From SAR324 cluster bacterium (GTDB lineage Bacteria; SAR324; NAC60-12): 64,000 nt of DNA. Both the position numbers and the translations under genes were made by a program. Every line of letters begins with the position of its first letter. The first letter of the stretch is position 1. The notes below the pieces were generated by a model. That model made no database searches. It was not told where the DNA came from and saw only the letters and a program-made list of their open reading frames with translations. The stretch lies in contig JADGAT010000002.1 of NCBI GenBank assembly GCA_015231885.1, forward strand, positions 1 through 64,000, given 5' to 3'. Below, piece after piece: positions 1 to 64,000 of the stretch.

Positions 1-98
1 CATCTACGGATTTACACCCGTAGTCTTCTGCTAATTTCAATAAGCTACACATATTTCGGTAGATTTTCAATGCAATTCAAAATTTCTGCAATATTCGT

Positions 99-293
99 TC
101 AGAGCAGCAGTATATCACACTCTAACCTGACTACCACTACATGGATTCCCTTGTTTTTTTTCAAAACCACATAACCAATCCCAAATTTTCCTTCTGAATC
201 CGTATAATAACAATAGCCTGGTTTTAATCCAAGCTCTCCCATAGCAGGAGATTTCTCAATACGTTCAATCAGACTGGAAATAAAAAGTACCAA
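99..293 (-). CDS. short unrecognised ORF, possible gene remnant
   Basis: This is a 64-residue frame opening with TTG and ending at 99. I do not recognise it. The frame stays open about 65 bases further upstream (to about 359) without an ATG or a clear ribosome binding site, and the extra residues are plausible protein. It could therefore be the 3' end of a decayed gene rather than an independent one. The C-terminal half is rich in beta-prone residues (YYTDSEGKFGIGYVV). It faces away from the VWA gene that starts at 483. No function is proposed. Confidence 0.25.
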   Translation of the reverse strand: MVLFISSLIERIEKSPAMGELGLKPGYCYYTDSEGKFGIGYVVLKKNKGIHVVVVRLECDILLL

Positions 294-482
294 CTGATAA
301 TCAAGTTCAATAATCCGTTCAAAATGAGATTTGATTTTCAGGCCATCACTACATTTTTTTATTTGTCATTGTCAGACCTGAATGCTAAGTTCGCACTATT
401 TATGAAAAACCAGTGTAGCCAATGATTTAATTTTCACTTCTCTGACAACCATAAATTCTAAAACAATAGGGAGGGTCGCTTC

Positions 483-1943
483 ATGCTGGGTATAAGATAC
501 AGAACCTGGACTAAAATGGGTTTGCTCATGACCTCGGCAATGATTTGGGCTACCATTTCATATGCAGCCACCCCTGAGATCCTGATTCTGTTTGACCAGT
601 CAGGGTCCATGCAGCGCTACAACACCAGGGAGCTTTCCATGATGTGGATTTCCTCGGTCATCCGAAACTTTGATGCTCCCAACAAAATCACCCTGGTGGG
701 GTTTGATTACGAACCCCACACTCATTTGAGCACCGTCATTCATGATGAGGCCGCCCTTTCTCCACTTTCCAGTACCCTGAACAACATCCAACTGAGTGGA
801 ATGGCCACTGATCTGGAAATCCCTCTGCGGTATATTCAGCAAAAAAGTGATGAAAAATCTGTCAAGATGGTGCTTCTCATCACCGATGGAGAACCTGATG
901 TATGGGACAAGGACACTGGATTCCTCAGCCCCCGCATCCTCACCGATCAACGCTATGCTGATTTGAATGAGCAATACCATGCCCTCAAAGCAACCCAAAT
1001 ATCGGAAGAAGGACTCTACCAGAGGCTGAGTGAGCCATATCGTCAGAGAAACCTGGAATTGACAGAGAAGGCACTGCTGAATTTACAGAATAAAATAGGA
1101 AATAAACTGGTCATCTGGGACATTTCCGGCAAGTCGGAACGTCTGAAGCAATGGGCCGATTCATTAAAAGGACACCACATGCCCCTGGACACTGAGTCGC
1201 AAGAGCCCCTGGAAGACTCGATGGAAGAAGTTCTGGAAGCCACCCTCGATACCACAAAAACACTGATGGAAGAACCCGAACAAACACTTGAACCTGAATC
1301 GGCAGAAACAACCAATAGCCTGGCCACAACACCAGCAACCGGCATTATCACCCCCCCCCAACCACCAGCAGCAGAACCAGAGCCGAACTCGGACTGGTTC
1401 AGAAATTATGTTTATCTGTTCATCCTGTTCATCGTGGTCACGTCCATTCTGTTGCTGATGCTGTTTCGCAGAAAGAGTGTAGAGGTGTTGGAAAAAGAGG
1501 AAACTTTACTCGACAGAGATGAAATTTTAGACTACATTGAGCAGCGCATCAAATCAGCCAAAGAAGATACCGAAGAATTTGTCAGCGAAGTCTTTGAAAA
1601 AGCCACTGAAGGGCTGGGAGACAACAAAAGGCTGTCTCTGCGGGTCCCCCTTCCCCCTGGAACAGTGATCGTCCATTGGACAGACCGTGATGGGGCCTCT
1701 CAATCGGCGAGTGCTGTTGATATTTCGATGCATGGAATTTTAATAGATACTCCTCGATGTGATACTGGTGCAATTGATTCGGTGGAAGTACCTAAAAAAC
1801 AACTATCCCTTGGCGTGGCACGATCTTTAATCAAACGAAGGGATTCAGAAAAATTTGTGATCACCCTCCTGGAATTTGAACGGGAGGTCGAAGATAAAAT
1901 GGCGTGGATTGAACTCCAAACGCGCATCAACGAGGAGGACTGA
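483..1943 (+). CDS. membrane-anchored VWA-domain protein with C-terminal PilZ-like domain
   Basis: The 486-residue protein has a Sec signal peptide (residues 1-28, ending SYA), then a von Willebrand factor A domain. Its MIDAS metal site is visible as D38-x-S40-x-S42, with a later threonine (near MATD) and aspartate (ITDGE). A Pro/Glu-rich linker leads to one transmembrane helix (about 308-329), an acidic helical stretch, and a C-terminal region (about 381-486). That region carries RLSLR and DISMHG, matching the PilZ signatures RxxxR and D/NxSxxG that bind cyclic di-GMP. The VWA domain should be periplasmic and the PilZ part cytoplasmic, suggesting signalling across the membrane; that role is inference. 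A gggagg ribosome site precedes the ATG. It is followed without a gap by a coiled-coil gene. Confidence 0.75.
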   Translation: MLGIRYRTWTKMGLLMTSAMIWATISYAATPEILILFDQSGSMQRYNTRELSMMWISSVIRNFDAPNKITLVGFDYEPHTHLSTVIHDEAALSPLSSTLNNIQLSGMATDLEIPLRYIQQKSDEKSVKMVLLITDGEPDVWDKDTGFLSPRILTDQRYADLNEQYHALKATQISEEGLYQRLSEPYRQRNLELTEKALLNLQNKIGNKLVIWDISGKSERLKQWADSLKGHHMPLDTESQEPLEDSMEEVLEATLDTTKTLMEEPEQTLEPESAETTNSLATTPATGIITPPQPPAAEPEPNSDWFRNYVYLFILFIVVTSILLLMLFRRKSVEVLEKEETLLDRDEILDYIEQRIKSAKEDTEEFVSEVFEKATEGLGDNKRLSLRVPLPPGTVIVHWTDRDGASQSASAVDISMHGILIDTPRCDTGAIDSVEVPKKQLSLGVARSLIKRRDSEKFVITLLEFEREVEDKMAWIELQTRINEED

Positions 1944-2519
1944 ATGACGATACTATTGATTACACTGGCTCTGGGACTGATTTTTTTTGCATTCATTGCC
2001 GCCAAACAAAAAAAAGATACAACATCCCAGACCAATATGCCTGCGGCAAAGGCTCTCGCAGAAATGGAGGCTGAAAAAGAAAAAGCCCGGGCAGAACAAC
2101 TGGCACAGGAAACAGAAAACCTGAAAATGATAGAAACCAATATATCCTCCTTGAGCCAGCGGGAAACCGAACTGAAAAGCATTATCACAAATCTGGAAGA
2201 AGAAACAAAAAAGCTTCGAGAAGCCAGAATTGCAGCCCTGGAATCAGAAATGGCCCAAAAACGCTTGGCGGCAATCTCTGAAATTGAGATATGGTCAGCT
2301 GATGAAAAGAAGCGGATGGACGCCCAGTTTTCCAAAGATTACCAAAATGAAATCAATCGGATCCAGCATGAACTGAACATCAAAATGGATGCTGAGTTGA
2401 ATAAAATACGAGACGTATTTTTTGAATTTACAGATGAAGAAAAGAAACAGGCCAAAGGCGATATTCAACGCTTCATTATGGAAAAAATCTCAAAAGCGGA
2501 TCTTGCCAGCAAAAATTAA
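1944..2519 (+). CDS. membrane-anchored coiled-coil protein of unknown function
   Basis: This 191-residue protein starts with the base after the stop codon of the VWA/PilZ gene, and gaggagga inside that gene's last codons serves as ribosome site, so the two are translationally linked. Residues 1-20 form a hydrophobic N-terminal anchor, followed by KQKKD. Residues 35-150 are Glu/Lys/Ala-rich heptad-like sequence expected to form a long coiled coil. The C-terminus is a short charged helix. I recognise no family. Its position suggests it works with the VWA/PilZ protein, perhaps as a structural partner, but this is inference. Confidence 0.7.
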   Translation: MTILLITLALGLIFFAFIAAKQKKDTTSQTNMPAAKALAEMEAEKEKARAEQLAQETENLKMIETNISSLSQRETELKSIITNLEEETKKLREARIAALESEMAQKRLAAISEIEIWSADEKKRMDAQFSKDYQNEINRIQHELNIKMDAELNKIRDVFFEFTDEEKKQAKGDIQRFIMEKISKADLASKN

Positions 2520-2571
2520 AGATGGCTCACTGAAGATCACACAACCGCGTTAGCTGGATACCCTCTCTGTT

Positions 2572-2707
2572 TTACGAGGATTGCCAAATAATAATGTGAG
2601 TGTCTACTACAATCACTTCATCACCTCCCATTCTTCTATAGGAGATAAAACATCCTCAATAACCGCTGTTTTTTTAATTTTCTAAGAGCTTCTCTTGCTT
2701 TCTCCAT
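2572..2707 (-). pseudogene. remnant of a VapBC-like toxin-antitoxin pair
   Basis: Read on the minus strand, an ATG at 2707 begins MEKAREALRKLKK. A one-base shift at the A-run (2669-2675) then continues TAVIEDVLSPIEEWEVMK and stops at 2613-2615, which resembles an antitoxin C-terminus. The stop overlaps a GTG at 2616 that opens MIVVDTHIIIW, the typical first strand of a PIN-domain (VapC) toxin. That frame stops after 14 residues (2572). The 4-base overlap is the usual vapB-vapC spacing. The N-terminal part of the antitoxin would lie under the 3' end of the Rpn gene. The PIN start is the stronger identification; the antitoxin family is uncertain. Confidence 0.5.
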
Positions 2708-2714
2708 CTTGTTA

Positions 2715-3647
2715 TCAGGAGGAATGATCCCTTGACAACTTTTGTTCTAATTGACTGGCTAACTGCTGCAGCTCATCCAAAGGCATTCCTTCCAGTTCTT
2801 TTTTACTGTTGACATTTTGCTTGAGGAGCTTTTGAAACAAACGAATGTTGGAAATCAACAGAGTCTGGCGTTCCTGTTCAATGCCTTGTTCAATGCCTTG
2901 TTCAATGCCCTGTTCAATGCCTTGTTCAATCCCCACTCGTAAAGCACGTTTAATGGCATTGCGTTGATCATGAATAAATATTTCCCGCTTTTCTAAATCT
3001 TCTAACTCTTCCTTACTCAGATTGGCTTCATTGGCAATTTCAAAGGCTTTTTTCAACGCGGACTCCTGCTCCATCGCCTCAGGAATACTCTCCAGCTGCC
3101 GGGCATGCTTAATAAAATAAATCCACTTCTCCCAAAGATGCACCAGATCTGACAACGATTTGTCAAACTTCGGAAGCTCCACAAAAACCAGTTCAATGTC
3201 ATGAAGGGGATAGTCGAGCAGATAATCCTTTTCTTTGAGAACAAAGCGGCTGATCAATGGCTCCAGATCTTCAAATAGAATAAAATCGGTCAGGGTCAAG
3301 GCAATCACTGGATTAAGAAGCCTATAGTCTTCTCCCGTTGCCAACTGGGTCGAATACGCTTTGGCAGCATTGTAGAGAATCCGTTTTTCAAATCCTTCCA
3401 CATTGAGAACCTGCATCTCGATAATAACCGTCTCCCCGGAAACGGAACGTGCCTTGACATCCAGGTAAGTATCTTTGATGCCACGAATTTTAGGAGCTAA
3501 ATAGGGATTCAGAATCTCCAGGTCCTCGAGAACGAATCCATCCTGGTAGAGCAGCGAATTCAAAAAAGACAGCAGAATCTCTTTACTCTGCTCGCCTCCA
3601 AAAATTCGTTTGAACGCAAAATCTGTTTTCGGATTGATAAAATGCAT
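2715..3647 (-). CDS. Rpn family recombination-promoting nuclease (PD-(D/E)XK fold)
   Basis: This 310-residue protein opens with INPKTDFAFKRIFG, typical of Rpn/PDDEXK_2 proteins. Those are transposase-related nucleases that stimulate recombination. The catalytic core is visible as D63 (YLDVKA) followed by E77-M-Q79. Residues around 239-258 are five GIEQ tetrapeptides encoded by a 12-bp tandem repeat (2877-2930), a feature common in this family and in frame whatever the copy number. Family members are usually about 280-330 residues, so the length is normal. It lies directly upstream, on the same strand, of a VapBC-like remnant and next to an Uma2 gene, marking an accessory segment. Confidence 0.85.
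   Translation of the reverse strand: MHFINPKTDFAFKRIFGGEQSKEILLSFLNSLLYQDGFVLEDLEILNPYLAPKIRGIKDTYLDVKARSVSGETVIIEMQVLNVEGFEKRILYNAAKAYSTQLATGEDYRLLNPVIALTLTDFILFEDLEPLISRFVLKEKDYLLDYPLHDIELVFVELPKFDKSLSDLVHLWEKWIYFIKHARQLESIPEAMEQESALKKAFEIANEANLSKEELEDLEKREIFIHDQRNAIKRALRVGIEQGIEQGIEQGIEQGIEQERQTLLISNIRLFQKLLKQNVNSKKELEGMPLDELQQLASQLEQKLSRDHSS
2877..2930. repeat. 12-bp tandem repeat inside the Rpn gene
   Basis: Four consecutive copies of TTCAATGCCTTG (the third has one substitution) start at 2877, 2889, 2901 and 2913, followed by a partial copy. On the minus strand they encode a GIEQ array. The unit length is a multiple of three, so gain or loss of copies keeps the reading frame. Confidence 0.9.
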
Positions 3648-3763
3648 TACTGTTCCTATTCCACGAGTGACGACAAGTCTACAGAAAGAATATTACCCAC
3701 TGGTTAACGGTGTCATGGCATTTGATTCAGTATCCAGCGACAGGATGCGGTCTGGACAAACCA

Positions 3764-4567
3764 TCACTTTTCTTTAAAGTCAATGCCTTTCTTTTGAAGC
3801 AGGGTACGCAACCGTTCGACTTCAGCAAGTGACTGTTCTTTTTGCTGGCGTTCCTGTTCTTTTTGCTGGCGTTCCTGTTGAAGTGATTTCAAGAGAAAGG
3901 GTTGGTAGAGAGGATTATCTACCAAGGCTTCAAAGGGGATTTGCCCTTCTAAATCCTGGAGACGGAATGAAAAGTTTTTCAATACGGTGGAATGAATAAC
4001 GCCATGTTCTGCTGCATCTAACCGCTCATAGAAACCCTGCTCATTGAGACGATAAAAATACGTATGCCGGCCCAATCGATCCAAAATATAATATTCACTC
4101 ACTCCGGCTTTGGCGTATTCTTCTTTCTTGACCACCGTGTCCCTTTCCACTTCTGAGAAACTCGAATCGGACAAGAATTCAATACAGAGGTCACACACTC
4201 CTCGAAAGGAACGATCCTCCGGATTGGTTTTGCATGGATTCTCATTCAGGATGACGGCAAGATCCGGCTTTCGGATGATCACTTTCTCGCCGAACTCTAA
4301 ACGTACCCCCATTTCCAGGCCCATGAGTTGTCCTACAGGAAAAACCTTGAAATATTCTTCCAGCAGTTGAAGAAACCAGCGATAGAGAGCAATACTCAAA
4401 AAATCAGGCATTGGTTTTTCCTCCAACAATCCATTGTTCCATTCATATTGGCAATCCGGGTGTTCATAATACGCCTGCCAATAAGCCGACTCACTCACAC
4501 GTAGAGATTCCTCTGAAGAAAAATGATTCTGAGGAGAATGCTTTTTTACTAATTCTATTGCGTCCAT
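3764..4567 (-). CDS. Uma2 family endonuclease-like protein (DUF820)
   Basis: The protein has Uma2/DUF820 hallmarks: a QYEWNNG segment, RKPDLAVI, CIEFLSDSS, then KKEEYAKAGVSEYYILD. These form a PD-(D/E)XK-like core seen in restriction-like proteins abundant in cyanobacteria and some proteobacteria. The C-terminus carries two EQERQQK heptads from a 21-bp direct repeat (3833-3874) within a coiled coil. An upstream frame reaches 4636, but the ATG at 4567 has an AGG six bases ahead and gives 267 residues, a usual length; the upstream residues look like leader. Biological role is unknown for most members. Confidence 0.8.
   Translation of the reverse strand: MDAIELVKKHSPQNHFSSEESLRVSESAYWQAYYEHPDCQYEWNNGLLEEKPMPDFLSIALYRWFLQLLEEYFKVFPVGQLMGLEMGVRLEFGEKVIIRKPDLAVILNENPCKTNPEDRSFRGVCDLCIEFLSDSSFSEVERDTVVKKEEYAKAGVSEYYILDRLGRHTYFYRLNEQGFYERLDAAEHGVIHSTVLKNFSFRLQDLEGQIPFEALVDNPLYQPFLLKSLQQERQQKEQERQQKEQSLAEVERLRTLLQKKGIDFKEK
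3833..3874. repeat. two 21-bp direct repeats in the Uma2 gene
   Basis: Two identical 21-bp units, each starting ctgttc and ending ggcgttc, lie head to tail at 3833-3853 and 3854-3874. They encode a repeated EQERQQK heptad in the C-terminal coiled coil. The unit is a multiple of three, so copy-number change would not break the gene. Confidence 0.85.
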
Positions 4568-4927
4568 AGGCATCCTGAGAAATGAGAGGGTCACATACAT
4601 TTTTCTAACGATAACATATTGCCCGGCCAACTGCAATTGATGAAAAACTGATAACTCCCTTGGTTTTGATATTTCAGCAATGATACCGCAACTGTTATGT
4701 TAAAATCATGCGAATACCTACGTTTGACCAGTATTACCTGTAAAAATTTAAGACACACAGAATTGCGCAGTGTTTTTTCATTAACCAATCATACCAGTTA
4801 AGATTGAAAATGGAAGCTGAGCCATATACAATGGAATCATAAAAAATATCAGAGAACAGGCACTCAAAACTGAGAAAAGCCAAAAAATAGACTAAAAAAC
4901 CTCATTAAAGTCAAGAGGAACGTACGG
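4568..4927. other. gene-free stretch
   Basis: This AT-rich region lies between the Uma2 start (minus strand) and a truncated AAA-ATPase-like start (plus strand). I see no supported coding region, RNA or clear terminator. Promoters for both sides presumably lie here but none is convincing. Confidence 0.5.
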
Positions 4928-5053
4928 ATGAGAAAAGGAATCAAACGAATCGCCTATGGGTTCGCAGACTTTAAAAGAGTTCAAACCCGCAATAATTTTT
5001 ACGTGGATAAAACTCGCTTTATTCCATTATTGGAGGAAAACGATTACAGGTGA
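4928..5053 (+). pseudogene. 5' fragment of an AAA-ATPase-like / PD-(D/E)XK protein
   Basis: After an agagga ribosome site, an ATG at 4928 opens 41 codons. They contain IAYGFADFKRV, FYVDKTRFI and LLEEND and stop at 5051. This matches the conserved N-terminus of the AAA-ATPase-like family (Pfam PF09820), which continues with an IRPRRFGKS Walker A segment. Full proteins are about 500-600 residues; nothing after the stop resembles the rest. It is therefore a deletion remnant. Such genes are frequent in the same genomes as Rpn and Uma2 genes. Confidence 0.65.
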
Positions 5054-5163
5054 TACGTTGCAAACGCTTTTTAATGCGATTGCCCTGACCTCCATCTGAA
5101 AACAACTTGCAACTTTTGTCGATTTATTAGAATTACAAAAATAAAAAAGGTGAATCCTCATCG

Positions 5164-6147
5164 TTGGATATTCACACTACCAACAAAATTTTCTTATTTT
5201 ATAGAGTCTATCCCAAAGTGAAGAACAATCATTGTGACCATTGTGTTGAAGAAGCCATCAAGCTGGATATTTTTGGAGCTTTGTTTCAGACCATATTCAA
5301 AATGACTTTTGCTACCATGACCGGCAGTGTTGCTCTGGGAGCATCGGGACTCTTCTCTCTTGCCGATTTTTTCACAAAAATGTTCAGCCTGGTCAGTGTG
5401 AAGGTGGGTAAATTGCCGCCCAGCACAAATTTTCCTTATGGATACGGAAAAATTCAATTTTTGTCTTCCATTTTCATCAGCATGGCATTGATTATCGGAG
5501 CCATTTTTATACTGGTCGGTAACTTTCATGCAGCCGGAGAATTCATTGCAGGAGGGCCCGCTGCACTAGCCTTGTTTGCCGTGGTCCTATCGGCCTCGAT
5601 GTCGGAAATCATGTACCGTTATCTCTCTTGTGCGGCAGGGGAGCATAAGCTGGCAAATCTTCATGCAGCCGCCTGGGACAACCGTGCTGATGCCCTTTCC
5701 GGTATCGCCGTCTTTATTGGAGTCCTGCTGAGCAATTTAGGATGGGATTCAGCGGATTACTGGGCTGGAGCCTTGATTTCCGTGGTGGTGATCTATATTG
5801 GGGTTAAAATCTTTTATGATTCGTTTAAAAGTCTTCTGGATGTTTCCATTCCTGAAGAAGTCCGGAGAGCGGTCATTCGTCTGGCACGGCGGACACCAGG
5901 GGTAATGGAGGTTGAATTCTGCCGTGGACGCAGCCTTGGGGAAACCTGGGAATTGAGTATGCAGGTTGAAGTTGACAAACAATTATCCTCGACTCAAATT
6001 CATGAGATGATCGAAACATTACGCGAAAAGATCTCTGAAATGCATCCGGAGTTTTCCTTCATTCAAATATCCAATAGACCTGTCGAAAAACAGGACGATC
6101 CAGAGGATACCGAATTAATCAATGCATTTAAGGAACAGTATCAATGA
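5164..6147 (+). CDS. cation diffusion facilitator, MamB-like
   Basis: This predicted CDF transporter exports divalent metals across the inner membrane. Visible features are an N-terminal CDHC motif, several hydrophobic helices, FPYGYGKIQFLSS, EIMYRYLSC, the metal-site helix AWDNRADALSG, and a cytoplasmic C-terminal domain with RGRSLGE. From memory these segments resemble the magnetosome protein MamB (PFGYGNIQ, ELMYRY, AWDNRSDAIS, RGRHVGE) more than generic CDFs. In the second helix only one acidic ligand remains (LFSLADFF). The frame opens with TTG at 5164, but the GTG at 5218 (KNNHCDHC) aligns better with MamB starts, and neither has a strong ribosome site. Its stop overlaps the next start by 4 bases (ATGA). 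No other magnetosome genes are in the window, so a magnetosome role is unproven. Confidence 0.8.
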   Translation: MDIHTTNKIFLFYRVYPKVKNNHCDHCVEEAIKLDIFGALFQTIFKMTFATMTGSVALGASGLFSLADFFTKMFSLVSVKVGKLPPSTNFPYGYGKIQFLSSIFISMALIIGAIFILVGNFHAAGEFIAGGPAALALFAVVLSASMSEIMYRYLSCAAGEHKLANLHAAAWDNRADALSGIAVFIGVLLSNLGWDSADYWAGALISVVVIYIGVKIFYDSFKSLLDVSIPEEVRRAVIRLARRTPGVMEVEFCRGRSLGETWELSMQVEVDKQLSSTQIHEMIETLREKISEMHPEFSFIQISNRPVEKQDDPEDTELINAFKEQYQ

Positions 6148-6494
6148 TAGAGATTGCAACCACCCGCATGGAACACATACGATGGGTTGAACAAATCAAG
6201 GCCGCTTTGCAGAAGGGTAAACTCCCGCAAATGGCTAACTACTGCGACTGCGAATTGGGGAAATGGCTGGATGAACAGGGTAAAAAAAAATATGGCCACC
6301 TCAAGGAAATGCAGGGGCTGGAAGAAAAGCACCGTGAATTTCATCAAACTGCTGATGAATTGATCAAGCTCTTCGAGAATCGTAACTACGACAGTGCCGA
6401 AATCATGCTTCGTGAATTCCGCAGAGAAAGCAAAGACTTGGTATTCCTGCTGACAATGGTGGAATACCGATTGAATGAAATCAATTCACCGTAA
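6144..6494 (+). CDS. stand-alone CZB (chemoreceptor zinc-binding) domain protein
   Basis: The whole 116-residue protein is one four-helix CZB domain. The likely zinc ligands are H11, C36 (in CELGKWL, matching the Cx[LF]GxW signature), H63 and H67 (HxxxH). CZB domains normally sit at the end of chemoreceptors or diguanylate cyclases and bind zinc with very high affinity; here the domain stands alone. The ATG overlaps the stop of the upstream CDF gene by 4 bases, so the two are translationally coupled. This suggests a soluble zinc sensor, buffer or chaperone serving the transporter. Function is inference; the domain call is firm. Confidence 0.85.
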   Translation: MIEIATTRMEHIRWVEQIKAALQKGKLPQMANYCDCELGKWLDEQGKKKYGHLKEMQGLEEKHREFHQTADELIKLFENRNYDSAEIMLREFRRESKDLVFLLTMVEYRLNEINSP

Positions 6495-6512
6495 GAAAAA
6501 TTAGGAAAAATT

Positions 6513-6950
6513 ATGTTACTGGATATCAACTATGCACGCATTGTCCATCTGGAATGGGAACTGACCCTGGAAGAACTTTTGACAGAACGGAAAAGCTCCG
6601 TGCAGCTGACATCTCACAAAGACTGCATGGTGGGAGTCTGGCTTTACAGCGAAGGGTTGTCCAACTACCGACATCTGGAAGAGCTGCCGCGCTTAGAAAA
6701 GCTACACAAAGATTTTCATACACAAGCCCAACGCGTTATTGATTTGCACACATCCTACCAGGAAAAACGCGCAGAAGAAGCGTTTCTGAAATTGAAAGAA
6801 CTGAGCAAAGATATTATCTTTTTGCTGACGCTGATTGAATTGAAGATCCTACACCGAAAACAGACTATCGACAAGTTTCGTCATCCTATCAGAGCCCTTT
6901 CCAACTTCTTTTCAGGAAAGAGCCGAACTTCTTCTATCATAGAGGGGTGA
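6513..6950 (+). CDS. second stand-alone CZB domain protein
   Basis: This 145-residue CZB protein lies 18 bases after the first. The ligands are conserved: H12, C38 (in CMVGVWL), H65 and H69. About 30 extra basic residues at the C-terminus (KFRHPIRALSNFFSGKSR) could touch membrane, nucleic acid or a partner. It is clearly paralogous to its neighbour but divergent, so not a recent duplication. Its 3' end overlaps tail-to-tail by 39 bases with the convergent CDF-like gene. With the MamB-like CDF it forms a three-gene operon devoted to a divalent metal, probably zinc or iron. Confidence 0.85.
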   Translation: MLLDINYARIVHLEWELTLEELLTERKSSVQLTSHKDCMVGVWLYSEGLSNYRHLEELPRLEKLHKDFHTQAQRVIDLHTSYQEKRAEEAFLKLKELSKDIIFLLTLIELKILHRKQTIDKFRHPIRALSNFFSGKSRTSSIIEG

Positions 6951-7559
6951 CTCTTTGAGCGCTGCCAGACTGTCCTTGAGCACATGAAACGAAGAATGGA
7001 GAAAGAGTAAAGCCAACCCCAATCCTACCAGGATATCCGGCCAGGCGGAGCCCATCTGCCACACCCCAAAAGCCGCAAATAAAACCGAAGTATTGGCAAT
7101 GATGTCATTGCGGGAGCACAACCAGACCGAATTCATGTTAATGTCATCACTGCGGTGTCGCCAGAGCAGTGCCAGACATACCGCATTGGCAGCCAGAGCT
7201 ATTAGGCCAACAATACCAATCGCCTCAAAAACAGGTACCTCAGGATACATGACTTTGTAAATCACTCGCCCCATCACAAAAAAGCCAAAAGCGGCCATAA
7301 CGGCTCCCTTGAATAAAGAGGCAACGGCTTTCCATTTGGCACTGCGAGTGAGGACATAGATACTGAAGGCATAGACTATCGTATCTCCCAACATATCCAG
7401 TGAATCTCCCAGTAATGCCGTAGAGTTGGCTACCCATCCTGAAACGATTTCTACCAGGAACATGGCTGCGTTGATCACCAATACCGTTTTCAAAATGTTG
7501 CCCTGACTCTGGCGGAGTTTTTCGATTTCACACCCTTTACTGCTGCAACAGTCTGTCAT
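6912..7559 (-). CDS. small CDF-like cation transporter
   Basis: This 215-residue membrane protein begins with a cysteine-rich metal-binding tip (TDCCSSKGC) and has five to six hydrophobic helices. Helix 2 carries GDSLDMLGD, the Asp-x3-Asp type metal site of CDF transporters, and a later helix has CSRNDIIAN in place of the usual HxxxD. It lacks the cytoplasmic C-terminal domain, as is usual for this compact subfamily. It converges on the CZB operon with a 39-base overlap, so two CDF-type exporters flank the two CZB proteins. The metal is not determined. Confidence 0.8.
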   Translation of the reverse strand: MTDCCSSKGCEIEKLRQSQGNILKTVLVINAAMFLVEIVSGWVANSTALLGDSLDMLGDTIVYAFSIYVLTRSAKWKAVASLFKGAVMAAFGFFVMGRVIYKVMYPEVPVFEAIGIVGLIALAANAVCLALLWRHRSDDINMNSVWLCSRNDIIANTSVLFAAFGVWQMGSAWPDILVGLGLALLFLHSSFHVLKDSLAALKESPLYDRRSSALS

Positions 7560-7882
7560 TTTCCCCTTTCATTTTTATTAATATGTTTAATACGGCGACA
7601 TAACCTTAATTAATTTTTCATGATGTTTCACTTTTTTGATCATGTCCGCATGCAAAGTCACGTTTAATAGTGAGGTTGTGTACTGTTATCATGTTTTTTG
7701 TTTTTTCCCCAGCAAAAGAAGTCAATCCTGAATATTAATTAAAAAAACATAATATTGATCACGATATTTAATTATTAAAGAATTAGATATTGCGTAACGA
7801 TTTCATTTGCTCCACTTTTTATAACACGATATAGTAAAGTTTTTTGTTTTTCTGCCCCATCCCATTTTAACTATCAAAAAAG
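7560..7882. other. AT-rich intergenic region
   Basis: These 323 bases separate the divergent small CDF gene and the HelD-like helicase gene and must hold both promoters. The sequence is very AT-rich. A ttgat/atatt pair near 7754 loosely recalls an FNR-type site but is not convincing. No hairpin terminator, RNA or coding segment is apparent. Confidence 0.5.
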
Positions 7883-10222
7883 ATGCTCACTCCGGAAGAA
7901 TCAGCCATTATTGAAGAAGAAACTCTGTTACTGGCAAAAGTACAAAGAGCGTTAGTATTACAAGCCATCCCAGAGAAACAAAAAGATTACCACAATGACA
8001 TCATAGAATTACGGGATTCGATTACCGATTCACGAGTAGAAGACCTCCCGGCGATCATGGCCCATATGGAACGGTTGGTGCTTCTGGCACAACAGCAAAA
8101 CAAGATTTCGGCAGATATCGGCATAAACTGTCTCAGCCCTTATTTTGCTCACATTCGCCTGGATGAAAGCCACCGCAAGAGGGACATTTTGATTGGCAAT
8201 CAGCATTACACGTCAACCCACCTGGATTTACCAATAATTGACTGGAAACATGCCCCCATCAGCAGAATTTATTATCGTTACCAGGAGGGAGATGAGTATG
8301 TAGAAGAATTTGGAGATCGCAACACGGAAGGGGTTGTTTTAGTACGCCGCACCATTTCCATTGAAAATGGGAAATTACTGCGGATTGATGCAGGACCTTA
8401 TTGTCTCATTCATACTAAAAATGGATGGACTTCGCAAAAGTCAGCGCACTCTCATTTAACTGGGGGTAGAGACAAAACGAATCGTCCTTCCAACCAGCTG
8501 GAGACACAGAAAGGGGCAGGATTCAACATTTATCGCAAAGATAAATTTTTGCAAGAAATCACAGCCCTTATCGATCCAAATCAATTTGAAATCATCATAC
8601 ATCCAGAAACGGGTGTTGTCGTGATCCAGGGGGGCGCTGGGTCTGGAAAAACAACGATTGCTTTACATCGATTGGCTTACTTGATTTCCCTGAAACCTAA
8701 TTATTTTATTTCGAGTCAAGTCATAGCGGTTGTATTTAACCAGGCCCTCTCAAGATATATTTCTAAAATTTTACCAACATTAGGAGCCTCTGGCACAAAA
8801 TCCTGGGTTTATCAAAAATGGTCCCGCAGTTTTCGTACTAAGTATTTCCCCCAACTGCCAAATCGTTATTCAGAACAAACACCTGTTTCCGTCATCGAAA
8901 TCAAACGCCACCCTGCCATGATAAAATGGCTGGAAGAAGAAGTAAAATCGCATGAAAACAGTTTTACCCTTCGGCTTCAAGAGGATCTACGCGAACTACC
9001 AGAAAAGAGCAGAGCGGTTGATGTATGGAAGGCGTTGGAAGGCTGGCCATTGGCCCAGCGCATACTCATGTTAAAAAGGTGGAGTAACGATCAGGATTCC
9101 ATCCCCAGAGTTCAGCCATGCAACAGTTATCTTCTTAAAACCCGTTTACAACATCTCATTGAGGACCTGTTTCCCGAGCTCATCAATTCACCAACGAGTC
9201 TGGCCGTCACCATTTGGGAAGATTGTTTCATCCACGAAAAAAAGCTCAAAGAAGCGATGGATCTTCATGCACCAGAAACATTCAGTGATGTACAAATACA
9301 GGAGACCTGGAAATGGGCAGTCCAAAACTATGAGAACCGTCATCAAACAAACGGGGGGCCTGATGATGAAGAGGGTTCGATGATCCAACGGGAGAAAAGC
9401 TTTCAAGAGCTCGATGAAGAAGACGATACCCTCTTACTCCTACTCTATAATCTGACTTTGGGCACATTTCGTAAGAAAAAAAATAAAAAAGTGATGTACC
9501 CTCATATTTTAATTGATGAGGCCCAAGATTTCAGTCCTGTTGAACTGCAGTTATTCATGAATCACACACCAAAAAACCGCCCCAGTATCACCCTAGCAGG
9601 TGATTTTGATCAACAGATTGTGGAAGGATCGCAGTTGGATAGTTGGATTGAGATGTTCCAGCACTTGGGATTGGACAATACGGTCATTTCTCCATTAAAA
9701 ATAGGCTACCGTTCCACACATGAAATTATGGAAGTCGCCAGAGCCATTATTGGCCCTTACAGTGTGAATCAAGAATGGAAAGCCGTGCGTCACGGAGCCC
9801 CCGTTGAACTTTTTAAATTTCAAAGTCATGGCACACTCATCAGTTTTTTATCAGAAGCATTAATTGAACTCGTTGTTCAAGAGCCTTCGGCAAATGTTGC
9901 CATCCTGACTCGCTACCCCTCCCAAGCAGACTTGATTTATGAAGGATTGTTAAAAGCCGATATTCCCAGTATACAACGAGTCCAAGACCAGGATTTTTCT
10001 TTTGAACCGGGTATTGAAGTCAGTGATATTTTACAAGTGAAAGGATTGGAATTTGATTACGTTATTTTGATAGATATTGATGAACAATCATTCCCTGACG
10101 ATCGAAAGGCACGACATCTGCTATACGTTGGAGTAACCAGGGCGGCACATCAGTTATGGTTGATGACATGCAAAAATCCTTCACCGTTGCTTCCCCTGGA
10201 ATTATTAAAAGAAGGAATTTGA
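7883..10222 (+). CDS. HelD-like superfamily 1 helicase/ATPase
   Basis: This 779-residue UvrD-like protein has the HelD layout: an N-terminal coiled-coil arm, an IDWKHAPISRIYYR segment (HelD proteins have VDWRAP in this place), then the split ATPase. Walker A is GGAGSGKTT (about 251-259), Walker B IDEAQDFSP (about 545), motif V VKGLEFDYVILID, and motif VI LLYVGVTRA near the C-terminus. HelD frees stalled RNA polymerase from DNA in Gram-positives; related proteins in other phyla are less studied. The ribosome site is weak. A metallo-beta-lactamase gene follows 99 bases downstream on the same strand. An alternative is a general DNA helicase. Confidence 0.8.
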   Translation: MLTPEESAIIEEETLLLAKVQRALVLQAIPEKQKDYHNDIIELRDSITDSRVEDLPAIMAHMERLVLLAQQQNKISADIGINCLSPYFAHIRLDESHRKRDILIGNQHYTSTHLDLPIIDWKHAPISRIYYRYQEGDEYVEEFGDRNTEGVVLVRRTISIENGKLLRIDAGPYCLIHTKNGWTSQKSAHSHLTGGRDKTNRPSNQLETQKGAGFNIYRKDKFLQEITALIDPNQFEIIIHPETGVVVIQGGAGSGKTTIALHRLAYLISLKPNYFISSQVIAVVFNQALSRYISKILPTLGASGTKSWVYQKWSRSFRTKYFPQLPNRYSEQTPVSVIEIKRHPAMIKWLEEEVKSHENSFTLRLQEDLRELPEKSRAVDVWKALEGWPLAQRILMLKRWSNDQDSIPRVQPCNSYLLKTRLQHLIEDLFPELINSPTSLAVTIWEDCFIHEKKLKEAMDLHAPETFSDVQIQETWKWAVQNYENRHQTNGGPDDEEGSMIQREKSFQELDEEDDTLLLLLYNLTLGTFRKKKNKKVMYPHILIDEAQDFSPVELQLFMNHTPKNRPSITLAGDFDQQIVEGSQLDSWIEMFQHLGLDNTVISPLKIGYRSTHEIMEVARAIIGPYSVNQEWKAVRHGAPVELFKFQSHGTLISFLSEALIELVVQEPSANVAILTRYPSQADLIYEGLLKADIPSIQRVQDQDFSFEPGIEVSDILQVKGLEFDYVILIDIDEQSFPDDRKARHLLYVGVTRAAHQLWLMTCKNPSPLLPLELLKEGI

Positions 10223-10321
10223 GATTCGACATTCAAAGCATACTTTGCTACAAGGAAGTAATGTCCACTATGAAATTCTTAATCACAAAGACATTACGAT
10301 ATCTACATCAATGGTAACACT

Positions 10322-11113
10322 ATGATAAAAATAACATTTTTGGGAGTAGGATCTGCATTTACCAGAAAAAATTCCACCAGCAGTATTTTAATCGAAAGTG
10401 GAAATATCAAAATGCTTGTCGACTGTGGCGTACCGGTCCTTCAATCAATTGCAGAATACGGCATTACTCTGGATCAAATCACCCATGTTTTTGTCACTCA
10501 TCTTCATGCAGATCACATTGGTGGGATGGAACAAATTGCCTTACAAAGCAGATTCACTCATCAGCATCGCATTAAACTTCTCACGACAGACACCTTATTG
10601 GAACGTTTATGGGAATGTTCGTTGAAAGGAGGCCTGGAGTTTGTGGAATTGACTCCCAATGACGAAACCCCTCAGAAATTGGCAGATTATTTTGAATGCA
10701 TCCCCATCCAAGCAAACTGCTGGTTTCCGGTAGAAGAAGGAGAACCTCTGCAGCTTTATGCCCGGATCAACGATCATGTGCTCAATTTAGAAACATACGG
10801 ATTAGAAATTTCAGAAAACCCCACAGAACGTGAAAAGAGTATCCTCTTTACAAGCGATACCCGGTTGGATAAAGACCTGCTGGCCCGTTGCGTGACAACC
10901 TGCAAGTACCTCTTACATGATTGTCAATTATTCAATAGCGGAGAAGATAATAAATTTGGAGTACATACCTCTTACCAGGAACTTTTACAATTACCTCAAA
11001 ACATACGCGAGCACCTTTGGCTTTACCACTTTGGAGACACGCCCCTTCCTGATGCAAAGGCTGATGGATTTGCTGGTTTTATTGAGCACATGCAGCATTT
11101 TTCCACCGAATAG
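10322..11113 (+). CDS. metallo-beta-lactamase fold hydrolase, RNase Z-like
   Basis: The 263-residue protein has the metal-binding motif HLHADH (from about residue 60) preceded by DCG, and later SDTRLD, LLHDC and a terminal LYHFGD. This places it in the MBL-fold group containing RNase Z and related phosphodiesterases, which use two zinc ions to cleave RNA or other substrates. The length fits MBL proteins close to RNase Z but short of the full enzyme with its exosite. It follows the HelD-like gene. Its stop lies 15 bases before the convergent end of the cyclase gene. The substrate is not predictable. Confidence 0.8.
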   Translation: MIKITFLGVGSAFTRKNSTSSILIESGNIKMLVDCGVPVLQSIAEYGITLDQITHVFVTHLHADHIGGMEQIALQSRFTHQHRIKLLTTDTLLERLWECSLKGGLEFVELTPNDETPQKLADYFECIPIQANCWFPVEEGEPLQLYARINDHVLNLETYGLEISENPTEREKSILFTSDTRLDKDLLARCVTTCKYLLHDCQLFNSGEDNKFGVHTSYQELLQLPQNIREHLWLYHFGDTPLPDAKADGFAGFIEHMQHFSTE

Positions 11114-11127
11114 CAGCACTGTCGTCA

Positions 11128-14100
11128 TCAGGCAGGACGTTGACGGCGATTGCGTACAGCCTCCTTCCCTAGAAAATCAATACTTGTTTTCAATTTTTTA
11201 GGCTCCAAAAATTCTGGAGTACCAATCAAATCTAGATCCCAAAGAGCATGAACAATCCCATCCAAATAAATCTTATGAAATTTAGGATTGCCCAGTAGCT
11301 TAAAATTACCTGAGTTGATCCAAATTTTACTCTTGAATTTGTATTGTGACAACAGCGGAATATTCAAAACATCAAGAGCTTTCATGAATTGAATTCGACA
11401 TTCCCTGGTATTGAACTGCATAAAAAATCGTGATAGGTTGAAATCAACTTTCATGTGGCTTGGTCTGATTTTAACCTGGATGCGGGAAATATCAAACCCT
11501 GTTACAAAATGGTCTCCAAAGTTATCTCTCACGACTACAGATATGCGACTGAACCGATTCACATTGCAGACAATAAAAATATCACGAATATAATGAATAT
11601 TCTCCAACAACTCTTTGGGACGTACTGGAATGGGGCGAAAGAACTGATGCATTTCAGTGGCTATTATCTGCAAATCTTGATGAGTGACAGGGTTGGATGC
11701 CGCATTCCCCAAAGAACGAGCAGGAGGTTTTTCAAAAGAGGTTAAGTTACGCTCTGTAAAGCCCAGGTAGCCACTCAAAACACAACGGGCTATTCCTTCT
11801 ACCAAAGGGGCCTCAAACATCTCTAATTCACTTCCAGAACGGTCAGCATAACGACTTACGTTCCCCATGGCCTCTTTGCGGCTCAGCATGGACTTGAATA
11901 TCCATTTTTGCGACTTTGAATTAAACTGCAGAGTGATCCGTTTACGAGGAATACTCAAACTCTTTGAAATAGGAAAGGGAACTTGAAACGGTTTATGTTT
12001 GAAATTCCGTTCAAAATGATATTTAAAAATCACATTTTCTAATGGATCACCAGCCAGCATGATCCTGGAATCCAATATCCGTTTTTCAATTTCATGAGGC
12101 AATGGGGTCAAACCAAACTTCTCCAGATATTGAACAATTGAGTCAACCGTAGCCTTCACACGCTCGCGATCTTCTTGAATTTGTTCCCATTGTAGCTGCT
12201 CAATACTGTTCAGAGGTAGTTCATCTTCGACTTTGTGCACAATCCGTTCATCGACAATCAGCAGTTTTTGATTCAGTTCCTGCAGCTGATTCAAGACATA
12301 ACCTGCTACTGTTTTTGCTTTGGGACCAATCGTATCTCCTCCTTTTTTGAGAATATACCCCATTAACATTTTTAAAGATTTGGTATTGCCGGTATTAATC
12401 AACTTGAGCTCCACACGACGCATCGATTTCAAAAAGAGGAGCTTCAATTTGAGTTCCACACGGTTGCCCACATCATCCCGTCCTTGACAAAACTTTATCA
12501 AATCCTGGCGCTGCTCTTTTTCTTGAAAAAAAAGATCGTAGAAGCGTACCAGCGAATTGGTTCGCCAAGACACAGGTTCATCCAACCGGATGGCCTGTCC
12601 ATCGTTATTAAAATCAATAATATCAGAGAGGCGTATATGTTGAGAAAAGCAAAAAATAATTTCCTGCTGCACTTCTTCTTCCTCAAAACGCAGCAGCATT
12701 TCTGTAAACTTCAGCCACCATGGATCACGAGGCAGCAACGGAAACTCCTTTTCCATCACTTTGATTGTTCGTACTAACGGACCACTCAAATCTTGCCGGA
12801 TGAAATAACGCTGATCCGGGTTGAAAAGCAGCTTTGTCATACTAGTCGGAGGTGTATTGTCTTCTTCCAGGCAGCAGATCATTTCCAACCACCAGCAGTT
12901 CAGCAGTGCCTTGGGAAGATTACGATGACTGACTTTCTCACTTTCCCTGAGAAAAATAGGGATGGCATGTTCCAAAAATTTTTCACGGGGAATATTCATT
13001 TCGCCCCAATCAGGCAGATCCCTCAAAGGAAATTCTTCTACTTGATCACCATTTTTTTGAGTGAGTACCCAGTCTTCTTCAGGCAACACACCAATTCGTG
13101 CTAGAACTTTGAGATCATGGGGTAATTCAAACGGAGCAGGGGACGTACCTCCCAATAATACAGCAGGGTTCAGCAAAAAATCATTGAGCATTAAATCATA
13201 GGCCATACTGCCTTCAGGCGATACAAGAAAAGGCGTATGCTTCCCATTTCTCTGGTTTCTCAGAAGATTCACAAAAAAATGAACTTCGGTTTCCGGATAC
13301 TTTTGCGTCAAGTATTTTTCTGCATGAAGAATCTTTTGATGAATAGGATACGTGCAATTGGATTCTACAGTAATGGCTTCTACTTCGGAACAAAAGTCAA
13401 CCAAAGCAACCATTTGACTTCGAAAGTATTCTTGCATCAAAATTTTCAATTCGTCAGCAAATCTTTTATTTAAGAAATGCCCATCTGGATCGAACTGCTG
13501 CTTAGTCAAATGAAAAATATCGCCCAATCGATGTTGGGAGTCTAAAGAAATTTTTTCGGTAAGGTCTCTTAAAAAGCCTTTGATCACAGGAGACCGTTGA
13601 TTGAAACCTGATAACTGCTGTAACAGAGCCTCCTGCTTTTGTTCCGTTGTTATTTTGTCAACAGCTACCCCTGTTTTTTCAGCATACTGCTCCACAATTT
13701 GAAGAGCATCCGCATGGTCCAGGTAATTGTCATTATAGTAATCCGTCACCCAGCCCCATAACTTATCTTTGGTCAATATTTTTAAAGAATAAGGGAACCA
13801 ATCTCTCCGAATTTTTTCATCGGACTTTACTTTGATGAACGAAAAAAAGCGGGTCAGGTGTTGTATGTATCGCTCAAAAAACGGTTGTTTATTTAAAGCT
13901 CTGGAAATCTCTTGCCACAGAATAGTCGCCTGCTGCACAGAGGGTTGCTGATTGAACCGGTCCCACAATTTACTTTCCAAAGTTTTTTCAAAAATACTGG
14001 GAAATATTAGGCGGATCACGCGCACTTCGTCGTCACTCAATCCCTCCCCATATTTTTCCTTCATTTCCTGTTCAACTTCATCGACCAGTTCACTTTTTTC

Positions 14101-14937
14101 GTCATCAGACAAAATTTTGTGAAAGATATGCTGCTGGGTTTGATAAAAAATGGTTTGCAGCAACGCTACAAAAAAATCCGCATCATTCCACGGGCCTTCG
14201 TATCCCGGATTGGTGTCAAAAATAACCTGAGCATCCATATCAGAGTCGGGTTTATGACCAATTCCACCCAAGCTTCCAATCGTTGTTAAGGAACGTATTT
14301 TAGCAGAAGGATTCTCCCCCAGGCGAGCGCCAAAGCGAGCATATTGACTACGAAAAAATTGTTGAAGTCCAGGTAATTCAATCTGAGGGTTTCCAGCAAT
14401 CAGTTCCTGGGGGAGAAAACGTACAAGTCCTTTTATTCCGGAAAGTACATCTTTTTGAAAAACAGGGAACACATGAGTGGCATAAACAGGATTTCCTTCT
14501 GCATCAATACCCGTTTTTTCGTGGAGTTCTAAGGGAGGAGCTTCTGGGTTAATATCAAAAATACACAACGAATCTAAAATAGCTCTTTTCATCTCAGTTG
14601 TTGCCAAACCCACCAGGCTTTCCATGCGTTCCCGGTTGATTTGTCCCATTTTGTCATATTCAGTATGAGCATATTCTTTATATTTTTCTAATTCCTTCTG
14701 ATCATACGATTTCAATAAGCTTTCATTGATGCTGGTGACCTGTAACGCTTTGAGAACCTGTTCGATTGTCCGTTTAACCTGATCGTCCAGTTCATTAGAA
14801 GCAATGAGTTGATACAAGCGCGTGCTGGTTTTCCACTGTTTGATTCGTCTCAAGCGTGTATTTTCGTCAATGACACCAGGCCCCGTTGGCAACTTTTTTT
14901 CAACATTCTCTTTTTTCTTAACAGCTAATGCTGACAT
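11128..14937 (-). CDS. class I adenylate cyclase-like protein (CyaA-type)
   Basis: This 1269-residue protein contains GSLGGIGHKPDSDMDAQVIF (about residues 218-237), the nucleotidyltransferase core of class I adenylate cyclases (GS-x-G then SD-x-D). Further on are VSPEGSMAYDLMLNDFLLNP and a KALLNCWWLEM segment matching the conserved CyaA order. Such enzymes make cyclic AMP from ATP. It is much longer than the enterobacterial enzyme (about 850 residues), with a long insertion after the core and an extended C-terminal half in place of the usual regulatory domain. Transcription order on this strand is STAS gene, aroA, cyclase. Activity is inferred from motifs only. Confidence 0.7.
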   Translation of the reverse strand: MSALAVKKKENVEKKLPTGPGVIDENTRLRRIKQWKTSTRLYQLIASNELDDQVKRTIEQVLKALQVTSINESLLKSYDQKELEKYKEYAHTEYDKMGQINRERMESLVGLATTEMKRAILDSLCIFDINPEAPPLELHEKTGIDAEGNPVYATHVFPVFQKDVLSGIKGLVRFLPQELIAGNPQIELPGLQQFFRSQYARFGARLGENPSAKIRSLTTIGSLGGIGHKPDSDMDAQVIFDTNPGYEGPWNDADFFVALLQTIFYQTQQHIFHKILSDDEKSELVDEVEQEMKEKYGEGLSDDEVRVIRLIFPSIFEKTLESKLWDRFNQQPSVQQATILWQEISRALNKQPFFERYIQHLTRFFSFIKVKSDEKIRRDWFPYSLKILTKDKLWGWVTDYYNDNYLDHADALQIVEQYAEKTGVAVDKITTEQKQEALLQQLSGFNQRSPVIKGFLRDLTEKISLDSQHRLGDIFHLTKQQFDPDGHFLNKRFADELKILMQEYFRSQMVALVDFCSEVEAITVESNCTYPIHQKILHAEKYLTQKYPETEVHFFVNLLRNQRNGKHTPFLVSPEGSMAYDLMLNDFLLNPAVLLGGTSPAPFELPHDLKVLARIGVLPEEDWVLTQKNGDQVEEFPLRDLPDWGEMNIPREKFLEHAIPIFLRESEKVSHRNLPKALLNCWWLEMICCLEEDNTPPTSMTKLLFNPDQRYFIRQDLSGPLVRTIKVMEKEFPLLPRDPWWLKFTEMLLRFEEEEVQQEIIFCFSQHIRLSDIIDFNNDGQAIRLDEPVSWRTNSLVRFYDLFFQEKEQRQDLIKFCQGRDDVGNRVELKLKLLFLKSMRRVELKLINTGNTKSLKMLMGYILKKGGDTIGPKAKTVAGYVLNQLQELNQKLLIVDERIVHKVEDELPLNSIEQLQWEQIQEDRERVKATVDSIVQYLEKFGLTPLPHEIEKRILDSRIMLAGDPLENVIFKYHFERNFKHKPFQVPFPISKSLSIPRKRITLQFNSKSQKWIFKSMLSRKEAMGNVSRYADRSGSELEMFEAPLVEGIARCVLSGYLGFTERNLTSFEKPPARSLGNAASNPVTHQDLQIIATEMHQFFRPIPVRPKELLENIHYIRDIFIVCNVNRFSRISVVVRDNFGDHFVTGFDISRIQVKIRPSHMKVDFNLSRFFMQFNTRECRIQFMKALDVLNIPLLSQYKFKSKIWINSGNFKLLGNPKFHKIYLDGIVHALWDLDLIGTPEFLEPKKLKTSIDFLGKEAVRNRRQRPA

Positions 14938-15072
14938 TATATCTTTCTAATTCGGCAGTCGTAAGCTCTCTCGAACTGATAACTTTTGAATTGCTCAATA
15001 GGGGTATCCGTTTTTTCCAGCTATCATGCGAAAATAACACCAAAACCGTAAAAAGTTCCTACTCACTTATTT

Positions 15073-16356
15073 TTAATGGCTGATGACAGAAGAGAACGCT
15101 TCAAAATACTCGGGAAACGTTTTGATGACAACATCCGGATTGTTGATCGTAATCGGAACTTCACCACATGCCGCCAGAGAAAAGGCCATTGCCATTCTAT
15201 GATCATCATAAGTATCAATGGTTGCAGAAGATACATTGTCTGGTGGCACAATACTGATATAATCATTTCCTGCATCAACCTGAGCCCCTAACTTTCTCAA
15301 CTCGGTGCTCACGGCAGTGATTCTTTCAGATTCTTTTAACTGCCAATTGGAAATATTACGAATCGTTGTCTTTCCTTCGGCAAACAGAGCCACAACCGCC
15401 AAGGTCATTGCCGCATCCGGCATGTCATTCATGTCCACATCAATTCCACGTAAAGTGTGGCCTGTCAATTGAATAGAATGCGGCAAATATTCTACGTGTG
15501 CCCCCATTTTTTCTAAAACACGAGCAAACTGCGTATCTCCCTGCACACTTTCGGCGCCACACCCCATCACTGTAATTGTTGATCCTGTGATTGCAGCAGC
15601 CCCTAAAAAATATGAAGCCGAAGAAGCATCGCCCTCCACATAAACAGTTCCTGGTGATTGATAAATCTGCCGGGGTTGAATATGAAATTTCTGATAATTG
15701 TCATGTTCGACGCAAACCCCAAAACGCTCCATCAAATTCAAGGTCATCTGCACATAAGGCAAAGACACAAGTTTATCTTTTATGACGATTTCGACCATAT
15801 TTTGCGCATAAGGTGCTGCCATCAACATGGCAGACAGATACTGGCTGCTGATGGCCCCATTCAGAAAAGCAATCCCTCCCGGTAAACCAGAAACATTTAA
15901 TTCAACCGGAGGGCAGTTATTATTTTCGATACATTGCACGTGAACCCCAAGTTGCACAAGTCCATCCACTAAGTCCTGGATGGGACGCTGCCGCATCCGT
16001 GGAATCCCATCCAGGATAAATTTACCTTTACCAATGGACAGCACAGCAGTTAAAGAGCGCATAGCCGTTCCTGCATTTCCCAGAAATAAAGAGGCTCCTT
16101 CAACTGGAATTTTCCCCCCACACCCTGTTATCGTAATTTCTTGCTGTTTCCGGTTTTCATCAAAAGAGATTTTCAACTTGGCGAGTGCTCCTACCATATG
16201 GCGCACATCTTCACTATCCAACAAATTTTGGATATGAGTCACTCCTTCTGCCAGTAAGCTGAGCACCAATACCCGGTTTGAAAAACTTTTGGAACCCGGC
16301 AATTTGACTGTCCCCGAAACCAGTCGGATTGGTTCTAAGACGATAGAATCATTCAT
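15073..16356 (-). CDS. aroA: 3-phosphoshikimate 1-carboxyvinyltransferase (EPSP synthase)
   Basis: This enzyme joins shikimate-3-phosphate and phosphoenolpyruvate in aromatic amino acid synthesis. At 427 residues it has normal length. Visible signatures are LPGSKSFSNR (residues 19-28, with K23), LFLGNAGTAMRSL with the class I-type Gly-x-Ala pattern, GDASSASYFLGAA and the catalytic DMPDAAMTLAV segment, plus a C-terminal YDDHRMAMAFSL. It follows a STAS gene by 25 bases and precedes the class I-like cyclase gene by 135 bases on the same strand. That is an unusual neighbourhood for aroA, and the STAS-aroA pairing is probably only co-transcription. Confidence 0.95.
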   Translation of the reverse strand: MNDSIVLEPIRLVSGTVKLPGSKSFSNRVLVLSLLAEGVTHIQNLLDSEDVRHMVGALAKLKISFDENRKQQEITITGCGGKIPVEGASLFLGNAGTAMRSLTAVLSIGKGKFILDGIPRMRQRPIQDLVDGLVQLGVHVQCIENNNCPPVELNVSGLPGGIAFLNGAISSQYLSAMLMAAPYAQNMVEIVIKDKLVSLPYVQMTLNLMERFGVCVEHDNYQKFHIQPRQIYQSPGTVYVEGDASSASYFLGAAAITGSTITVMGCGAESVQGDTQFARVLEKMGAHVEYLPHSIQLTGHTLRGIDVDMNDMPDAAMTLAVVALFAEGKTTIRNISNWQLKESERITAVSTELRKLGAQVDAGNDYISIVPPDNVSSATIDTYDDHRMAMAFSLAACGEVPITINNPDVVIKTFPEYFEAFSSVISH

Positions 16357-16381
16357 TACTCTGAGTTGTCTGTATCATTTA

Positions 16382-16726
16382 TCATTTTGCGAACTCTGCC
16401 AAAGCTTCTTCTTCAGTCGCATATATGCTTAATACTTTATTCAACCGAATCATTTCAAAAACTTTCATATGATTATCCTTAGGATTGCAGATGGCCACCA
16501 CTTCCTCTCGTTTTTGAAATATTTTATAAATTTCTACAATCAGGCCAATACCTGCAGAATCCAAAGTAGTCACTTCCTTGAGATCAAACAATAACACACC
16601 AATATTTTTATCTTCAATAAAGGGTATACAATATTCTTTGATATCCAGCACTTCTTCGCCAACAAACCGCCCAATTATCGAAACCACACAAACATGATCT
16701 TCAATACGATGAAAAATTTTCATCAC
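16382..16726 (-). CDS. STAS domain protein (anti-sigma factor antagonist type)
   Basis: This 114-residue single-domain STAS protein resembles SpoIIAA and RsbV. The phosphorylation loop is intact: TTLDSAGIG, with S57 as predicted phosphoacceptor after D56. Such proteins switch partner between a kinase/anti-sigma factor and free forms depending on phosphorylation. No kinase of the RsbW type is adjacent; it is followed by aroA. It is paralogous to the STAS protein at 58436-58777, sharing the C-terminal pattern of FE-x-I-x-L-x-K and a final T-E-E-x-A-L-A. A gaggggg-like site precedes the ATG. Confidence 0.85.
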   Translation of the reverse strand: MMKIFHRIEDHVCVVSIIGRFVGEEVLDIKEYCIPFIEDKNIGVLLFDLKEVTTLDSAGIGLIVEIYKIFQKREEVVAICNPKDNHMKVFEMIRLNKVLSIYATEEEALAEFAK

Positions 16727-16931
16727 CCCCTCCTTTTAAGTTTTTTATCTTCCAATATTGTTTTGTGAAAAGACATTATAATACAGCTTTTCTTGATTTG
16801 TAAACGATAACTAGACTAGATTAACAATCTTTATTTATTAAATAGATCTTAGCCATTGCATTTTTTATTCATTCGGAATAACTTTCTTTTATCACACTAT
16901 TAAACAAAAGCGAATTTTATAAGAGGAACTC

Positions 16932-17837
16932 ATGGATAGACTAAAGACAGCTCGCCTGATTACAGCAATCAAAACCCCTTATCTGGAAAATGGCAAATTC
17001 GACCTGGACACTTTTGATCAGCTGGTTGAAAACCAAATCAACAATGGCGTGGAAGGTTTGGTCGTCGCAGGGACGACGGGTGAAGGTCATTTAATGGATT
17101 GGGACGAAGAAATCATGTTAATTGCCCATTGTGTTCATTATTTTGGCGACAAACTGGCCATCATCGGTAATACAGGCAGCAACAACACACGAGAAGCCAT
17201 ACACGCCACTTATCAGGGTTTTGCCGTTGGAATGGATGCAGCACTACAAATCAATCCCTATTATGGAAAAACTTCTCAGGAAGGATTAAAAACTCATTTT
17301 GAGAGAGTATTCGACTTAGGCCCTGCCGTTGTGTATAATGTACCAGGCAGGACAGGACAAGACCTGGAGCCAGCCATCATTGAAGAATTAGCACAACATG
17401 CCAACTTTGTTGGTGTGAAAGAATGCCAAGGCCCTGAAAGGATAGCAGGTTATACACAAAAAGGGATTCGATGCTGGTCGGGTAACGACAATGATTGTTT
17501 TGTGTCACGTCACCAGAGCGGAGGCAATGGTGTGATTTCAGTGACAGCCAATGTTGTTCCCGGTTTAATGCGCAAGCTGCTGGATTCAGAAGATACCAGT
17601 CTGAATGAGAAGCTCCAACCATTGATGTCATGGCTGTTTTGTGAGCCAAATCCTATTCCATTGAACACAGCATTGTCGATGACAGGGGCTATTGCTCCAG
17701 TGTTTCGTTTGCCTTATGTACCACTCAATATAGAACAAAGGAAGGAAGGTCTGGAATTGATGCATCAGTTTGAGGCAAACGATTTAACAGGCGGACAACC
17801 ACAACTGTTGGATGATCAAGAATTTATCCTGGTTTAA
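16932..17837 (+). CDS. dapA: 4-hydroxy-tetrahydrodipicolinate synthase, plant-like type
   Basis: This enzyme condenses pyruvate and aspartate semialdehyde in lysine and diaminopimelate synthesis. Catalytic residues are visible: TTGEG (T48/T49), Y110-Y111, Y135 in VVYNVPGRTG, R140, and the Schiff-base lysine K163 in VGVKEC. The sequence is unusually close, from memory, to plant chloroplast enzymes: matching blocks include IGNTGSNNTREAIHAT, INPYYGKTSQEGL, ISVTANVVPGLMRKL and the ending LLDDQEFIL. Typical E. coli-type DapA lacks most of these blocks. An agaggaa ribosome site precedes the ATG. It stands alone, convergent with malQ. Confidence 0.92.
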   Translation: MDRLKTARLITAIKTPYLENGKFDLDTFDQLVENQINNGVEGLVVAGTTGEGHLMDWDEEIMLIAHCVHYFGDKLAIIGNTGSNNTREAIHATYQGFAVGMDAALQINPYYGKTSQEGLKTHFERVFDLGPAVVYNVPGRTGQDLEPAIIEELAQHANFVGVKECQGPERIAGYTQKGIRCWSGNDNDCFVSRHQSGGNGVISVTANVVPGLMRKLLDSEDTSLNEKLQPLMSWLFCEPNPIPLNTALSMTGAIAPVFRLPYVPLNIEQRKEGLELMHQFEANDLTGGQPQLLDDQEFILV

Positions 17838-17946
17838 TCGGGGGAGGAATAAAAAAAATAAAGTTTTACATGAAACGGCTGAACCTATTTAAAAATGAGG
17901 CAGTCTATATTAACATGTGGATTCATATTACTCCTTATGGTCGCAT

Positions 17947-17975
17947 GGTTGGTGGGGCACAACTCCCCACCAGCC
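17947..17975. terminator. hairpin between convergent dapA and malQ
   Basis: An 11-bp stem GGTTGGTGGGG pairs with CCCCACCAGCC (one G-T pair) around a 7-base loop. Its position between two converging genes suggests bidirectional termination, although neither side has a strong T-run, so an intrinsic terminator is only likely. Confidence 0.45.
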
Positions 17976-17983
17976 CTTCCCTT

Positions 17984-19492
17984 CTATTTCCGCACACGCT
18001 GATAAACATATGTCAGTTCTCGCAGCCATTCAATACTCTCAGGAGTGATCATTTCTTGTTTGTAGCGCCATTTCCAGTTGTTCCTCACAGAAGCGGGCAA
18101 ATTCATCCGTGCCTCTGCTCCTAAGCTAAAAACATCCTGCAGTGGAGCAATGGCCGTATTGGAAGTAGATGCCCACGCCAAGCGCATCAGATCCTGACTG
18201 ACCGTCGTTCTTGTCACGTTACTGCCCACGTACTGCCGTACACGCTTTCGATCTTCTGTCGAAATTTCATCAAACCACCCACGGGTTGTATTATTATCAT
18301 GGGTGCCTGTATACACTACCGAATTTTTTTCATAACAAAAGGGAAGGTAAGGATTGCCATCACCTTCAAAAAAAGCAAAATGAAGCACTTTCATCCCTGG
18401 GAATCCGCTATCAGCTAACAGCTTTTCCACCCCGGGCGTGATCACTCCCAAATCTTCAGCAATGACTGGCAATTTCCCCAACTGTTCTTCCATGACTTGA
18501 AAAAAATGCATTCCAGGGCCATCCACCCATTTACCATTAATGGCTGTGTCTTCCGATGCAGGGATCTCCCAGTACTGGTCAAAACCACGAAAGTGATCAA
18601 TGCGCACAATATCGACGGCTTGATATAAACTTTTCAAGCGTGCCAGCCACCATTTGTATCCATTTTCAGCCATACGGTTCCAGCGATACAGAGGATTTCC
18701 CCATCGTTGCCCTGTGGCACTAAAATAGTCAGGAGGCACCCCGGCCACCACCGTTTGACGGCCTTGTTCATCCAGTTCGAATAAATCAGGACGTGCCCAC
18801 ACTTCGGAGCTGTCGTATGCCACAAAGATGGGAATATCGCCAATGATTTGAACTTCCCGTGAATTAGCATATTCTTTGATTTGCCTCCATTGTGTGAAAA
18901 ACTGATATTGGACAAACTGATGAAATTGAATTTTCTTTGAAAAATCTTTTTTCCACTCGCCCAGAGCATGTGGATCACGAGACTTCAATTCTGGTGGCCA
19001 ATCGGCCCATGATTTTCCTCCATGAGCCTCTTTCAATGCAACAAAACACGCAAAATCCTCCAACCAATCTTTTTCGGCATCACAAAATCGCCAAAAAGAA
19101 CGCCAGTCCTCCTCATCTGCTTTTGTTTGAAATCCTTCGAACGCCTCTCTTAAAACCCCTTCTTTCCAGGATTCTACTTTCGTATAATCGACCCGTTCTT
19201 CAGGAAACTGGGGAGCTTCAGTCAAAACATGACCATTAATATAGCCTGCTTCACACAAGCGTTCAGGGCTGATCAAGAGGGGATTTCCGGCAAATGCAGA
19301 AATACATTGGTATGGAGAATTGCCAAAAGAAGTAGGTCCCACTGGTAAAATCTGCCAAAGTGACTGTCGTGCTTCGGCTAAAAAATCGACAAATTGATAA
19401 GCGTGTTTTCCTAAATCACCAATCCCATATCGTCCTGGAAGTGATGTAGGGTGTAATAATATTCCAGATAGTCGTTGTTGCATCAGTGTCAT
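17984..19492 (-). CDS. malQ: 4-alpha-glucanotransferase (amylomaltase)
   Basis: MalQ transfers 1,4-alpha-glucan chains between malto-oligosaccharides in glycogen or maltose metabolism. The 502-residue protein is full length for the bacterial enzyme. Signatures are LLHPTSLPGRYGIGDLG at the N-terminus, WQILPVGPT, the nucleophile segment VRIDHFRGF, the acid/base segment IAEDLGVIT, and YTGTHDNNTTRGW. No other glycogen genes are adjacent. The short distance to the divergent nadA gene means both promoters share the 150 bases at 19493-19644. Confidence 0.95.
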   Translation of the reverse strand: MTLMQQRLSGILLHPTSLPGRYGIGDLGKHAYQFVDFLAEARQSLWQILPVGPTSFGNSPYQCISAFAGNPLLISPERLCEAGYINGHVLTEAPQFPEERVDYTKVESWKEGVLREAFEGFQTKADEEDWRSFWRFCDAEKDWLEDFACFVALKEAHGGKSWADWPPELKSRDPHALGEWKKDFSKKIQFHQFVQYQFFTQWRQIKEYANSREVQIIGDIPIFVAYDSSEVWARPDLFELDEQGRQTVVAGVPPDYFSATGQRWGNPLYRWNRMAENGYKWWLARLKSLYQAVDIVRIDHFRGFDQYWEIPASEDTAINGKWVDGPGMHFFQVMEEQLGKLPVIAEDLGVITPGVEKLLADSGFPGMKVLHFAFFEGDGNPYLPFCYEKNSVVYTGTHDNNTTRGWFDEISTEDRKRVRQYVGSNVTRTTVSQDLMRLAWASTSNTAIAPLQDVFSLGAEARMNLPASVRNNWKWRYKQEMITPESIEWLRELTYVYQRVRK

Positions 19493-19607
19493 TTTTGATT
19501 ACTTGTCAAGATTGTTCTGTTAGCATTAATCTACAAATGTTCAATAATAGTGAAATATATTTATTTTCTCAAGTCCTGTTTGGTAGTGAAAATTAAAAAT
19601 TCTCTAT

Positions 19608-19622
19608 TTTATTCGGAATAAA
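19608..19622. promoter_or_regulatory. 15-base palindrome upstream of nadA
   Basis: TTTATTC-G-GAATAAA is a perfect inverted repeat overlapping the expected -35 region. The core ATTCGGAATAA also occurs at 16871-16881, 50 bases upstream of dapA. It may be an operator for a shared regulator. Confidence 0.3.
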
Positions 19623-19629
19623 GATAGTA

Positions 19630-19635
19630 TATAAT
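19630..19635 (+). promoter_or_regulatory. possible -10 box of the nadABC promoter
   Basis: A perfect TATAAT lies at 19630-19635, 61 bases before the second in-frame ATG of nadA (19696). The -35 region (around 19607) is poor. Transcription from here would begin near 19642, which argues for the internal ATG as the true nadA start. Confidence 0.35.
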
Positions 19636-19695
19636 AGAAACTTTATGCGTCAGGTGATACCTCATTTTAAAAAATCAAACAGGCAGGTCAAAACC

Positions 19696-20847
19696 ATGCT
19701 ACAGACAAGTGCGATCGATAAACTGTCCTTTCCTATTCCGGCAGAATCCAATTCTTCTGTTCTCCAAGAAATTTCCAGTACGTATTATCAATTAACACCA
19801 AATGAAGTGAGGGATCGCTGCTTTGCGGCCAAAGAAACGCTCGGAGATTCCGTATTTATCCTGGCTCATCATTATCAACGCGATGAGACGTTTCAGTTTC
19901 AGGATGCCTCAGGCGATTCACTGAATTTGGCACAAGTAGCCAAAAAGCAATCGGCCCAATATATTCTTTTTTGTGGCGTTCATTTCATGGCAGAAAGTGC
20001 TGATATTCTGACTTCTGACGACCAGGCCGTGATTCTGCCTAATCTGACAGCAGGCTGTTCAATGGCCGATATGGCTGATGTCGATATGGTCGAAGATTGC
20101 TGGGATGAATTAATTGAGGCCTGCGGAGAAAATAAATTCATTCCAATCACGTATATCAATTCATCGGCCAGTCTGAAAGCATTCTGCGGTAAAAATGGAG
20201 GGATTGTTTGTACTTCTTCTAATTCAGAAACGGTGCTTCAATGGGCATTGAAGCAGGGAAAAAGTGTGTTATTTTTTCCAGATCAGCATCTTGGCAGAAA
20301 CACGGCTAACAAACTGGGAGTTCCCAAAGAAAATATTCGCCTCTGGGATCGTCAAAATGATGGAGGACTGACTGCGGAGGATTTGAAAAACACAAAAGTT
20401 CTCCTTTGGAACGGCTATTGTTCCGTACATACCCGCTTCAGTGTTGACCAGATCAAAGCAATACGTTCCCGCCGCCCAGAAGTCAAGGTCATTGTCCATC
20501 CCGAATGTTCGGAAGAAGTAGTCAATGCTGCTGATTTTGACGGATCCACCAATAAAATTATCCAGATTATTGAAAATGCCGAGTCGGGTTCCAGTTGGGC
20601 CGTTGGTACAGAAATCAACCTGGTTCACCGTCTCCATCAAAAGCTCTATCCCAGAGAAGGAAAACACATTGAGTGCCTCAATCCTCATGTCTGCCCATGT
20701 TCGACCATGTACTGTACGGATCCTGTCAATGTTCTCTGGGTTTTGGAAAATTTAATCGAAGGTCGTGTTGTCAATCAAATCAAAGTTCCCCCTGAAACAG
20801 CACGTTGGGCGAAAGTTGCTTTGGACAGGATGTTGAAGCTGAGCTAA
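19696..20847 (+). CDS. nadA: quinolinate synthase A
   Basis: NadA is the 4Fe-4S enzyme that condenses iminoaspartate with dihydroxyacetone phosphate to quinolinate in de novo NAD synthesis. Visible features are ILAHHYQRDE, FCGVHFMAESADIL, LTAGCSMADM, VHPECSEEV, and a C-terminal CPCSTMYCT; cysteines in the first three blocks fit the cluster ligands. The frame is open from an ATG at 19645, but the ATG at 19696 better fits the TATAAT at 19630 and family starts, giving 383 residues. It heads the nadA-nadB-nadC operon; nadB begins 12 bases after its stop. Confidence 0.93.
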   Translation: MLQTSAIDKLSFPIPAESNSSVLQEISSTYYQLTPNEVRDRCFAAKETLGDSVFILAHHYQRDETFQFQDASGDSLNLAQVAKKQSAQYILFCGVHFMAESADILTSDDQAVILPNLTAGCSMADMADVDMVEDCWDELIEACGENKFIPITYINSSASLKAFCGKNGGIVCTSSNSETVLQWALKQGKSVLFFPDQHLGRNTANKLGVPKENIRLWDRQNDGGLTAEDLKNTKVLLWNGYCSVHTRFSVDQIKAIRSRRPEVKVIVHPECSEEVVNAADFDGSTNKIIQIIENAESGSSWAVGTEINLVHRLHQKLYPREGKHIECLNPHVCPCSTMYCTDPVNVLWVLENLIEGRVVNQIKVPPETARWAKVALDRMLKLS

Positions 20848-20858
20848 GAGAACATTGG

Positions 20859-22439
20859 ATGAAAGAATCACCATTGGTTGTAGTTGGCAGCGGTTTAGCG
20901 GGATTATTGGTTGCGCGTTTGGCCGCCGAATATCAACCTGTCCGTTTGATCACCAAAAACACATTATATGACAGCAACACCTGGTATTCCCAGGGAGGCA
21001 TCGCTGCGGTCTGGAGCGAGCAGGATTCAGTGGAACTGCACAGCCATGATACCGTCATTGCCGGAGATGGTCTCTGCGATTTGCAAGCAGTGAATGTCTT
21101 ATCGAATCAAAGCCGAACCGCTATTGAACAATTGATGCTGCTGGGGGTTCAATTCGACAAGGATGCAGCCCAGCAACCTCGTTTGGGTTTGGAAGGAGCT
21201 CATAGCATTCATCGTATACTCCATGCTGGTGGTGACGCCACTGGTGCCGAGATCCAGCGTGCTTTGGTAGAAAGTGTGTCGGAGCATCCCAACATTGAAA
21301 TACTGGAACACACACTGGCGACTAAAATTCAGACAAATGAACTGGGGGTAACTGGAGTACAGTGTTATCATTTCAACACACAGAGTTCAACGATCATCCA
21401 GAGTAGGCAAATGGTGATTGCGACAGGAGGTGCCGGGCAACTCTTTTGCCACACCAGCAATCCCAAAGGAGCAACGGGAGATGGCGTTATTCTGGCATAC
21501 CAGGCTGGAGCTGAATTGACAGATCTGGAATTTTATCAGTTTCACCCCACAGCATTAGACCTTCCATCGGCCCCCAAATTTTTAATTTCAGAAGCATTGC
21601 GAGGTGAAGGAGCCGTTTTGATGAATCAGGCAGGAGTGCCCTTCATGGAAGCAATTCATCCTCAAAAAGACCTCGCTCCACGCAATGTTGTTTCTCAGGC
21701 AATTGCCCATGAGATGTCCCATCAAGAAGAGAAAAATGTTTATTTAGACTGCACTAGCATTGCAGCAGATCAGTTAACAAAACGATTTCCCACGATTTTC
21801 AAAAACTGCTTGAAATATGGCATCGACATTCGAAAAGATTGGATTCCTGTCACTCCAGTGGCTCACTACATGATTGGCGGGGTAGTGACAGATTTATATG
21901 GACGTACGAATGTTCCTGGTTTGTATGCTTGTGGAGAAGTAGCCCGGACTGGTGTTCACGGTGCCAATCGACTGGCCAGCAATTCATTACTCGAGGCATC
22001 GGTTTTTTCTATACGCGTATCTCAGGTACTAAAAAAGGATTTGAAAACGATTTTTTTTTCCCGTGGGCATTGGCCAATCTCCCATGGTCCAATTGGGCAA
22101 GAGATGACATTTCCAAAAAATAAACGGACTGTGCAACAAAATGAACTGACTGTGTTTGATTTTCGTAAACGAATGTGGCAGCTGGTGGGATTGATTCGGA
22201 ATGAGCAATCTCTGCTCGAAATGAATAGACTTCTTGGAGCCCCCTGCCTTCCCTCCGCTCTTCCGTCAAGCAAAGAGGAATTTGAATTGGAGTCCATGAA
22301 AGTCCTGGGAAAACTAATCACAGAATCTGCATTGGAACGTAAAGAAAGTCGTGGTGCTCATTTTCGTGAAGATTTTCCGAATGCCTTGACACATCAAATG
22401 AACTCAATAAAAAAACGCATTGATCACCCTGTCTTTTAG
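20859..22439 (+). CDS. nadB: L-aspartate oxidase
   Basis: NadB is the FAD enzyme oxidising aspartate to iminoaspartate for NadA. The start chosen is the ATG at 20859 (KESPLVVVGSGLAG), which puts the FAD-binding glycine motif at the expected place; an upstream frame to 20805 lies inside nadA. Other signatures are WYSQGGIAA, HSIHRILHAGGDATG, FYQFHPTAL, SEALRGEGA, and HGANRLASNSLLE, the hallmarks of the succinate dehydrogenase/aspartate oxidase flavoproteins. At 526 residues it is the usual length. It ends 10 bases before nadC. Confidence 0.95.
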   Translation: MKESPLVVVGSGLAGLLVARLAAEYQPVRLITKNTLYDSNTWYSQGGIAAVWSEQDSVELHSHDTVIAGDGLCDLQAVNVLSNQSRTAIEQLMLLGVQFDKDAAQQPRLGLEGAHSIHRILHAGGDATGAEIQRALVESVSEHPNIEILEHTLATKIQTNELGVTGVQCYHFNTQSSTIIQSRQMVIATGGAGQLFCHTSNPKGATGDGVILAYQAGAELTDLEFYQFHPTALDLPSAPKFLISEALRGEGAVLMNQAGVPFMEAIHPQKDLAPRNVVSQAIAHEMSHQEEKNVYLDCTSIAADQLTKRFPTIFKNCLKYGIDIRKDWIPVTPVAHYMIGGVVTDLYGRTNVPGLYACGEVARTGVHGANRLASNSLLEASVFSIRVSQVLKKDLKTIFFSRGHWPISHGPIGQEMTFPKNKRTVQQNELTVFDFRKRMWQLVGLIRNEQSLLEMNRLLGAPCLPSALPSSKEEFELESMKVLGKLITESALERKESRGAHFREDFPNALTHQMNSIKKRIDHPVF

Positions 22440-22449
22440 GAGATTTTTT

Positions 22450-23298
22450 ATGAACTGGTACAACATTTACCCCATTATCCAAATGGCAATTGAAGAAGAC
22501 TTATCCTGGGGGGATATCACCTCCGAGAGCTTGATTGATCCGAACTGGACGATTGAACTGATTCTTTATTTGAAACAAGACGGAGTCATTGCCGGTTTGC
22601 CTGTTGCCGAACTGGTATTCAGGGAGCTTGAACCTGAACTAGAGTGGACGGCCCATCAGGAAGACGGTCAGTTTTTAACAGCAGGCACGCCTTTGGCCTC
22701 TATCTCGGGGAGAGCACAATTTATTCTCAAAGCAGAAAGAGTGGCACTGAATTTTCTGCAGCGGTTGAGTGGGATAGCCACCTTGACCTCACGTTTTGTG
22801 ACTGAAGCCAGAAAAGGCTCATCGACGGTCAGGATTGTGGATACCCGCAAAACAACACCAGGATTGCGAATTTTGGAAAAGTACGCTGTGCGGATGGGAG
22901 GCGGGCACAATCATCGCCATAATTTGTCAGACGGTGTGTTGATCAAGGACAATCATCTGGCGATCATCGCCAAGGCGGGAAAATCCGTCAAAGAAACATT
23001 GATCTCGGCAAAACAAAAAATTCCCCATGTTATGAAGATGGAAATGGAAGTGGACTCGATCTCACAAATCCCCGATGCCCTGGAAGCAGGAATTGATGTG
23101 ATTCTGCTCGATAACATGAACTGTGAAGAAATGATCCAGGCTGTCAAAGAAGTGCAGGGACGTGCTCTTCTGGAAGCATCCGGAGGAGTCACTTTGAAAA
23201 CCATTGAAAACATTGCGGCCACAGGAGTGGATATCATTTCGGTTGGGGCACTCACTCATTCAGCGCCTGCCTTGGATATCAGTCTGGATTATCAATAA
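22450..23298 (+). CDS. nadC: nicotinate-nucleotide pyrophosphorylase (carboxylating)
   Basis: NadC converts quinolinate and PRPP to nicotinate mononucleotide, the last dedicated step of de novo NAD synthesis. The ATG at 22450 follows an aggag ribosome site and yields 282 residues. Motifs are EDLSWGDITSE, ERVALNFLQRLSGIAT, DTRKTTPGLR, KYAVRMGGGHNHR, LIKDNHL and LEASGGVTL, all typical. It completes a compact nadABC operon with all intergenic gaps under 15 bases. Confidence 0.95.
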   Translation: MNWYNIYPIIQMAIEEDLSWGDITSESLIDPNWTIELILYLKQDGVIAGLPVAELVFRELEPELEWTAHQEDGQFLTAGTPLASISGRAQFILKAERVALNFLQRLSGIATLTSRFVTEARKGSSTVRIVDTRKTTPGLRILEKYAVRMGGGHNHRHNLSDGVLIKDNHLAIIAKAGKSVKETLISAKQKIPHVMKMEMEVDSISQIPDALEAGIDVILLDNMNCEEMIQAVKEVQGRALLEASGGVTLKTIENIAATGVDIISVGALTHSAPALDISLDYQ

Positions 23299-23365
23299 TG
23301 AAAAACACAGAATAATACACACACCATTTACTTGAGGTACTTGTCAAAAACACCTTGTTGTGATT

Positions 23366-23500
23366 TTACCCATCAAATTTGTACGGAACTTCTGGCGTTT
23401 CGATGATAATAAATTCTCTGGCATAAATAGAATTCCACCAGCCAGCAATTATTGTAAAAATCGTCAATAATAAAACCAATCGTTGTTGTAATGTACGCAT
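23366..23500 (-). CDS. 44-residue single-helix membrane protein
   Basis: A small gene on the minus strand starts with ATG at 23500 after a good gaaggaga ribosome site. It encodes basic MRTLQQR, one hydrophobic helix (LVLLLTIFTIIAGW, about residues 8-21), and a 20-residue tail ending KFDG. The tail (REFIIIETPEVPYK) is probably periplasmic or a cleaved secreted peptide; a signal-peptide-like cut after YAR is possible. It begins 27 bases after the stop of the hybrid kinase gene upstream on the same strand, so it is likely co-transcribed with it. No family is recognised. Confidence 0.5.
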   Translation of the reverse strand: MRTLQQRLVLLLTIFTIIAGWWNSIYAREFIIIETPEVPYKFDG

Positions 23501-23527
23501 TGCAGTCTCCTTCAAGAATCGGGACTA

Positions 23528-25513
23528 TTAATCTTTACGCAATATTCGTTGGATGATCTCACTGAGTTCATCTAAATCAAAAGGTTTCATCAGCAGTTCA
23601 TCAATTCCCCAGGAACGAATGTTTTCTTTGGCAATCAAATCGCCATAACCAGTGAACAGGATGATCGGGATATCAGGCCTGATTTTTTTCAGTTCACTGG
23701 CAAGCTGCTTCCCATTCATTTTTGGCAGACCATAATCGATAATCAGAAGGTCAAAATTTTCAGGAGCCTGGGTGAAGGCATTCAGGGCATCTTGGGGATT
23801 TAACATTCCGGTGACATCATACCCTACATATTTTAGCATCTCTCCAGCAACACCAATCAACGAAGGCTCATCATCAACTATTAAAATTCTCCCATAACCT
23901 TTCAGCAGCGGCTTAGGCTTTTCAGCAGGAAGTTCAATGGATTCCTGTGAAGCAGGTAGATAAACATGAAACTCTGTCCCTTGCTCGATGACACTGCTGA
24001 CCACAATATGCCCTTCATGCTGTTCCACAATCCCATGTACTACGGATAATCCCAAACCTGAGCCCTTTCCGACTTCTTTTGTTGTGAAGAATGGATCATA
24101 CATACGTTCCAGTGTTTCCTGATCCATCCCCACACCGGTATCCTGGACAGTCAACTTAATGAAATTGTTTTTTCTTTCCTTGCCTTCCGCATTAATGAAG
24201 GTTTGCTGTCCGGCAGGGGTAATACTGGTTGTCAAAGTTCCCCCCTCCGGCATGGCATGACTGGCATTGATGCATAAATTAAGAATGACCTGCTGGATTT
24301 CATCCGGCATCCCAAAAACGGGAGGCAAATCCGCTTCGATTTCTTTTTTGATGGCAATATTGGGAGGAGTCGTATTTTGAATGAGATCGATTGTCTGTTC
24401 AACCAGTGTCTCGAGTTTGAGGGGTGCCTTTTTCGACATGGATTGTCGTCCGTAGGCCAGCATTTGCCAAACTAAATTTCTGGCTCTTTTCCCTGCTGTC
24501 AGGATGTTATTGAGCTTTGCGGTATCAGGATCATTCTCATATTTATTCCTTTTGAGGACTTCGGCATACCCAAGAATCGGAGTGAGCAGATTGTTGAATT
24601 CATGAGCAATGCCGCCTGCCAAAGTTCCGATTGTCTCCATTTTTTGAGAATGCTTTAATTGTTGTTCGAGCTTATTTTTTTCTGTTATGTCACGCCCGTT
24701 GACAACAAACCCTTTCACTGTTTTATCTGCTCCTAAATAAGGGTAATATTGGATATCCATGTATCTTTTTCCATGATTAGGAAAATCAAACCATTGTTGA
24801 TAATGGATTGTTTCTCCTGACAAACAGCGCATTGCATTTGGTTTGATGACTTCTTTAAAGAAGTCCTCTCCAAATATTTCAAATGGGGTTTTTCCTATGA
24901 TCTCATCAGAATTCACGTTCAAAGCCCCTCGATATGCCTTATTTGCAGCACGATAGACAAAGTCTCTATCCAGCAGTGCCATCATGTCAGTAGAACTGGA
25001 AACGATATGCTGATATTGACGCAATTCTTCTTCTATCCGCTTGCGCTCCGTGATGTCCCTGGAAATGCCAACGATTCCAGCCAAATTGCCTTCCTTATCA
25101 TGAATGGGCGAGTCGGAAACAAAAGCAGGAAAGAGCGTGCCATCCTTTTTTTGACAGAGAAACTCTCCGTGCCAGCTTTCTCTTTTGACAACTGTCTCCA
25201 TAATCGATTCAGCCTGTTCTTTTGTCATCTGAGGAACCACAACTTCCAGGATATTTTTTCCGAGGGCTTCCTTTTGACTCCACTGATAGAGCTTTTCTGC
25301 GAACGGATTGAGATAGGTAATCGTTCCTTGCAAATCCGTAGCAATGACGGCTTGTTCCAAAAATTTTAACAAAGAGGACTGAAAGTGGAGTCGCCCTTCG
25401 TAGCTTGCTAATAGCGCGGAAGTATCCGTTTTGGCTGTCAGTATTTGATTTTGCTGTCGTAATTCTTTCAATTCAGCAAGCAACTGCTCTTTTGTTTTGT
25501 TTTCATCTTTCAT
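23528..25513 (-). CDS. PAS-PAS hybrid sensor histidine kinase with C-terminal receiver
   Basis: This 661-residue cytoplasmic kinase has an N-terminal coiled coil (1-40), two PAS domains (about 45-160 and 165-280), a HisKA domain with phosphorylated H304 in GGIAHEFNNLL, an ATPase domain with GTGVGMD and GKGSGLGLS boxes, and a C-terminal receiver (about 542-661). The receiver has the acidic pair in ILIVDDE and acceptor aspartate in LLIIDYGLP. There is no transmembrane segment, so it senses an internal cue, possibly redox or a ligand through PAS. A 44-residue membrane protein gene follows closely. The output partner is not in the window. Confidence 0.9.
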   Translation of the reverse strand: MKDENKTKEQLLAELKELRQQNQILTAKTDTSALLASYEGRLHFQSSLLKFLEQAVIATDLQGTITYLNPFAEKLYQWSQKEALGKNILEVVVPQMTKEQAESIMETVVKRESWHGEFLCQKKDGTLFPAFVSDSPIHDKEGNLAGIVGISRDITERKRIEEELRQYQHIVSSSTDMMALLDRDFVYRAANKAYRGALNVNSDEIIGKTPFEIFGEDFFKEVIKPNAMRCLSGETIHYQQWFDFPNHGKRYMDIQYYPYLGADKTVKGFVVNGRDITEKNKLEQQLKHSQKMETIGTLAGGIAHEFNNLLTPILGYAEVLKRNKYENDPDTAKLNNILTAGKRARNLVWQMLAYGRQSMSKKAPLKLETLVEQTIDLIQNTTPPNIAIKKEIEADLPPVFGMPDEIQQVILNLCINASHAMPEGGTLTTSITPAGQQTFINAEGKERKNNFIKLTVQDTGVGMDQETLERMYDPFFTTKEVGKGSGLGLSVVHGIVEQHEGHIVVSSVIEQGTEFHVYLPASQESIELPAEKPKPLLKGYGRILIVDDEPSLIGVAGEMLKYVGYDVTGMLNPQDALNAFTQAPENFDLLIIDYGLPKMNGKQLASELKKIRPDIPIILFTGYGDLIAKENIRSWGIDELLMKPFDLDELSEIIQRILRKD

Positions 25514-25636
25514 GATTTTTCAAAATCCTTATTAGGAACCAGAATTAAATAAATTCCTCTGTTTTAAAAAATCCACCCTTGCCTCCTTTACTAAAGGATG
25601 GATTGTTGTTGGAAGTTATTTAATTTTCATTCCTTG

Positions 25637-28228
25637 CTATGTAGCCTTGAGCAGTCCCAATGGTTTTTGTTTGAGGACATGGTGGGTTGCTGCCAGAGCG
25701 GTTAGGACACTGAGGAAACTGATACCAATGATACTGACGATCATCATCACCCAGGAGAAACTCCAGATGCTTTCAAAGACGATGAAGGAGATGGTAAAAG
25801 ACAGGATGACACTCAAAGCAACTCCAAACAAGGCAGCAAAAAAGCCTAGAATGCCAAACTCAATCTGAATGATGGCACGAACATCCTGGAAACGGGCCCC
25901 TAGCACTTTCAGCAGATTGATTTCCCAGAAGCGCTGCTGCACTTCATAGCGTGCAATAGAAAAGAGAACCACCAACCCTGCCAGGATTGAAAGATATGCC
26001 ATCACTCGTATGGCCCAGCTTATCTGATCGGTGATTGTCAAAATTCGTCCCACCAGCAGCGAAACATCTATGACCGATATGTTTGGAAAGCGCTGGACAA
26101 TGCCATTCTGCAGCGAAATTTTTTTAACGGATTCTACATTCGAAATCCCTGCTAAAAAGGTTTTAGGGGCTTCTTCCAGAACCCCAGGCTGAAAAGTGAT
26201 AAAGAAATTCGGCTGGAAACTGTTCCATTTCACTTTTCTTAAATTGACTACTTTTCCCGCAATAGGAACGCTTTGTACATCAAAAGTCAATTCGTCTCCA
26301 ATTTTGAGCCCAAGACGCTCAGCAAACCGTTTTTCCAGCGAAATTTCAGGGAGTTCACTGGAAGTGATATCATAGCGAGCCGAGAGGGGCTTACCGGCCA
26401 CATAAGCTTCGGAATCCTGCAGCTGAGCACGGTAAGACAGGTTGAACCCCCGATTCCGGAAGCGTCTTTCGGTTTCCTGCTCCCGGGTGATTGCGTCTTC
26501 AACGGCATTGGAGGCAAATGTTTTTCCGTTCACGGCTTCCAGACGAGCACGGATCATCGGAGAAAGGTAAGACAGGTGCTGCTGTTCTTCTTTTAAATAG
26601 TCGCGCAGGGCATCCACCTGTTCGGGTTGGATATCGAACAGAAAAAAGCTGGGAACTTTGACATCGACAGGCTGGCTGATTTCATTCTGCAGGCCTTGTT
26701 GAATTTGTGGAATGATGTTCAGCAGGAGTGCGCCTAAACCAATTGCCAGAAAACAGGAAATGGCTCCCAGTCGGTTTCGGCTAAGATTTCTCAGAGCAAT
26801 CCGTTGGGTAACCCCCTGCCTGTTCGAAAACTTTCCGCAGAGGGTCAAAATGCTCCAGGCCAGTGTTCCCAAAATCAGCATAGCTCCCAAAAACAAGGCA
26901 ATGAATAAGCTTCCCACGATCCATGAGTGAGCCTGCCACACTGCCAAAATCCAGTAAACTGCCATCGCCGGCACATAGCTCATTCCAACCCTCAGCAGAG
27001 AACGGTTGTCTTCATGGGCAGGGATGATATTTTCATGAAACAAAGCAATGGGATTGAGGTGGTAGATTCGTGTTAAAATGGGCAGACAGCAAATGACACT
27101 GCCCAGGGTTCCCATAAAAAAAGCAAGCAACAGACTGCTCCATCCCATCTGACTTTCAAATCCTTTTGGTAAAAAGTCCCTCAGCACCGCAGGCAGGAGA
27201 GGGAGAATAAGAAAAGCCAAAGCACTGGCAATGGCTGCGCTAACCAGGCCGAGGATCACAATCTGAAACAGCATCATCTGATAGGCGTCTCGTCGAGTGG
27301 CTCCCAAACTGATCAAAATGGCCATTTCTTTAAAGCGGCTGACCAGAAAACTCCGGAACAGATAGGCGGCACCAACCCCTGCTAAAAACAACGCAATCAA
27401 GGCAACCAATCCCAGATAATCATTGAGGTATCCCAGGACCCTTCCTAATTGGTTACTGGCATCTTGATGAGTTTCTACCCGGATTTTTGGAGATCCTGGA
27501 TACAATTTCTCCAGACGTTGCCGCAAACCATCAACCACCACTTCAAGATCGGCCTCTGCCGTCAGTCGATAAAACCATAAATAACTGACCCGGCTGCCCA
27601 GGCTGATCAAACCTGTGTTTTCTATCTGCTCCACTCCCATATAAATGGTAGGAATTCCAGCAAAAACGGAAATGGCGCTTGTGGGATCATCCATGATCGT
27701 ATCGACTACAGCAAAAGGGGACTCTCCTATTTTCAGCGTGTCTCCATCTTCCAGTTCCAAAGCCAGCATCAAATCATTTGCCACCCAAATCGATTTGGTT
27801 GACAGAAGCTGCTTTGTCGCAATTTGCTGCTCCTGATTTCCTTTACTTATGGTTCCTCCATTTTTTAAAACAATTTGACCATACAGCGGATATTGGTCAT
27901 CAATGCCGATGATCCGGACTAGGCGAGAATTATTTTTTCCGGCAATCATCGAAAAAAAACGAACCTGCCTCGATTCTCCGGTCTTTGGCGAGATGACATC
28001 CGAAAAAAGCTGTCTCTCTTTTTGTGTGAAAGGCTGATTGGAGGTCACACTGAGGTCTGCCGTCAGAATGGCTTTCGAATTATTTTCCAGATGATGCTGA
28101 ATGGAAGTTTTGAAAGAATCCAGGGCAATGAATCCAATCAATCCCAGGGAAAGATTGAGAATAAAAAACAGGCTGAACCTTGCATTGTTTCGTATTTCTT
28201 TCAGGGCAAGCTTTGCCAGCAGGATCAT
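25637..28228 (-). CDS. FtsX-family ABC transporter permease (YbbP-like)
   Basis: This 863-residue permease has an N-terminal helix, a large periplasmic domain, then FtsX-type membrane blocks (GLVALIALFLAGVGAAYLF and a C-terminal set ending in SVLTALAATHHVL). The repeated FtsX domains and overall length match YbbP/LolC-E type MacB-like exporters. The start overlaps the stop of the ATPase gene upstream by 4 bases, so the two form a complex. Together with the SGNH esterase gene this reproduces the tesA/ybbA/ybbP neighbourhood known from enterobacteria. Substrate unknown; lipoprotein or lipid extraction is a guess. Confidence 0.85.
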   Translation of the reverse strand: MILLAKLALKEIRNNARFSLFFILNLSLGLIGFIALDSFKTSIQHHLENNSKAILTADLSVTSNQPFTQKERQLFSDVISPKTGESRQVRFFSMIAGKNNSRLVRIIGIDDQYPLYGQIVLKNGGTISKGNQEQQIATKQLLSTKSIWVANDLMLALELEDGDTLKIGESPFAVVDTIMDDPTSAISVFAGIPTIYMGVEQIENTGLISLGSRVSYLWFYRLTAEADLEVVVDGLRQRLEKLYPGSPKIRVETHQDASNQLGRVLGYLNDYLGLVALIALFLAGVGAAYLFRSFLVSRFKEMAILISLGATRRDAYQMMLFQIVILGLVSAAIASALAFLILPLLPAVLRDFLPKGFESQMGWSSLLLAFFMGTLGSVICCLPILTRIYHLNPIALFHENIIPAHEDNRSLLRVGMSYVPAMAVYWILAVWQAHSWIVGSLFIALFLGAMLILGTLAWSILTLCGKFSNRQGVTQRIALRNLSRNRLGAISCFLAIGLGALLLNIIPQIQQGLQNEISQPVDVKVPSFFLFDIQPEQVDALRDYLKEEQQHLSYLSPMIRARLEAVNGKTFASNAVEDAITREQETERRFRNRGFNLSYRAQLQDSEAYVAGKPLSARYDITSSELPEISLEKRFAERLGLKIGDELTFDVQSVPIAGKVVNLRKVKWNSFQPNFFITFQPGVLEEAPKTFLAGISNVESVKKISLQNGIVQRFPNISVIDVSLLVGRILTITDQISWAIRVMAYLSILAGLVVLFSIARYEVQQRFWEINLLKVLGARFQDVRAIIQIEFGILGFFAALFGVALSVILSFTISFIVFESIWSFSWVMMIVSIIGISFLSVLTALAATHHVLKQKPLGLLKAT

Positions 28229-28890
28229 ACGAATTTTCCTTCCTGCAAAACTTGCTGGCGGTTGCAGCGTTCTGCCAGCATCTCATTGTGAGTAACAAAC
28301 AGCAGGGTCATTTGAATGGATTGTACCAAATCGAATAATAAATCAGCAATATGAGACCCTGTTTTATTATCAAGGTTTCCTGTGGGTTCATCAGCAAGCA
28401 GCAAAGCGGGTCTTACCACAAGAGCCCGTGCAATAGCGACCCTCTGTGATTCACCACCACTGAGCTGGTGTGGAAAATGATTTCGGCGGTGCTCAAGTCC
28501 TACTTGTTCCAATGCCTCTTGAGCTTTAGCAACGGCATCTTCATCACGGCTAAGCTCCAATGGCAATGAAATATTTTCCAATGCCGTTAGGTGGGACATA
28601 AGGTGAAATTGCTGGAAAATAATACCTATGTTTTTAGCACGGAACCTGGCCAGCTGTTCTTCATTCATTTCGTGAAAATTCTGTCCATTCAGCCAAATCG
28701 TACCCGTTGTCGGCTGATCCAGTCCTGCGACCAATGATAAAAATGTAGACTTTCCACTGCCCGACTGTCCCAGAACAGCAACGGTTTCTCCCCGTTGCAG
28801 CTTCAGATTCAGTCCAGTCAATACTTCAATCGGAGTGGTGCTGTCGGCCGTATAAAAATGTTTCTCTAAATTATTTATTTGAAGAATCAT
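28225..28890 (-). CDS. ABC transporter ATP-binding protein (LolD/YbbA type)
   Basis: The 221-residue ATPase has Walker [11 protein letters not shown]-loop region [15 protein letters not shown], signature [15 protein letters not shown] and Walker [13 protein letters not shown], the pattern of the LolD/MacB subfamily. It precedes and overlaps the FtsX-like permease gene by 4 bases and follows the esterase gene by 42 bases on the same strand. It powers the neighbouring permease at the inner membrane. Confidence 0.92.
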
Positions 28891-28932
28891 GAGACGAATG
28901 AAAAATGATGAATTTGCAATATATAATTTTGT

Positions 28933-29577
28933 TTAAGAAGACGGCAGAAGCGGAGACAGATGCTGAAATATCATATCAGCAATGATTTTGTGTCCTTGTG
29001 GATTAGGATGAATTCCGTCCGGTAAGTTCAATTCTGGATGGCCTGCCACACCGTCCAGCAAAAAAGGGATGAGGTGGATCTTGTGTTCTTCGGCAAGCCT
29101 GGGATAGACTGCCGCAAAACTTTCAGCATATTGAATTCCATAATTAGGAGGCATCTTCATACCAGCCAGAACAACCCGGATTTCAGCATCCAATGCCAAC
29201 TTGATGGTAGAGGCTAGATTTTTTTTCATGGCTTCTGAATCCAATCCGCGCAACCCGTCATTGGCTCCTAAGGCCAATACTAAAATATCCGGTTTGATGC
29301 GCAAATACCATTTCAAACGGGATAATGCGCTGGCTGAAGTCGATCCGCTGATGCCGGCATTGATCACTTTGACATGTTGATGCCCTTGGGCTTGAAAGGC
29401 TCGCTCCACCAAATAAGGGTAAGCTTCTGTTCGGTCAATGCCATACCCTTCTGTCAAAGAATCCCCAAGGCAGAGAATAGTAACTGTGTCCTGGGCATAG
29501 AGAGAATTACTCCACAGGATGATGAATAGACAAATTCCCCAGTAAAATGAAAAACGACGTTGTAACAATAAAAGCAT
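28933..29577 (-). CDS. SGNH-family arylesterase/lysophospholipase (TesA-like)
   Basis: A periplasmic GDSL hydrolase that cleaves esters or thioesters of fatty acyl chains. Signatures are CLGDSLTEGYG (nucleophile Ser), INAGISGS, LGANDGLRG, and DGIHPNPQGH with the catalytic Asp-His pair. The ATG at 29577 is preferred over one at 29640 because it starts a standard signal peptide (MLLLLQRR, hydrophobic helix, cut after LYA). The protein is then 214 residues. It is the first gene of an apparent operon with the ABC ATPase and permease, as in the E. coli tesA region where the genes are divergent. Confidence 0.88.
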   Translation of the reverse strand: MLLLLQRRFSFYWGICLFIILWSNSLYAQDTVTILCLGDSLTEGYGIDRTEAYPYLVERAFQAQGHQHVKVINAGISGSTSASALSRLKWYLRIKPDILVLALGANDGLRGLDSEAMKKNLASTIKLALDAEIRVVLAGMKMPPNYGIQYAESFAAVYPRLAEEHKIHLIPFLLDGVAGHPELNLPDGIHPNPQGHKIIADMIFQHLSPLLPSS

Positions 29578-29651
29578 GGTGTATTCTTTCTGTAAAGAAG
29601 GCGAAAATAATAACATACAAAAGTTATGCAGGATTTTCATCGAGATTCAAG

Positions 29652-29698
29652 GCGTTTTATCGGGCGCATAGTTTGCTATGTCACCGGCAAAGCAACGC
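29652..29698. repeat. REP-like imperfect palindrome
   Basis: Nested inverted repeats pair GCGTT with AACGC, CGG with CCG, and CATAG with CTATG around a TTTG loop. Shape and position just outside the esterase gene suggest an extragenic palindromic element. Confidence 0.4.
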
Positions 29699-29871
29699 AG
29701 AAGATCGTTGAAAAGACAAGTAGATTTGCTAAGTTATTGTTTGAGCATTCCTAAGGAAGTCTTTTGGCAAAATTTATTCATTATGTCATGAATTTTTGTC
29801 AGGGGCTATTATCTTTTTCAAATGGATTTAGAATTTTTCAGACAGGGCCGTTTCTTCGGATTCATGGAAAA

Positions 29872-29937
29872 GTAGATTTTATGTTAAAACAGAGTAGACT
29901 TTTTGTGCAAATAAGGTAGATTTTCCTAACTGGCTTT
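29872..29937. promoter_or_regulatory. three 22-bp-spaced direct repeats upstream of the channel operon
   Basis: GTAGATTTT, GTAGACTTT and GTAGATTTT start at 29872, 29894 and 29916, exactly 22 bases (about two helical turns) apart. Direct repeats in helical phase are typical binding arrays for response regulators or iteron-binding proteins. A further GTAGACTCT lies at 30002. Confidence 0.5.
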
Positions 29938-29986
29938 TCAGGATCTTTCCAAAGGCAGCAGGAAGGACTTAGAATCCAATTGCAGG

Positions 29987-30001
29987 CACGTAACGTACGT
30001 G
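29987..30001. promoter_or_regulatory. CACGTA/TACGTG inverted repeat
   Basis: A 6-bp perfect inverted repeat with a 3-base spacer lies 50 bases before the start of the CASTOR/POLLUX-like gene, in operator position. Confidence 0.35.
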
Positions 30002-30050
30002 GTAGACTCTGTGTTTCAAAATTTCGTAACAAAAATATTTCAAGTGACCT

Positions 30051-32027
30051 ATGAAATCCAACGATTCAAACCATCATAAAGCCACATTTCTAGCACGAAT
30101 GCAATACGGCTTCGATAATTTCATGGCCAAAGGAGGGTTGTCGGTCTTTCTGGCATTGCTCGTTATGTTTTTTTGCACATTTGCCCTGATGTTTGGACTT
30201 CGCTGGGTTGCCAGTTTTGTCTTACCTGATGAAACCATCGCACAAATCACTGACCAGATGTGGCGGGTGTTTCTTCAGATTTCAGATGCGGGTGCCATTG
30301 CCGATGATGCCAATGCCAATTATGTGAACAAAATCATTGGAATTGTTACTATTCTTCTTGGCCTCGTTTTCTTTTCCAGTTTGGTGGCCTTCATCACCAG
30401 CGTCTTCGAAGAAAAAATCACACAGCTTCGCAAGGGAAAAAGCCCTGTGATAGAAGAAGGTCATACGTTGATTCTTGGCTTTGGCAACCGGGTTTTGGAA
30501 ATCATCCGAGAGTTGATCATTGCCAATGAATCTGAAAAAGATGTGGCGATTGTCGTCTTATCTGAAAAAGATAAAGAGGAGATGGACGATTTTTTCAATG
30601 ACAACCTGGACGAACTGCATACAACACGAATCGTAACACGCAGCGGGAACACCTCCAATTTACAGTCTCTACGGAAAATGGGAATCCGCCAATGCAAATC
30701 CATCATTATTCTCAATTCAGCATCTCCTGCCGATTCTTATCGAGTAAAGTATATTGGAGACGCCCGTGTTTTGAAAACCATCATGGCGGTTGGTTCGGTA
30801 ACCGGCTCGACCGGAATGCCTCCTGTTGTGCTTGAGTTGTTTTTTTCCAGAAACAGGAAACTTGCAGAGAATGCAGTACCTGGCCAAATTACAGCCCTGG
30901 ATGCAAATTATCTCCTGGCTAAAATGCTGGTGCAAACTTCCCGTAACCAAGGATTGGCTTTTGTCTATTCCCAGCTGGTCGGATTTGAAGGCGATGAAAT
31001 TTACATCTTTCAGCCCAAAGGAGATGACTGGTGTCAGCATACTTTTGCTGAGCTACAGTGGCATTTCAAGAAAAGTGTGCTGCTTGGATTTCGTAAAGGA
31101 CGGCAGATCTTTCTCAATCCCCAGCCTGATTATAAGCCTTCGGAAGAAGATGAAATGATCGTATTGGCAGAGGATGATTCCGCTATCACCTATTACAAAA
31201 AACCTGTAATCCAACCGGCAAAGCATAAGTATGGACGAGGGCATCTGAAAAATAAACCAGAACGGCAGATGATTATCGGATGGAGTGATAAAACTCCGCT
31301 GCTGGTTGATGAATATGCCCAATATGTAGTCAGAGGATCCACCATTGATGTGGTTGTGACTAATGTCACCAAGCCAATGAACGATTTGCTGGAAATGGCA
31401 AAAAAGAAATATCCGAATTTGACCATCCGCTTGATCAAGGCAAATATCCACAATCCTGCTGTACTCAAGCGCCTGTCTCCTCAAAAATACAACAACGTCA
31501 TCATTCTTGCTGAAAATTCAGACAATGAAGAGGAAGTCGATGCGGAAACCATTGCGAAGCTTCTGGAGCTGCGCCATTACTTCCGAAGCTTTGAAAGAGC
31601 CACCGGACAGACGCCGGAGGCGCAACTGATCACAGAGGTGATGGATTCTCAAAATGCAGAGCTGATTTTCAATACGGGAGTCAAAGATTTTCTGATTCCC
31701 AATCAGTTCATTTCAAAGATATTTGCACAAATTTCTGAAGAACCTGATGTCAAACTGATTTATGAAGATTTGTTTTCAGAAGACGGAAGTGAACTGTACC
31801 TCAAACCCATCACTCTGTATTTTCAGGAATTTCCTCTAACCATCACATTTGCCGATTGTATGTTAGCCGCACAAAACCGTTCAGAAGTCTGTATTGGAGT
31901 GAGGCTAGATTCAGAAAAACAATATGCCTCTGAAGCTTATGGCATTCATCTCATACCTGAAAAAGACACCGTCTTTGAGTTCAATGAATATGATGTTCTC
32001 ATTGTATTGGCCGAAGACGACACTTGA
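30051..32027 (+). CDS. CASTOR/POLLUX-like ion channel
   Basis: This 658-residue protein has two transmembrane segments (about 28-60 and 98-122) flanking a pore loop (WRVFLQISDAGA). The large cytoplasmic part contains RCK-like nucleotide-binding folds (LILGFGNRVLEIIREL, then a second module near MIIGWSDKTPLLVDE). This matches the CASTOR/POLLUX/DMI1 family, which in plants are nuclear-envelope cation channels involved in calcium oscillation; bacterial members are widespread but uncharacterised. It is separated by 15 bases from a voltage-gated channel gene on the same strand. The ion is unknown; potassium or calcium is plausible. Confidence 0.82.
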   Translation: MKSNDSNHHKATFLARMQYGFDNFMAKGGLSVFLALLVMFFCTFALMFGLRWVASFVLPDETIAQITDQMWRVFLQISDAGAIADDANANYVNKIIGIVTILLGLVFFSSLVAFITSVFEEKITQLRKGKSPVIEEGHTLILGFGNRVLEIIRELIIANESEKDVAIVVLSEKDKEEMDDFFNDNLDELHTTRIVTRSGNTSNLQSLRKMGIRQCKSIIILNSASPADSYRVKYIGDARVLKTIMAVGSVTGSTGMPPVVLELFFSRNRKLAENAVPGQITALDANYLLAKMLVQTSRNQGLAFVYSQLVGFEGDEIYIFQPKGDDWCQHTFAELQWHFKKSVLLGFRKGRQIFLNPQPDYKPSEEDEMIVLAEDDSAITYYKKPVIQPAKHKYGRGHLKNKPERQMIIGWSDKTPLLVDEYAQYVVRGSTIDVVVTNVTKPMNDLLEMAKKKYPNLTIRLIKANIHNPAVLKRLSPQKYNNVIILAENSDNEEEVDAETIAKLLELRHYFRSFERATGQTPEAQLITEVMDSQNAELIFNTGVKDFLIPNQFISKIFAQISEEPDVKLIYEDLFSEDGSELYLKPITLYFQEFPLTITFADCMLAAQNRSEVCIGVRLDSEKQYASEAYGIHLIPEKDTVFEFNEYDVLIVLAEDDT

Positions 32028-32042
32028 GAGATTGATCGGACC

Positions 32043-33017
32043 ATGCCTCGAAAAAAAACCAAGATTGACTCTCTGAAACATTTTGTGAATGGTGACTTCT
32101 TTGGTTACTTCATATTGCTGGTCATCATCATCAATTCTGTCTTAATTGGGATAGAAACTTATCATACAGATCAGTGGATTGTTATCGTCCAGACCACTTG
32201 CCTCTATATTTTTGTTGCAGAACTGCTTCTCAAATATCTTACCAAAGACTCCAATCGCGCTTTTTTTACAAGCGGCTGGAATATCTTTGATATCATCATC
32301 GTAGCGTCGGCTTTTGTTCCTGCTGTTTCCAGTGTTTCCACCATTTTGAGAATTTTGAGAGTATTCCGGGTTTTCCGGATGATTCGAGCTGTCCCGGAAT
32401 TGAAACTGATGGTTTCTGTATTAGTACGCTCCTTCAGTTCCCTGGGGTACGTGGCCCTTCTGCTTGGAATTTTCTTCTATATTTATGCCATTATTGGAGT
32501 AGAACTGTTCGGGAAGGATTTTCAAGAATTTGCGACATTGAAAGAAGCTTCATTTTCTCTTTTTACGTCACTAACCCTGGAAGGATGGGCAGACCTCCGA
32601 CATGCGGCAGTCGCCAAATATGGCTTTTGGATGCCAACGCTCTATCATGTATCCTGGGTGATCATCAGTGCTTTTTTGATGTTCAACCTTGTAGTGGGTG
32701 CCATCATCAACAATTACCAAGTCGTTGACGATAAGGAAAAATCGGTACGCGAGTTACCCAATGATTTTTCTGCAGAAGAACTTCTGCAGATTCGAAACCT
32801 GGTCACCGAACTGGATCGTTTGCTCAACCGGAGAGGAACTCCTCCGGTTCATGTGCGCAATTATCTTTCTTCCCAAATGGGTTTTCCTGAACCCACTCAT
32901 GACCACACATCGGTTTGCCCTCATTGTGGGCAAACCTATCATATCCGAAACAAAATGGCGGGCAAGCAAGCCACCTGCCGGAAATGCAAGATGAAATTCA
33001 CCCTGGATCCTGGTTAG
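32043..33017 (+). CDS. prokaryotic voltage-gated cation channel with Ca-type filter and zinc ribbon
   Basis: This 324-residue channel has a full six-helix voltage-gated unit. The S4 sensor carries five arginines every third residue (R103, R106, R109, R112, R115). The pore filter is TLEGWAD (residues 178-184). Bacterial sodium channels have TLESW-type filters; a glycine at this place followed by a distal aspartate matches, as I recall, the native prokaryotic calcium channel CavMr. After S6 and a helical neck, the C-terminus forms a zinc ribbon with C292, C295, C312 and C315, which such channels normally lack. It is co-transcribed with the CASTOR/POLLUX-like gene. Ion selectivity is inference. 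Confidence 0.85.
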   Translation: MPRKKTKIDSLKHFVNGDFFGYFILLVIIINSVLIGIETYHTDQWIVIVQTTCLYIFVAELLLKYLTKDSNRAFFTSGWNIFDIIIVASAFVPAVSSVSTILRILRVFRVFRMIRAVPELKLMVSVLVRSFSSLGYVALLLGIFFYIYAIIGVELFGKDFQEFATLKEASFSLFTSLTLEGWADLRHAAVAKYGFWMPTLYHVSWVIISAFLMFNLVVGAIINNYQVVDDKEKSVRELPNDFSAEELLQIRNLVTELDRLLNRRGTPPVHVRNYLSSQMGFPEPTHDHTSVCPHCGQTYHIRNKMAGKQATCRKCKMKFTLDPG

Positions 33018-33104
33018 AAAAAATGTCGTCAGAGATCGTAGCCAACGTGATCGCGTAGTTTATTAACAAAAATATATCGATTTCTGCTGTGATGTGGTTA
33101 CGGT

Positions 33105-33133
33105 TTGACAAATAGTGGCAGGTTCTATAAATT
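33105..33133 (+). promoter_or_regulatory. candidate mutS promoter
   Basis: A consensus TTGACA (33105-33110) is followed, after 15 bases, by TATAAA (33126-33131) or, after 17, by TAAATT (33128-33133). It lies about 80 bases before the mutS ATG at 33212. Confidence 0.4.
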
Positions 33134-33211
33134 ACAAACCCTTCAGTATGGTTCCTGCGCAATCATTGAGACACACCTTCTTCCAGACATTTTTCTGATT
33201 CATAAGCATCC

Positions 33212-35965
33212 ATGAAGAATAAAAAAGAATCGCTATCCCCCAAAAAAAGTACTGAGGCCGTGCCGTCTGAAACTCCGATGATGCAGCAGTATAATGCCAT
33301 CAAACGGGAACATACGGACAAGGTTTTGTTTTTTAGGATGGGTGATTTTTATGAAATGTTTGGGGATGATGCCGTGTGTGCAGCCAAAGTCCTGCAGATT
33401 GCTCTCACATCCCGTGATAAAAAGAAAGAAAATGCGATTCCGATGTGCGGTATCCCATATCATGCTTATGAACAATACCTCAACAAATTGACAGCCGCCG
33501 GATACAAGGTTGCCATCTGCGAACAGATGGAAGATCCCTCACAAGCAAAAGGTATTGTCAAAAGAGAAGTAGTGCGGGTTGTGACTCCGGGAACTACAGT
33601 TTCTCCTCAATTGATCGTTCCAGACCGCAATCATTACCTGGTGGCAGTGCAGATCAAACTGCAGCATAAAAGGCTCGGAGTAGCGCTTGCTGATGTTTCG
33701 ACAGGAGAGTTTGAAATTATTGAGTTCGCTCTTGCTGAGATTTCCCGTTTCTATGATTTTATCTTTCAAATCGTTCCTCAGGAAATTCTTTTTGCTCAAA
33801 GCCGGACGAATGCGGAAACGGAGTTTTTGCAAAAATTAACCGAGCAGTTGGACCGATTATTGAAAAAAAATTCCCACAACCCCTCATTCAGTTTTCTTGA
33901 GCCTTATTATTTTGATCCGGATGCTGCAGAAAAATTACTAAAAGACCATTTTCAAACATTCAATCTTTCAGGTTTTGGAATCTCCTCTTTTAAGTGGGGT
34001 ATCGATGCTGCAGGTGCTTTGCTACGCTATTTAATGGAAACACAGAAGTGTGATCTGTGTCACTTGACCAGCATAAAACAGCACACGTTCGATCAGTTCA
34101 TGCTGCTGGATGAAACGACGATTTCCAACCTGGAGTTGTTTGAAAGTCATAGCGGCAATCCTTTGCACACCCTGTATGGGGTTCTCAAGCAAACCTCTAC
34201 GGCAATGGGGGCTCGACTGTTGAGGCAATGGTTACGGCAGCCATTACTGGATCTGGACGTCATCAACCAGCGCTATGACAGTATTGGAGAGTTTCATGAT
34301 AACTTTATTCTGTGTGAGGCTCTAAGGACACAATTGCAGCGGATACAGGATCTACCTCGGATTGCAGGACGCATCAGTCTTCCCGTCATTGGGATCAATG
34401 ACCTGATTGGCTTGAGAGAATCTCTTGTTCCGGTCACAGAGCTTCCTCAATTTATTCAGCATTTTCAATCGCCATTGCTGAAAGAAATTGTGGCGCAGTT
34501 TGATCCCTTAGGTGATGTATTGAAGCTGCTGCAGGAGCAGCTGCTGGAATTTCCCTCGACTAAACTGCGGGAAGGCGGGTTCATGGCTGATGGGATTTCC
34601 GGGGAACTGGATGAACTGCGTGATCTTTCCAAGAACACCAAACAGATCCTCAATCAGCTAGTGGAAAAGGAACGGGAAACCACTGGAGTCACCAACCTGA
34701 AAATTGGGTTCAACAAGGTTTTTGGATACTACCTGGAAGTCAGCAATGCCTATCGGCGAGAAATTCCGGAGTATTATATACGCAAGCAGACACTGGTCAA
34801 TGCGGAGCGTTACATCACTCCAGAGTTGAAGGAACTTGAAGAAAAGGTTTTAGGAGCCGAAGAACGTATTTGTGAATTAGAATATGAATTGTTTCAGAAG
34901 TTGAAACAATCGCTCATTGCACAAATTGCCCGCATTCAAAAAACCGCACAGGACATTGCTGTCATTGACTCGTTAGCCAGCTTTGCTTATGCTGCTGAAA
35001 ATAATAATTATGTCCGTCCTGCTCTGCATCCATTGAATGGCCCACGAAAGTTGATCCTTTCTGGAAGCCGGCATCCCGTCATAGAACAGATTGATTTTGA
35101 GGAACCCTTTGTGCCCAATGATGTAGGACTGGATGATGTGGATCAACAGATAATGCTGATTACAGGGCCCAACATGGCTGGTAAGTCAACGGTCATGCGA
35201 CAAGTTGCCTTGAATATTCTCATGGCTCAGTGTGGATGTTATATTCCTGTTAATTCTGGAGAATTTTCTATTGTGGATCGTGTGTTTACCCGTGTGGGAG
35301 CCTCAGATAATCTCAGCCGTGGAGAAAGCACCTTCATGGTAGAAATGAATGAAGCCTCTGCTATTCTCAATAGTGCCACCGATAGAAGCCTGATTATTTT
35401 GGATGAAATTGGGCGAGGGACCAGTACGTTTGATGGAATCAGCCTGGCATGGGCGATTGTCGAGCATCTCCATGAGCTGGGAGCCTTGACCATGTGTGCC
35501 ACTCACTATCATGAACTGACGGCCATTGCTCAGCAGCTGCTGCGGGTAAAAAACTTCAATATTCTGGTTACAGAGAAAGCTGATCATATTGTTTTCATGA
35601 GAAAAATTGTACCCGGAGAAGCCGATAAAAGCTATGGGGTGCATGTTGCCAAACTGGCGGGGTTGCCCTCCAGCATTATCGATCGGGCCATGGAAGTAAT
35701 GGATGAACTCGAATCATCCTCCCTAGAATCTCACCTTCCAAAACCAGCTGCAAGCCGTGCTTCTTCGAATGAGAGGGAGTCCAATGCACTTCAGGAGTCC
35801 AATTCTTCTTACGAGTCTTTTAATGCCAGTGTTCAATTGGATTTTTTTACTCCGGATTCTCCCTATGTCCAAGAACTCAAAGAACTCAATCTCAATAACA
35901 TGACCCCCCTCCAATCTTTGACGTATCTCCATGATCTGATCAATCGTATCAGACAGGGGACGTGA
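33212..35965 (+). CDS. mutS: DNA mismatch repair protein MutS
   Basis: MutS recognises mismatches and starts repair with MutL. The 917-residue protein contains the mismatch-binding Phe-x-Glu in GDFYEMFGDDA near the N-terminus, connector and lever domains, Walker A ITGPNMAGKST, SRGESTFMVEM, Walker B LIILDEIGRGTSTFDG, and the CATHYHELT motif. The C-terminal tail has a Ser/Asn-rich linker and a final helical clamp (MTPLQSLTYLHDLI) typical of tetramer-forming MutS. The gene appears monocistronic with its own promoter. Confidence 0.96.
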   Translation: MKNKKESLSPKKSTEAVPSETPMMQQYNAIKREHTDKVLFFRMGDFYEMFGDDAVCAAKVLQIALTSRDKKKENAIPMCGIPYHAYEQYLNKLTAAGYKVAICEQMEDPSQAKGIVKREVVRVVTPGTTVSPQLIVPDRNHYLVAVQIKLQHKRLGVALADVSTGEFEIIEFALAEISRFYDFIFQIVPQEILFAQSRTNAETEFLQKLTEQLDRLLKKNSHNPSFSFLEPYYFDPDAAEKLLKDHFQTFNLSGFGISSFKWGIDAAGALLRYLMETQKCDLCHLTSIKQHTFDQFMLLDETTISNLELFESHSGNPLHTLYGVLKQTSTAMGARLLRQWLRQPLLDLDVINQRYDSIGEFHDNFILCEALRTQLQRIQDLPRIAGRISLPVIGINDLIGLRESLVPVTELPQFIQHFQSPLLKEIVAQFDPLGDVLKLLQEQLLEFPSTKLREGGFMADGISGELDELRDLSKNTKQILNQLVEKERETTGVTNLKIGFNKVFGYYLEVSNAYRREIPEYYIRKQTLVNAERYITPELKELEEKVLGAEERICELEYELFQKLKQSLIAQIARIQKTAQDIAVIDSLASFAYAAENNNYVRPALHPLNGPRKLILSGSRHPVIEQIDFEEPFVPNDVGLDDVDQQIMLITGPNMAGKSTVMRQVALNILMAQCGCYIPVNSGEFSIVDRVFTRVGASDNLSRGESTFMVEMNEASAILNSATDRSLIILDEIGRGTSTFDGISLAWAIVEHLHELGALTMCATHYHELTAIAQQLLRVKNFNILVTEKADHIVFMRKIVPGEADKSYGVHVAKLAGLPSSIIDRAMEVMDELESSSLESHLPKPAASRASSNERESNALQESNSSYESFNASVQLDFFTPDSPYVQELKELNLNNMTPLQSLTYLHDLINRIRQGT

Positions 35966-36097
35966 TCCTTAGTAACACTCAAACAATACTTATTTTTTTA
36001 CAAAAACAGAAGCATAGCGGTTTTGAGAGAAACTCCTCCTTCTGCAATAGTCCAAACGGAGAATATTGCCCGACAATAACCCTCTGATTTTGAATAA

Positions 36098-36645
36098 TTA
36101 CTCACAATTGTTATGTTTTTTCCACATGCCCACACTGTGTCCTTCAGGAGGATGATCACATGGGTCTGTCGCCGTATAACCCCGCAATCTATTGTATTGC
36201 TGTATGCAGAGGAGTTAAAATTTTCGGAGTTGCTAAATGAGTAGATAAGTATACAAAGCGGAGCTGTGATGTTGTTTTTGCAATTTGCTGAAGCAATTTT
36301 TTCAAGCTAGCTGTGGTAATCATTTGATTTTCAAACGATTGATTCAACTGTTTTTCCAATTCGATTAGTTGTTTGCCCAATGGAATAGCAGAGGCTTTCA
36401 TGGACTCATAGAGCTTCTCAATGAAAGCAAGTGGGAAGGCCCGGGAATTCCATTCAATTCTGCTGTTTAGCCAACCCCCACCCCTTACCCTGCTCCAATT
36501 CAGCAATATCATCAGGGGATAAACTTTTGATAATCCGTTTTTCCTGTCCTGCATATTGAGAATGATGATGCGATTTGTTTGCAATTGCAGTGCAGGTCAG
36601 ACTCAAGATAATAAGAATTGTTGCAATTTCAGTTTTTTGTCTCAT
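36098..36645 (-). pseudogene. frameshifted Spy/CpxP-like periplasmic protein gene
   Basis: The start at 36645 has a good aaagga site and encodes a signal peptide (MRQKTEIATILIILSLTCTAIA) and YAGQEKRIIKSLSPDDI. After GKGWGLAK the frame stops; a one-base gain at the AAA run near 36466 would restore TAELNGIPGPSH. A second shift near 36420-36450 leads to MKASAIPLGKQLIELEKQL and QIAKTTSQLRFVYLSTH. A third near 36203 restores QQYNRLRGY and a tail ending MWKKHNNCE at 36098. Together the three pieces make a recognisable periplasmic Spy/metal-sensor-like protein, so this is a decayed gene. Confidence 0.7.
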
Positions 36646-36655
36646 GACTTTTCCT

Positions 36656-37480
36656 TTATTTTTTATACTCTTGATTCAGTTGAAACAATAGTCCATTTGT
36701 GCCTAACGAAATCTGTTCTTTTGAACGTCCAATTAACTCTCCTGGAGACGATTCAAAGGGTTGATTATTTTTATCGGTAATGATTCTGAGTGAATACTCT
36801 CCTTTTAGTCTTTGACCAGGCATCGCATCTTCTTGACCTATGCTGAAAGATTGATTATTTACAAATTGAGAAAGAATTTTGATGGCAACGGGCCTGCCTA
36901 TCGTAGCATCAAATAACATGATAATTAAGCGGTCAGATTCTTTCACGTGAGACAGTAAATCAGGTGCAACCGTTATTTTACCTTGAATCATTGTGGAAGG
37001 ATCTATTGTTTTTTTTGTACTTTTTAATAGTTCAGAAGGCAGTTCAAGAAATGGATAAGCAAGTGTGTAATTCACTTCTTTTGTTGACAGTGCAATTGGA
37101 GGTGTTAAATCACCTATCACCTCTCCATCTGCAGATTTTTTTAGTTGCCCGTCTTTATCCGATAAAATAAGCAGGCGATAACTTCCTTTAAGCTGAATAT
37201 TACCAATGGCGTGTTCTTGCCCAATATAGAAGGTCAAAGGAGGAACAAATGGAGTGATACTGTTAATTGCGACAGGCTGTAGAGTTTCAGAATCAAAAAG
37301 AAGAACGTGGACATTGTCTGCCCTCGATAGACCACCTACTCCAGGAGAAAGTCTCACCACTCCACTAATGCCCATTTTAATTTGTTGCTCATTACGTGCC
37401 AGTTCACGCCATAGTGCATACACAGTCAGACTAATAAAAACCAATAATCCAGAGATTAGAATTAATTTATTTTTGCTCAT
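36656..37480 (-). CDS. membrane-anchored protein with two CcmI C-terminal-like domains
   Basis: The 274-residue protein has one N-terminal transmembrane helix (residues 4-23) and two similar domains (about 36-125 and 160-258). Both share the pattern of opening ISGVV or IQGKI, then P-x-L/V, a VLLFD/IMLFD strand, RPVAI or QPVAI, F-x-IGQE and LKG-x-YRL. This pattern matches the C-terminal domain of the cytochrome c maturation factor CcmI/CycH (the V-x-G-x-V-x-L-x-P fold). The TPR part of CcmI is absent. It sits 11 bases upstream, on the same strand, of the Spy-like pseudogene. Export-linked metal or haem chemistry is a guess. Confidence 0.6.
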   Translation of the reverse strand: MSKNKLILISGLLVFISLTVYALWRELARNEQQIKMGISGVVRLSPGVGGLSRADNVHVLLFDSETLQPVAINSITPFVPPLTFYIGQEHAIGNIQLKGSYRLLILSDKDGQLKKSADGEVIGDLTPPIALSTKEVNYTLAYPFLELPSELLKSTKKTIDPSTMIQGKITVAPDLLSHVKESDRLIIMLFDATIGRPVAIKILSQFVNNQSFSIGQEDAMPGQRLKGEYSLRIITDKNNQPFESSPGELIGRSKEQISLGTNGLLFQLNQEYKK

Positions 37481-37518
37481 AGTGGAGTCCCCCTTATTCT
37501 TTATTGATTTATATTTTC

Positions 37519-37685
37519 TTAGACCTTATCCATCCAATCGTTGATTTGCTTTCTTTCTCTTTCAGTTAGTGCAGAACCACGATGAAGCAGTGTATAACTT
37601 AATGAAGGCATATAGATCCTTCAAGAAACGTTTCCTGTAAACTTTTAAAATCTTCAACAGGTGAACCTGGCCACCAAAAGGAAAA
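37519..37685 (-). pseudogene. 3' remnant of a haem-binding-domain protein
   Basis: Directly after the methyltransferase stop, one frame reads WWPGSPVEDFKSLQETFLEG and stops at CLH. A one-base shift near 37610 continues MPSLSYTLLHRGSALTERERKQ and INDWMDKV to a stop at 37519. The pattern of P-x-SYTLLH followed by LT-x-x-E-x-x-x-I-x-x-W is typical of the end of haem-binding-domain or cytochrome-like proteins. The 5' part is missing. It lies upstream of the CcmI-like gene, supporting a once larger periplasmic redox cluster. Confidence 0.45.
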
Positions 37686-39002
37686 TCATCGGCCTTCTGT
37701 AACAACGTGAAGCGAAGTTGCTTTACGATCAAGAATAGTCAGAAATTCAATGTGAGGAGTGGCTGGAAAAAAATTATAAATTTTTGTAAAAACAATATTG
37801 TATTCAAAACAAAGTAACCTCAAATCACGGGCGCAGGTAGAAATATTGCAGGAGAGATAGACAATCCTTTTTGGCTTTTTTATGCGTAATGCATTGATCA
37901 CTTTGTGATGGATTCCAGCACGGGGAGGATCCAGAATAACGACCTTATCGCTATCAATGTAATTCAGCAGCTTTTCTGCTTTATTGCAATGAGCAGAAAA
38001 GTCAGGAAGCCCATTATGCCGAATATTTTTCTGTGCATAAAAAATCGATTCTTCGCCAACATCAACCATCACACAGCTTTTGACAACATCAGAAACGGCG
38101 ATGCCAATCGATCCCACACCACAGTAGTAATCCAATATATCTTCTCCTTCAACAAATGGATGCATATCTTTCAGTACTCTTTCAAACAAATGGACATTTA
38201 CCTGAAAAAAGCTCATGGGACCAAACTGCAGCTGCTTGTTGTTGATGGTCTCTGTGATATAGGGAGATCCCAATTGATGTAGAGTACGCGTAGGAACTGA
38301 TGCAGGGCTCTTCGGATTGGAAAAATATACCGTAAAACCTTGTAATTGGTCATCTAGTTGTATTCCCGGCAGCGCCGGAAAATTTGGACCTTTGACAAAT
38401 AAAGCGACAATGGTTTGATCAATCCGGTTGCTACGCAGAATGACCGCTTTTAATGAAGCTTCTGAGATGCTCTGTTGGTTCAATTCCTGGATAAGAAGCT
38501 CTGCTTGTTGATTGATGGAAGAATGGGCAAGAACGCAATGAGGAATGGGTTGTCTCTGTTTTTGCCCTCGCTTGAAAAATGCTAGAGAGACTTGATTTTC
38601 TGATTCAGTAAAGCTGAATTCTATCTTATTTCGGTAATGCAGCCGTTCTGGACCGGAGACTATTTCCAGATCTTCTAAATCAATTTCTCCAATGGTTTGG
38701 AAAACCTCTTGCGTGATTGCTTGTTTCCAATAATTTTCTTGTTCAAAAGAAAGAATCTGCCAGGGACTGCAGGATAAATAATGCTCCTCTAATGCCTCCT
38801 GGCGGAAGGGTGATGGTGTGATGATGGTGGTCGCAATTGCTTCTGAATAATCTTTTTTATCTTTGATAACCGAGGCCTCTATGGTTTCACCCGGTAAAGC
38901 ATTACACACAAAGATTACTTTTTTATTGTAACGTCCAAGGCCATATCCTCCAAAAACTAATTTTTCAATCTCACATTCAATGGTTTGTCCTTTGAGCTTC
39001 AT
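37686..39002 (-). CDS. class I SAM-dependent RNA (uracil-5) methyltransferase, TrmA/RlmD family
   Basis: The 438-residue enzyme starts with a TRAM RNA-binding domain (residues 1-60: IECEIEKLVFGGYGLGR), followed by a central domain and a Rossmann methyltransferase. Its motifs are YYCGVGSIGIAVSD, VVILDPPRAGIHH and the catalytic cysteine in IVYLSCNIST. It methylates uracil C5 in 23S rRNA or tRNA. The four-cysteine iron-sulphur motif of E. coli RlmD is not evident (only HYLSCSPWQ remains), so the exact target is uncertain. The start overlaps the upstream lipoprotein gene by 4 bases. Confidence 0.88.
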   Translation of the reverse strand: MKLKGQTIECEIEKLVFGGYGLGRYNKKVIFVCNALPGETIEASVIKDKKDYSEAIATTIITPSPFRQEALEEHYLSCSPWQILSFEQENYWKQAITQEVFQTIGEIDLEDLEIVSGPERLHYRNKIEFSFTESENQVSLAFFKRGQKQRQPIPHCVLAHSSINQQAELLIQELNQQSISEASLKAVILRSNRIDQTIVALFVKGPNFPALPGIQLDDQLQGFTVYFSNPKSPASVPTRTLHQLGSPYITETINNKQLQFGPMSFFQVNVHLFERVLKDMHPFVEGEDILDYYCGVGSIGIAVSDVVKSCVMVDVGEESIFYAQKNIRHNGLPDFSAHCNKAEKLLNYIDSDKVVILDPPRAGIHHKVINALRIKKPKRIVYLSCNISTCARDLRLLCFEYNIVFTKIYNFFPATPHIEFLTILDRKATSLHVVTEGR

Positions 39003-39613
39003 GCCTGCTTTGCTGTGAATTGTACCTGGACGTTTTTGGGGCCTTTGACATCGTCGTAATTGATGCGCAATTGCAGCACTTTATAATTTTTTTTTGAGAA
39101 AAATAAATAACGGGCAGGATCAATAGATTCTTTGGGCTTCATGATTCGTTGTTCGCGTTGAATGGTGACCTTGCGTGCTCGATCTGGATCTTCAACGGCG
39201 ACCCTTTTTCCTTTAACGTATTCGGCATGAGAGATGAGTGCTGCCCGCTCCAGGGGTGTGCCTTCGGCAAGATGGGAAAGGGGGGATTTTTTGAGGTCAA
39301 ATGGATTTTGATCAAAGCCCTGCAGATACGTATCATGTGTCAGCAGCTCTATTGGCATGATTTTTTCAATTTCTTTAGACAACATGTTACTGTCATCCAA
39401 TTGCTGATTGTTTTCGTCTAACACTTCTAATGATTTGATCGTAATAGGCTGGTCCGATAAATTTGTGAATGTGAAAAGAAAATAGTAGACATTAAAGTCT
39501 TGGAATTCATGCGTTGTGAGTGAGGTGGTTTTCAATTCGGGGACTTTTTCACACCCTCCAATCATGAAGGATACAATCAAAAAAATAATCAAGGACAATC
39601 GTTTGATATACAT
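38999..39613 (-). CDS. outer-surface lipoprotein of unknown function
   Basis: The 204-residue protein has a lipoprotein signal peptide with lipobox IGGC (cysteine at about residue 21). The mature part contains a beta-rich stretch (YYFLFTFTNLSDQPITIKSL), suggestive of an immunoglobulin-like fold, and a basic, proline-containing C-terminal half. It overlaps the downstream methyltransferase gene by 4 bases, so the two are translationally coupled although functionally unrelated. I recognise no family. Confidence 0.7.
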   Translation of the reverse strand: MYIKRLSLIIFLIVSFMIGGCEKVPELKTTSLTTHEFQDFNVYYFLFTFTNLSDQPITIKSLEVLDENNQQLDDSNMLSKEIEKIMPIELLTHDTYLQGFDQNPFDLKKSPLSHLAEGTPLERAALISHAEYVKGKRVAVEDPDRARKVTIQREQRIMKPKESIDPARYLFFSKKNYKVLQLRINYDDVKGPKNVQVQFTAKQA

Positions 39614-39679
39614 ATCTGTTTATGGTTTCTTTTCTGCAGAGAAGTTAATAAATTGAACGGTTTATGACGTTGAGGGATT

Positions 39680-39695
39680 CATACAATATTGTATG
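39680..39695. promoter_or_regulatory. 16-bp perfect palindrome
   Basis: CATACAATATTGTATG is perfectly self-complementary and sits 67 bases upstream of the lipoprotein start on the minus strand, just after the CheY-like gene. It fits a dimeric-regulator operator. Confidence 0.35.
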
Positions 39696-39709
39696 GAACA
39701 GGAGTTCGG

Positions 39710-40081
39710 CTAGATGTTTAAAGATTCCAAAACCTCAGCCAGTCTTGGAGGGGCAATCGGTTTTCCCAGAATAGCTTTGGCGCCCAGCTTCGTCAGCTGA
39801 GCGGATCTGGCTTCGTTATTGGCACTGGTAACAAAAATGACCGGGATATCTTGCAGTACTGATGACTTCCTCATCCATTTGATCAGACCTTCCCCATCCA
39901 TTAAGGGCATGTTCAAATCAGCAATGACCAGATCAGCAGTCTTCTTTTTCAACTCTGCCAGAGCTTCTTTTCCATTACCGGCCTCCATGAATTCTTTATC
40001 CGCATATCCTGCAATTTCCAGACAGCGGCGAATCAGCATCCGGGCTACTTTTGAATCATCAACGATCAAGATCCGTTCCAT
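39710..40081 (-). CDS. CheY-like single-domain response regulator
   Basis: This lone receiver domain has the acidic pair in ILIVDDSK, phosphoacceptor aspartate in LVIADLNMP, switch Ser/Thr in IFVTSANN and the conserved lysine in ILGKPIAP. The ATG at 40081 (MERILIVDD) is chosen over one 30 bases upstream because it matches receiver starts; the protein is then 123 residues. It follows cheA on the same strand by about 50 bases and is the likely phosphate acceptor of that kinase. Confidence 0.9.
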   Translation of the reverse strand: MERILIVDDSKVARMLIRRCLEIAGYADKEFMEAGNGKEALAELKKKTADLVIADLNMPLMDGEGLIKWMRKSSVLQDIPVIFVTSANNEARSAQLTKLGAKAILGKPIAPPRLAEVLESLNI

Positions 40082-40132
40082 GACTTTCGTGTTGATTGGA
40101 CGTGCAAACAAAAAGTTAAAAAGTGATTTTTT

Positions 40133-42511
40133 TTAAGCATGAATGATGCTGACTACATCTAAAATCAGACTGATATCACCATCCCCTAAGATAGTACAGC
40201 CCGCCAGGTGAGGCAAGTCCCCAAAGTATTTGGGAAGTCCTTTTACCACAACCTGCCTTTCTCCAACAACTTCGTCGACAAACAGACTGATCCGCTGGTC
40301 TGCATCTTCGACCACAATGACAATACCTTCTGTCAGATCTGTAGAATCCGGATCGAGTTGATGCAGTGTATGAAGACGGACGACCGGAATCAATTCGTCA
40401 CGAATTTGAATCATTTCAGCGCCATCAGTTGTTGTTGTAATAGAACCAGTTTTGGGTTGCAGCGATTCTCGAATTCCGATGATCGGAATGACATAAATGG
40501 AATGTCCCACACGAATCAGCATGCCATCGACAATAGCAAGTGTTAGTGGAATTCTCAGAATAAATTTTGATCCACTTCCTGGAGTAGAGGTGACATCAAT
40601 GCGGCCATGCAGTTTTTCTATATTTCTCTTGACCACATCCATGCCCACACCGCGTCCTGAAAAATCGGTTACTTGTTCGGCAGTAGAAAAGCCCGGGGCA
40701 AAAACCATTTTCCATATGTCACTATCGGGTGGGTCGGCATCCGGTTCAATCAACCCTTTGCTGATGGCACGTTCCATTATTTTTTTCCGATTCAACCCCC
40801 GACCATCATCACTGATAGTAATCCAAATTTCATTTCCTGAATGTTTGGCCTCCAGGAGGATTAGCCCTGTTTTCGGTTTGTTTGCTGCAGCGCGCTCTTC
40901 GGGGGTGTCGATTCCATGATCTACAGCGTTACGAATGATATGAAGGAGAGGGTCTGCAATTTGTTCAACAACGGTACGATCGACTTCGGTTTCCTCTCCA
41001 ACTAGCTCCAACTTCACATCTTTGCTCACTTTCTTGGACACATCGTGCACCACTCGGATCATTTTGCGGAAAGTTCCAGAGATGGGCAGCATTCTCATTG
41101 ACATGGCCACTTCTTGTAGGTCTCTCACATTTTTATTGAGCTGACGGGTCGCTTTGACAAAACGTTCCAGGTTTAAACCTTCCAAATCTGGGTTATGAGC
41201 AACCATTGCTTCAGAAATGACCAATTCTCCAACTAAGTTGATCAATTGATCCACTTTATCGATGCTGACCCTGATATCAGGTTGCTTCAGCATACGTGTC
41301 CCTGCCGTTTTTTTTGCCCCTTCTTCTGAAGATTTAGAGGGTTTTGACGGGGGTGGTGTTTGAGATTGCACCGGGTGAGAAGCGGCCTCTGTAGGAGGTT
41401 GTGGAGGTGACGAAATCACTTTTTTCTCTGGAGAAGGCAGAGGGTTTTCAACAGTTGGGCTCGGTTCTGGTAATGCCTGCACTGGTTCAGGCGCGGGAGA
41501 CAGTTCTTGTCCAGCCGATTCTGATACGGGTATCGGCTTGCCCTCAACAATTGCAACCAGCTGCTTTAAAATCCCGTCATATCCGGGCAATTCCAGCTGC
41601 TGTTTCTCAGCCACTGATTTAATGCCGTGGCGTAAAGTATCAATGACCTTCAGCATGACCTGAATCACATCCTCCTGAATCAACTTCCCTTCTTTCATTT
41701 CAGCAAGAATGGATTCCGTCTTATGGCTCATTTGCTCAATTTGGACCAGCCCTAAAAATCCGGAATTGCCTTTCAAGGTGTGGATGTTGCGAAACGCCGT
41801 TTCGATGTATTCAGCAGAATCCCCATCATTGCCCAGCTTTTCTAACACCAGCAGTGATCCCTCTGCCCCTTCTAACTGCTCCATGGCTTCCTGAATATAA
41901 CTCTGCATCATTTCTGGAGTGAGCAGAAGTTCGGCAATATCAAAAACTTCTTCAGCGGCAGGTTCAGGTGGAGCAACCTCTTGTATTTCCGGTTGTGGTA
42001 CAGGCATTTCTTCCTCTGGGGGCAAAACGGCACTGTTTTCTAAAGGAGTTTCCATAGCAGGTTCTGGTTGTGGTGATGGCTCTGCGAAAGTTATTGGATC
42101 TTGATTTAATTTACTAATGTTGCGTTCTAACTCTTTAATTATGATTTCTGCTTCTGACTCAAACCCCTTATCTTCAAATGAAGTTTCCACGGCTTCCATC
42201 ATCTCGCGGAGCAAATCAGTCGTTTTGGTTAAGGTATCGACACACTCAGGGTCTTGAATGGAGGGATCTTTCCGATAAAGCTGGAGAAGGGTTTCTGCCG
42301 TGTGCGTAACGACTTTGATGGTATCTAAATTAAGAAAACCCGCTCCCCCTTTGAGTGTATGGAATAGACGGAAAGTTGTGTTGACTGAATCGAGCCTTTC
42401 TTCTTCTTCCTGTTCTTCCCCCAGCCCGATTAGCATAGGCTCTACAGTATCTAGCATATCCTGACTTTCTGCGATGAAGTCAAGTATCATTTCTTGTTGT
42501 TCAGCATCCAT
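40133..42511 (-). CDS. cheA: chemotaxis-type histidine kinase CheA
   Basis: This 792-residue kinase has two Hpt domains with phosphorylatable histidines H51 (FHTLKGGAGF) and H244 (IHTLKGNSGF). A Pro/Glu-rich linker, dimerisation domain, ATPase (HIIRNAVDHGIDTPEERA, DDGRGLN, GRGVGMDVV) and C-terminal CheW-like domain follow. There is no obvious CheY/CheB-binding P2 domain between the Hpts and the linker. Two Hpt domains point to the type-IV-pili or alternative-function class rather than classical flagellar chemotaxis. It lies between an unknown gene and a CheY-like regulator; no receptor, CheW or CheB is present here. Confidence 0.93.
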   Translation of the reverse strand: MDAEQQEMILDFIAESQDMLDTVEPMLIGLGEEQEEEERLDSVNTTFRLFHTLKGGAGFLNLDTIKVVTHTAETLLQLYRKDPSIQDPECVDTLTKTTDLLREMMEAVETSFEDKGFESEAEIIIKELERNISKLNQDPITFAEPSPQPEPAMETPLENSAVLPPEEEMPVPQPEIQEVAPPEPAAEEVFDIAELLLTPEMMQSYIQEAMEQLEGAEGSLLVLEKLGNDGDSAEYIETAFRNIHTLKGNSGFLGLVQIEQMSHKTESILAEMKEGKLIQEDVIQVMLKVIDTLRHGIKSVAEKQQLELPGYDGILKQLVAIVEGKPIPVSESAGQELSPAPEPVQALPEPSPTVENPLPSPEKKVISSPPQPPTEAASHPVQSQTPPPSKPSKSSEEGAKKTAGTRMLKQPDIRVSIDKVDQLINLVGELVISEAMVAHNPDLEGLNLERFVKATRQLNKNVRDLQEVAMSMRMLPISGTFRKMIRVVHDVSKKVSKDVKLELVGEETEVDRTVVEQIADPLLHIIRNAVDHGIDTPEERAAANKPKTGLILLEAKHSGNEIWITISDDGRGLNRKKIMERAISKGLIEPDADPPDSDIWKMVFAPGFSTAEQVTDFSGRGVGMDVVKRNIEKLHGRIDVTSTPGSGSKFILRIPLTLAIVDGMLIRVGHSIYVIPIIGIRESLQPKTGSITTTTDGAEMIQIRDELIPVVRLHTLHQLDPDSTDLTEGIVIVVEDADQRISLFVDEVVGERQVVVKGLPKYFGDLPHLAGCTILGDGDISLILDVVSIIHA

Positions 42512-42565
42512 TGAACTTACTTACCTATAGGTCAAAATTAGGTTATTGGCAGACGCAGCATGTCG

Positions 42566-43045
42566 TTACCGCAAACGTTGTAATAACACATTGACTGCAT
42601 TTTTTAAATCTTTGGAAATAGTAGCAATATCCACAATATTCAATGTGAAAATTTCTGGTTGAAAATAAGTATTCAGTCCCGTTAAAACAACTGAAATTTG
42701 ATTGGATTCGCTAACGTTCAACGCTGTTTCCATGATGATTTTTTCGTGAAACAAATCAGAAATTTCCGAGCAAATAAATGAAATAATTTTTGGCCCATGA
42801 CTGTGTTTGATAAATTCTATGATTTCTTGCAAACGAAATACGATTCTTTCTAACTGCATCCGGTAAGCAAATGTGAAATCAGAAGAAATCGCTGTTTCAT
42901 CTGGAATGAGATCATACCAGATATTTTCCAGGCTGCTCAATTGATATCCCAGAGTCTGGAGCAGATATTCCTCTAGTGATTCGCAAGGGAGGTCTTTGAA
43001 CAAGTAGGCTCCCTCCATTTCAAAAACTCGATCTGTAAAACTCAT
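42566..43045 (-). CDS. protein of unknown function upstream of cheA
   Basis: The ATG at 43045 is preceded by a textbook aaggag site, giving 159 residues; an in-frame ATG at 43117 has none. The protein is mixed alpha/beta, with no signal peptide or membrane helix. Segments include YHLLDLIPDETA-like acidic loops (actual: IWYDLIPDETAISSD) and ISVVLTGLNTYFQPE. It lies 54 bases upstream of cheA on the same strand and may belong to that signalling operon. I recognise no family. Confidence 0.65.
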   Translation of the reverse strand: MSFTDRVFEMEGAYLFKDLPCESLEEYLLQTLGYQLSSLENIWYDLIPDETAISSDFTFAYRMQLERIVFRLQEIIEFIKHSHGPKIISFICSEISDLFHEKIIMETALNVSESNQISVVLTGLNTYFQPEIFTLNIVDIATISKDLKNAVNVLLQRLR

Positions 43046-43117
43046 GATCTCCTTATGCTTCTTTTTATTATAGTGTGTCAGTGCCTCAATTGTGCCAGGA
43101 GAGCCAGTCGTTTGCAA

Positions 43118-43463
43118 GCATGTAAATATTATATTTTAAGGAATTAGATAATATCGTGAAGGCTTGATCATATTTTTTTCATGGGAAGACTCGCCATTGC
43201 GAGGTACGAGCAACGTGGTAATCTTCAGCACTTTAATGAGATTGCTTCACCGTGCCTTCTTTCGGAGTGCCTCAAAATATGATCATACCCTATCGTAATT
43301 CATATACCGAATAATGGTCTCATTGTATAGAATATTTTAGGTAAAAAACAACAGAATAATGGGGTGCAGTTCAATAATTTAGATCCTTCTAAGCCACTTT
43401 TTTTCTAGACTGTCTGGAATGTTGCGAATTTCAAGCGCTACAATTGGTTAGTAACCAATGGTG
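43118..43463. other. gene-free stretch with palindromic element
   Basis: Besides the long palindrome described separately (43141-43301), the remaining 160 bases are AT-rich with no supported coding region. No promoter is convincing. Confidence 0.5.
43141..43301. repeat. long imperfect palindromic element (MITE/REP-like)
   Basis: A perfect 12-bp inverted pair, TGATCATATTTT (43165-43176) and AAAATATGATCA (43274-43285), encloses a core with CATTGCGAGG, GTGGTAATCTTC, GAGATTGCTTCACC and GGAGTGCCTC. Outer arms GAATTA and TAATTC extend it to about 160 bases. The core resembles widespread bacterial palindromic repeats built on cattgcgagg and gagattgcttc. A related half-copy is at 58937-58985. Confidence 0.65.
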
Positions 43464-43790
43464 TTAGTTTGAAAAGTTGACTAAACCATACGGATTTTTC
43501 CATATAAATTGCTGCTCTTCTAATGGCCGATCATCGTGGGTGTATTCAAAGGCAAAAGAACCATCCTCCTCGGAGTTAGGAAACTCACAAGTATTGCCTG
43601 CGGCATCCAATACATAAAGAGGGTTGTTGGATATGGCAATTCCGGCAGTCAATCGACCCGCCGTTAAACGACTGACTGTTCTCAGTGGTTATTCTTCACA
43701 ACCCCAGAAAAACAGAAAAACAGGCACAAACAATGCGGCATGCAGCCAGACCAGGAGGTATTTGATGTGTTTTTTGCTGAAATGGTGCAT
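43464..43790 (-). pseudogene. lipoprotein gene interrupted by an in-frame stop
   Basis: From the ATG at 43790 the frame reads MHHFSKKHIKYLLVWLHAA, a hydrophobic stretch and the lipobox FFWGC, then EE and a TAA. The same frame continues without gap: RTVSRLTAGRLTAGIAIS, NPLYVLDAAGNTCEFP, EEQQFIWKNPYG, ending at 43464. A single nonsense codon after the signal peptide is the simplest reading. The total would be about 108 residues. No family recognised. It borders the toxin-antitoxin operon. Confidence 0.5.
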
Positions 43791-43857
43791 TTATTTCGGT
43801 TGGATTGATTTTTTGCTGCCAAAATGGAGTGACTCATGCCGTTGAATTTTTAGCATT

Positions 43858-44217
43858 CTATTTATTTTTTTGTTCTTCATTTGAAGATTCATCAATAAAA
43901 CTTTCAATTGCCTTTCGTAAAGGCTTTAAATCTTTTTGAACCACTTCCCATATGCGGTCAGCTAAAACCCCTGCATAGTCATGAACTAATTTATTTCTCA
44001 TTCCAATGATTTGTTTCCATGGGACTGGTGAAATCGCCTCTTTAATGTTGTAGTCCAATCTACTGGAGGCTTCTCCAATGATTGTGATTTGGCGAATGAC
44101 AGCATCTTGTGTTTTTGTATCTTTTTCAAATTCTTGATATTCAATTCCGTTGGTATAATCATTAATCTGTTGGATAGCCTGCAGAATGTCTGTAAGATAG
44201 ATAAAAGGATCTTTCAT
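43858..44217 (-). CDS. hepT: HepT-like ribonuclease toxin (DUF86)
   Basis: HepT is a HEPN-fold toxin that cleaves RNA and is neutralised by AMP-ylation by its partner MntA. The 119-residue protein carries the HEPN catalytic motif Rx4HxY as RNKLVHDY (about residues 74-81) and the family's IGEASSRL segment. Its ATG overlaps the mntA stop by 4 bases. It is the last gene of a four-gene unit hicB-hicA-mntA-hepT. All key residues are present, so it is probably functional. Confidence 0.88.
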   Translation of the reverse strand: MKDPFIYLTDILQAIQQINDYTNGIEYQEFEKDTKTQDAVIRQITIIGEASSRLDYNIKEAISPVPWKQIIGMRNKLVHDYAGVLADRIWEVVQKDLKPLRKAIESFIDESSNEEQKNK

Positions 44218-44522
44218 GAAATTGTTTGGCTATATAAAGTTTGTAGATCTTTCATAACATAAGGAGTGATCGGCTTTTTAAGAGCACGTTTTTCTACTAG
44301 ATCTACTGGAATGTTCAATAATTCTGATAATTCTTGTTCGATTCCCACAACATCTAACAAACTTAGGCGAATGTTTTCAGCGAATTCCACAAGTAAATCA
44401 ATATCACTTTGAGCGGACTGTTCTCCTCGTGCATATGAGCCAAAAAGCCCTAAATATAGAATATGATGCTCTTTACAAAATTGTTCAATTTTGGGAGCGT
44501 TAGATTCAATTTTCAGTACCAT
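44214..44522 (-). CDS. mntA: MntA-type minimal nucleotidyltransferase antitoxin
   Basis: MntA adds AMP units to HepT and so silences it. The 102-residue protein has the nucleotidyltransferase motif FGSYARGEQ followed by SDIDLLVEF, with both catalytic aspartates. It overlaps hepT by 4 bases downstream and the hicA 3' end by 17 bases upstream, so all four genes are likely one transcript. Confidence 0.88.
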   Translation of the reverse strand: MVLKIESNAPKIEQFCKEHHILYLGLFGSYARGEQSAQSDIDLLVEFAENIRLSLLDVVGIEQELSELLNIPVDLVEKRALKKPITPYVMKDLQTLYSQTIS

Positions 44523-44763
44523 AAATGATCCTATTGTGAAGTATGAATAGTTTTAAGAAAGCATCAACCGATAAACTTGAATGACGAATCAAAGAGCGCA
44601 GTGTACCAACGGATAGTTCTTTGTGCTGTGGTATAGATAAATTGGCCTTCTCCCCTGTTTTGGTCATAATAAGATGGCTTCCCACCTGCCCTGCTTTACT
44701 CCATCCCGATTTAGAGAATGCTTTGGCAGCGTCTTTTCCAGAAATATTGTTCAACTTACCCAT
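44506..44763 (-). CDS. hicA: HicA-like mRNA interferase toxin
   Basis: HicA cleaves mRNA independently of translation. The 85-residue protein shows the double-stranded-RNA-binding-like fold: SGKDAAKAFSKSGW, then GSHLIMTK with the catalytic histidine, and LSIPQHKELSVGTLRSLI. It is slightly longer than usual, with a C-terminal FILHNRIIYGTEN whose codons overlap the mntA start by 17 bases. The overlap may come from fusion of two modules. It lies 2 bases after hicB. Confidence 0.85.
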   Translation of the reverse strand: MGKLNNISGKDAAKAFSKSGWSKAGQVGSHLIMTKTGEKANLSIPQHKELSVGTLRSLIRHSSLSVDAFLKLFILHNRIIYGTEN

Positions 44764-44765
44764 GT

Positions 44766-44984
44766 TTAAATTGCGACAACGAGTTCTTCTTTTTTCATAT
44801 CACCCCTCAAAGCGGCCACTGCTTTTTGATCTTCAGCCCAGAGCCAGGCTGTAATGGCTTCTTTGATATTTTCTAATGCCTCTTTCTCATCTTTTCCCTG
44901 CGAGACACATCCAGGCAAAGCCGGGCACTCAACAACGATCCAGCCATCTTCTGCAACTTCTTTAGTAATATGAAACATCATCAT
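44766..44984 (-). CDS. hicB: HicB-like antitoxin
   Basis: The 72-residue protein has the degenerate RNase-H-like HicB fold: DGWIVVECPALPGCVSQGKDEKEALENIKEAI. The DNA-binding C-terminal domain of longer HicB proteins is missing, so it is the short form common with HicA. Three ATGs are in tandem (44984, 44981, 44978); the ggagg at 44988-44992 fits the second or third best. It heads the four-gene toxin-antitoxin operon; a tatata box lies about 25 bases upstream. Confidence 0.85.
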   Translation of the reverse strand: MMMFHITKEVAEDGWIVVECPALPGCVSQGKDEKEALENIKEAITAWLWAEDQKAVAALRGDMKKEELVVAI

Positions 44985-45122
44985 GAACCTCCGATCTTAA
45001 GGTATATAAAAATTGAAATTTGTTTTTTAAAATCTGGACCTTACAAGTTTACATCATTGCAACAAACATTCAAAGAAATTCACGCTACAAAACATGGTGA
45101 CAAGCTCTTTTTTATACGAGTT

Positions 45123-45925
45123 CTACTTATGATCCAGCGTAATGGCACCATCCCATTCTTCTTCGGATAATTCAAGCAGTTGCAGCTGTTTGATGTATTT
45201 CAGGTGGTGCTTGGCTACTTGGTCATCCGGGTTGATTTGCAGCATTTCTTCAAAAGCATTTTGTGCCATGTCCCATTGTTGGATTTGACGAAATACCAAT
45301 CCTTCCAAAAGATAACCTACCGTTTTACGTTTCATTTCCTGAATATCGGGAGGATCACAATCGAATACTTCAAAAATCCCCATGGGTTCTTTTTTTCCTT
45401 TGACCCGAATTCTGTCCAGTTCTCTGCACTGGAATTGTTCTGGCTTGTTCAAGAGCAGATAAGTTTCTCCACTGATAACAATTCCCACACCATACACTTT
45501 GGTGACACTTTCAAGCCTGGATGCCAAATTCACCGCATCTCCCAAAACCGTCGAATCGATGCGGGTTTCACTTCCTACTGTTCCAATCATAACAGTTCAA
45601 AATTCTGGTTGAACACTTCAATCAATGCGGTGTTTTCAATCTCCAGTTCCAGCCATTGCCTGAGCGGCATGGCATCTTGCTTTTTCAGCATTTCCACAAA
45701 ATTGTGATTGCGGGAAAGTTTGACCGCTAATTGTTCTGCCTGCTCAAAGTAAGTAAAAATTTCTTTTTGTATGACCTCTTCCAGCGCTTCTTTTCCGCTA
45801 TGATAGAGATTGTCATCAACTTCCTGGGTCATGATGGAAATACTCACCCAGGTAACGATCACAGTCGCCAGCAGAATCAATGAAACCGATAAAGCAGTAA
45901 TCAAAAGTCGTATGCTGATTTTCAC
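45123..45925 (-). pseudogene. class III adenylate cyclase gene with internal deletion
   Basis: Two adjacent reading frames belong to one sensor cyclase. The 5' part (45587-45925, GTG start) encodes an N-terminal membrane helix and the start of a periplasmic sensor, ending in VFNQNFELL. The 3' part (45123-45590) begins inside the catalytic domain at MIGTVGSETRIDSTVLGDA, NLASRLE, and ends in a TPR-like tail. The missing middle would hold the second membrane helix, HAMP and the metal-binding half of the cyclase domain. The join is out of frame (TTATGATT). It is almost certainly non-functional. Confidence 0.75.
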
Positions 45926-46159
45926 TTGCCGTTACTTTCCTGAATGATGGAATTGAGTGAGATTTTTCTAATAAGAGTCTTATGGTTGTAACGATATGGA
46001 TATTTTGAACCAAATGCAGTTGAAATGTAAATGATCGAGTTTGATAAAACTACTAAATATGAACCTATCCCACGATGAACGCACTTGTTATTTTTAATTA
46101 ATTATTTTACTAATGAAACAAGAATTGTTTGGATTGGAGAATAAATTTTCTGATTGTTT

Positions 46160-46867
46160 CTAATTTTGGGGAGGGCCTCGAAATCCTCCCAATGAGGCAG
46201 AAATCAAGAGATTCTGCAGCCAACACTCGTGATAGTGAAACTGATTCAGCCGTTCAGCAGGTGATTGCCAGCCATTGTGGCGTTTAATGGTTTGTGGATT
46301 GGATGGAGCAAAGTTATAAATTTCTGGCGCGTATCCAGGACAGAGCACCTGAGATTCTTGCTGAAAGGGGCGATAAGCTTCGAGTAATCCGTTTTCATCG
46401 GCATTCCATGAAACACCGGCTCCAAGGACACATTCTTCAGCAACCGTAAAAGCCACATAAGCTTTGCGCTTGAGAATTCGAGAATGCTTTTCATCAGCTA
46501 AAACATGTTTGGGTAAATTTTAGGGTTGAGCAATTGTGGTTCCTACCAAACTAAAGGAGCCAAGATGTCCCTCAAGGCGATACCAAAATGTCATAGATTT
46601 ACCAGAGAGGCGTTCTAATGCCCAAAAAGGAACGTTGAATTTACGAAGAAAAAGATAGGGTTCGATTTCATCTACACGAGCTGTTAAATAGGGTGTTACG
46701 AAAGAAGGGCGAATCGTGTAAGCAATACCAGCAACGACAATACGTCGGATGATGATTGATTGGCGTTTTGAGTAATATTTGTCTTTCATGCGATATCCTG
46801 TGGAAATATCGGATGGGAACAACTCCATAAAGCAAGTGATGCGTAAGTTGATAATTTGACGAAACAA
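46160..46867 (-). pseudogene. DDE-type transposase remnant
   Basis: The first part (46520-46867; likely true start ATG at 46789) reads FVTPYLTARVDEIEPYLF, FWALERLSGKSMTFWYRLE and SLVGTTIAQP, then a TAA. The same frame continues LPKHVLADEKHSRILKRKAY, so the stop replaces a sense codon. Around PGYAPE the sequence jumps to a C-terminal block, YNFAPSNPQTIK, SPAERLNQF, WLQNLLISASLGGFR. This indicates an in-frame internal deletion of much of the catalytic region. I recall these blocks from full-length transposase-like proteins but cannot assign an IS family. No terminal inverted repeats were found. Confidence 0.6.
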
Positions 46868-46968
46868 AGTTTAGAAACAATCAGGTTTTTAATTCCAGAC
46901 GTATATCAGCCAAGGCCTCCACTTTGGATTTCCCTTCGGCAATGAGCCTTTCATATTGGAGAAAACGC

Positions 46969-48084
46969 ATGAACCTTTTGAATAGGAATCCGATGTACAA
47001 GTATATACATATTTTGATTTGTGCATCTTTCATCAGCTTTTTGCCATTGACCTTGCCGGCCCAGCAAAAAGGGGAAAAAGCAAAGAGACCTCCGGTCCCT
47101 GTTGTTGCAGCTGCAGTAAAGGAAGAGCTTCACTCGTCTCAAATTCAGCTCACCGGTACTCTGCATCCATTGCAGCAAGCATTTTTGTCCGTGGATGATT
47201 CTGCAAGGATCAAGCAAGTCTTCAAGCATGAAGGGGATTTTGTCAAAAAAGGAGAACTGCTGGCACAAGCCGTCAACCCTGCCCAGGAAGGGAGCCTCCA
47301 AATTGCAAAGATTGCTTTGAAGCAGGCAAAAATTCAAATGGACTCGATGGAGAGAAAGTTCAAAAGAACAAAATTTCTCATGAAAAAACAAATTTCATCC
47401 CAGGAAAAACTGGATGATGACCAGACCAATTACCTCGTACAGCAAATTGCGGTTGAATCAAGAAATGCAGAAATCCACCGTTTGAGTACTTTAGTGGATA
47501 GTTACTCCGTGAAGGCTCCATTCGATGGGCAGATTATTTCTTCTTCTGCAGAAATAGGCATGTGGACCACACCCTCTCATGTGTTGTATCAGATCGTCAA
47601 TTATGATGTATTGGAACTAAAACTGGGAGTACCAGGTAAATTTTTAGGAGAAGTTCTTGTTGGTGGACTTGCACATGTCCAAGTTGGGAATTCTACACAA
47701 AAACGGGAAGGAACTATCACGTCGGTGGTCAATCATGTAGAGGGATCAACAGGAAATTTTTTAGTAGAGATCCATGTTGCCAATCCTGAAAAAGAAGCGT
47801 TGAGCGGCCTGTTGGCTCAGGCCACCATCCCCATTGGAAAACCGATGAAAAAACTGCTGGTGCCTCGAGATGCCATCGTTCGGCGTGGCGATCGCACTCA
47901 TGTGGTCGTGGTGCGCGAAGGAATTGCCCAGATCATCCCGGTTCAAGTGAAGGGGAATCAAAAAGAGCTGGTCGTGATTGAAGCAAAATCCTTGAAACCT
48001 GGAGAGCAAGTTGTCATACGAGGCAATGAGAGAATTTTCCCAGGCACTCCCGTCACAATAAACAAAGACATCCCTGTTCAATAA
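46969..48084 (+). CDS. RND efflux periplasmic adaptor (membrane fusion protein)
   Basis: The chosen ATG (46969) has ggaga upstream and begins MNLLNRNPMYK; a further upstream ATG at 46924 lacks support. The 371-residue protein has a signal peptide ending PAQQ, then the HlyD-type layout: lipoyl half (SVDDSARIKQVFKHEGDFVKKGELLAQ), a coiled-coil hairpin, second lipoyl half (YSVKAPFDGQIISS), and beta-barrel. It links the neighbouring RND pump to an outer membrane channel; no TolC-like gene is in the window. The pump gene begins 10 bases later. Confidence 0.9.
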   Translation: MNLLNRNPMYKYIHILICASFISFLPLTLPAQQKGEKAKRPPVPVVAAAVKEELHSSQIQLTGTLHPLQQAFLSVDDSARIKQVFKHEGDFVKKGELLAQAVNPAQEGSLQIAKIALKQAKIQMDSMERKFKRTKFLMKKQISSQEKLDDDQTNYLVQQIAVESRNAEIHRLSTLVDSYSVKAPFDGQIISSSAEIGMWTTPSHVLYQIVNYDVLELKLGVPGKFLGEVLVGGLAHVQVGNSTQKREGTITSVVNHVEGSTGNFLVEIHVANPEKEALSGLLAQATIPIGKPMKKLLVPRDAIVRRGDRTHVVVVREGIAQIIPVQVKGNQKELVVIEAKSLKPGEQVVIRGNERIFPGTPVTINKDIPVQ

Positions 48085-48093
48085 AAACTCCTT

Positions 48094-51000
48094 ATGGCAC
48101 TGATCCGCTTCTTTCTTGAAAAACCAGCAATCGTTGCAGCCTTGATTGCTTTTGTGATTGTCTCGGGATTGACCGCATTACTGCAAATTCCAATTCAGCT
48201 GACTCCTGACGTTGAAACGCCGCAGTTGACCGTGCAGACTATCTGGCCTGGAGCCAGTCCGTATGAAGTGGAAAAAGAAATTGTAATCAAGCAGGAAGAG
48301 GCACTTCGCAATGTGACAGGTCTGGTGCAAATACGCAGTGAATCATGGCCTGGTCGTGGGCAAATCATTTTAGAGTTTGCTATTGGCACCGATCTCGATA
48401 ATGCGTTGCTGCGTGTTTCCAACGAATTGGATCAGGTGGTTGATTATCCTGAAAACTCATTGCGTCCTCGTATTCTCACCTCCGGCATTAACTCATCTCC
48501 TGTGGTCTGGACCCAATTGAGCACCACAGAAGGAAACCCTCGACCCATTGGTGAATATTTCAAGTATGCTGAAGAAGAAATTGCTCCAGAGTTTGAGAAG
48601 ATTCCTGGCGTTTCACAAACCCGGATTTTTGGCGGACGTGAAAAAGAGATACAGATTCTTTTTGACTCAGAAAAATTAGCAACTTACCACATCAGCATCT
48701 CAGCGCTGATCAACACCATCCGAAAAGAAAACATTGATATCTCCGGAGGAAGTATCGATGAAGGAAAACGGAAATATGTGGTGCGGACATTGACAAAGTT
48801 TCGCAATGTACAGGATTTGGGGAACCTGATCATCAGAAAAAACGAAGGACAGTCCATTTACTTGAGAGATGTTGCTGAAGTGGGCATTGGTTATCAATCC
48901 CCCACAGCTTCTGTACTGATCAATAATCAATTTTCCATGGTGCTTCCTGTCTACCGCGAACATGGGGCGAATGTACTGGAAGTGACCGAAAAGGTCATTG
49001 AAACCATTGAACGTTTGAATAAACAAAAACTAGCCGGAGAAAAGCTGAAAATCCAGCGTCTTTCAGATCCTCGGTACTACATCAACAGTGCTATCAGGCT
49101 GGTGATCAACAACTTATTTATTGGAGGTTTTCTTGCCTTTTGTGTCCTGCTCCTCTTTTTAGGAGATTTTCGTTCTTCTCTGGTGGTCATCCTGGCAATT
49201 CCAATCAGTATCATTGGAACTTTTGTGTTCCTGCATGCCTTTGGCAGAAATATCAATGTGATCAGTTTGGCCGGTTTGGCCTTTGCAGTAGGAATGGTAG
49301 TCGACAGTGCTATTGTTGTGCTGGAAAATATTGATCAGTATCGATTGCGCGGCAACAGCCTCTACGATTCTGCACTGAAAGCCACCCATGATGTGTGGGG
49401 GGCTATTTTGGCCTCTAGTTTGACAACCATGGCGGTCTTCCTTCCGGTCGTTTTTGTCAAAGAGAAGGCTGGGCAATTGTTTGCCGACATCTCCATTGCT
49501 ATTTGCAGCGCCATCATGTTGGCACTGGTGGTTGCTGTTGTGGTGATTCCCTCTCTGTATATGTGGCTTTTGAAAGGGAAAAAGATAGAAGTGCTTCAAG
49601 AAGGTGAAAAAACATTTTCTTTTTACCAGGGCTTGCGAAAAAAAGCGGGAAGGTTGGTGAACTTTTGCCTGAGTGCGTTGCGCTGGATTCTAAAAACATG
49701 GAAGCATAAATTTATTTTTTTAGTATCGGTGCTGCTGGTGTCGGTGCTGCTGATTTATGCCGCAATGCCCAAGTTAGAATATCTGCCGGGAGGCAACCGT
49801 AACCTGCTATTTGGCTACTTGATTCCTCCCTCGGGATACAATACAGAAGAGTATGAACGAATCGGGCGTTTTTTAATGAAGGAATTGGACCCGTATTTGA
49901 AGGGCGAAGAACCCAATTATCCCCAAATTGATCGTGTCTTTTATGTCGGATTTGGAACCATTTTGATCATTGGAGCCGTTTCCAAAGACCCTCAACGGGT
50001 CAGTGAATTGATTCCTGTGATTAATAAAACACTTTCCAAAATTCCTGGAATGTATGGAGTGACCCAGCAAAGTTCTTTGTTTGAACGAGGCTTGGCTGCA
50101 GGACGTTCCATTGATATCGAAATCTATGCGGATCATTTGGAAGACATTACCCGCGTGGGACAGGGAATGTTTGGACAAATCAGAGGCATCATACCAGGGG
50201 GGCAGGTTCGACCCATTCCATCGTTGGAAATAGGTACGCCTGAGATTCAGGTTCTGCTGAATCCAGAGCGTGCGGCTGCCATGGGACTGAGTACCCAGGA
50301 ACTTGGCTTGATCGTGGATGTTTATACCGACGGCAGAAAAATAGACGAATTCGTAGAAAATGATGGAAATATTCTGGATATTACTCTTGCGTCAAAAGAT
50401 AATCGGGTTAAAAGCGTGGCCGATTTTTCAAGCCTCTCTTTAACAACTCCATCAGGTCAGCGCATTCCCATTGCCAGTGTGGCTGAGATTGTAGAACAAG
50501 TCGGTCCCAACCAAATCAACCGAATTGCACAAAGCCGAGTCATCACACTACGAGTTTCTCCTCCAGAAAATATTTCTCTTGATGAGGCCCTCCATCTGAT
50601 CGAAGACAAAATTGTTACTCCTGCCTTGGAAAAAAATAAGAACATGCCGGGCTTTCGCATAGAATTGAGCGGAACTGCCGGCGATTTTACGAAAACCCGA
50701 CTGGCACTGCAAACAGGTTTTTTGATTGCCCTGGGCATTACCTTTCTGCTGCTTGCGGTTTTGTTTGAAAACTTTTTTTACCCATTGGTGATCATGGGAT
50801 CTCTTCCCGTAGCAGGGGCTGGCGGAATGCTTCTGTTGTCAGCTATCAATCATTTCGTTGCTCCTCAACCCTTGGATGTGCTGGTCATGCTGGGGTTTCT
50901 CATGTTGATTGGTATTGTGGTCAATAATCCCATCTTGATCGTTGCAAAGGCCTTGCAGCTCATTCGCAACGAAAATTTTTCTCAGAATGAGGCCGTTTTG

Positions 51001-51264
51001 GAAGCCGTCAAGGTTCGCATACGGCCTATTTTCATGTCCACCATGACCAGTGTTTTAGGGTTGTTGCCATTGGTCGTGGTTCCAGGTGCCGGGTCGGAGC
51101 TGTATCGTGGATTGGGGAGTGCTGTTTTGGGAGGTCTCTTGCTTTCAACCCTGGTTTCTATATTCTTTGTGCCTGTCCTGTTCTCCTTTTTTATTGATCT
51201 CCAGGAAGGCTTCCAACAGTTGGTAAATCGGTCATCGGAGCGCAAGAAGCTTCAAAATACATGA
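48094..51264 (+). CDS. RND superfamily multidrug/solute efflux pump (AcrB/HAE1-like)
   Basis: This 1056-residue inner-membrane antiporter has the duplicated RND plan: N-terminal helix, porter loop with GGREKEIQI, and twelve membrane helices. The proton relay segment of helix 4 reads GMVVDSAIVVLEN: the first aspartate (D404) is kept, while the second position of the AcrB Asp-Asp pair is serine. That is seen in several non-AcrB RND branches. Together with the upstream adaptor it forms a bipartite pump needing a separate outer membrane factor. The substrate is unknown. Confidence 0.93.
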   Translation: MALIRFFLEKPAIVAALIAFVIVSGLTALLQIPIQLTPDVETPQLTVQTIWPGASPYEVEKEIVIKQEEALRNVTGLVQIRSESWPGRGQIILEFAIGTDLDNALLRVSNELDQVVDYPENSLRPRILTSGINSSPVVWTQLSTTEGNPRPIGEYFKYAEEEIAPEFEKIPGVSQTRIFGGREKEIQILFDSEKLATYHISISALINTIRKENIDISGGSIDEGKRKYVVRTLTKFRNVQDLGNLIIRKNEGQSIYLRDVAEVGIGYQSPTASVLINNQFSMVLPVYREHGANVLEVTEKVIETIERLNKQKLAGEKLKIQRLSDPRYYINSAIRLVINNLFIGGFLAFCVLLLFLGDFRSSLVVILAIPISIIGTFVFLHAFGRNINVISLAGLAFAVGMVVDSAIVVLENIDQYRLRGNSLYDSALKATHDVWGAILASSLTTMAVFLPVVFVKEKAGQLFADISIAICSAIMLALVVAVVVIPSLYMWLLKGKKIEVLQEGEKTFSFYQGLRKKAGRLVNFCLSALRWILKTWKHKFIFLVSVLLVSVLLIYAAMPKLEYLPGGNRNLLFGYLIPPSGYNTEEYERIGRFLMKELDPYLKGEEPNYPQIDRVFYVGFGTILIIGAVSKDPQRVSELIPVINKTLSKIPGMYGVTQQSSLFERGLAAGRSIDIEIYADHLEDITRVGQGMFGQIRGIIPGGQVRPIPSLEIGTPEIQVLLNPERAAAMGLSTQELGLIVDVYTDGRKIDEFVENDGNILDITLASKDNRVKSVADFSSLSLTTPSGQRIPIASVAEIVEQVGPNQINRIAQSRVITLRVSPPENISLDEALHLIEDKIVTPALEKNKNMPGFRIELSGTAGDFTKTRLALQTGFLIALGITFLLLAVLFENFFYPLVIMGSLPVAGAGGMLLLSAINHFVAPQPLDVLVMLGFLMLIGIVVNNPILIVAKALQLIRNENFSQNEAVLEAVKVRIRPIFMSTMTSVLGLLPLVVVPGAGSELYRGLGSAVLGGLLLSTLVSIFFVPVLFSFFIDLQEGFQQLVNRSSERKKLQNT

Positions 51265-51286
51265 CATTAAAAACGTGGGGAAACAA

Positions 51287-52744
51287 ATGACAATATCACT
51301 GAATGATACAGGCTTGTTTCGGTCCCAATGTTACATTGGAGGAAAATGGATCAGTGGGAACGGGGCAGGAATTGAGGTAGTCAATCCTGCAACAGGAAAA
51401 ACGATTGGTTCTGTACCCAGCATGGGTGCTCATGAAACCAAGGAAGCCATTGCTGCTGCTCATGAAGCGTTTGGTGCGTGGAGAGCTGCCACTGCTAAGG
51501 AACGCTCTGTGATCATGAAACGCTGGTATGATTTGATTGTCCGGCATCAGAAAGACTTGGCCGTGCTCATGACAACGGAGCAGGGAAAACCGCTGACCGA
51601 GGCTATGGGAGAAGTCTTGTATGCGGCCAGCTTTATTGAATGGTTTGCAGAAGAAGCAAAGCGTGCTTATGGTGAAACCATTCCCTCTCACAAAAGTGAT
51701 GCTCGGATTATTGTCTCCAAAGAACCTGTTGGCGTGGTTGCGGCCATCACTCCCTGGAACTTCCCCATTGCCATGATTGCCCGAAAAATTGGTCCTGCCC
51801 TGGCGGTTGGCTGCACCATGGTGTTCAAACCTGATCCTCAAACTCCTTTTTCGGCCTTTGCTTTAGCCTATCTGGCAGAACAAGCGGGGATTCCTCCTGG
51901 TGTGTTCAATGTTGTGACCGGCCCTGCCGAAGCAATCGGAGGTGAGTTGACTTCCAATCCAATTGTCAGGAAATTGACATTCACAGGTTCCACTGCTGTG
52001 GGAAAACTGCTGTTGCGGCAATGTGCCGATACCGTCAAAAAAGTTTCCATGGAGCTGGGGGGAAATGCCCCCTATATTGTTTTCGAAGATGCTGACTTGG
52101 ACAAAGCTGTTGAAGGGGCCATGATTGCTAAATTCCGCAATACAGGCCAGACTTGCGTTTGTGCCAATCGGTTTTATGTACAAGCTTCTGTTTATGATCA
52201 GTTTGTTGAGAAGCTTGCTCACAAGGTGAGTGAATTGAAAATAGGAAACGGAATGGAAGAAGGCGTTGCGCAAGGCCCTTTGATCAATCAGACCGCCGTA
52301 GAAAAAGTGGAACGTCATATTCAGAATGCTGTACAAAATGGAGCTACTGTTGTCCAAGGGGGAAAACGTCATGGCCTGGGAGGAACATTCTTTGAGCCAA
52401 CCATACTCAGTCATGTTAAGCCTTCCATGCTCGTTTGCAAAGAGGAAACATTTGGACCGCTGGCTGCTGTTATTAAATTCACCACTGAAGAAGAGGTGGT
52501 TGCCATGGCCAATGATACGCAGTTTGGCCTGGCTGCTTATTTTTACAGCCGGGATATTGGACGGGCCTGGCGCGTGAGCGAAGCTCTGGAGTACGGAATG
52601 GTGGGGGTCAATGAAGGGTTGGTCTCTACAGAAATTGCACCATTTGGAGGTTATAAGGAATCAGGACTTGGCCGAGAGGGCTCCAAGTACGGGCTGGATG
52701 ATTATACCGAAATCAAATACACCCTGATGGGAGGAATTGACTGA
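51287..52744 (+). CDS. gabD: NAD(P)-dependent succinate-semialdehyde dehydrogenase
   Basis: The aldehyde dehydrogenase has 485 residues from the ATG at 51287 (gggga site; a GTG at 51275 is the alternative). Catalytic glutamate sits in MELGGNAPYIVF and the nucleophilic cysteine in GQTCVCANR. ITPWNFPIAMI, TGSTAVGKLL and a C-terminal GGYKESGLGREGSKYG match GabD, which oxidises succinate semialdehyde to succinate in GABA breakdown. Related aldehydes remain possible. It is followed by nudC with a gap of 18 bases. Confidence 0.88.
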   Translation: MTISLNDTGLFRSQCYIGGKWISGNGAGIEVVNPATGKTIGSVPSMGAHETKEAIAAAHEAFGAWRAATAKERSVIMKRWYDLIVRHQKDLAVLMTTEQGKPLTEAMGEVLYAASFIEWFAEEAKRAYGETIPSHKSDARIIVSKEPVGVVAAITPWNFPIAMIARKIGPALAVGCTMVFKPDPQTPFSAFALAYLAEQAGIPPGVFNVVTGPAEAIGGELTSNPIVRKLTFTGSTAVGKLLLRQCADTVKKVSMELGGNAPYIVFEDADLDKAVEGAMIAKFRNTGQTCVCANRFYVQASVYDQFVEKLAHKVSELKIGNGMEEGVAQGPLINQTAVEKVERHIQNAVQNGATVVQGGKRHGLGGTFFEPTILSHVKPSMLVCKEETFGPLAAVIKFTTEEEVVAMANDTQFGLAAYFYSRDIGRAWRVSEALEYGMVGVNEGLVSTEIAPFGGYKESGLGREGSKYGLDDYTEIKYTLMGGID

Positions 52745-52762
52745 CTTTTTGAAAATATTATT

Positions 52763-53689
52763 ATGGATCATTATCAACGCTCATTACAAAACACATTTTC
52801 AGCCCACCCCCTTAATCGTGCCGCAGAAAGACGGTTGGACAAGGAATGGCTGGATGCTCAGCTCAGCAGTCCTCAAACCCGCATCATTCCTGTCTGGCGT
52901 CTACAAAATCTTTTTCTGGATGAACAGACTCCTCTTTTTTTAGAGTCAAAAAATGCCAAGAGTTTGTTGGATCTTGCCGAATCGAACACTTTTTTAGGAA
53001 AAGACGCAGGAAAAAATTACTTTGCCATTGGATTACCCACCAAAGATTCTTCCATTCCTGAACGATTTTCAGCACTTGGAAAATTTCTGGAACTTAAAAT
53101 GTTTGGGGCATTCCTGGGGCCTCGTGAAGGGGCTTTGTATGCTTACGCCCGTGCCATGGTGTACTGGCATCAACGACATCGGTTTTGTGGGGATTGTGGT
53201 TCTCCAACTGCTAGTGTTATTGGAGGGCATCAAAGAGATTGTACCAATGATCAATGCAAGCAGCTGCACTTTCCACGGACTGATCCCAGTGTGATTGTGC
53301 TGGTAACTCATGAAGACAAGTGCCTGCTGGGAAGACAGCCGATGTGGCCTAAGAAAATGTATTCTACCATCGCAGGGTTTGTGGAGCCTGGTGAAAGCAT
53401 TGAAAATGCGGTTGTGCGTGAAGTTCAGGAAGAAACCGGGGTGCTCGTTGGAGAAATACATTACCAATCCTCCCAGCCATGGCCATTTCCTTCATCCCTC
53501 ATGCTGGGATTCCATGCAACAGCCATTGACCCGGCGATTCATCTCAAAGATGATGAATTGGAAGACGCACGCTGGTTTTCCCGGGAAGAGGTCATGGAAG
53601 GAAAACAGAATAAGACCTTGAAGCTGCCTTCCATTATTTCCATTTCACGTTACTTGATCAATGACTGGTTGAACATCACCGCCACATAA
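52763..53689 (+). CDS. nudC: NADH pyrophosphatase / NAD-RNA decapping hydrolase
   Basis: NudC hydrolyses NAD(H) and removes NAD caps from RNA. The 308-residue protein has an N-terminal domain, a four-cysteine zinc ribbon (FCGDCGSPTA, then CTNDQC), and a Nudix box GFVEPGESIENAVVREVQEE followed by the NudC-specific SQPWPFP motif. The length is slightly above the E. coli enzyme (257). The ribosome site is weak. It is probably co-transcribed with the aldehyde dehydrogenase gene. Confidence 0.92.
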   Translation: MDHYQRSLQNTFSAHPLNRAAERRLDKEWLDAQLSSPQTRIIPVWRLQNLFLDEQTPLFLESKNAKSLLDLAESNTFLGKDAGKNYFAIGLPTKDSSIPERFSALGKFLELKMFGAFLGPREGALYAYARAMVYWHQRHRFCGDCGSPTASVIGGHQRDCTNDQCKQLHFPRTDPSVIVLVTHEDKCLLGRQPMWPKKMYSTIAGFVEPGESIENAVVREVQEETGVLVGEIHYQSSQPWPFPSSLMLGFHATAIDPAIHLKDDELEDARWFSREEVMEGKQNKTLKLPSIISISRYLINDWLNITAT

Positions 53690-53856
53690 TCCGATTGGAA
53701 AAAGACGATTGATTGCACACATATTGGAATATTGGAAAATCAAGCAACGCTGTTTTCGACGGAAAAGACCAGTAAGATGGTATTTTATTTCTTCATCCCT
53801 CATAAGATGATAGGCAAACAGCCTGCTTAAAGAGTGAGGACATCAGCCATCAATGA

Positions 53857-54555
53857 TCATTTCCCCAGTGTCTGTGAAACCGTCCATTCAATAATTTCTG
53901 CTATCTGGTCGGGTGTGTATTTGCCGTTATTGATAACCAAATGATAGAGAGAGGAATCGCTGGCAGATGATCCAGTGAACCTGTTGATGAAATCGTCTCG
54001 TTGATTTTGCCGTTCCTGAATAATTTGTCTTGCTTCGTTTTCATCAATATCCTGGATGCTGGCCAATTTTTTGACACGGAATTCAAAAGGAGCTACCAAA
54101 CGGAAATGGACGCAGTTGGAAAGATTTTGTGTGATGTTCACTCCGCCTCTTCCGATGATGATGCAATTACCAGCTTTTGCAAAATGCCGAATGGCTTTTT
54201 TGATATAAGAAAATATTTCGAATTGCTCTGGACGTTGTTTTCCCATAAATAAGGACATCATGGAATGGAAGATTGGATTTGTGTCTCCGGCATGTTGTAT
54301 GTCTGCTACAGAATAACCGGACTCTTCTGCAATTTTATCCAATAGCTTGGCATCCAGTACCAACCACTCAGAGCCTGTACTGTTGGATAATTTTTGTTGG
54401 AGCTTTTCAGCAACAGGGTACGCTTCACATCCAAATTCTCTGGAAATAGTAATACACGGTGCTGTTTCAGGTTTATGTTCCTTGGATTTTTTTTGCCAAC
54501 TATTCATTCGTTGATCAATCCCCGGAGTGATTGTAAAATTAACACGAGCTGTCAT
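53857..54555 (-). CDS. cytidylate kinase-like family protein
   Basis: This 232-residue protein belongs to the cytidylate kinase-like group (AAK6-like): ITISREFGCEAYPVAEKL corresponds to a modified P-loop region, VLDAKLLDKIAEESG and IIIGRGGVNIT follow, then HFRLVAPFEFRVKKL and DDFINRF. These proteins are found alone in many deltaproteobacteria and differ from true Cmk in lacking a canonical GxxxxGKT loop. A nucleotide kinase role is likely but the substrate is unknown. It has an aaaagg site ahead of the ATG. Confidence 0.8.
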   Translation of the reverse strand: MTARVNFTITPGIDQRMNSWQKKSKEHKPETAPCITISREFGCEAYPVAEKLQQKLSNSTGSEWLVLDAKLLDKIAEESGYSVADIQHAGDTNPIFHSMMSLFMGKQRPEQFEIFSYIKKAIRHFAKAGNCIIIGRGGVNITQNLSNCVHFRLVAPFEFRVKKLASIQDIDENEARQIIQERQNQRDDFINRFTGSSASDSSLYHLVINNGKYTPDQIAEIIEWTVSQTLGK

Positions 54556-54665
54556 AACTACCTTTTCTATTTTGTCTTTTTCAGGGAAAAATGGTTAAGT
54601 CATAATCATATATAGCCTTAATCTGGGAAATTGTCCATATATGATCATCAGAAACGAGTGTCTTT

Positions 54666-55355
54666 ATGAAAGATATCATCATCACCCGCTGTTTTTCCTG
54701 GATGATTCGGCTGACAGGGCTTACGACAAAGGTTATCGAATTGAACAAAGAAGCCATTGAACCATTGAAACAAAATTATATTCTTTCTACCTGGCACAGC
54801 AACATTTATTTCAGCTGCTGGATTTTGAGAGACCAGTATTATGGTTCGATGATCAGCAACAGCAGGGATGGAGAGATGATTGCCAAGGTCATGGAACAAT
54901 TCAATTTTGTGCCGATTCGCGGATCTACCTCCAAAGGAGCAACCCGGGCTCTTCGTGAAATGATCAAGTATTTGAAAGGCCCCTATCCCGTAGCCATCAC
55001 CCCTGATGGGCCCAAAGGCCCCATTCATAAGGTACAGTCGGGTGCAATCATGATGGCAAAGATGACAGGCATGCCCATTGTTCCATGGAGCTTCGACGCT
55101 CTTGATCAGCACACCGTCCACAAAAGCTGGGATCATCATAAAATCCCAAAACCATTTACCATTGCTGTGAGCTCATTCGGTACACCATTTTATGTGCCAA
55201 AAGAATTGTCTGGGGAAGAAGTTCCTGAGTTCTGTGAAAAGTTAGAGCAGGTGATGCTGGACAATGATCACACGGCAAGTGCCGCAGTGGATCGTCTCAA
55301 ACAAGAAGGCGTGGATAGCTTGACGGGGAAGTTGCGTTTTATTTTTTCGCCCTAA
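54666..55355 (+). CDS. lysophospholipid acyltransferase-like protein (DUF374)
   Basis: The 229-residue protein has the acyltransferase-like blocks of DUF374: STWHSNIYFSCW (histidine in place of the HX4D core), ISNSRDGEMIAKVMEQF, IRGSTSKGATRALREM, and AITPDGPKGPIHKVQSGAI. Such enzymes act at the inner membrane and are suspected to acylate lipid A or phospholipid precursors. The gene ends exactly where a convergent small gene ends. The ribosome site is poor. Confidence 0.85.
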   Translation: MKDIIITRCFSWMIRLTGLTTKVIELNKEAIEPLKQNYILSTWHSNIYFSCWILRDQYYGSMISNSRDGEMIAKVMEQFNFVPIRGSTSKGATRALREMIKYLKGPYPVAITPDGPKGPIHKVQSGAIMMAKMTGMPIVPWSFDALDQHTVHKSWDHHKIPKPFTIAVSSFGTPFYVPKELSGEEVPEFCEKLEQVMLDNDHTASAAVDRLKQEGVDSLTGKLRFIFSP

Positions 55356-55586
55356 TCAGTTGTATTCCTGGAGCATCACATTGATTGAATATTGTTCAGG
55401 AGATGTTTCGATGATGGACACAATCTTATAAGGGTGCTCCTCTATAGAGATCATGCTGCCTGAGATAAGTTGTTTTTTGGGGAAATCCATTTCCATAAAA
55501 TTACAGTGGCGTAATGCACCATAAATTTTTACGGAAACCGTATCATTATTTTCTATCATTTTGTCAGTCAACAATCCTGTAGTCAT
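55356..55586 (-). CDS. small protein of unknown function
   Basis: A 76-residue, beta-rich cytosolic protein (VSVKIYGALRHCNF, PYKIVSIIETSPEQYSINVML). Its stop codon directly abuts the stop of the acyltransferase gene on the other strand, an arrangement typical of real compact gene pairs. I recognise no family. Confidence 0.5.
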   Translation of the reverse strand: MTTGLLTDKMIENNDTVSVKIYGALRHCNFMEMDFPKKQLISGSMISIEEHPYKIVSIIETSPEQYSINVMLQEYN

Positions 55587-55684
55587 TTCTTCCTTGATTC
55601 AAAGGAAGTTATTGTATAGGGTTCTCTGTAAATGACAAGTGATTGGTGAAAAAATAGAATATTTTTTTTAACGCCAACACCCTT

Positions 55685-55734
55685 GATAACCTGATATTCC
55701 TGGTGTAAACAATGCTAATCAGGTTATCGTTTTT
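55685..55734 (+). terminator. hairpin with T-run in the leader of the STAS gene
   Basis: GATAACCTGAT (55685-55695) pairs perfectly with ATCAGGTTATC (55718-55728) over a 22-base loop and is followed by TTTTT. It lies 22 bases before the STAS GTG. It may terminate readthrough from the acyltransferase gene or act as an attenuator or operator for the STAS gene. Confidence 0.45.
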
Positions 55735-55755
55735 ACAATTTTGAGGAGAAGCGAT

Positions 55756-56064
55756 GTGAACTGGGACATGACCGAATTCTGTGTAATACAGATGAGACAA
55801 TCTGAATTGAATATGGATGAGGTGAACCGTTTTCGTCAATATGTAGAAGCAATAGTGGATGGAGGAAAAAACAGAATCATCATTGATTTATCGGGTTTAC
55901 ACAATGTGAGCAGTATTGGAATCGGCAGTTTGATTATGATTTCCAATAAAATAAAAAAAACGGGAGGATCTCTTAAATTGATAGGAGTTTGTGACGAAAT
56001 TGCCAGAGTCTTGAAAAGGACAAAATTTGACATGATTGCCCCTGTTTATATCTTACTGCAGTGA
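55756..56064 (+). CDS. STAS domain protein with altered phosphorylation loop
   Basis: The GTG at 55756 is the start because gaggag lies 7 bases upstream; the product is 102 residues. It has the STAS fold (RIIIDLSGLHNVSSIGIGSL), but where classical antagonists have D-S-S-G this has S-S-I-G: the acceptor serine is kept and the preceding aspartate is replaced by serine. It starts a run of regulator genes. A ribbon-helix-helix-like gene follows by 23 bases. It may work with the SpoIIE phosphatase at 59432. Confidence 0.8.
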   Translation: MNWDMTEFCVIQMRQSELNMDEVNRFRQYVEAIVDGGKNRIIIDLSGLHNVSSIGIGSLIMISNKIKKTGGSLKLIGVCDEIARVLKRTKFDMIAPVYILLQ

Positions 56065-56087
56065 CATTGTTATCAGGATAGGACACA

Positions 56088-56552
56088 ATGAATAAACATT
56101 CCCAACAAAACACGAACAGCAATACCAGTAATGAGATATCAGAGTATAGAGATTTACTGGATTTTTTGAAAGAACATGAAGGTCGGCTGCGCGAAATCCT
56201 TGATGCCAGAATCGTATCTCATGACAATTCCCATGCCCTGTTGAATGCTCCTACCGAAAAGGGAAAGCACTTAACGATTCAGATCGATGAGAGTACATTG
56301 CAGCGTTTAGAAGACACTACCAGCCTTCTAAAAATATCAAAAAATCAGTTCATCAATGCTGCGATTTTGTCAATGCTGGAACATTATGAAAAACATCGAA
56401 AAGAATCTGAAGAGGAAAGTCAGTTTGATTCCCTTGTGGAACAATCAACAAACCAGGAATATACACAAGAGGAACAGCAAATAAAAGACTATGTCGGGCA
56501 GGATGATTTCATAGATACGCTCAGAAACTGGAGGAAATTCGATTTGAAATAA
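56088..56552 (+). CDS. putative ribbon-helix-helix protein
   Basis: The 154-residue protein has a central segment LTIQIDESTLQRLEDTT followed by SKNQFINAAILSMLEH. This fits a beta-strand/helix/helix of the MetJ/CopG type, seen in antitoxins and small DNA-binding proteins. N-terminal (residues 1-50) and C-terminal acidic regions are low complexity. It follows the STAS gene closely and is closed by an intrinsic terminator. The family assignment is tentative. Confidence 0.55.
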   Translation: MNKHSQQNTNSNTSNEISEYRDLLDFLKEHEGRLREILDARIVSHDNSHALLNAPTEKGKHLTIQIDESTLQRLEDTTSLLKISKNQFINAAILSMLEHYEKHRKESEEESQFDSLVEQSTNQEYTQEEQQIKDYVGQDDFIDTLRNWRKFDLK

Positions 56553-56601
56553 AATCTAGAAAAACTCCTGAGTTTTCTAGATTCCTGAGTCTGTTTTTTT
56601 T
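56553..56601 (+). terminator. intrinsic terminator after the STAS/RHH pair
   Basis: AATCTAGAAAA and TTTTCTAGATT form an 11-bp stem extended by CTC/GAG with one bulge, followed by CCTGAGTCTG and a run of eight T. It ends the two-gene unit before the ABC exporter gene. Confidence 0.65.
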
Positions 56602-56614
56602 ATGAAAGTGTGAT

Positions 56615-58378
56615 TTGGTGGAACGTACTTCCAGTAAAAACATACGGGTTTTACTCTCTGTTTTACAATTCATTTCCCCTTATAAACTACGGGTCATCTT
56701 TGCTGGGATCGCCTTGATTTTTACGGCAGGAGTATCTCTCTCCATTGGGCAGGGATTCCGGATGCTGGTCGATGAAGGGTTTGTGCTAGGATCTGTTGAT
56801 AATCTGGCAAAGATTGTAGGAATTATATTTGTGATGGTAAGCCTGCTTGCCTTTGGCACATTCACCCGGTATTACTTGGTTTCCTGGATTGGGGAACGTG
56901 TGACAGCCGATTTACGAAAAGCAGTATTCAATCATGTCATTGAACTCCACCCCAGTTTTTTTGAAACCAATCTAAGCAGTGAAATACAATCAAGGATTAC
57001 CACCGATACGACTCTTTTGCAGACGGTGATTGGTTCGTCTGTATCCATGGCTTTGAGAAACGGTTTGATGTTCTGCGGAGGGTTGGTCTGGCTTTTCATC
57101 ACCAACGTCAAGTTGACTTTTCTGGTGATGATCTCCGTTCCCCTGGTAATCACCCCCATCTTAATATTTGGTCGAAAGGTAAGAACACTATCGAAGATCA
57201 CTCAGGACGAAATTGCTAATGTGGGTTCCTATGTGGGAGAATCACTGCATAATATAAAAACGGTGCAGGGGTTCAATCATCAGGAAACAGATGTGTTACA
57301 ATTCTCACAACAGGTGGAAGTCTCATTTGTTGTGGCCGTTCGGAGAATCCGTCAAAGGGCCTGGTTGATTGGAATTGTGATGATTCTCGTCTTTTCTGCC
57401 ATTGTCTTCATGATTTGGGTAGGGGGGCAGGATGTGATCAATGGGAGTATCACTGCCGGAGAGTTAGCGGCATTTGTCTTCTATGCCGTTGTGGTGGGTT
57501 CATCGGTAGCCACCATCAGTGAAGTGATTGGGGATTTACAGCGTGCCGCAGGGGCTACCGAGCGTTTGATGGATTTACTCTATGCGGAGAACCTGATACA
57601 GCCTCCTGCAAACGGGCAGTCTCTCCAGGAAGATGTCCAGGGAATGTTATCCTTCAATAACGTAACGTTTGCCTATCCGTCCAGATTGCAGGTTCCTGCC
57701 GTCAGTCAACTGAATTTACATGTGAATCCAGGAGAAAAGCTGGCTTTGGTCGGTCCATCAGGAGCAGGTAAAACAACAATTTTTGAACTGCTGCTGCGGT
57801 TTTACGACCCCCAGGAAGGTCAGATTCTTTTTGATACCTTTGATATCAGAACCCTCGATCCCAAAGAACTGAGAAAGCACATTGCTATTGTGCCCCAGCA
57901 GCCAGCATTATTCAGCAACAGTGTCTGGGAAAACATTCGATATGGAAAACCAGATGCCAGTGATGATGAAATCAAAGCTGCGGCAGAGGCCGCATTCGCT
58001 GTGGAATTTATTAACAAGCTGCCTGAAGGGTATGGTACTTATCTGGGAGAATCAGGAATACGGCTGTCCGGTGGACAGCGGCAGAGGATTGCCATTGCTC
58101 GTGCTGTTTTAAAAAACCCGAAAATTCTTTTACTTGATGAAGCGACCAGCGCGTTGGATGCTGAAAGCGAATACATGGTGCAACTTGCGCTGGAACAACT
58201 CATTAAAAACAGAACCACGCTGATCATCGCTCATCGATTGGCAACCGTCAAAAATGTAGATACAATTGCCGTGCTGGAAGACGGAAAAATCATGGCAGTG
58301 GGAACGCATCAGCAATTACAAAAATCGTCTCCTCTGTATGCAAGATTGGCGGAGCTGCAGTTTAAAGAAGCAAATTGA
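56615..58378 (+). CDS. MsbA-like ABC exporter (fused membrane and ATPase domains)
   Basis: This 587-residue half-transporter has six membrane helices (residues about 15-305) and an ATPase domain with Walker A GPSGAGKTT, signature RLSGGQRQRIAIARA and Walker B ILLLDEATSALD, followed by IIAHRLATV. It dimerises to flip lipids or drugs across the inner membrane; MsbA for lipid A is the obvious comparison, and the DUF374 acyltransferase gene nearby fits a lipid role. The start is TTG at 56615 or GTG at 56618; no good ribosome site is visible. Confidence 0.9.
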   Translation: MVERTSSKNIRVLLSVLQFISPYKLRVIFAGIALIFTAGVSLSIGQGFRMLVDEGFVLGSVDNLAKIVGIIFVMVSLLAFGTFTRYYLVSWIGERVTADLRKAVFNHVIELHPSFFETNLSSEIQSRITTDTTLLQTVIGSSVSMALRNGLMFCGGLVWLFITNVKLTFLVMISVPLVITPILIFGRKVRTLSKITQDEIANVGSYVGESLHNIKTVQGFNHQETDVLQFSQQVEVSFVVAVRRIRQRAWLIGIVMILVFSAIVFMIWVGGQDVINGSITAGELAAFVFYAVVVGSSVATISEVIGDLQRAAGATERLMDLLYAENLIQPPANGQSLQEDVQGMLSFNNVTFAYPSRLQVPAVSQLNLHVNPGEKLALVGPSGAGKTTIFELLLRFYDPQEGQILFDTFDIRTLDPKELRKHIAIVPQQPALFSNSVWENIRYGKPDASDDEIKAAAEAAFAVEFINKLPEGYGTYLGESGIRLSGGQRQRIAIARAVLKNPKILLLDEATSALDAESEYMVQLALEQLIKNRTTLIIAHRLATVKNVDTIAVLEDGKIMAVGTHQQLQKSSPLYARLAELQFKEAN

Positions 58379-58435
58379 GCATGTCAGTTTTATGTTCATC
58401 ATGTAACCAAAAGCCAGTGAACAGCAAGGAATGGA

Positions 58436-58777
58436 TTACTCTTTAAAGCTTGCTAATGCCTTCTCTTCTGTGGGATACATAGGGATAATTTTATCAAGCT
58501 CAATTAACTCAAAAACATTTGTTACTTTCTTGTTCAATTGACAAAGACACAGTCTGGTATCCTTTGTTTGACAAGCACGAAAAATAGAAACAATCACACC
58601 AATTCCACTGGAATCAATACTGGAAACATTTTCAAGGTTGATGATATTCCCACGATAGTTTTTTTGCTCTACAAGATGCAAAAGATCTTCTTGAATACTA
58701 GGTGATTCATCTTTGGTGATGTCCCCGGTAATGGAAATAAGACAAATGTTATTTGTAATGTGGTGAGAAAGTTCCAT
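58436..58777 (-). CDS. STAS domain protein (anti-sigma factor antagonist type)
   Basis: The start is taken at MELSHHI (58777), as an upstream frame to 58825 adds residues atypical for STAS. The 113-residue protein has the classical loop SSIDSSGIGVIV with its phosphoacceptor serine. It ends TEEKALASFKE and is paralogous to the STAS protein at 16382-16726, with the same C-terminal pattern. It opposes the MsbA-like gene tail-to-tail. Confidence 0.83.
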   Translation of the reverse strand: MELSHHITNNICLISITGDITKDESPSIQEDLLHLVEQKNYRGNIINLENVSSIDSSGIGVIVSIFRACQTKDTRLCLCQLNKKVTNVFELIELDKIIPMYPTEEKALASFKE

Positions 58778-58936
58778 GAAGCACGATTTGAGAGACTTTA
58801 GCAAGAAGTGAAATTTTATAAACATACGATGGAATCATTGAGTAGTCAAGGTTCTATGATGGATACAGATAAGAAAGCATAATTTTTTATCCTACTATTC
58901 GATGAGATACAACGAAGCAACCTAAATATCCAAATT

Positions 58937-58985
58937 AGATCGCTTCTTCACTCTTGCCTCGCGATGAAGTATGAGTGACAAATCT
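58937..58985. repeat. partial copy of the palindromic repeat family
   Basis: The segment has GATCGCTTCTTCACTC, then TGCCTCGCGATGAAG and GAGTGACAAATC, echoing the right arm of the element at 43141-43301. TTCACTC and GAGTGA form an inverted pair. It looks like a degenerate half-copy in a 258-base gap between two divergent STAS genes. Confidence 0.45.
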
Positions 58986-59083
58986 ATGCCAAAACAAAAC
59001 CTGATTTACGGTACTATAGAAGGAAACAAGCAAAAATGAGTAGAAAAACAAATACGATCACATAGACTATTAGTAGGAATATT

Positions 59084-59422
59084 ATGGAATTAATTGAAAA
59101 AGAGGTCAGTAAGAATACTTTAATCATCACGGTCAATGGAGAATTGATTACTCATGAGGAAGTAGAAAAATTTCGCAGGGTTTTGACTTCTCGAGAGCAT
59201 CGAAACATGGTGATTAATTTAAAAAAAGTTTCCTTTTTATGTTCATTGGCAATTGGTATGATGATCATGGGGTATAAGCAAAGCAGCTCCAGACAAGGGT
59301 CGTTTATTCTTTGCCATGCTCCCAAGGAAGCGGAGGACAGTCTTTATGACATGGGATTATTGGATTTACTTACATTTGCAAAGGACGAAGCAGAAGCATT
59401 GGTGATGCTGGAAGAAAAATAA
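59084..59422 (+). CDS. divergent STAS-like protein
   Basis: The 112-residue protein has the overall STAS pattern (TVNGELITHEEVEKF, NMVINLKKVSFLCSLAIGMM). In the phosphorylation loop C53-S54-L55-A56 replaces Asp-Ser-Ser-Gly, so the acceptor serine is present without the usual aspartate, making phosphorylation control doubtful. It converges with the SpoIIE phosphatase gene at a distance of 9 bases. A role as constitutive antagonist or scaffold is inferred. Confidence 0.7.
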   Translation: MELIEKEVSKNTLIITVNGELITHEEVEKFRRVLTSREHRNMVINLKKVSFLCSLAIGMMIMGYKQSSSRQGSFILCHAPKEAEDSLYDMGLLDLLTFAKDEAEALVMLEEK

Positions 59423-59431
59423 AATGTTGGC

Positions 59432-60655
59432 TCAGTCGATTTGTAAACCAATAAGGGTAATATCATCGCTGAAGTCTGAAGCTTCACTGTATTCATGCAA
59501 AAATTCATAAATAGCATTCAGTATTTCTTCTACAGATGATTGTGAATTTTCTAGCAAAAAAGATTTCAGCCCTGCACGTTTCAGCATTTTCCCTTCCTTA
59601 TTTTTTGTTTCGATAATACCATCAGTATAAAGAAAAAACCTATCACCCGGCTTAAAAGCAAAAGTTTGCTGATCATATTTTGCAATGTTGTTGGAAAAAG
59701 CACCTATCAAGCTGCCCGTAATACAGCATTCAAATATTTCATTGGTAGACGGGCGTAAGATCAAGCCTGGAGGATGTCCCGCATTGGCATAGGTAATTAC
59801 CTTGGTCTTTGCGTCATACACCCCATAAAACATACTGGCAAACTTTTCGTCCTCCAGCTTTCCTTCCAATGCCCCATTTGTCCCCATCGCAACATCCCTG
59901 GGATCCCTATTGATATTGGCGTTACTGGCAAACATGGCAGAAATCATAAACGACAGAAGAGCCGCAGGAACACCATGCCCCGTCACATCCATGATCATGA
60001 TGCCAAATCGTTGTTCATCCAGAGGAAAAATATTGTAAAGATCTCCTCCAATTTGAGCCATTGGTGTGAATTTACAGGCAATTTTCATATCAGGAATGTC
60101 TGGTAACTTGTGGGGGAGTAAATTTTTTTGAGTGTTTCTGGCTTCATCCAGTTCATAATTGATTTGGTCCTGCTGTTCTTGAATAATCTCAACCGATTCC
60201 CGGAGCTGCTCATTGATATCTTTCAAGATACTGACGCTTTCCGCCAGTTGCTGTTTCTGAAAATAGAAATCAATAAAAATCTGTATTTTGCTTTGCACAA
60301 TTAGGGGATTTAGTGGAAAAAATAAATAGTCAACAGCCCCTGATTCATAACCTTGAAAAAGATAATTTTGTTCTTTGTCGACTGATGTAAGAAAGATAAT
60401 AGGAACAATCCGTCCTCTTTCTGAAGCACGTAATTTTTCTGCTGTTGCTAAACCATCTATCGAAGAATCTTCCAAGTTTAACAATATCAGTGCCAGTTCT
60501 TTTTGTTCTGTAATTTGTAAAGATTCTGCTGATGAATGGGTACAGAACGTATGCATATCTAATGACTCTAATACTTCCTCAAAGAAAGACACGATCGTTG
60601 GAGAAAGGTCAATTAACAATATACCAGGAGGTTCTATTTGTTGTTGTGGATTCAT
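59432..60655 (-). CDS. SpoIIE/RsbU-type PP2C phosphatase with degenerate receiver
   Basis: The 407-residue protein has a receiver-like domain (1-130), a coiled coil (140-180) and a SpoIIE-type Mn-phosphatase domain (MAQIGGDLYNIF, VTGHGVPAALLSFM, YTDGIIETKN). It should dephosphorylate STAS antagonists. The receiver lacks key residues: the acidic pair reads I-D-L (D16, L17), the acceptor aspartate position is N60 (LILLNLEDS), and the usual lysine is F (DYLFFPLNP). It probably cannot be phosphorylated and is a pseudo-receiver. A kinase gene follows upstream by 12 bases on the same strand. Confidence 0.88.
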   Translation of the reverse strand: MNPQQQIEPPGILLIDLSPTIVSFFEEVLESLDMHTFCTHSSAESLQITEQKELALILLNLEDSSIDGLATAEKLRASERGRIVPIIFLTSVDKEQNYLFQGYESGAVDYLFFPLNPLIVQSKIQIFIDFYFQKQQLAESVSILKDINEQLRESVEIIQEQQDQINYELDEARNTQKNLLPHKLPDIPDMKIACKFTPMAQIGGDLYNIFPLDEQRFGIMIMDVTGHGVPAALLSFMISAMFASNANINRDPRDVAMGTNGALEGKLEDEKFASMFYGVYDAKTKVITYANAGHPPGLILRPSTNEIFECCITGSLIGAFSNNIAKYDQQTFAFKPGDRFFLYTDGIIETKNKEGKMLKRAGLKSFLLENSQSSVEEILNAIYEFLHEYSEASDFSDDITLIGLQID

Positions 60656-60667
60656 ATTTCAATTCGT

Positions 60668-61771
60668 CTAAGCTGCTTTTAGTGTGAGTTTGACTTCGGT
60701 GCCATGAGTATCCGAATCATCAGATTTTTCTTTTGAAACCAGATCAATTTTACCACCATAAGCAGTAATGAATTTTGTTATGAGCGGGATGCCAAAACCC
60801 GTTCCAGTTTCCCCCTGGGTTCCTTTACGATTGGTTTCTTTGCTGATATCAAACACATCGTGAACCAATTGTTCCGACATGCCAATTCCAAAATCTTTTA
60901 CGGTGATCGTAATGAAATTATCCAGTTTTTGGGCATCAATAATAATCTGGCCGTTGGGAAACGAAAATTTGATGGCGTTTGTCAAGACATTGTTCAATAC
61001 AGAATTAGTGAACGAAATCTTTTCTCCCAAAATAGACAGATGGTCATCCACATTAATGATGAGGGTGATATTTTTTTCAGAAAATTTTTCTTGCAAAACA
61101 GCAATGGATTGCTGAATGGTTGTTTTTAAAGGAATCGCCTCTAGTGAAAAACCAATTTTTTTTTCTTCCAGGGTTCTCATTTTGCGGACAAATTCGATGA
61201 TTTCCAATGCGTTGTCGACAGCCAGCACCATGGTATCTTTTTTTTCCCTCAGCAGTTCTGGTTCAATTTCGGCAAAATTGAGATAGGTTTTGATGACACT
61301 AATTGGGTTGGCCAGGTCATGGCAGAGAATGTGCAGGAGCTCTTTTTGCTGAATGTTCTTTTCTTGTAAAATTTCTTTACTTAGTTTCAGTTCCAGCTGC
61401 GTTTTGACCCGTGCTATGACTTCGGCAATGTGAAACGGTTTGGTGATATAGTCGATTGCTCCGCATTCAAACCCTTTGACCAGGTTATCCGAATCAGCAT
61501 AGGCAGTTAAAAAGATGACGGGTATATCTCTGGTATTTGCAGAAGCTTTCAATTGTGCACAAACTTCAAAACCATCCATTTCGGGCATCATGATATCCAG
61601 CAAAATCAAGTCTGGCAATAACTTTTCCACTACCTTGAGTGCCTGCTTCCCACTGTTTGCAACAGTAATTTCGTATTGGTGCTCCCTCAAAGTTTTCCCG
61701 AGAATCTGAATATTTTGAGGTTTGTCATCAACAATCAAAATATGTGGATTTTTATACAATGTTTCATTCAT
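60668..61771 (-). CDS. receiver-histidine kinase (REC-HisKA-HATPase)
   Basis: The 367-residue soluble protein begins with a complete receiver (ILIVDDKPQN, D59 in LILLDIMMP, ITKPFHI), then a HisKA helix with H151 in ILCHDLANP and an ATPase domain (SVLNNVLTNAIKFS, DFGIGMS, GTGFGIPL). This is the class that passes signals from a receiver to a downstream target. It lies just upstream of the SpoIIE phosphatase gene on the same strand (12-base gap), so the two probably act in one pathway. Confidence 0.92.
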   Translation of the reverse strand: MNETLYKNPHILIVDDKPQNIQILGKTLREHQYEITVANSGKQALKVVEKLLPDLILLDIMMPEMDGFEVCAQLKASANTRDIPVIFLTAYADSDNLVKGFECGAIDYITKPFHIAEVIARVKTQLELKLSKEILQEKNIQQKELLHILCHDLANPISVIKTYLNFAEIEPELLREKKDTMVLAVDNALEIIEFVRKMRTLEEKKIGFSLEAIPLKTTIQQSIAVLQEKFSEKNITLIINVDDHLSILGEKISFTNSVLNNVLTNAIKFSFPNGQIIIDAQKLDNFITITVKDFGIGMSEQLVHDVFDISKETNRKGTQGETGTGFGIPLITKFITAYGGKIDLVSKEKSDDSDTHGTEVKLTLKAA

Positions 61772-61843
61772 CTTTATTGGTATGATTCAAATTGCGGAAT
61801 AGTATGTTTTTTTGATTTATACACAAATCGTTCCTAAAGTTAG

Positions 61844-63949
61844 TCAAAGACGCGCCTTCATGCTTTTAACAATTGCTGGGAATTTTTGAAGCGAGCTCGA
61901 CAATGCTTCCATGTCGAACATACTGGTTTGAGCAAGTAGGAGATTACCCCAATGTTCAAGAGTTTTGTAATGATATTCCTCTCCTAATCTCCGCACCTTT
62001 TTTGCAAAATCCTCCACGTCACCAATTGTGATAATTTCAGTGATTTTTTGCCAGGAGTCTTCGACCTCGGCATCCAAAATCTCCAGTAACTCGGATAGAC
62101 GAGTTAAATCGTTCAATTCGTTGCTTGAGGGGTCTGGTGTTTCCTTGTGGAAGGTCATGATCTGCAGATTCTCTGCTGACAGGGAAGTCTCCCGTTCTAA
62201 ATACTTGTTCAGCAATGGTAAAAATGTATCCAAACTTACAGGTTTGGTCAGGAATTCGCTAAACCCTTTTTCACCTATCGTATTTTTGTGGTTTTCGTAG
62301 ACATCCGCAGTTAGTGCTACGATGGGGGTATTTGTAAATTCAGGAATTTGACGAAGCTCTTTAGTCGCAGTGATCCCATCCATTTGCGGCATATGAATGT
62401 CCATTAGTATCAGATTCGGAGGAGTGCCTTGAGAATAAAGCTCTTTTGCTTTCTCTATGCCTTCTATTCCATTGTCTGCCATGTTCACTTCCAGTTCCAA
62501 GTCATCAAATAGGGCCTCAATGAAAAGCTGGTTCATCGGATTGTCTTCCACGATCAGGATGACATTGTTTTTAGAAAAATGATAGTTTTTCTGATTGCTG
62601 GATGGTGAGATCCCCTTGTGAGAAACCGAATTCAATGCGGTTTCCTCTTCCATGATGATAGACATGTCTCTAAGAGGAAGGTAGAATGAAAAGGTGGAAC
62701 CTAATTCTGGTGTGCTGTTTAGCGTAATCCATCCTCCTAACAGTTCAATGAGCTGCCTGGTGATGGTGAGCCCTAAACCGGTCCCTCCATATTGTCGGGT
62801 CGTGGTGCCGTCTGCTTGTTGAAAGGGTTCAAATATCCTGGATTGATGCTCCTTTGATATGCCAATACCTTCGTCCTTTATTTGTAAAAAGAGCATATTG
62901 TTCTTTTGTACAGCAGAAAGACTCACCCTTTTTCCATGAGGAGTGAACTTGATTGCGTTGGCAATCAAATTAGTCAAAATCTGGTTGAGTTTGGTCCGAT
63001 CAGTACGAATGAATCGGGGAAGTGCTTCATCAATATCGTAAGTATATATAATTTTTTTTTCTAATGCGGCAGCTTTATTGAGATGGTACACTTCTTCTAA
63101 AAACTGTTTTAGGTTGATATCTTCTTCCAGAATACTCATCTTACCAGCTTCTACTTTAGAAAGGTCCAGAATGTTGTTGATCAGTTTAGAGAGGGTTTGA
63201 CCAGCAATTTGAATGTTTTTTAAATACTGTTTCGATTCTTTCTCCGACTTGGGTTGATTGGAATTTTTGAGCAAAATTTGGCTAAAGCCGACTATAGCAT
63301 TCAAAGGAGTCCGGATTTCATGGCTCATGTTTGCTAAAAATTGAGCTTTAGCCAGATTGGCGGCTTCTGCAATTTCTTTGGCGGAGCGTAAGTTGTCTTC
63401 AACTTTTTTACGTTCCAGGATTTGCTTTTCAAGTGGCAAAATAGCGACATGCTTGAGGGTGATCCATAAACAGATTCCGATAATAGTCACCAGGATGACA
63501 GATCCGATAATAAGTATTGCACTGATCTCCGCTAATGATCTGTGGAGTTCTGTCATGTCATAGATGGCATCTAGAATGAGAATGGTTTGATTGGCCTGTT
63601 TGACTTCTTCTTTGATATGAAATGTGTGTTTGGGATGTGTTTCTTTTTCATATTCAAGAATGGGGGATTTATCAGGAAGAAGCGCACTCAATTTCACGAT
63701 ATGAGAGGCCTCTTGTATTTGTAGTGCTAAAAATTGCTTTGCAGCAGTCTGGTCTTTTGCCAGCAATGCTTGTCGCATGAAACTCTTGATCAGTTTGAAT
63801 TCCTGATGGAATCGTTCCTGGGCTTGATGAGTGAGCTTATCGCTTTGAAATGAGAAAACAGAGATGTCTCCAATAATCAAAAAAATGAGCAGCACAACAA
63901 CAATTGCTTCAACGGCAGAAGTATAGATGGTGAATGCTGGTTTTTTCAC
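61844..63949 (-). CDS. membrane hybrid histidine kinase (5' end uncertain)
   Basis: The 701-residue protein has two membrane helices (about 11-31 and 138-160) enclosing a periplasmic sensor, HisKA with [14 protein letters not shown], ATPase ([26 protein letters not shown]) and a receiver ([26 protein letters not shown]). The C-terminal helical tail (last about 100 residues) recalls an Hpt-like bundle but has no obvious phosphorylatable histidine. The start used is GTG at 63949. The frame stays open to the window edge, so the true start may lie outside. It is the first gene of the kinase/phosphatase group. Confidence 0.85.
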
Positions 63950-64000
63950 AAGTACCCATCGTTGATTTGTTTTATAAAAAAGAATGCCGCTGGTCTGAGC

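Follow-up and report, generated by a model that had tools for sequence, protein, structure and literature searches.

Gene content of the locus and architecture of the channel

The window, a stretch of 64,000 nucleotides of a SAR324 cluster bacterium contig (JADGAT010000002.1), carries a gene for a single-domain voltage-gated channel, which is directly preceded on the same strand by a gene of the CASTOR/POLLUX/DMI1 type. The coordinates of both genes and of their features are listed in Table 1.

Table 1. Features of the voltage-gated channel gene and of its CASTOR-like neighbour
Feature	Position	Strand	Evidence
CASTOR/POLLUX/DMI1-type channel gene, 658 aa, tandem RCK region, 15 bp upstream of the channel gene	30051..32027	+	Castor_Poll_mid; PDB CASTOR, DMI1
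Predicted pore filter of the CASTOR-like protein, SDAGAIA, residues 78-84 (plant: AD(S/A)GNHA)	30282..30302	+	placed by eye; PMC6697748
Intergenic gap, 15 bp; both genes in one frame, with one TGA and five codons between them	32028..32042	+	
Voltage-gated channel gene, 324 aa, 6 TM, single domain	32043..33017	+	ORF with ATG; Pfam Ion_trans; AlphaFold/Foldseek; eight-member clade (100/100)
S4 helix, residues 98-116 (R103, R106, R109, R112, R115)	32334..32390	+	alignment, AlphaFold
P1 pore helix, residues 166-177	32538..32573	+	AlphaFold secondary structure
Selectivity filter TLEGWAD, residues 178-184 (E180, high-field site; G181, position 4; A183, position 6; D184, position 7)	32574..32594	+	alignments; published CavMr filter
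P2 helix, residues 185-193, clade-specific R186, no cysteine-bearing L6 insertion	32595..32621	+	alignment, AlphaFold
S6 helix and cytoplasmic extension, residues 196-236, starting near clade motif TLYHVSW	32628..32750	+	alignment, AlphaFold
C-terminal helix (residues 244-263), where BacNavs have their coiled coil	32772..32831	+	AlphaFold; alignment to NaChBac/NavAb tails
Predicted C-terminal zinc ribbon, residues 288-320 (C292, C295, C312, C315)	32904..33002	+	weak below-cutoff Pfam Zn_ribbon_4/ADK_lid matches; four predicted strands; similar ribbons on L014, L011

The channel matched the Ion_trans domain (PF00520) over residues 19-231 with an E-value of 2.2e-45. Among the PDB matches listed, the best of all were T-type calcium channels, and the nearest single-domain sequence was NaChBac (E=1e-40). 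The AlphaFold model (mean pLDDT 87.6, and ~97 around the filter) shows S1 to S6 with P1 and P2 and, towards the C-terminus, a short helix and a small ribbon of four strands, and it matched NavAb and CavAb chains in Foldseek with a TMt of up to 0.86 and an rmsd of ~2.2 Å. The six-helix bacterial Nav plan proposed in an earlier sequence-only reading of this DNA was thus confirmed, as were its five regularly spaced S4 arginines, which occupy exactly every third residue. R103 to R112 align with S4 arginines in NaChBac and NavAb, which have no counterpart of R115. The single Ion_trans domain, the six helices, the TxExW P loop and the regular S4 arginines that characterize the BacNav-like superfamily were all found, and the channel is probably voltage-gated and homotetrameric.

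The C-terminal part of the protein carries the pattern C292xxC295...C312xxC315, for which Pfam gave a weak zinc-ribbon match at residues 291-320, below cutoff. No such ribbon was present in the sequences of the other members of the clade described below. Similar C-terminal ribbons are found on unrelated two-TM membrane proteins from two genomes of the same family (L014:910-1608 and L011:1495-2217), so that the ribbon looks like a locally shuffled module, which suggests a mobile module within this bacterial family. Docking or metal/redox sensing would be our guess for its role.

The upstream protein matched Castor_Poll_mid (1.4e-20, Pfam), as well as CASTOR (6.6e-46) and DMI1 (2.5e-43) in the PDB. 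The acidic filter residue of plant CASTOR, D265, is matched by D79 in the SDAG motif, as placed by eye. The side-chain ligands of the Ca(II) and Ca(III) sites (E493, S345, D553 and D554) are kept, and D442/D444 of the Ca(I) site are replaced by Phe/Arg. In plants, CASTOR forms a channel that selects for Ca and is regulated by it (PMC6697748), and the upstream protein is probably also a Ca-regulated Ca channel. The genome contains two further full-length CASTOR-like genes, G000:C65:1855-3792 and G000:C186:79509-81467, with 48-49% identity, indicating that the family is expanded in this genome.

Placement and origin of the TLEGWAD filter

T178, E180 and W182 align on the TxExW of NaChBac, NavAb and 31 relatives, and G181 falls at the serine position. 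TLEGWAD is thus placed exactly on the NaChBac and NavAb filters and is a homologous, structurally placed filter rather than a chance 7-mer, with the glycine inside it at position 4, as the sequence-only reading had it. The channel is not a canonical BacNav, since its filter is TLEGWAD in place of TLESW and it lies outside both the NaChBac and the NavAb clades. Its filter resembles the AnclNav type, TLE(D/G)W(T/V)D (Shimomura et al. 2020, PMC7041947). It also has the glycine at position 4 that is typical of CavMr, but the valine that CavMr has at position 6, reported as needed with this glycine, is an alanine (A183) here.

A maximum-likelihood tree was built from 71 channels with the filter masked out. 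The sequences of CavMr and NavPp lie outside this sample: the scan of contigs for relatives gave 80 loci without any Meiothermus or Plesiocystis record, neither channel was among the PDB matches listed, and the comparison with both rests on their published filters. In this tree the window channel falls into a clade of eight rows with a support of 100/100, which sits apart from the main TLEDWTD group and from the NaChBac/NavAb clades. The clade comprises two Planctomycetota, three Verrucomicrobiota, one Campylobacterota MAG, one genome of the window genome's own family and the window channel itself, the phylum of rows from phylum searches being that of the centre genome. According to a five-member alignment, its members share R115 in S4, R186 in P2 and VSW at S6, mostly as YHVSW. 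One of the Verrucomicrobiota members (L197) has one in-frame TAA in its genome-search match, yet an open frame of 286 aa that includes the whole pore was recovered.

The filters of the other seven members are TGEDWTD (three times), TGDDWTD, TGDDWSD, TGDDWTQ and TGETWPE, and the window channel differs from them at positions 2, 4 and 6, of which 4 and 6 are also the two that set CavMr apart from NavPp. Since its kin have TG[ED]DWTD-like filters, Gly4 and Ala6 are probably derived, and all three positions appear to have changed within the window channel's own lineage. Such a departure at three positions from the clade consensus, together with the failure to find the channel in the congener, might also be expected if the channel were degenerate or no longer functional and its filter had drifted. 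This is very improbable, however, as the 324-codon frame is intact, the clade-invariant residues of the voltage-sensing domain and the pore are retained, the altered filter is of a known functional type, and G+C and GC3 are like those of the neighbouring genes.

Gly4 occurs in 11 sampled rows, and the tree requires nine or more changes at this site. The simplest reading is a repeated independent gain of this glycine, the direction of change being inferred. Common inheritance with the glycine of CavMr is disfavoured, because the clade relatives lack it; a calcium selectivity of the window channel would therefore be predicted from convergence and not from descent. In ~4 of 7 independent pairs Gly4 went together with an aliphatic side chain at position 6, and in none was the relation reversed, a suggestive trend that falls short of significance (p=0.125).

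Several other channels of the sample deserve mention. L125, from Planctomycetota, is a single-domain channel with the exact CavMr filter, TLEGWVD, and is another candidate native Cav. The further Gly4 filters are TLEGWID (L113), TLEGWVE (L119), TLEGWAE (L058), TLEGWPD (L033), TLEGWSG (L052), TVEGWPD (L124), TGEGWSE (L155), TLEGWSE (L164) and TMEGWQD (L211). The loci L003-L010, from the same family as the window genome, encode AnclNav-type channels with the filter TFEDWTD and an N-terminal extension of ~250-300 aa, which is acidic, helical-looking and possibly TerB-like. No relative of the channel was found on viral contigs, and plasmids gave just distant matches, mostly annotated as 'ion transporter', with less than 40% identity. 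PADLOC found no defence family.

Association of the channel with the CASTOR-like gene

No terminator-like site and no promoter-like site on the + strand was found in the gap between the two genes. Read-through of the single TGA between them, in the region 32025-32045 of the window, would join the CASTOR-like protein to the channel, in the order opposite to that of the fusion described next.

The sister of the window channel in the tree (support 100/96), a row on a long branch, is a 775-aa fusion protein encoded in a Planctomycetota MAG (L017:5908-8232, contig JAJDCR010000029.1), in which a BacNav-type voltage sensor and pore are directly followed by a CASTOR-like tandem RCK region. Its channel part is 41% identical to the window channel and has the filter TGETWPE. 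Its RCK region matched the window CASTOR-like protein in blastp with E=8e-23 over ~525 alignment columns, gave a Castor_Poll_mid match below the cut-off and keeps the equivalents of E493 and S345. Such a fusion was found in one of six genomes of the same order, two others having RCK-only matches, and a literature search turned up no similar channel-RCK fusion.

The fusion in the sister channel and the adjacency in the window suggest a functional link between the channel and the CASTOR-like gene. The two may instead be chance neighbours, with the channel acting alone, a reading that falls only a little short of even odds. The adjacency was seen in the window genome only: the congener (G001) has a CASTOR-like gene with 83% identity among other neighbours, and no channel was found there, so the pair is not obligatory. 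Likewise, no CASTOR-like gene lies beside the channels of three clade members (L002, L015 and L195), and the fusion was found once. The short same-strand gap, in which no terminator-like site was found, and the fusion in the sister, despite its long branch, speak against coincidence. A conserved operon of the two genes was sought and not found in relatives.

Predicted ion selectivity and comparison with known systems

The sequence-only reading had stated that CavMr has a glycine at the same place and a distal aspartate, and that the glycine determines calcium selectivity. The published CavMr filter, 183-TLEGWVD-189, with a PCa/PNa of >200, bears out both the position of the glycine and its role, as PCa/PNa falls to ~8 in the G4D mutant and to ~12 in G4S (PMC7041947). 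The distal aspartate is indeed present at position 7 in both channels, but it is not a determinant, since CavMr D7M remains highly Ca-selective (PMC7041947). In the same study, V6T reduced the selectivity of CavMr and let K+ and Cs+ permeate, and NavPp (TLEDWTD), which is Na-permeable and Ca-blocked and whose filter differs from that of the Ca-selective CavMr at positions 4 and 6, became divalent-selective upon D4G mutation (PMC7041947). A 2023 survey of one-domain channels also found that glycine at filter position 4 goes with Ca selectivity (PMC10120453). In NavAb, however, S178G (TLEGWSM) left the channel non-Ca-selective, with a PCa/PNa of <0.01, and M181A mutants turned nonselective (PMC12919392). 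The glycine of TLEGW is therefore informative but insufficient, and the scaffold matters for Ca selectivity.

Several points make a Ca preference of the window channel plausible: TLEGWAD is the CavMr filter except at position 6, the G4S and G4D exchanges lower PCa/PNa in CavMr, NavPp gains divalent selectivity with D4G, and the survey associates this glycine with Ca selectivity. The filter changes of this lineage at positions 2, 4 and 6, the CASTOR-like neighbour and the sister fusion also count in favour of the proposal. Points against it are the result for NavAb S178G, as the scaffold of the window channel is a distant one, the alanine at position 6, where V6T lowered the selectivity of CavMr, and the absence of the disulfide-bearing L6 loop of CavMr (PMC10120453). 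Alternatively, as in NavPp or EukCat, the pore might discriminate poorly among cations or let Na+ pass while being blocked by Ca2+; the glycine would then widen the filter, and the scaffold would not confer Ca selectivity. The NavAb mutants, the passage of K+ and Cs+ through CavMr V6T, and the Na-permeable, Ca-blocked NavPp among the AnclNav-type relatives that carry Asp4 would all agree with this. We consider it less likely, given that E, G and D at positions 3, 4 and 7 are common to CavMr and the window channel, and that the NavPp D4G mutant gained its selectivity on an AnclNav scaffold with Asp7. On balance, we estimate the probability that the window channel prefers Ca at about 0.6.

The proposed Ca-preferring channel would belong to the BacNav superfamily, assemble as a homotetramer and conduct cations when activated by depolarisation. 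Four copies of E180 would form the high-field ring, glycine 181 would give a wide filter entrance, and the uncharged A183 would stand in place of threonine. Upon depolarisation, the S4 arginines would open the pore and Ca2+ would enter. The zinc ribbons, four per tetramer, would lengthen the short cytoplasmic helix and might contact a partner protein or act as sensors of metal or redox conditions. The channel is probably made together with the upstream CASTOR-like protein, with which it would form a two-part Ca entry system, and its CavMr-like filter and its position directly behind a CASTOR relative make it a good candidate for bacterial calcium entry. The full version of this proposal, namely a two-channel Ca system with an independent CavMr/Cav3-type filter, in which the channel is co-made with and gated by a CASTOR-type Ca sensor and a sister lineage has both parts in one polypeptide, is speculative and rather improbable as a whole.

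As judged from sequence comparison, the window channel represents a side lineage of the BacNav superfamily; its CavMr-type filter is apparently convergent, it carries an additional zinc ribbon, and it is linked to a CASTOR-type gene. The side clade with its derived Gly4/Ala6, the zinc ribbon, and the CASTOR-like neighbour with the sister fusion are new beyond the sequence-only reading. In 2026, CavMr was still described as the sole prokaryotic Cav identified (PMC12919392). If the window channel were a second, it would combine a distant scaffold with an independently gained glycine and would test whether Gly4, together with a residue other than threonine at position 6, generally makes one-domain channels Ca-selective, as has been proposed for animal Cavs in their domains I and III. 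If true, the linkage or fusion to a CASTOR-type gating ring would mean that voltage and intracellular Ca2+ share a target in bacteria.

CavMr of Meiothermus ruber, like the window channel, is a single-domain, six-helix channel with Gly4 and Asp7, but it has valine instead of alanine at position 6, and the window channel lacks the L6 cysteines, has the ribbon and belongs to a separate side clade, its glycine looking separately gained (in a tree without CavMr, which was compared by its published filter). The AnclNavs, NavPp and relatives (TLEDWTD), are the closest general filter type, sharing Asp7 and likewise departing from the canonical TLESW; they have D4/T6 where the window channel has G4/A6, and its clade is distinct, with YHVSW at S6 and R186 in P2. 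NaChBac and NavAb (35% and 31% identity, respectively) share the fold, the S4 arginines and the filter frame, but have the filters TLESWAS and TLESWSM and a separate, well-supported clade. The domain I filter of the T-type channels Cav3.1/3.2, TLEGWVD, is that of CavMr, whereas Cav3 channels are four-domain and eukaryotic, unlike the window channel. Finally, the CASTOR-like neighbour resembles LjCASTOR/DMI1 in its tandem RCK region, filter aspartate and Ca(II)/Ca(III) side chains, and differs from them in the Ca(I) site and in its filter, SDAGAIA.
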